Assembly: GCA_030765245.1 (NCBI GenBank) | Contig: JAVCCX010000315.1 | Span: 1-10,546, forward strand | Length of the DNA: 10,546 nucleotides | DNA from: Candidatus Zophobacter franzmannii | GTDB lineage: Bacteria > Cloacimonadota > Cloacimonadia > Cloacimonadales > JAFGVF01 | Direction of reading: 5' to 3' | Shown here: positions 1-10,546 of the stretch, in pieces | How positions within the stretch are numbered: position 1 is the first letter of the stretch | How the letters are laid out: the number at the start of each line of letters is the position of its first letter | The notes under the pieces: generated by a model | Database searches by the model: none | What the model was told of the DNA's origin: nothing | Seen by the model: the letters and a program-made list of their open reading frames with translations, nothing else | Program-made: the position numbers and the translations under genes

Positions 1-1
1 G

Positions 2-358
2 AATATTGTTCTGGATAAAAATGGTGGACCTAACCATGTAGGTAACTTCTGCGGAGCTCCTATAATGATAGATTCAGACAAGCAGTTTGTTTACTACACT
101 CCGATTTTTCATATCCTGTCTCAATTCAGCAGAACTATAAGACCTGGTGATATCGCTGTTCAAACTGAGAAAACAATCCCTGAACTTGATAACGATACGA
201 TTCATACATGTGCGACTATTAATAATGATGGATTGTTGAGTGTGCAAATTCTTAATACATCGAATGGTGCAATTGATTATAATCTCCAAATTGGAGAACA
301 ATACTGTCCAGTAACTATCAAGGCAAATGCGTTGCAAACAGTGAGGATACAGCTGTGA
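2..358 (+). CDS. GH30 family glycoside hydrolase, C-terminal fragment
   Basis: The 118 residues visible are the end of a larger enzyme whose start lies before the window. The frame is open from base 2. The segment opens with NIVLDKNGGPNHVGNFC, which resembles the final strand and loop of the GH30 barrel. It continues with a small beta domain containing YYTPIFHILSQFSRTIRPGD, close to the 'Y..P.Y..IGHFSKFIRPG' stretch typical of GH30 beta-glucosidases and beta-1,6-glucanases. Both catalytic glutamates would lie upstream, so activity cannot be judged. In this neighbourhood a beta-1,6-glucanase that removes laminarin side branches is the most sensible role, but GH30 also includes glucosylceramidases and other beta-glucosidases. 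The TGA stop overlaps the GTG start of the next gene (GTGA), so the two are probably cotranscribed and translationally coupled. The family call is from recalled motifs. Confidence 0.8.
   Translation, partial: NIVLDKNGGPNHVGNFCGAPIMIDSDKQFVYYTPIFHILSQFSRTIRPGDIAVQTEKTIPELDNDTIHTCATINNDGLLSVQILNTSNGAIDYNLQIGEQYCPVTIKANALQTVRIQL
341..347 (+). promoter_or_regulatory. Ribosome binding site supporting a GTG start
   Basis: GTGAGGA contains the GAGG core and lies 7-8 bases before the GTG at 355. It supports GTG as the start of the GH17 lipoprotein. The first in-frame ATG lies far downstream, past the lipoprotein signal and the start of the catalytic domain. Confidence 0.6.
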
Positions 359-1479
359 AAAGAGAATTTATAAAAGGGATACTAATTCTCATAGCCATAA
401 TTATCCTTAGTTCGTGCAATATCAACAATAGTTTTAAGTCAATATCAGAAATCAGAATTTCACTTGAGTCAGATGTACTGATTGATAGCGAAAAGCCTTT
501 TAAAATACGAGAGTTTAAGCCCTATTTAAATGATCAGTGGATTGGCAAAGCAATATCATACGGTTGTTACCGTAAAGGTCAGGCACCATGGGGAACGGGT
601 CCATCAGATGTGGAGATAAAGCAAGATCTTAACATTATCTCAGCATATTGGAATCTTATTCGAATTTATAATGCTGATAATGATACCGAAAGGATTCTGG
701 AGTCGATTAAGGAACACAGTTTTCCTGTTAAAGTTATGCTCGGAATCTGGTTGGAAAAGGAATCTGAAAACAGCATAGGGAAAGAGGGAAATGTCAATAA
801 TGTGCTTCGGGGTATTGAATTAGCCAGAAAATATCCTGAGATTGTGATAGCAGTCAATGCGGGTAATGAGACCCAAGTTTACTGGTCCGGACATCGAATG
901 GAGAGTGCAAACCTTCTTAAATATATTCGAGTTGTCCGTAATAATATAGCTCAACCTGTAACAACTGCAGATGATTACAACTTCTGGAATAAATCTGAAA
1001 GCAAACAGATCGCATCTGAAGTTGATTTCATAGTTACACATATCTACCCACTCTGGAACAGCAAACTACTTAATGAATCTATCAGCTGGATGAGTAAAGA
1101 GTTAGCTGTTATCAATAGCTTGCATGAAGACAAGTCCATTATTTTAGGTGAGATAGGATGGGCAACAAACTATAATCCTGAGAAGAAAGGGCAGGGACAG
1201 CAAGGTACACTTATAAAGGGTGATGTTAGTCTGCAAACTCAAGGAGAGTTTCTAATCATGCTTGATAAGTGGATTGAAGCAAATAGAACAACAACCTTCC
1301 TGTTTGAAGCTTTTGATGAGCTTTGGAAAGGTGGGGCTGAAAATACTGGTTCAAATGAAATAGAGAAGAATTGGGGTGCCTTTTATGAGAATAGGGAACC
1401 CAAACAATCGTTTATTAACTATCAGAAATATGTGAATGAACATAATCAAAAAATTCGTCATGGAGGAAACAATGAATAG
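355..1479 (+). CDS. GH17 endo-beta-1,3-glucanase-like lipoprotein
   Basis: This predicted outer-membrane or periplasmic lipoprotein of 374 residues most likely cleaves beta-1,3-glucan internally. Residues 1-20 form a basic then hydrophobic signal ending in a lipobox, LSSC, with Cys21 as the lipidation site. After a linker of about 40 residues comes a barrel domain with GH17 hallmarks. These are WNLIRIYNAD (99-108), VNAGNE (167-172) with Glu172 as likely acid/base, TTADDYNFW (203-211), DFIVTHIYPLW (224-234), GEIGWAT (265-271) with Glu266 as likely nucleophile, and FLFEAFDELWKG (315-326). The order and spacing fit bacterial GH17 enzymes, so the domain looks intact. The start is GTG within the previous gene's stop (GTGA), and the end overlaps the next gene by 8 bases, so it sits inside an operon. 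Some bacterial GH17 members are transglycosylases, so the exact reaction is inferred. Confidence 0.88.
   Translation: MKREFIKGILILIAIIILSSCNINNSFKSISEIRISLESDVLIDSEKPFKIREFKPYLNDQWIGKAISYGCYRKGQAPWGTGPSDVEIKQDLNIISAYWNLIRIYNADNDTERILESIKEHSFPVKVMLGIWLEKESENSIGKEGNVNNVLRGIELARKYPEIVIAVNAGNETQVYWSGHRMESANLLKYIRVVRNNIAQPVTTADDYNFWNKSESKQIASEVDFIVTHIYPLWNSKLLNESISWMSKELAVINSLHEDKSIILGEIGWATNYNPEKKGQGQQGTLIKGDVSLQTQGEFLIMLDKWIEANRTTTFLFEAFDELWKGGAENTGSNEIEKNWGAFYENREPKQSFINYQKYVNEHNQKIRHGGNNE
1462..1467 (+). promoter_or_regulatory. Ribosome binding site fixing the start at 1472
   Basis: GGAGGA lies just before the ATG at 1472 and inside the coding end of the GH17 gene. It favours this ATG over the upstream in-frame ATG at 1436. 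The chosen start also puts the hydrophobic signal peptide at the very N terminus. Confidence 0.75.
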
Positions 1480-3775
1480 TAAAGGTAGCGTATTTTTTCT
1501 TTTGGTTTTTTTGTCACTCTTAATAGGGTTACATGCGCAAACAACAACAATAGATTTTGAATCAGGGGATTCAGGAACAAATTGGGCATGGACTGTTACA
1601 GAAAACGGTTCAAATCCAGCTTTAACTTTCCCGGTAAATCCGGATAATACAGGTGACAATACATCTGCAACGGTTGCTCAATTTACTGCTGAGGATGCAG
1701 GAAATCCATGGGCTCTCTGCTATACAGATGATATTGATCTATTTGAGTTTGATGCAACTAATAGTATGGTTAGTATTATGGTTTATAAACCCGCTGTTAG
1801 CCCTGTAGCCATTAAATTTGAAGGTTTAAGTCTTCCGGTGGAGATTCAGATATCAAACACATTAATTGACCAATGGGAACAGATAGACTTTGATTTTTCA
1901 AGTTCAATTGGCAACACTTACAATAGATTAGTTATTATCCCTGACTTTGCAGACAGATCTCAGGATAACATCATCTATTTTGATAACATAGTAGTACCCG
2001 AAGAGAATATAATTCCAGCTATTAATGATGCTAGTTTAAGTGATCTATTAGTTGATGGTTCTACTATTGATGGATTTGATACCGATATATATATCTATAA
2101 TGTTGAACTTGCAGACGGCACAACGACAGTGCCGACACTAACTGCAACGACAACCATTCCTAATGCTTCTTACCAAGTAAATGATGCTGCTGTATTACCA
2201 GGGACATCAGAAGTAGTAGTAACTGCTGAAGATGGTATTACAATACTTACATATAGTATTGCATTCACAATTTCTCAACCGGTTGTATTAGATACTCCGG
2301 CTCCAACCCCGGATGAGTTACAGGAAGATGTAATTTCAATCTATAGTGATTCATATACTGATATTGCAGGAACCAACTTCAATCCATTCTGGGGACAATC
2401 AACTCAGGTAAGTTTTGAAGATGTGAATGGTAACAATATGATGAAGTATGATACTTTCAATTATCAGGGAACCCAGTTGAACGGTAATCAGGATCTATCG
2501 CTAATGGAATATGTTCATATAGATGTTTGGACAGAAGATGCAACAGTTGTGTTATTCTCTCCAATTAGTATCACAACAGGAGAGCATTTAGTATCTCTTA
2601 CACCAATCAATATTGGTTCATGGAATAGTTACGATATCCCTTTAACGGATTTTGTTGGCATGACATTTATTGATATCCATCAGCTTAAGTTTGATGGTCA
2701 AGCTGGAGTAACACCATCAACAATCTATCTTGACAATATCTATTTCTGGAAAGCACCTGTAGTTGCTGGCTCAGATGCTACCCTTGCAGATCTTCTCGTC
2801 GGTGGCACTACTATCGCCGGTTTCTCATCAATAATTCTAAGTTATGATTATGAACTTGCAAATGGCACACCAAGGATACCAACAATCACTGCTACTACAA
2901 ACGATCCTAATGCAAGCTATGTAGTAAACAATCCGGCATCAGTTCCGGGTGCAAGTGCAATTGTTGTTACAGCAGATGATAATATAACAGTTTTAACTTA
3001 TACAATAAACTTCACATATGCTGCTGCGACTCCTGTCACTCCTGCTCCTACACCAACAGCAGATAGTACTAATGTAATTTCGTTATACAGTGATGCTTAT
3101 CAAGATGTTACAGTAGATACTTGGTCCGCAGTTTGGGATCAAGCAGATGTTGTAGATGAACTAATCAATACTGATAATGTTAAACTCTATACAAACTTTG
3201 TTTATGCGGGTATTGAGTTTACCTCCCAAACTATTGATGCAACCTCAATGACTCATTTCCATATGGATGTATGGACTCCGGACGATACTTCCGCACCTTC
3301 AGAGTTCAAGGTAAAACTTGTTGATTTCGGAACTGACGGATCCTGGGGTGGTGGTGATGATGTTGAGCATGAACTGATATTCGGTGAGGCTACACTGAAT
3401 ACTGAATCATGGGTTAGTCTTGATATCCCTTTAACAGATTTTATCAATCTTACAACTTCTGGTCATTTAGCTCAATTGATCATCTCTGGAACTCCTAATA
3501 CAGTATATGTAGATAATGTATACTTCTACACTGACAATCCTGTTGCTCTTGGGATTCCTCAGAATGTAGCTGTGCTATTTGCTGGAACTGATATAACAAT
3601 ATCCTGGGATGAAGTCTCAGGTGCAACATCTTATGTTGTTTATGAATCAGATACCCCTAATGGAGCTTATAGCACTGTTATAGGTGGAAGTTATATTGGA
3701 ACGAGTTGGACAGGCATTGCTCAATCAAATAGAAGATTCTATATTGTAAAAGCAGCTAATGTTCCAGTTAGATAG
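1472..3775 (+). CDS. Secreted multi-module protein, putative beta-glucan binding
   Basis: This exported protein of 767 residues has no recognisable catalytic domain. Residues 1-22 are a signal peptide (cleavage near HAQ). The modules in order are: module A, 25-178 (beta-sandwich-like, with WAWTV and ending IIYFDNI); a cadherin-like beta-sandwich repeat, 185-268 (LSDLLVDGSTIDGF to TAEDGITILTYSIAFTI); module B copy 1, 273-428 (ending IYLDNIYFW); a second cadherin-like repeat, 432-516; module B copy 2, 522-687 (with GGDDVEHEL at 627-635); and a C-terminal fibronectin type III-like domain, about 693-762. Pro/Thr/Ala-rich linkers (TPAPTP) precede the B modules. Similar modules accompany GH16 laminarinases in marine Bacteroidetes, as far as I recall, so glucan binding is a reasonable inference but unproven. 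No C-terminal sorting domain is present, unlike the paralogue that follows. It overlaps the GH17 gene by 8 bases. The boundaries are estimates from internal repetition. Confidence 0.82.
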   Translation: MNSKGSVFFLLVFLSLLIGLHAQTTTIDFESGDSGTNWAWTVTENGSNPALTFPVNPDNTGDNTSATVAQFTAEDAGNPWALCYTDDIDLFEFDATNSMVSIMVYKPAVSPVAIKFEGLSLPVEIQISNTLIDQWEQIDFDFSSSIGNTYNRLVIIPDFADRSQDNIIYFDNIVVPEENIIPAINDASLSDLLVDGSTIDGFDTDIYIYNVELADGTTTVPTLTATTTIPNASYQVNDAAVLPGTSEVVVTAEDGITILTYSIAFTISQPVVLDTPAPTPDELQEDVISIYSDSYTDIAGTNFNPFWGQSTQVSFEDVNGNNMMKYDTFNYQGTQLNGNQDLSLMEYVHIDVWTEDATVVLFSPISITTGEHLVSLTPINIGSWNSYDIPLTDFVGMTFIDIHQLKFDGQAGVTPSTIYLDNIYFWKAPVVAGSDATLADLLVGGTTIAGFSSIILSYDYELANGTPRIPTITATTNDPNASYVVNNPASVPGASAIVVTADDNITVLTYTINFTYAAATPVTPAPTPTADSTNVISLYSDAYQDVTVDTWSAVWDQADVVDELINTDNVKLYTNFVYAGIEFTSQTIDATSMTHFHMDVWTPDDTSAPSEFKVKLVDFGTDGSWGGGDDVEHELIFGEATLNTESWVSLDIPLTDFINLTTSGHLAQLIISGTPNTVYVDNVYFYTDNPVALGIPQNVAVLFAGTDITISWDEVSGATSYVVYESDTPNGAYSTVIGGSYIGTSWTGIAQSNRRFYIVKAANVPVR
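1544..2005 (+). repeat. Module A, copy 1 (shared with 3857-4318)
   Basis: This segment encodes residues 25-178 of the first modular protein and is matched along its whole length by the N-terminal module of the next gene. Shared blocks include WAWTV, TDDID.FEF, MVYKP, KFEG, IGNTY.RL and IPDFA.R. The similarity is a protein-level duplication. Confidence 0.85.
2288..2755 (+). repeat. Module B, copy 1 (divergent)
   Basis: This segment encodes residues 273-428. It keeps the frame of module B: a proline-rich lead-in, VISIYSDSYTD, a WG/WD tryptophan, HIDVWT, SYDIPLTDF and IYLDNIYF. It lacks the GGDDVEHEL acidic loop found in the other two copies and is shorter there. Confidence 0.8.
3035..3532 (+). 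repeat. Module B, copy 2
   Basis: This segment encodes residues 522-687. It closely matches copy 3 in the next gene, with VISLYSDAY, KLYTNFVYAGIEFTS, TIDAT, DMWTPD/DVWTPD, GGDDVEHEL, SLDIPLTDF, LAQLIISG and VYVDNVYFY. Copies 2 and 3 resemble each other more than either resembles copy 1. Confidence 0.85.
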
Positions 3776-3796
3776 GAACTTTAGCTTGGAGAAAAT

Positions 3797-5152
3797 ATGA
3801 AAAAGAATATAATAACAATCTTTATAATAATGATGAGTGCAGTTATATTTGCACAGTATGTCAATGTTGATTTTGAACCAGGAAGTCTTGGTGCAGAATG
3901 GGCTTGGACAGTAGGTGATAATGGAGATAATCCACCGGTTGAATTTGTTGCTAATCCCAACACAACAGGTATAAACTCTTCAACCAATAGTGCTATGTTT
4001 ACTGCCAGACAAGGCGGACAAGCTTGGGCTCTATGCTTCACCGATGATATTGACCCATTTGAGTTTAATGCAAACAACTCAATTATAACTATAATGGTTT
4101 ACAAACCGGTTGTAAGTAATATTGCTGTTAAGTTTGAAGGTACAAGCGCACCATTTGAACTCCAGTCTGCTAACACATTGATAAATCAATGGGAGGAAAT
4201 TACATTTGATTTCTCCGGTTCAATTGGAAACACATATAGTCGCTTAATAGTGATTCCTGATTTTGCAATCAGAACAGAGGACCATATTCTCTACCTTGAT
4301 AACATCCAGTTACCTGAAAGTAATGTGGACCCTGTTCCTGAACCAGCTACTGCAGCTCCTTTCCCAATGCATCCAAGTGATAGTGTTATCTCTTTATTCA
4401 GTAATGCTTATACTGATAATGCTGTAAATACATGGTCAGCAGATTGGGATAGTGCGGACGTAAGTGATGTACAAATTCAGGGTGATGATGTGAAGCTTTA
4501 TACAAACCTATCATTTGCAGGTATTGAGTTTACATCCAGCACAATTGATGCAACAGCGTTAGATTACTTTCATATCGATATGTGGACTCCTGACACAATA
4601 GTGAATCCGGAAGAATTGAGAATCAAACTCATTGATTTTGGTGCTGATGATGCTTGGAGTGGTGGAGACGATGTGGAACATGAGCTTTCATTCTTTGATG
4701 ACATAATCATCGCGGATTCATGGATAAGCCTGGATATACCTCTTAGTGATTTCACAGTACTAACAACAAGAGCAAACCTAGCACAGTTAGTAATCTCCGG
4801 AGACCCAAATACTCTCTATGTTGATAACCTCTACTTCTATGATATGCCATTGGATGTAGATGAAGAGACTGGTGGAGTGTCAAATGCAGTTTATCGTTTA
4901 GGTGGAAACTATCCTAATCCGTTTAATCCTACAACAAACATTAACTACTCATTGAGTAAACCGGGTAATGTAACTCTGAAGGTTTACGATGTAAAAGGTA
5001 GATTAGTTGAAACTCTTGTTGATGGATACAAATCAGCAAGTTCACATAATGTTGGATGGAACGCAGTTAATGTCGCTTCCGGGATATACTTCTACTCACT
5101 TTCAGTGAACAACAGATCAATTGAAACAAGACAAATGGTTCTACTTAAATAG
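3797..5152 (+). CDS. Secreted modular protein with T9SS-type C-terminal sorting domain
   Basis: This exported protein of 451 residues is a shorter relative of the preceding gene's product. Residues 1-19 are a signal peptide (cleavage near IFA-Q). Module A spans about 21-174 and module B about 190-348, including GGDDVEHEL at 289-297 and the closing strand TLYVDNLYFY. Residues 367-451 form a C-terminal beta domain that opens with NYPNPFNPTTNINYSL. It continues with VTLKVYDVKGRLVETLVDG and ends in GIYFYSLSVNNR followed by a short basic tail. This is the FlgD-like/type IX secretion sorting domain seen across the FCB group, and it suggests cell-surface attachment or release. There is no catalytic domain. 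A role as a surface glucan-binding protein is inferred from the shared modules and the operon. The start is ATG with GGAG at 3788-3791, 21 bases after the previous stop, and a terminator follows directly. Relative to its neighbour it lacks both cadherin-like repeats, one B module and the fibronectin-like domain. Confidence 0.87.
   Translation: MKKNIITIFIIMMSAVIFAQYVNVDFEPGSLGAEWAWTVGDNGDNPPVEFVANPNTTGINSSTNSAMFTARQGGQAWALCFTDDIDPFEFNANNSIITIMVYKPVVSNIAVKFEGTSAPFELQSANTLINQWEEITFDFSGSIGNTYSRLIVIPDFAIRTEDHILYLDNIQLPESNVDPVPEPATAAPFPMHPSDSVISLFSNAYTDNAVNTWSADWDSADVSDVQIQGDDVKLYTNLSFAGIEFTSSTIDATALDYFHIDMWTPDTIVNPEELRIKLIDFGADDAWSGGDDVEHELSFFDDIIIADSWISLDIPLSDFTVLTTRANLAQLVISGDPNTLYVDNLYFYDMPLDVDEETGGVSNAVYRLGGNYPNPFNPTTNINYSLSKPGNVTLKVYDVKGRLVETLVDGYKSASSHNVGWNAVNVASGIYFYSLSVNNRSIETRQMVLLK
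3857..4318 (+). repeat. Module A, copy 2
   Basis: This segment encodes residues 21-174 of the second modular protein and is the partner of 1544-2005. It ends with ILYLDNIQLP, which corresponds to IIYFDNIVVP in copy 1. Confidence 0.85.
4364..4840 (+). repeat. Module B, copy 3
   Basis: This segment encodes residues 190-348 of the second modular protein, immediately before the linker to the sorting domain. It is most similar to copy 2 (3035-3532), including the GGDDVEHEL loop and the LAQLVISGDPNTLYVDN ending. Confidence 0.85.
4895..5149 (+). other. T9SS/FlgD-like C-terminal sorting domain
   Basis: This segment encodes the last 85 residues of the second modular protein. The NYPNPFNPTT opening, the KVYDVKGRLV strand and the GIYFYSL strand near the end are the usual marks of this domain. 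It is the strongest clue to the type of organism. Confidence 0.85.
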
Positions 5153-5159
5153 ACTTAAC

Positions 5160-5196
5160 AATCAGCCAATACAACCGTGTTGGCTGATTTCCTTTT
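5160..5196 (+). terminator. Rho-independent terminator after the secreted-protein genes
   Basis: AATCAGCCAA (5160-5169) and TTGGCTGATT (5180-5189) form a perfect 10-base-pair stem around a 10-base loop. The stem is followed by a pyrimidine tract, TTTCCTTTT. It begins 8 bases after the stop codon of the upstream gene, as expected for a transcript end. The T tract is interrupted by CC, so termination may be partial and allow read-through to the phosphorylase gene. Confidence 0.8.
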
Positions 5197-5210
5197 AATC
5201 TATAATAAAT

Positions 5211-5216
5211 AAGGGG
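5211..5216 (+). promoter_or_regulatory. Ribosome binding site of the phosphorylase gene
   Basis: AAGGGG lies 6 bases before the ATG at 5223 and only 3 bases before an adjacent in-frame GTG at 5220. The spacing favours the ATG as the start. Confidence 0.6.
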
Positions 5217-5222
5217 ATAGTG

Positions 5223-8200
5223 ATGAATCCTACCAAAAATGATAAATTTAGACTTAATGATAATGGAGAATTCGTGATTTCGGATTACAACTCATCGAAG
5301 TTATTCTCTAGCTTTTTTCCTGGAGTGGCAGGGAAGGAGGGTATCCCGATGTGGTTGTTCTATGTTAACCGTGGACAATGTGTATGCAGTATGGGGATTG
5401 AAGGTAAAGATAAACCTATTATGGAGTTCCTACCTGCAAATTGGGCATATAACCTGGTTTCATCTCAAGGTTTCAGAACATTCCTCAAGTTTAAAAGCAA
5501 AGATACTTATGCTTTCTATGAACCATTCCAGAGAGAACTGCAGAATGAAGAGATGCTGATTGAGCAGAAGATGATTATCAAGCCTGCCGGATTGACTCTT
5601 ATTGAAACTAATCGGTCATTACAACTCAGATTCATCGTTGAGTATAATAATGTCCCACAAGATACATATGCCGGTCTGATTCGTGAATTGAAGATTGAAA
5701 ACTTGAGCGATAGTTCAATCAATTTTGACCTTATGGATGGTTTGCCATTGATAATTCCCTACGGATTAGATAATAATGGATTGAAGTTTATGAGACGACT
5801 GTTTGAAGCTTTTGTAGAAGTTACTAATTCTGAGACTAAAGTACCATTCTTCAAAGGTAAGGTCGAACCTTCTGATAGACCTGATGTAGTCAGGATTAAA
5901 AAGGGTAATTTCTATCTTGGGTTTACACACGAACAGGATAATTTTGAGTTAGTGACCCCAGTTGTAGATCCGGTTAAGATTTTCGGTAACAGGGGTGATT
6001 ACAAGGTCCCTGAGATGTTCCTTAAAGGATCGACTAAAGAGATGTTGAAGGATCAAGTACTTGAAAATAGGCTTCCGTCAGCTATGGGCATTATGAATGT
6101 CGCCATAAAGGCAGGGGATTCCTTTAAATATACATCTGTTATAGGACATGCGGAATCAGTTGATGAATTGAACAATCTTGTGCCAATGATCACTTCTCCT
6201 AAGTATATAGAACAGAAGAAACAGGAAAATGCTGAATTGGTTGATAGACTTACCCAAAACAACTTTATCTGTAGTGAAGAAGCAAGCTTGGATTACTATG
6301 CCAGACAAAACTTCCTTGATAACGCTCTTCGTGGGGGTTTCCCATATACTATTCAAGGAACAAATAGCTCAACAACAATCCACTTGTATTCACGAAAACA
6401 TGGAGACCTGGAAAGAGATTATAATGATTATAGGCTTACACCAACTCAATATTCACAGGGTAACGGTAACTTTAGAGATGTGAACCAAAATCGCAGGAGT
6501 GATCTTTTCTTTAATCCGGATGTTAAGGATAGCAATATTGAGCATTTCTACAATCTTATCCAATTGGATGGTTTTAATCCGTTGGTAATTAAAGAGATTA
6601 GATTTGCAGTTAAAGATTTTGATTATTTGGAATCAGTTCTTAGCAAACATATAGATAATGCCAAGATTGGATTCGTGGAAGAGTATCTCAGAAACCCATT
6701 TACACCAGGTGAGTTACTATCTTACCTAAAAGAAAATTGGATAGAAATATCAACAAGTACAGAAGGTTTCATTGGTGACTTAACCGGGATTTGCATTAAA
6801 AAGTTTGATACAGCTTATGGTGAAGGATACTGGTCTGACCATTGGACATATAACCTTGATCTACTTGAAAACTATCTCGCTTTCTATCCGGAAGAGAGAT
6901 ACAATCTTCTCTTCAACAAGAAAGAATACACGTACTATGATAATCCCCATCTTGTAGTCCCACGAGAAGACAAGTATGTAATCTGGGATGAAAATCTAAT
7001 GCAGCTTAATAGTGTTGTATTTGATGAAGAGAAGGAAGAACTCATCAATCAGCGCTTGATTGATCGTAACAAAGTTCATACAGATTATGGTAAGGGTGAA
7101 GTTTACACAACAACTCTATTCAATAAGATGCTCTGCCTGATTACTAATAAGCTAGCTTCTTTAGATGGCTCCGGGGTTGGAATTGAGATGGAGTCAAATA
7201 AGCCTAATTGGTATGATGCATTAAATGGACTACCCGGTTTGTTTGGTTCCAGTTTAAGTGAAACTCTCGAAGTGAAGCGTCATATCCTTTTCATGTTACA
7301 TTCACTTAGTGAAGGGAAAGGGATAACAAGCTCATTTGCTTTACCTGAAGAACTTCACAATTTTGCTCTGTCGCTACTGGAATTGCTTAATTCTAATCTT
7401 ACACCTTTTACTTACTGGGATAGTGCCACAACCATGAAGGAGCAGTATCGAACGACAACCAGATTAGGTATCAGCGGAAATGAAATGCAGATATCATTTG
7501 AGCAAGTAATATCTTTGTTGAAGGCAGGTTTAAAGAGAGTTGAAGATGGTATATCCAGAGCTTGGAACAAAGAGCAGAATGTAATCTCAACATACTTCAT
7601 TAATAAAGTCATTAAGCATGAATTGATCTATACAATAGCTTCCAATGGTGAACAGGTTGTGAAAAGAAATGTAAAAGGTTTACCATGTTTCAAGGCTCTT
7701 AAATTTGAACTGATTCACCTTCCTCTATTCCTTGAGGGTCCTGTACATTTTCTTCGAACCTGTGAGGATAGAACAATATCACAAAAGCTTGTACAAAACA
7801 TTCGGTTGAGTGGATTGTTTGATTCAAAACTGAAGATGTACAAGGTGAATGAATCTCTTAAGGATCAACCATTGGAGATTGGTAGAGCACGTACTTTCTC
7901 ACCAGGATGGTTTGAAAATGAATCTATCTGGTTACATATGGAGTATAAGTATATGCTGGAAGTTCTCAGGAATGAGCTTCATGAGGAATTCTTCGATGAT
8001 TTCAAGAATGTATTTATTCCATTCCTCAAACCGGAGATCTATGGAAGAAGTATACTTGAAAACTCCTCTTTCATAGTAAGTAGTGGTAACCCTGATTCAT
8101 CAATCCACGGAAATGGTTTTGTTGCCCGTTTAAGCGGAGCAACAGCAGAATTTATCAGCATACTGATGCATATGGCAACAGGAAGAACTCCTTTCTCAAT

Positions 8201-8543
8201 TGATGACAAAGGTGCTCTTCAGCTGACACTTAAGCCGGTTTTGCCAAAGTGGATATTTACTAAAACTACTAAAGATAAGTCGTTGTATATAGGAGAAAAG
8301 TGGCAAAATGTTACATTCCCAGCAAACTCCTTCAGCTTCACTTATCTTGGAGAAGTACTTGTCATTTACCATAATCCCGGAAATGGGAATACATTCGGTA
8401 AAGAGAGTGTTAAACCTATTACTTATACTCTTGAGTTCAATGATGGTTCAAGAAAAATCATTAATAACTCTTATCTATCAGGAGAATTGGCAAAAGCTGT
8501 CCGGGATAGATTGATTGTTAGATTGGATGTATTACTCGGGTAG
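5223..8543 (+). CDS. Beta-1,3-glucan phosphorylase-like enzyme (GH149 / GH94-related)
   Basis: This 1106-residue protein without a signal peptide is predicted to be cytoplasmic. It resembles the large proteins often labelled cellobiose phosphorylase, which are longer than classical GH94 enzymes (about 800 residues) and match GH149 in size. GH149 enzymes use phosphate to shorten beta-1,3-oligoglucans, releasing glucose-1-phosphate. An N-terminal beta-sandwich region contains FSSFFPGVAG (28-37), PMWLFYVNRGQ (42-52) and IMEFLPANWAY (66-76). The central helical barrel contains GEGYWSDHWTYNLDL, with Asp539 in the SDHW motif, and a later block NWYDALNGLPGLFGSSLSET starting at Asn662. Either Asp539 or Asp665 could be the general acid; I cannot decide from sequence alone. 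The C-terminal part has beta-rich stretches expected for this clan. The adjacent GH3 gene and upstream GH17/GH30 genes fit beta-1,3-glucan use. GH161 or an unusual GH94 are alternatives. The start is ATG 5223, chosen over GTG 5220 on spacing. Confidence 0.8.
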   Translation: MNPTKNDKFRLNDNGEFVISDYNSSKLFSSFFPGVAGKEGIPMWLFYVNRGQCVCSMGIEGKDKPIMEFLPANWAYNLVSSQGFRTFLKFKSKDTYAFYEPFQRELQNEEMLIEQKMIIKPAGLTLIETNRSLQLRFIVEYNNVPQDTYAGLIRELKIENLSDSSINFDLMDGLPLIIPYGLDNNGLKFMRRLFEAFVEVTNSETKVPFFKGKVEPSDRPDVVRIKKGNFYLGFTHEQDNFELVTPVVDPVKIFGNRGDYKVPEMFLKGSTKEMLKDQVLENRLPSAMGIMNVAIKAGDSFKYTSVIGHAESVDELNNLVPMITSPKYIEQKKQENAELVDRLTQNNFICSEEASLDYYARQNFLDNALRGGFPYTIQGTNSSTTIHLYSRKHGDLERDYNDYRLTPTQYSQGNGNFRDVNQNRRSDLFFNPDVKDSNIEHFYNLIQLDGFNPLVIKEIRFAVKDFDYLESVLSKHIDNAKIGFVEEYLRNPFTPGELLSYLKENWIEISTSTEGFIGDLTGICIKKFDTAYGEGYWSDHWTYNLDLLENYLAFYPEERYNLLFNKKEYTYYDNPHLVVPREDKYVIWDENLMQLNSVVFDEEKEELINQRLIDRNKVHTDYGKGEVYTTTLFNKMLCLITNKLASLDGSGVGIEMESNKPNWYDALNGLPGLFGSSLSETLEVKRHILFMLHSLSEGKGITSSFALPEELHNFALSLLELLNSNLTPFTYWDSATTMKEQYRTTTRLGISGNEMQISFEQVISLLKAGLKRVEDGISRAWNKEQNVISTYFINKVIKHELIYTIASNGEQVVKRNVKGLPCFKALKFELIHLPLFLEGPVHFLRTCEDRTISQKLVQNIRLSGLFDSKLKMYKVNESLKDQPLEIGRARTFSPGWFENESIWLHMEYKYMLEVLRNELHEEFFDDFKNVFIPFLKPEIYGRSILENSSFIVSSGNPDSSIHGNGFVARLSGATAEFISILMHMATGRTPFSIDDKGALQLTLKPVLPKWIFTKTTKDKSLYIGEKWQNVTFPANSFSFTYLGEVLVIYHNPGNGNTFGKESVKPITYTLEFNDGSRKIINNSYLSGELAKAVRDRLIVRLDVLLG

Positions 8544-8602
8544 ATACGTAACAAAAATATGGATACAGATGTAATTTATAAATAATATTTAAGGATAATA
8601 TA

Positions 8603-10441
8603 ATGAGTAAAATTGAGAAGCGAATAGATGAAATCATGAGTCGTATGAATCTGGACCAGAAAGTTGGACAGATTGTGCAACCAGAGAGAATGTTTGTAAC
8701 ACCTAAAGAAGTGAAACGGTATCATATCGGTTCTGTGCTTAGTGGCGGTGGTTCAACTCCTGGTGAGAATAGACTGGAAGATTGGGTTGAGATGAATGAT
8801 GCCTACTGGGCAGCATCGATGGATGAGGATGAAAATCACATAGCGATTCCACTTGTTTATGGTGTTGATGCTATACATGGCAACACTAATGTGAAGGGAT
8901 CTGTTGTATTTCCTCATAATATTGGATTGGGAGCAACGAATGATCCTGATCTTCTTGAGAAAATTGCAAAAGCAACTGCGAAAGAAATCGTTGCTACAGG
9001 TGTGGACTGGACATTTGCTCCTACCATTGCTGTTGCCCAAAACGATCACTGGGGCAGAACTTATGAAAGCTATTCTGAAACACCTGACCTTGTTTCAAAA
9101 TATGCACCTAGGTTTGTGAAAGGACTGCAGGGTAAGTTTGGTGATGAAAATGTCATTGCCTGTGTTAAACATTGGATAGGAGATGGAGCTAGTCTTCATG
9201 GAATAGATCAAGGAGATGCTTGTGTTACTGAAAAGGAACTCAGAAAGATCCATATGCCACCTTACAAAGCTGCAATAGATGCAGGAGTCCAGACTGTGAT
9301 GATATCACTGAGCAGTTGGAACCAGGAAAAGCTACATGGAAACAAGTATCTGATTACTGACGTCTTAAAAGATGAGCTAGGTTTTGAAGGATTTGTTATC
9401 TCTGATTGGGATGGAATTGGTTATCTTGATGAAAACTTCAGTGAAGCGGTAGCTATTTCAGTAAACGCTGGTATTGATATGTTCATGATAACGGCACAAT
9501 GGCGTGAGTTCATTGAACTGGTAAAAGAACATATTGCTACAGGTAGAATAGCAATGGAAAGACTTGATGATGCAGTTAGAAGAATTCTGAGAGTAAAACT
9601 TGTGTCCGGTTTGTTTGAGCGTCCACGCCCTTCAGAACGCAAATTCTCAAATGATTATTCAGTTTTCGGATCTGATTCACATCGAGAAGTTGCCCGAGAA
9701 GCGGTAAGAAAATCTCTTGTACTTTTAAAGAATGAAAATAATATCCTTCCTTTATTTAAAGATGCCAGAATTCTTGTTGCAGGTAAGAATGCAGATAACA
9801 GGGGACATCAATGTGGGGGATTTACAATTGCATGGCAGGGAGTTAGAGATAATGAATCAATCATTGGCGGTACTTCAATCTGGGAAGGTATTCATGATGT
9901 CGCTCCTAATGCTGAATTAAGTATTGATGGAGGGACTGCTGACCCTAATAGACATGATGTTGCTATTGTTGTTATAGGTGAAACTCCTTATGCAGAGATG
10001 GAAGGAGATCTTCGTGTCCCAGGTTTGACTAAGGGTATCAAGATTAGTCGTGGCTCTACCTCTGAAGATCATACTGCTGATGACCCTTTCCCAATAATGA
10101 AAGCAGGACCGTACGGTACTCACTTATATCATCATGAACTTCATCCTGAAGATATCGCAACAATTCGAAGCATTACTTCGAAAGGCATCACCGTTGTGAC
10201 AGTGATGGTTTGTGGAAGACCCTTAGTAATAAACGATGAATTAGATGCATCAAAGGCCTTTGCAGTTGCTTGGTTACCTGGTTCTGAAGGTGACGGCATT
10301 GCTGATGTTATCTTTGGTGACTATAACTTCAATGGAAAATTATCTTTCTCTTGGCCCCGTTATGATAATGATAACTGGAACCTTGGAGATGAAAACTATT
10401 ACCCACTATTCCCGTATGGGTTTGGATTGAGATACAAATAA
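8603..10441 (+). CDS. GH3 beta-glucosidase / exo-beta-1,3-glucanase, cytoplasmic
   Basis: This complete two-domain GH3 enzyme of 612 residues releases glucose from the non-reducing end of beta-glucans or oligosaccharides. The barrel domain (about 1-345) shows GVDAIHG (87-93) with substrate-binding Asp89, WGR (150-152), KHWIGDG (189-195), a GIDQGDA loop (200-206), and GFVISDWDG (263-271) with Asp268 as nucleophile. The second domain (about 360-612) contains ARILVAG, then GETPYAEMEGD (459-469). Glu465 there aligns, from memory, with the acid/base of barley exoglucanase ExoI. It ends with FPYGFGLRY, the usual GH3 finish. The layout matches the plant ExoI and bacterial exo-1,3/1,4-beta-glucanase group. 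Unlike many of those bacterial relatives it has no signal peptide, so it probably works inside the cell beside the phosphorylase. AAGGA at 8591-8595 is its ribosome binding site. The 59-base gap upstream holds no convincing hairpin, so it is probably cotranscribed with the phosphorylase gene. Confidence 0.93.
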   Translation: MSKIEKRIDEIMSRMNLDQKVGQIVQPERMFVTPKEVKRYHIGSVLSGGGSTPGENRLEDWVEMNDAYWAASMDEDENHIAIPLVYGVDAIHGNTNVKGSVVFPHNIGLGATNDPDLLEKIAKATAKEIVATGVDWTFAPTIAVAQNDHWGRTYESYSETPDLVSKYAPRFVKGLQGKFGDENVIACVKHWIGDGASLHGIDQGDACVTEKELRKIHMPPYKAAIDAGVQTVMISLSSWNQEKLHGNKYLITDVLKDELGFEGFVISDWDGIGYLDENFSEAVAISVNAGIDMFMITAQWREFIELVKEHIATGRIAMERLDDAVRRILRVKLVSGLFERPRPSERKFSNDYSVFGSDSHREVAREAVRKSLVLLKNENNILPLFKDARILVAGKNADNRGHQCGGFTIAWQGVRDNESIIGGTSIWEGIHDVAPNAELSIDGGTADPNRHDVAIVVIGETPYAEMEGDLRVPGLTKGIKISRGSTSEDHTADDPFPIMKAGPYGTHLYHHELHPEDIATIRSITSKGITVVTVMVCGRPLVINDELDASKAFAVAWLPGSEGDGIADVIFGDYNFNGKLSFSWPRYDNDNWNLGDENYYPLFPYGFGLRYK

Positions 10442-10463
10442 CACAGACCAACCAAACACATCC

Positions 10464-10546
10464 TTATAATCAATTTTCCTATACGGGTGCAAAAGCCTGC
10501 TGAATGACAGCAGGCTTTTGCACCCGTATAGGAAAATTGATTATAA
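10464..10546. repeat. 83-base perfect fold-back at the window edge
   Basis: Two 39-base arms (10464-10502 and 10508-10546) are exact reverse complements around the 5-base loop AATGA. The second arm stops exactly at the last base of the window, so its true length is unknown. The central part is a normal terminator; the outer 27 base pairs extend well beyond what a terminator needs. It may be a real long hairpin or a fold-back artefact at a contig end. Confidence 0.95.
10491..10519 (+). terminator. Rho-independent terminator after the GH3 gene
   Basis: AAAAGCCTGCTG and CAGCAGGCTTTT pair as a perfect 12-base-pair stem with loop AATGA. This is a compact A-stem-T terminator 49 bases after the GH3 stop codon. 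Because it is symmetrical it could serve either strand. If the downstream arm of the larger fold-back is artefactual, the part of this stem after the loop (10508-10519) would need confirming from raw reads. Confidence 0.75.

Follow-up and report, generated by a model that had tools for sequence, protein, structure and literature searches.

Two proteins of an uncultured Cloacimonadota bacterium that are encoded side by side, X and Y, probably bind glycans by means of CBMs alone and belong to a complete locus for the use of beta-1,3(1,6)-glucan (laminarin-type), in a genome where SusC and SusD were not found. The window, that is, the whole stretch of 10,546 nucleotides analysed, is the entire contig C31 of a 2.3-Mb metagenome-assembled genome (MAG) with a completeness of 83% (labelled G000; L numbers denote compared loci, G numbers genomes and P numbers relative proteins). 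The modules of X and Y, their folds, a sorting tail, part of a type IX secretion system (T9SS) and a recurring locus were computed, and SusC/D was not found. These results support, as a whole and on its testable parts, the interpretation given in the earlier note, which had proposed the tandem pair as a non-catalytic glucan-binding system. Binding of laminarin-type glucan by X and Y is predicted from their sequences and from modelled structure.

The genes of the window follow the order GH30 (3' end), GH17, X, Y, GH161 and GH3 (Table 1). The pair had been described as lying between a GH17 gene and a beta-1,3-glucan phosphorylase gene, and GH17 is indeed found upstream and GH161 downstream. Against PF00332 the GH17 gene scores 16.6 bits, below the cut-off of 28.2. 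A GH149 identity of the phosphorylase was rejected, the model scoring 114.7 bits where 1150 are required, and GH161 was preferred on the match to 9qqk. The hairpin that follows Y is the sole terminator-like site found; since shuffled sequences average 5.3 such sites, more than observed, it is no evidence by itself, and a role as an attenuator dividing the binding proteins from the cytosolic enzymes is possible at most. At positions 10464-10546, exactly at the contig end, there is a perfect 39-nt inverted repeat with a 5-nt loop, which looks like an assembly end artefact.

Table 1. Features of the window, with residue ranges of the X and Y modules as delimited by profiles.
Feature	Position	Strand	Residues	Evidence
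GH30 gene 3' end, 118 aa, cut by window start, endo-beta-1,6-glucanase-like	2..358	+		PF17189 31.2 bits, PF02055 29.3 bits, both above cut-off
GH17-like glucanase, probable lipoprotein (LSSC by eye)	355..1479	+		PDB 6fcg GH17 E 5.7e-17
Protein X, 767 aa, non-catalytic, A-Cad-B1-Cad-B'-Fn3, without T9SS tail	1472..3775	+		ORF list, module profiles
X module A (laminarin-CBM-like)	1547..2002	+	26-177	
X cadherin-like linker 1 (Cad)	2036..2302	+	189-277	own profile 109 bits
X module B1 (CBM30/CBM11-like)	2309..2761	+	280-430	
X cadherin-like linker 2 (Cad)	2783..3043	+	438-524	profile 110 bits
X module B'	3032..3529	+	521-686	profile 264 bits
X C-terminal Fn3-like domain	3551..3754	+	694-761	profile 98 bits; 3mpc_A Fn3-like E 0.037, family profile 0.0014
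Protein Y, 451 aa, non-catalytic, A-B'-T9SS tail	3797..5152	+		ORF list, module profiles
Y module A (laminarin-CBM-like)	3863..4318	+	23-174	profile 245 bits; 8QX6_A phmmer E 6.3e-10, profile 5.1e-11
Y module B'	4343..4840	+	183-348	
Y type IX secretion type A sorting tail	4895..5149	+	367-451	PF18962 38.2 bits (cut-off 27), TIGR04183 43.5 bits (cut-off 23)
Hairpin and T-rich tail, possible attenuator between Y and GH161 phosphorylase	5160..5189	+		terminator scan
GH161 beta-1,3-glucan/oligosaccharide phosphorylase, without signal peptide (by eye)	5220..8543	+		PDB 9qqk 'gh161 phosphorylase' E 2.5e-211
GH3 beta-glucosidase, without signal peptide (by eye)	8603..10441	+		PF00933 277.6 bits, PF01915 123.7 bits

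Both open reading frames of the pair were recovered, adjacent and in frame. X starts at an ATG with GGAGG shortly upstream and overlaps the end of the GH17 gene by 8 nt. The signal peptides that the earlier note had recognized can be read by eye on both proteins (MNSKGSVFFLLVFLSLLIGLHAQ and MKKNIITIFIIMMSAVIFAQ), and the modules it described as common to X and Y are far above chance in sequence comparison, with 55% identity between Y and X for module A (E 3e-65) and 60-61% for module B' (E 6e-63). Module boundaries were taken from profiles built on relatives, and these profiles tile X and Y, leaving no room for a catalytic domain. The absence of such a domain, already noted, is thus confirmed: Pfam finds none, and no untiled stretch in either protein is long enough. 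Above cut-off, Pfam reports no family for X and the sorting tail alone for Y. A catalytic module in X or Y was ruled out by the profile tiling together with the CBM, Ig-like and sorting folds. Newly recognized are the sorting tail of Y and, in X, a second, diverged B module, the two cadherin-like linkers and the Fn3-like end. On linker 1 of X, PF12733 reaches a weak score of 11.8 bits against a cut-off of 24.2, and it matches 11 of the 21 members of alignment A2 (best E 4.2e-7).

The arrangement recurs within the order. We compared 11 loci, namely the window, L003, L004, L060 (with L002, the same contig, counted once) and L062-L068; L061 and L069, which represent a second, paralogous site, were left out of these counts. 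The best segment of L002, the closest named locus, shares 84% identity with Y. In every locus whose contig extends far enough, the gene immediately before the A/B protein(s) is GH17 (9/9 loci) and the gene immediately after is GH161 (10/10); GH3 comes next after GH161 in nine of ten loci, the exception being L067. Pfam scans of the flanks detected GH16 in all five loci scanned (L062-L065, L068), a GntR-type regulator in four of four (L062, L063, L065, L068) and MFS_2 in four of four (L004, L062, L063, L065).

The association with GH161 extends to the level of genomes. All 58 genomes (the source genome and 57 others) match Y, most through the tail alone, and at least 9 of the 58, the source genome included, have A/B modules among the matches listed, where tail matches crowd. 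GH161 matches occur in 11 of the 58 and are essentially full length in 9. All nine listed A/B genomes fall within the 11 GH161 genomes (Fisher 5e-9, uncorrected for kinship). The GH161 gene of G016, a genome with no listed A/B modules, is immediately preceded by a T9SS-tail fragment at which the contig breaks off. G025, also devoid of listed A/B matches, carries a GH161 remnant with stops (L092, G025:C15, about 5526-5964), an apparent loss.

On contig C107 of the source genome, a GH16 fragment is followed by an MFS_2 carrier of 645 aa and then by the N-terminal part of a GH30. Measured against the GH30 of L004 (563 aa), this part breaks off near residue 435, and the window holds the last 118 residues. 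Because the two GH30 pieces complement each other, C107 and the window contig most likely abut, with some ten residues missing; no overlapping bases were found between them, and we therefore infer the abutment. The MFS_2 carrier (L082, G000:C107, 1324-3261, minus strand) contains, at roughly residues 110-280, an inserted segment of some 155-165 residues, common to the source genome, L004, L062 and L065 and absent from L005, L012, L063 and L064, which is possibly an extra transporter part outside the membrane. The last 40 residues of P0262, a 1006-aa GH16, are the same as those of the GH16 fragment (L082 3274-5019); the last 500 residues failed to match as one exact string, so P0262 is a near copy of this GH16 and not the same protein. 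At the second site of the genome (L069, G000:C16, 2466-5710), a GH16-like protein with a T9SS tail (PF00722 26.5 bits, cut-off 22) is followed by a Y paralogue of the form A-B'-tail, about 50% identical to Y, and L061 of the sister genome has a similar pair.

The earlier note had linked the modules to GH16 laminarinases and held that here they stand alone. The link stands, since B' sits on GH16 in related loci, near the C-terminus in L063 (247 bits) and at the C-terminus in L064 (281 bits); the second half holds in part, the modules being found standing alone and, for B', on enzymes as well. Both of these GH16 proteins have a lipobox by eye. Among the best 120 rows, B or B' reaches at least 100 bits in 7 of 58 GH16 proteins, including P0238 (L064) and P0244 (L063), and at least 20 bits in 45 of 58, a set that leans to B' because the query carried B'. 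The GH16 fragment of the source genome has a weak B-like end (21.8 bits). By script, the lipobox pattern is present in 4 of 7 GH17 and 0 of 7 GH30 relatives; by eye, four GH30 also look lipidated.

The AlphaFold2 model of X has a mean pLDDT of 81.7. Structure prediction and comparison with CBMs, proposed earlier as a check, returned CBM folds for A, B1 and B', and a catalytic fold was not found. The structure matches with the best E values (reelin, insecticidal proteins) are alignments over the entire chain with an rmsd above 25; taken as bead-on-string matches, they were disregarded. Module A has a beta-sandwich fold like that of 8QX6, its nearest solved relative, titled a laminarin-binding CBM (X584); the identity of 21% counts against our main reading and would not fix ligand specificity. 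B1 and B' fold like CBM30/CBM11 at a sequence identity of about 15%. The module alignments show conserved tryptophans at W16, W18, W58 and W113 in module A and at W32, W36, W82 and W128 in B'. Neither X nor Y has a CBM_11 or CBM30 Pfam match at E<=1, and a profile sequence search of the PDB with B' gave nothing credible. In alignment A2, CBM30 (E 7.6e-5) and CBM_11 (E 0.059) each find a match in one of the 21 members, and CBM_11 exceeds the cut-off in 9 of 10 distant proteins scanned, nine having been picked because their record lists CBM_11. The B1 region of X and B' of a Y paralogue match by BLAST at E 9e-13; BLAST was used in place of the profile comparison of B' with B1 (100%), which was discounted on account of overlapping seed sets.

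The CBM11 matched by the B modules was solved with a beta-1,3-1,4 tetrasaccharide, consistent with a pair that binds another beta-glucan than algal laminarin (fungal or yeast beta-1,3/1,6-glucan, callose or mixed-linkage glucan) in a general beta-glucan locus. The GH30 of L065, which resembles an endo-1,6-glucanase at 192 bits (below the cut-off of 700), points in the same direction, as do digesters and lakes, given as Cloacimonadota habitats in passages of an earlier report (PMC8542988). We hold this alternative to be plausible but somewhat less than probable: module A has its nearest solved relative in a structure titled laminarin-binding, and GH17, GH16, GH30 and GH161 all fit branched beta-1,3-glucan.

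That no SusC or SusD is visible, as previously observed, is borne out by profile searches of the source genome (MAG 83% complete), and the flank genes scanned likewise include none. The search with PF07980 (SusD), which covered the source genome alone, gave no match; PF14322 (SusD) matches one of 58 genomes (G046) and not the source genome, and TIGR04056 (SusC) exceeds its cut-off in one of 58 (G046), the source genome having no match. At E 0.001, TIGR04056 is matched in 56 of 58 genomes, the listed weak matches being far below the cut-off and most covering just the N-terminal part. A SusC/D pair could be missing from the 83%-complete MAG by incompleteness; against this worry, 56 of the 57 other genomes have no SusC/D above cut-off. 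One TonB-type barrel is encoded on another contig of the source genome and counts against our main reading.

Two features of T9SS type A cargo were found, the tail on Y and part of SprA in the genome (TIGR04189 318.6 bits in one frame, cut-off 200, model positions 10-790 of 2319). Of the 71 matches to Y in this genome, the majority involve the tail and nothing else, so the genome encodes many tailed proteins. X lacks a tail in Pfam, TIGRFAM and own-profile scans and has no lipobox by eye. Its Fn3 end was considered as a new sorting signal, which was not supported: the genome has 8 matches including X, mostly weak. Together with the Sec signal read by eye, the absent tail and an Fn3 end unlike a general sorting signal would fit a Y standing alone at the surface and an X that serves as a periplasmic store or holder of oligosaccharides, and L065 has a single X-type protein without tail. 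This arrangement appears unlikely to us, if far from negligible, since related loci would put the same modules outside: in L063 and L064, X-type and Y-type arrays are fused with a tail in one protein (A-B1-Cad-B1-Cad-B'-A-B'-tail), and in L066 X has its own T9SS tail. These fusions and the tailed X suggest that X and Y act in one place, while the tail-less X is left unexplained thereby.

In L060, of the same genus, the Y form is A-B'-B'-tail and the 5'-cut X has three B1, and the L060 X gene contains repeated 30-mers, raising the idea that repeats in X and Y were collapsed during assembly and that the numbers in the window are an artefact. We judge this quite improbable. Repeated 40-mers are absent from the L060 X gene and repeated 16-mers from the X-Y stretch of the window; the short Y form (A-B'-tail) recurs in L003, L004, L061, L062 and L069 and in proteins P0038, P0053 and P0093; and P0004, identical to Y over 98% of Y, comes from a 32,065-base contig.

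Outside the order, A/B-type matches are widespread, with 5761 and 2044 among the 8000 candidates scored in each search, those of Y being partly tail-only. Loci L005-L022 from these contexts were left out of the counts; L008, L009 and L013 were partly scanned, and L005, L010 and L016 rest on BLAST. In the Ignavibacteria-type loci L005, L010, L012 and L016, GH17 lies beside A/B proteins, and L012 additionally contains GH16, MFS_2 and a genuine GH149 (1619 bits). Genes of the length of a GH149 take the GH161 place in L012 (11919-15383), L005 (13706-17179) and L010 (13174-16638), of which that of L012 was scanned and is GH149. Since related A/B proteins neighbour GH161 in one group but GH149 in another, they seem to be tied to the substrate and not to one enzyme. 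In L008, the three neighbours scanned of an A-B'-tail protein (patatin, histidine kinase, restriction enzyme) are all without visible link to glucan. In L013, Pfam identifies one of the five neighbours scanned as a dehydrogenase and gives no match for the other four, and BLAST shows a distant GH3 (31%) close by. The L008 and L013 contexts imply that A/B modules need not serve glucan everywhere. The Bacteroidetes contig L009 (2554-21005) encodes several large proteins with A/B modules alongside a cohesin protein and a GH81 that bears a T9SS tail, which together form a candidate beta-1,3-glucan set. A structural or adhesive role of X and Y at the surface (biofilm, attachment), outside glucan feeding, as the L008 context, the cadherin-like and Fn3 spacers common in adhesins and the lack of an enzyme domain in the precomputed Pfam annotation of most listed relatives with the same modules might suggest, is very unlikely given the fixed GH17-GH161 position in related loci and the presence of B' on GH16.

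Returning to a laminarin-type glucan locus as the preferred reading, we infer the ligand, location and partnership of X and Y as follows. Y would leave the cell by way of Sec and then T9SS and be attached outside, where its A and B' modules would hold glucan. X would present a longer series of such binding modules, set on cadherin-like spacers, and work with Y, placed either bound to Y, in the matrix or in the periplasm. The held glucan would be cut outside by GH16, GH30 and GH17, several of them apparent lipoproteins, and the MFS_2 carrier may move oligosaccharides or glucose across the inner membrane. In the cytosol, GH161 would phosphorolyse the oligosaccharides and GH3 hydrolyse the remainder. 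Phosphorolysis saves ATP, which suits a fermenter.

More broadly, the loci may represent a SusC/D-free type of glucan locus in Cloacimonadota and some Ignavibacteria, in which proteins made of CBMs alone, displayed by the T9SS and either split, fused or single, replace SusD/SGBP capture and feed MFS_2 and a phosphorylase (GH161 or GH149), with arrays of modules that grow and shrink from one close relative to the next; we see even chances for this generalization. The locus with X and Y offers a testable candidate for the capture of laminarin-type glucans, a large carbon pool, by type IX bacteria without SusC/D in anoxic settings, and proteins mostly called hypothetical in databases become candidate glucan binders. 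In the open-licence literature we found no paper on laminarin use by Cloacimonadota, and nothing to the point on a CBM family number or on SGBP, laminarin and T9SS together. As far as these searches show, such CBM proteins are new in a Cloacimonadota locus without SusC/D and with T9SS export and B modules.

Multimodular proteins with laminarin-interacting CBMs have reportedly been described from marine Bacteroidota. Module A resembles the laminarin-binding CBM X584 (PDB 8QX6) in sequence and fold; here, however, it occurs in Cloacimonadota, on proteins that also bear CBM30/11-like B modules and, in Y, a T9SS tail, and no SusC/D was found. B1 and B' share the fold of CBM11/CBM30, whereas the curated Pfam cut-off is not reached. 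X and Y occupy the place where Bacteroidota loci carry SusD-type capture proteins (SusD, SGBP-A/-B), yet no SusC partner or SusD was found, no lipobox is seen by eye and Y would travel by T9SS. Within the same phylum, passages on Ca. Stygibacter describe a scaffoldin-like extracellular system of cohesin/dockerin with CBM2/CBM3 (PMC8542988), which shares with X and Y the use of non-catalytic CBM proteins; laminarin, SusD and TonB are absent from the main text of that paper. Gene content is similar in the GH161 gene clusters described in parts of another study (PMC6484121), the text of which does not contain the term 'carbohydrate-binding': there as here GH161 stands beside GH3, GH30 and GH16 genes, but the ABC transporters of those clusters give way in our loci to MFS_2 together with X and Y.
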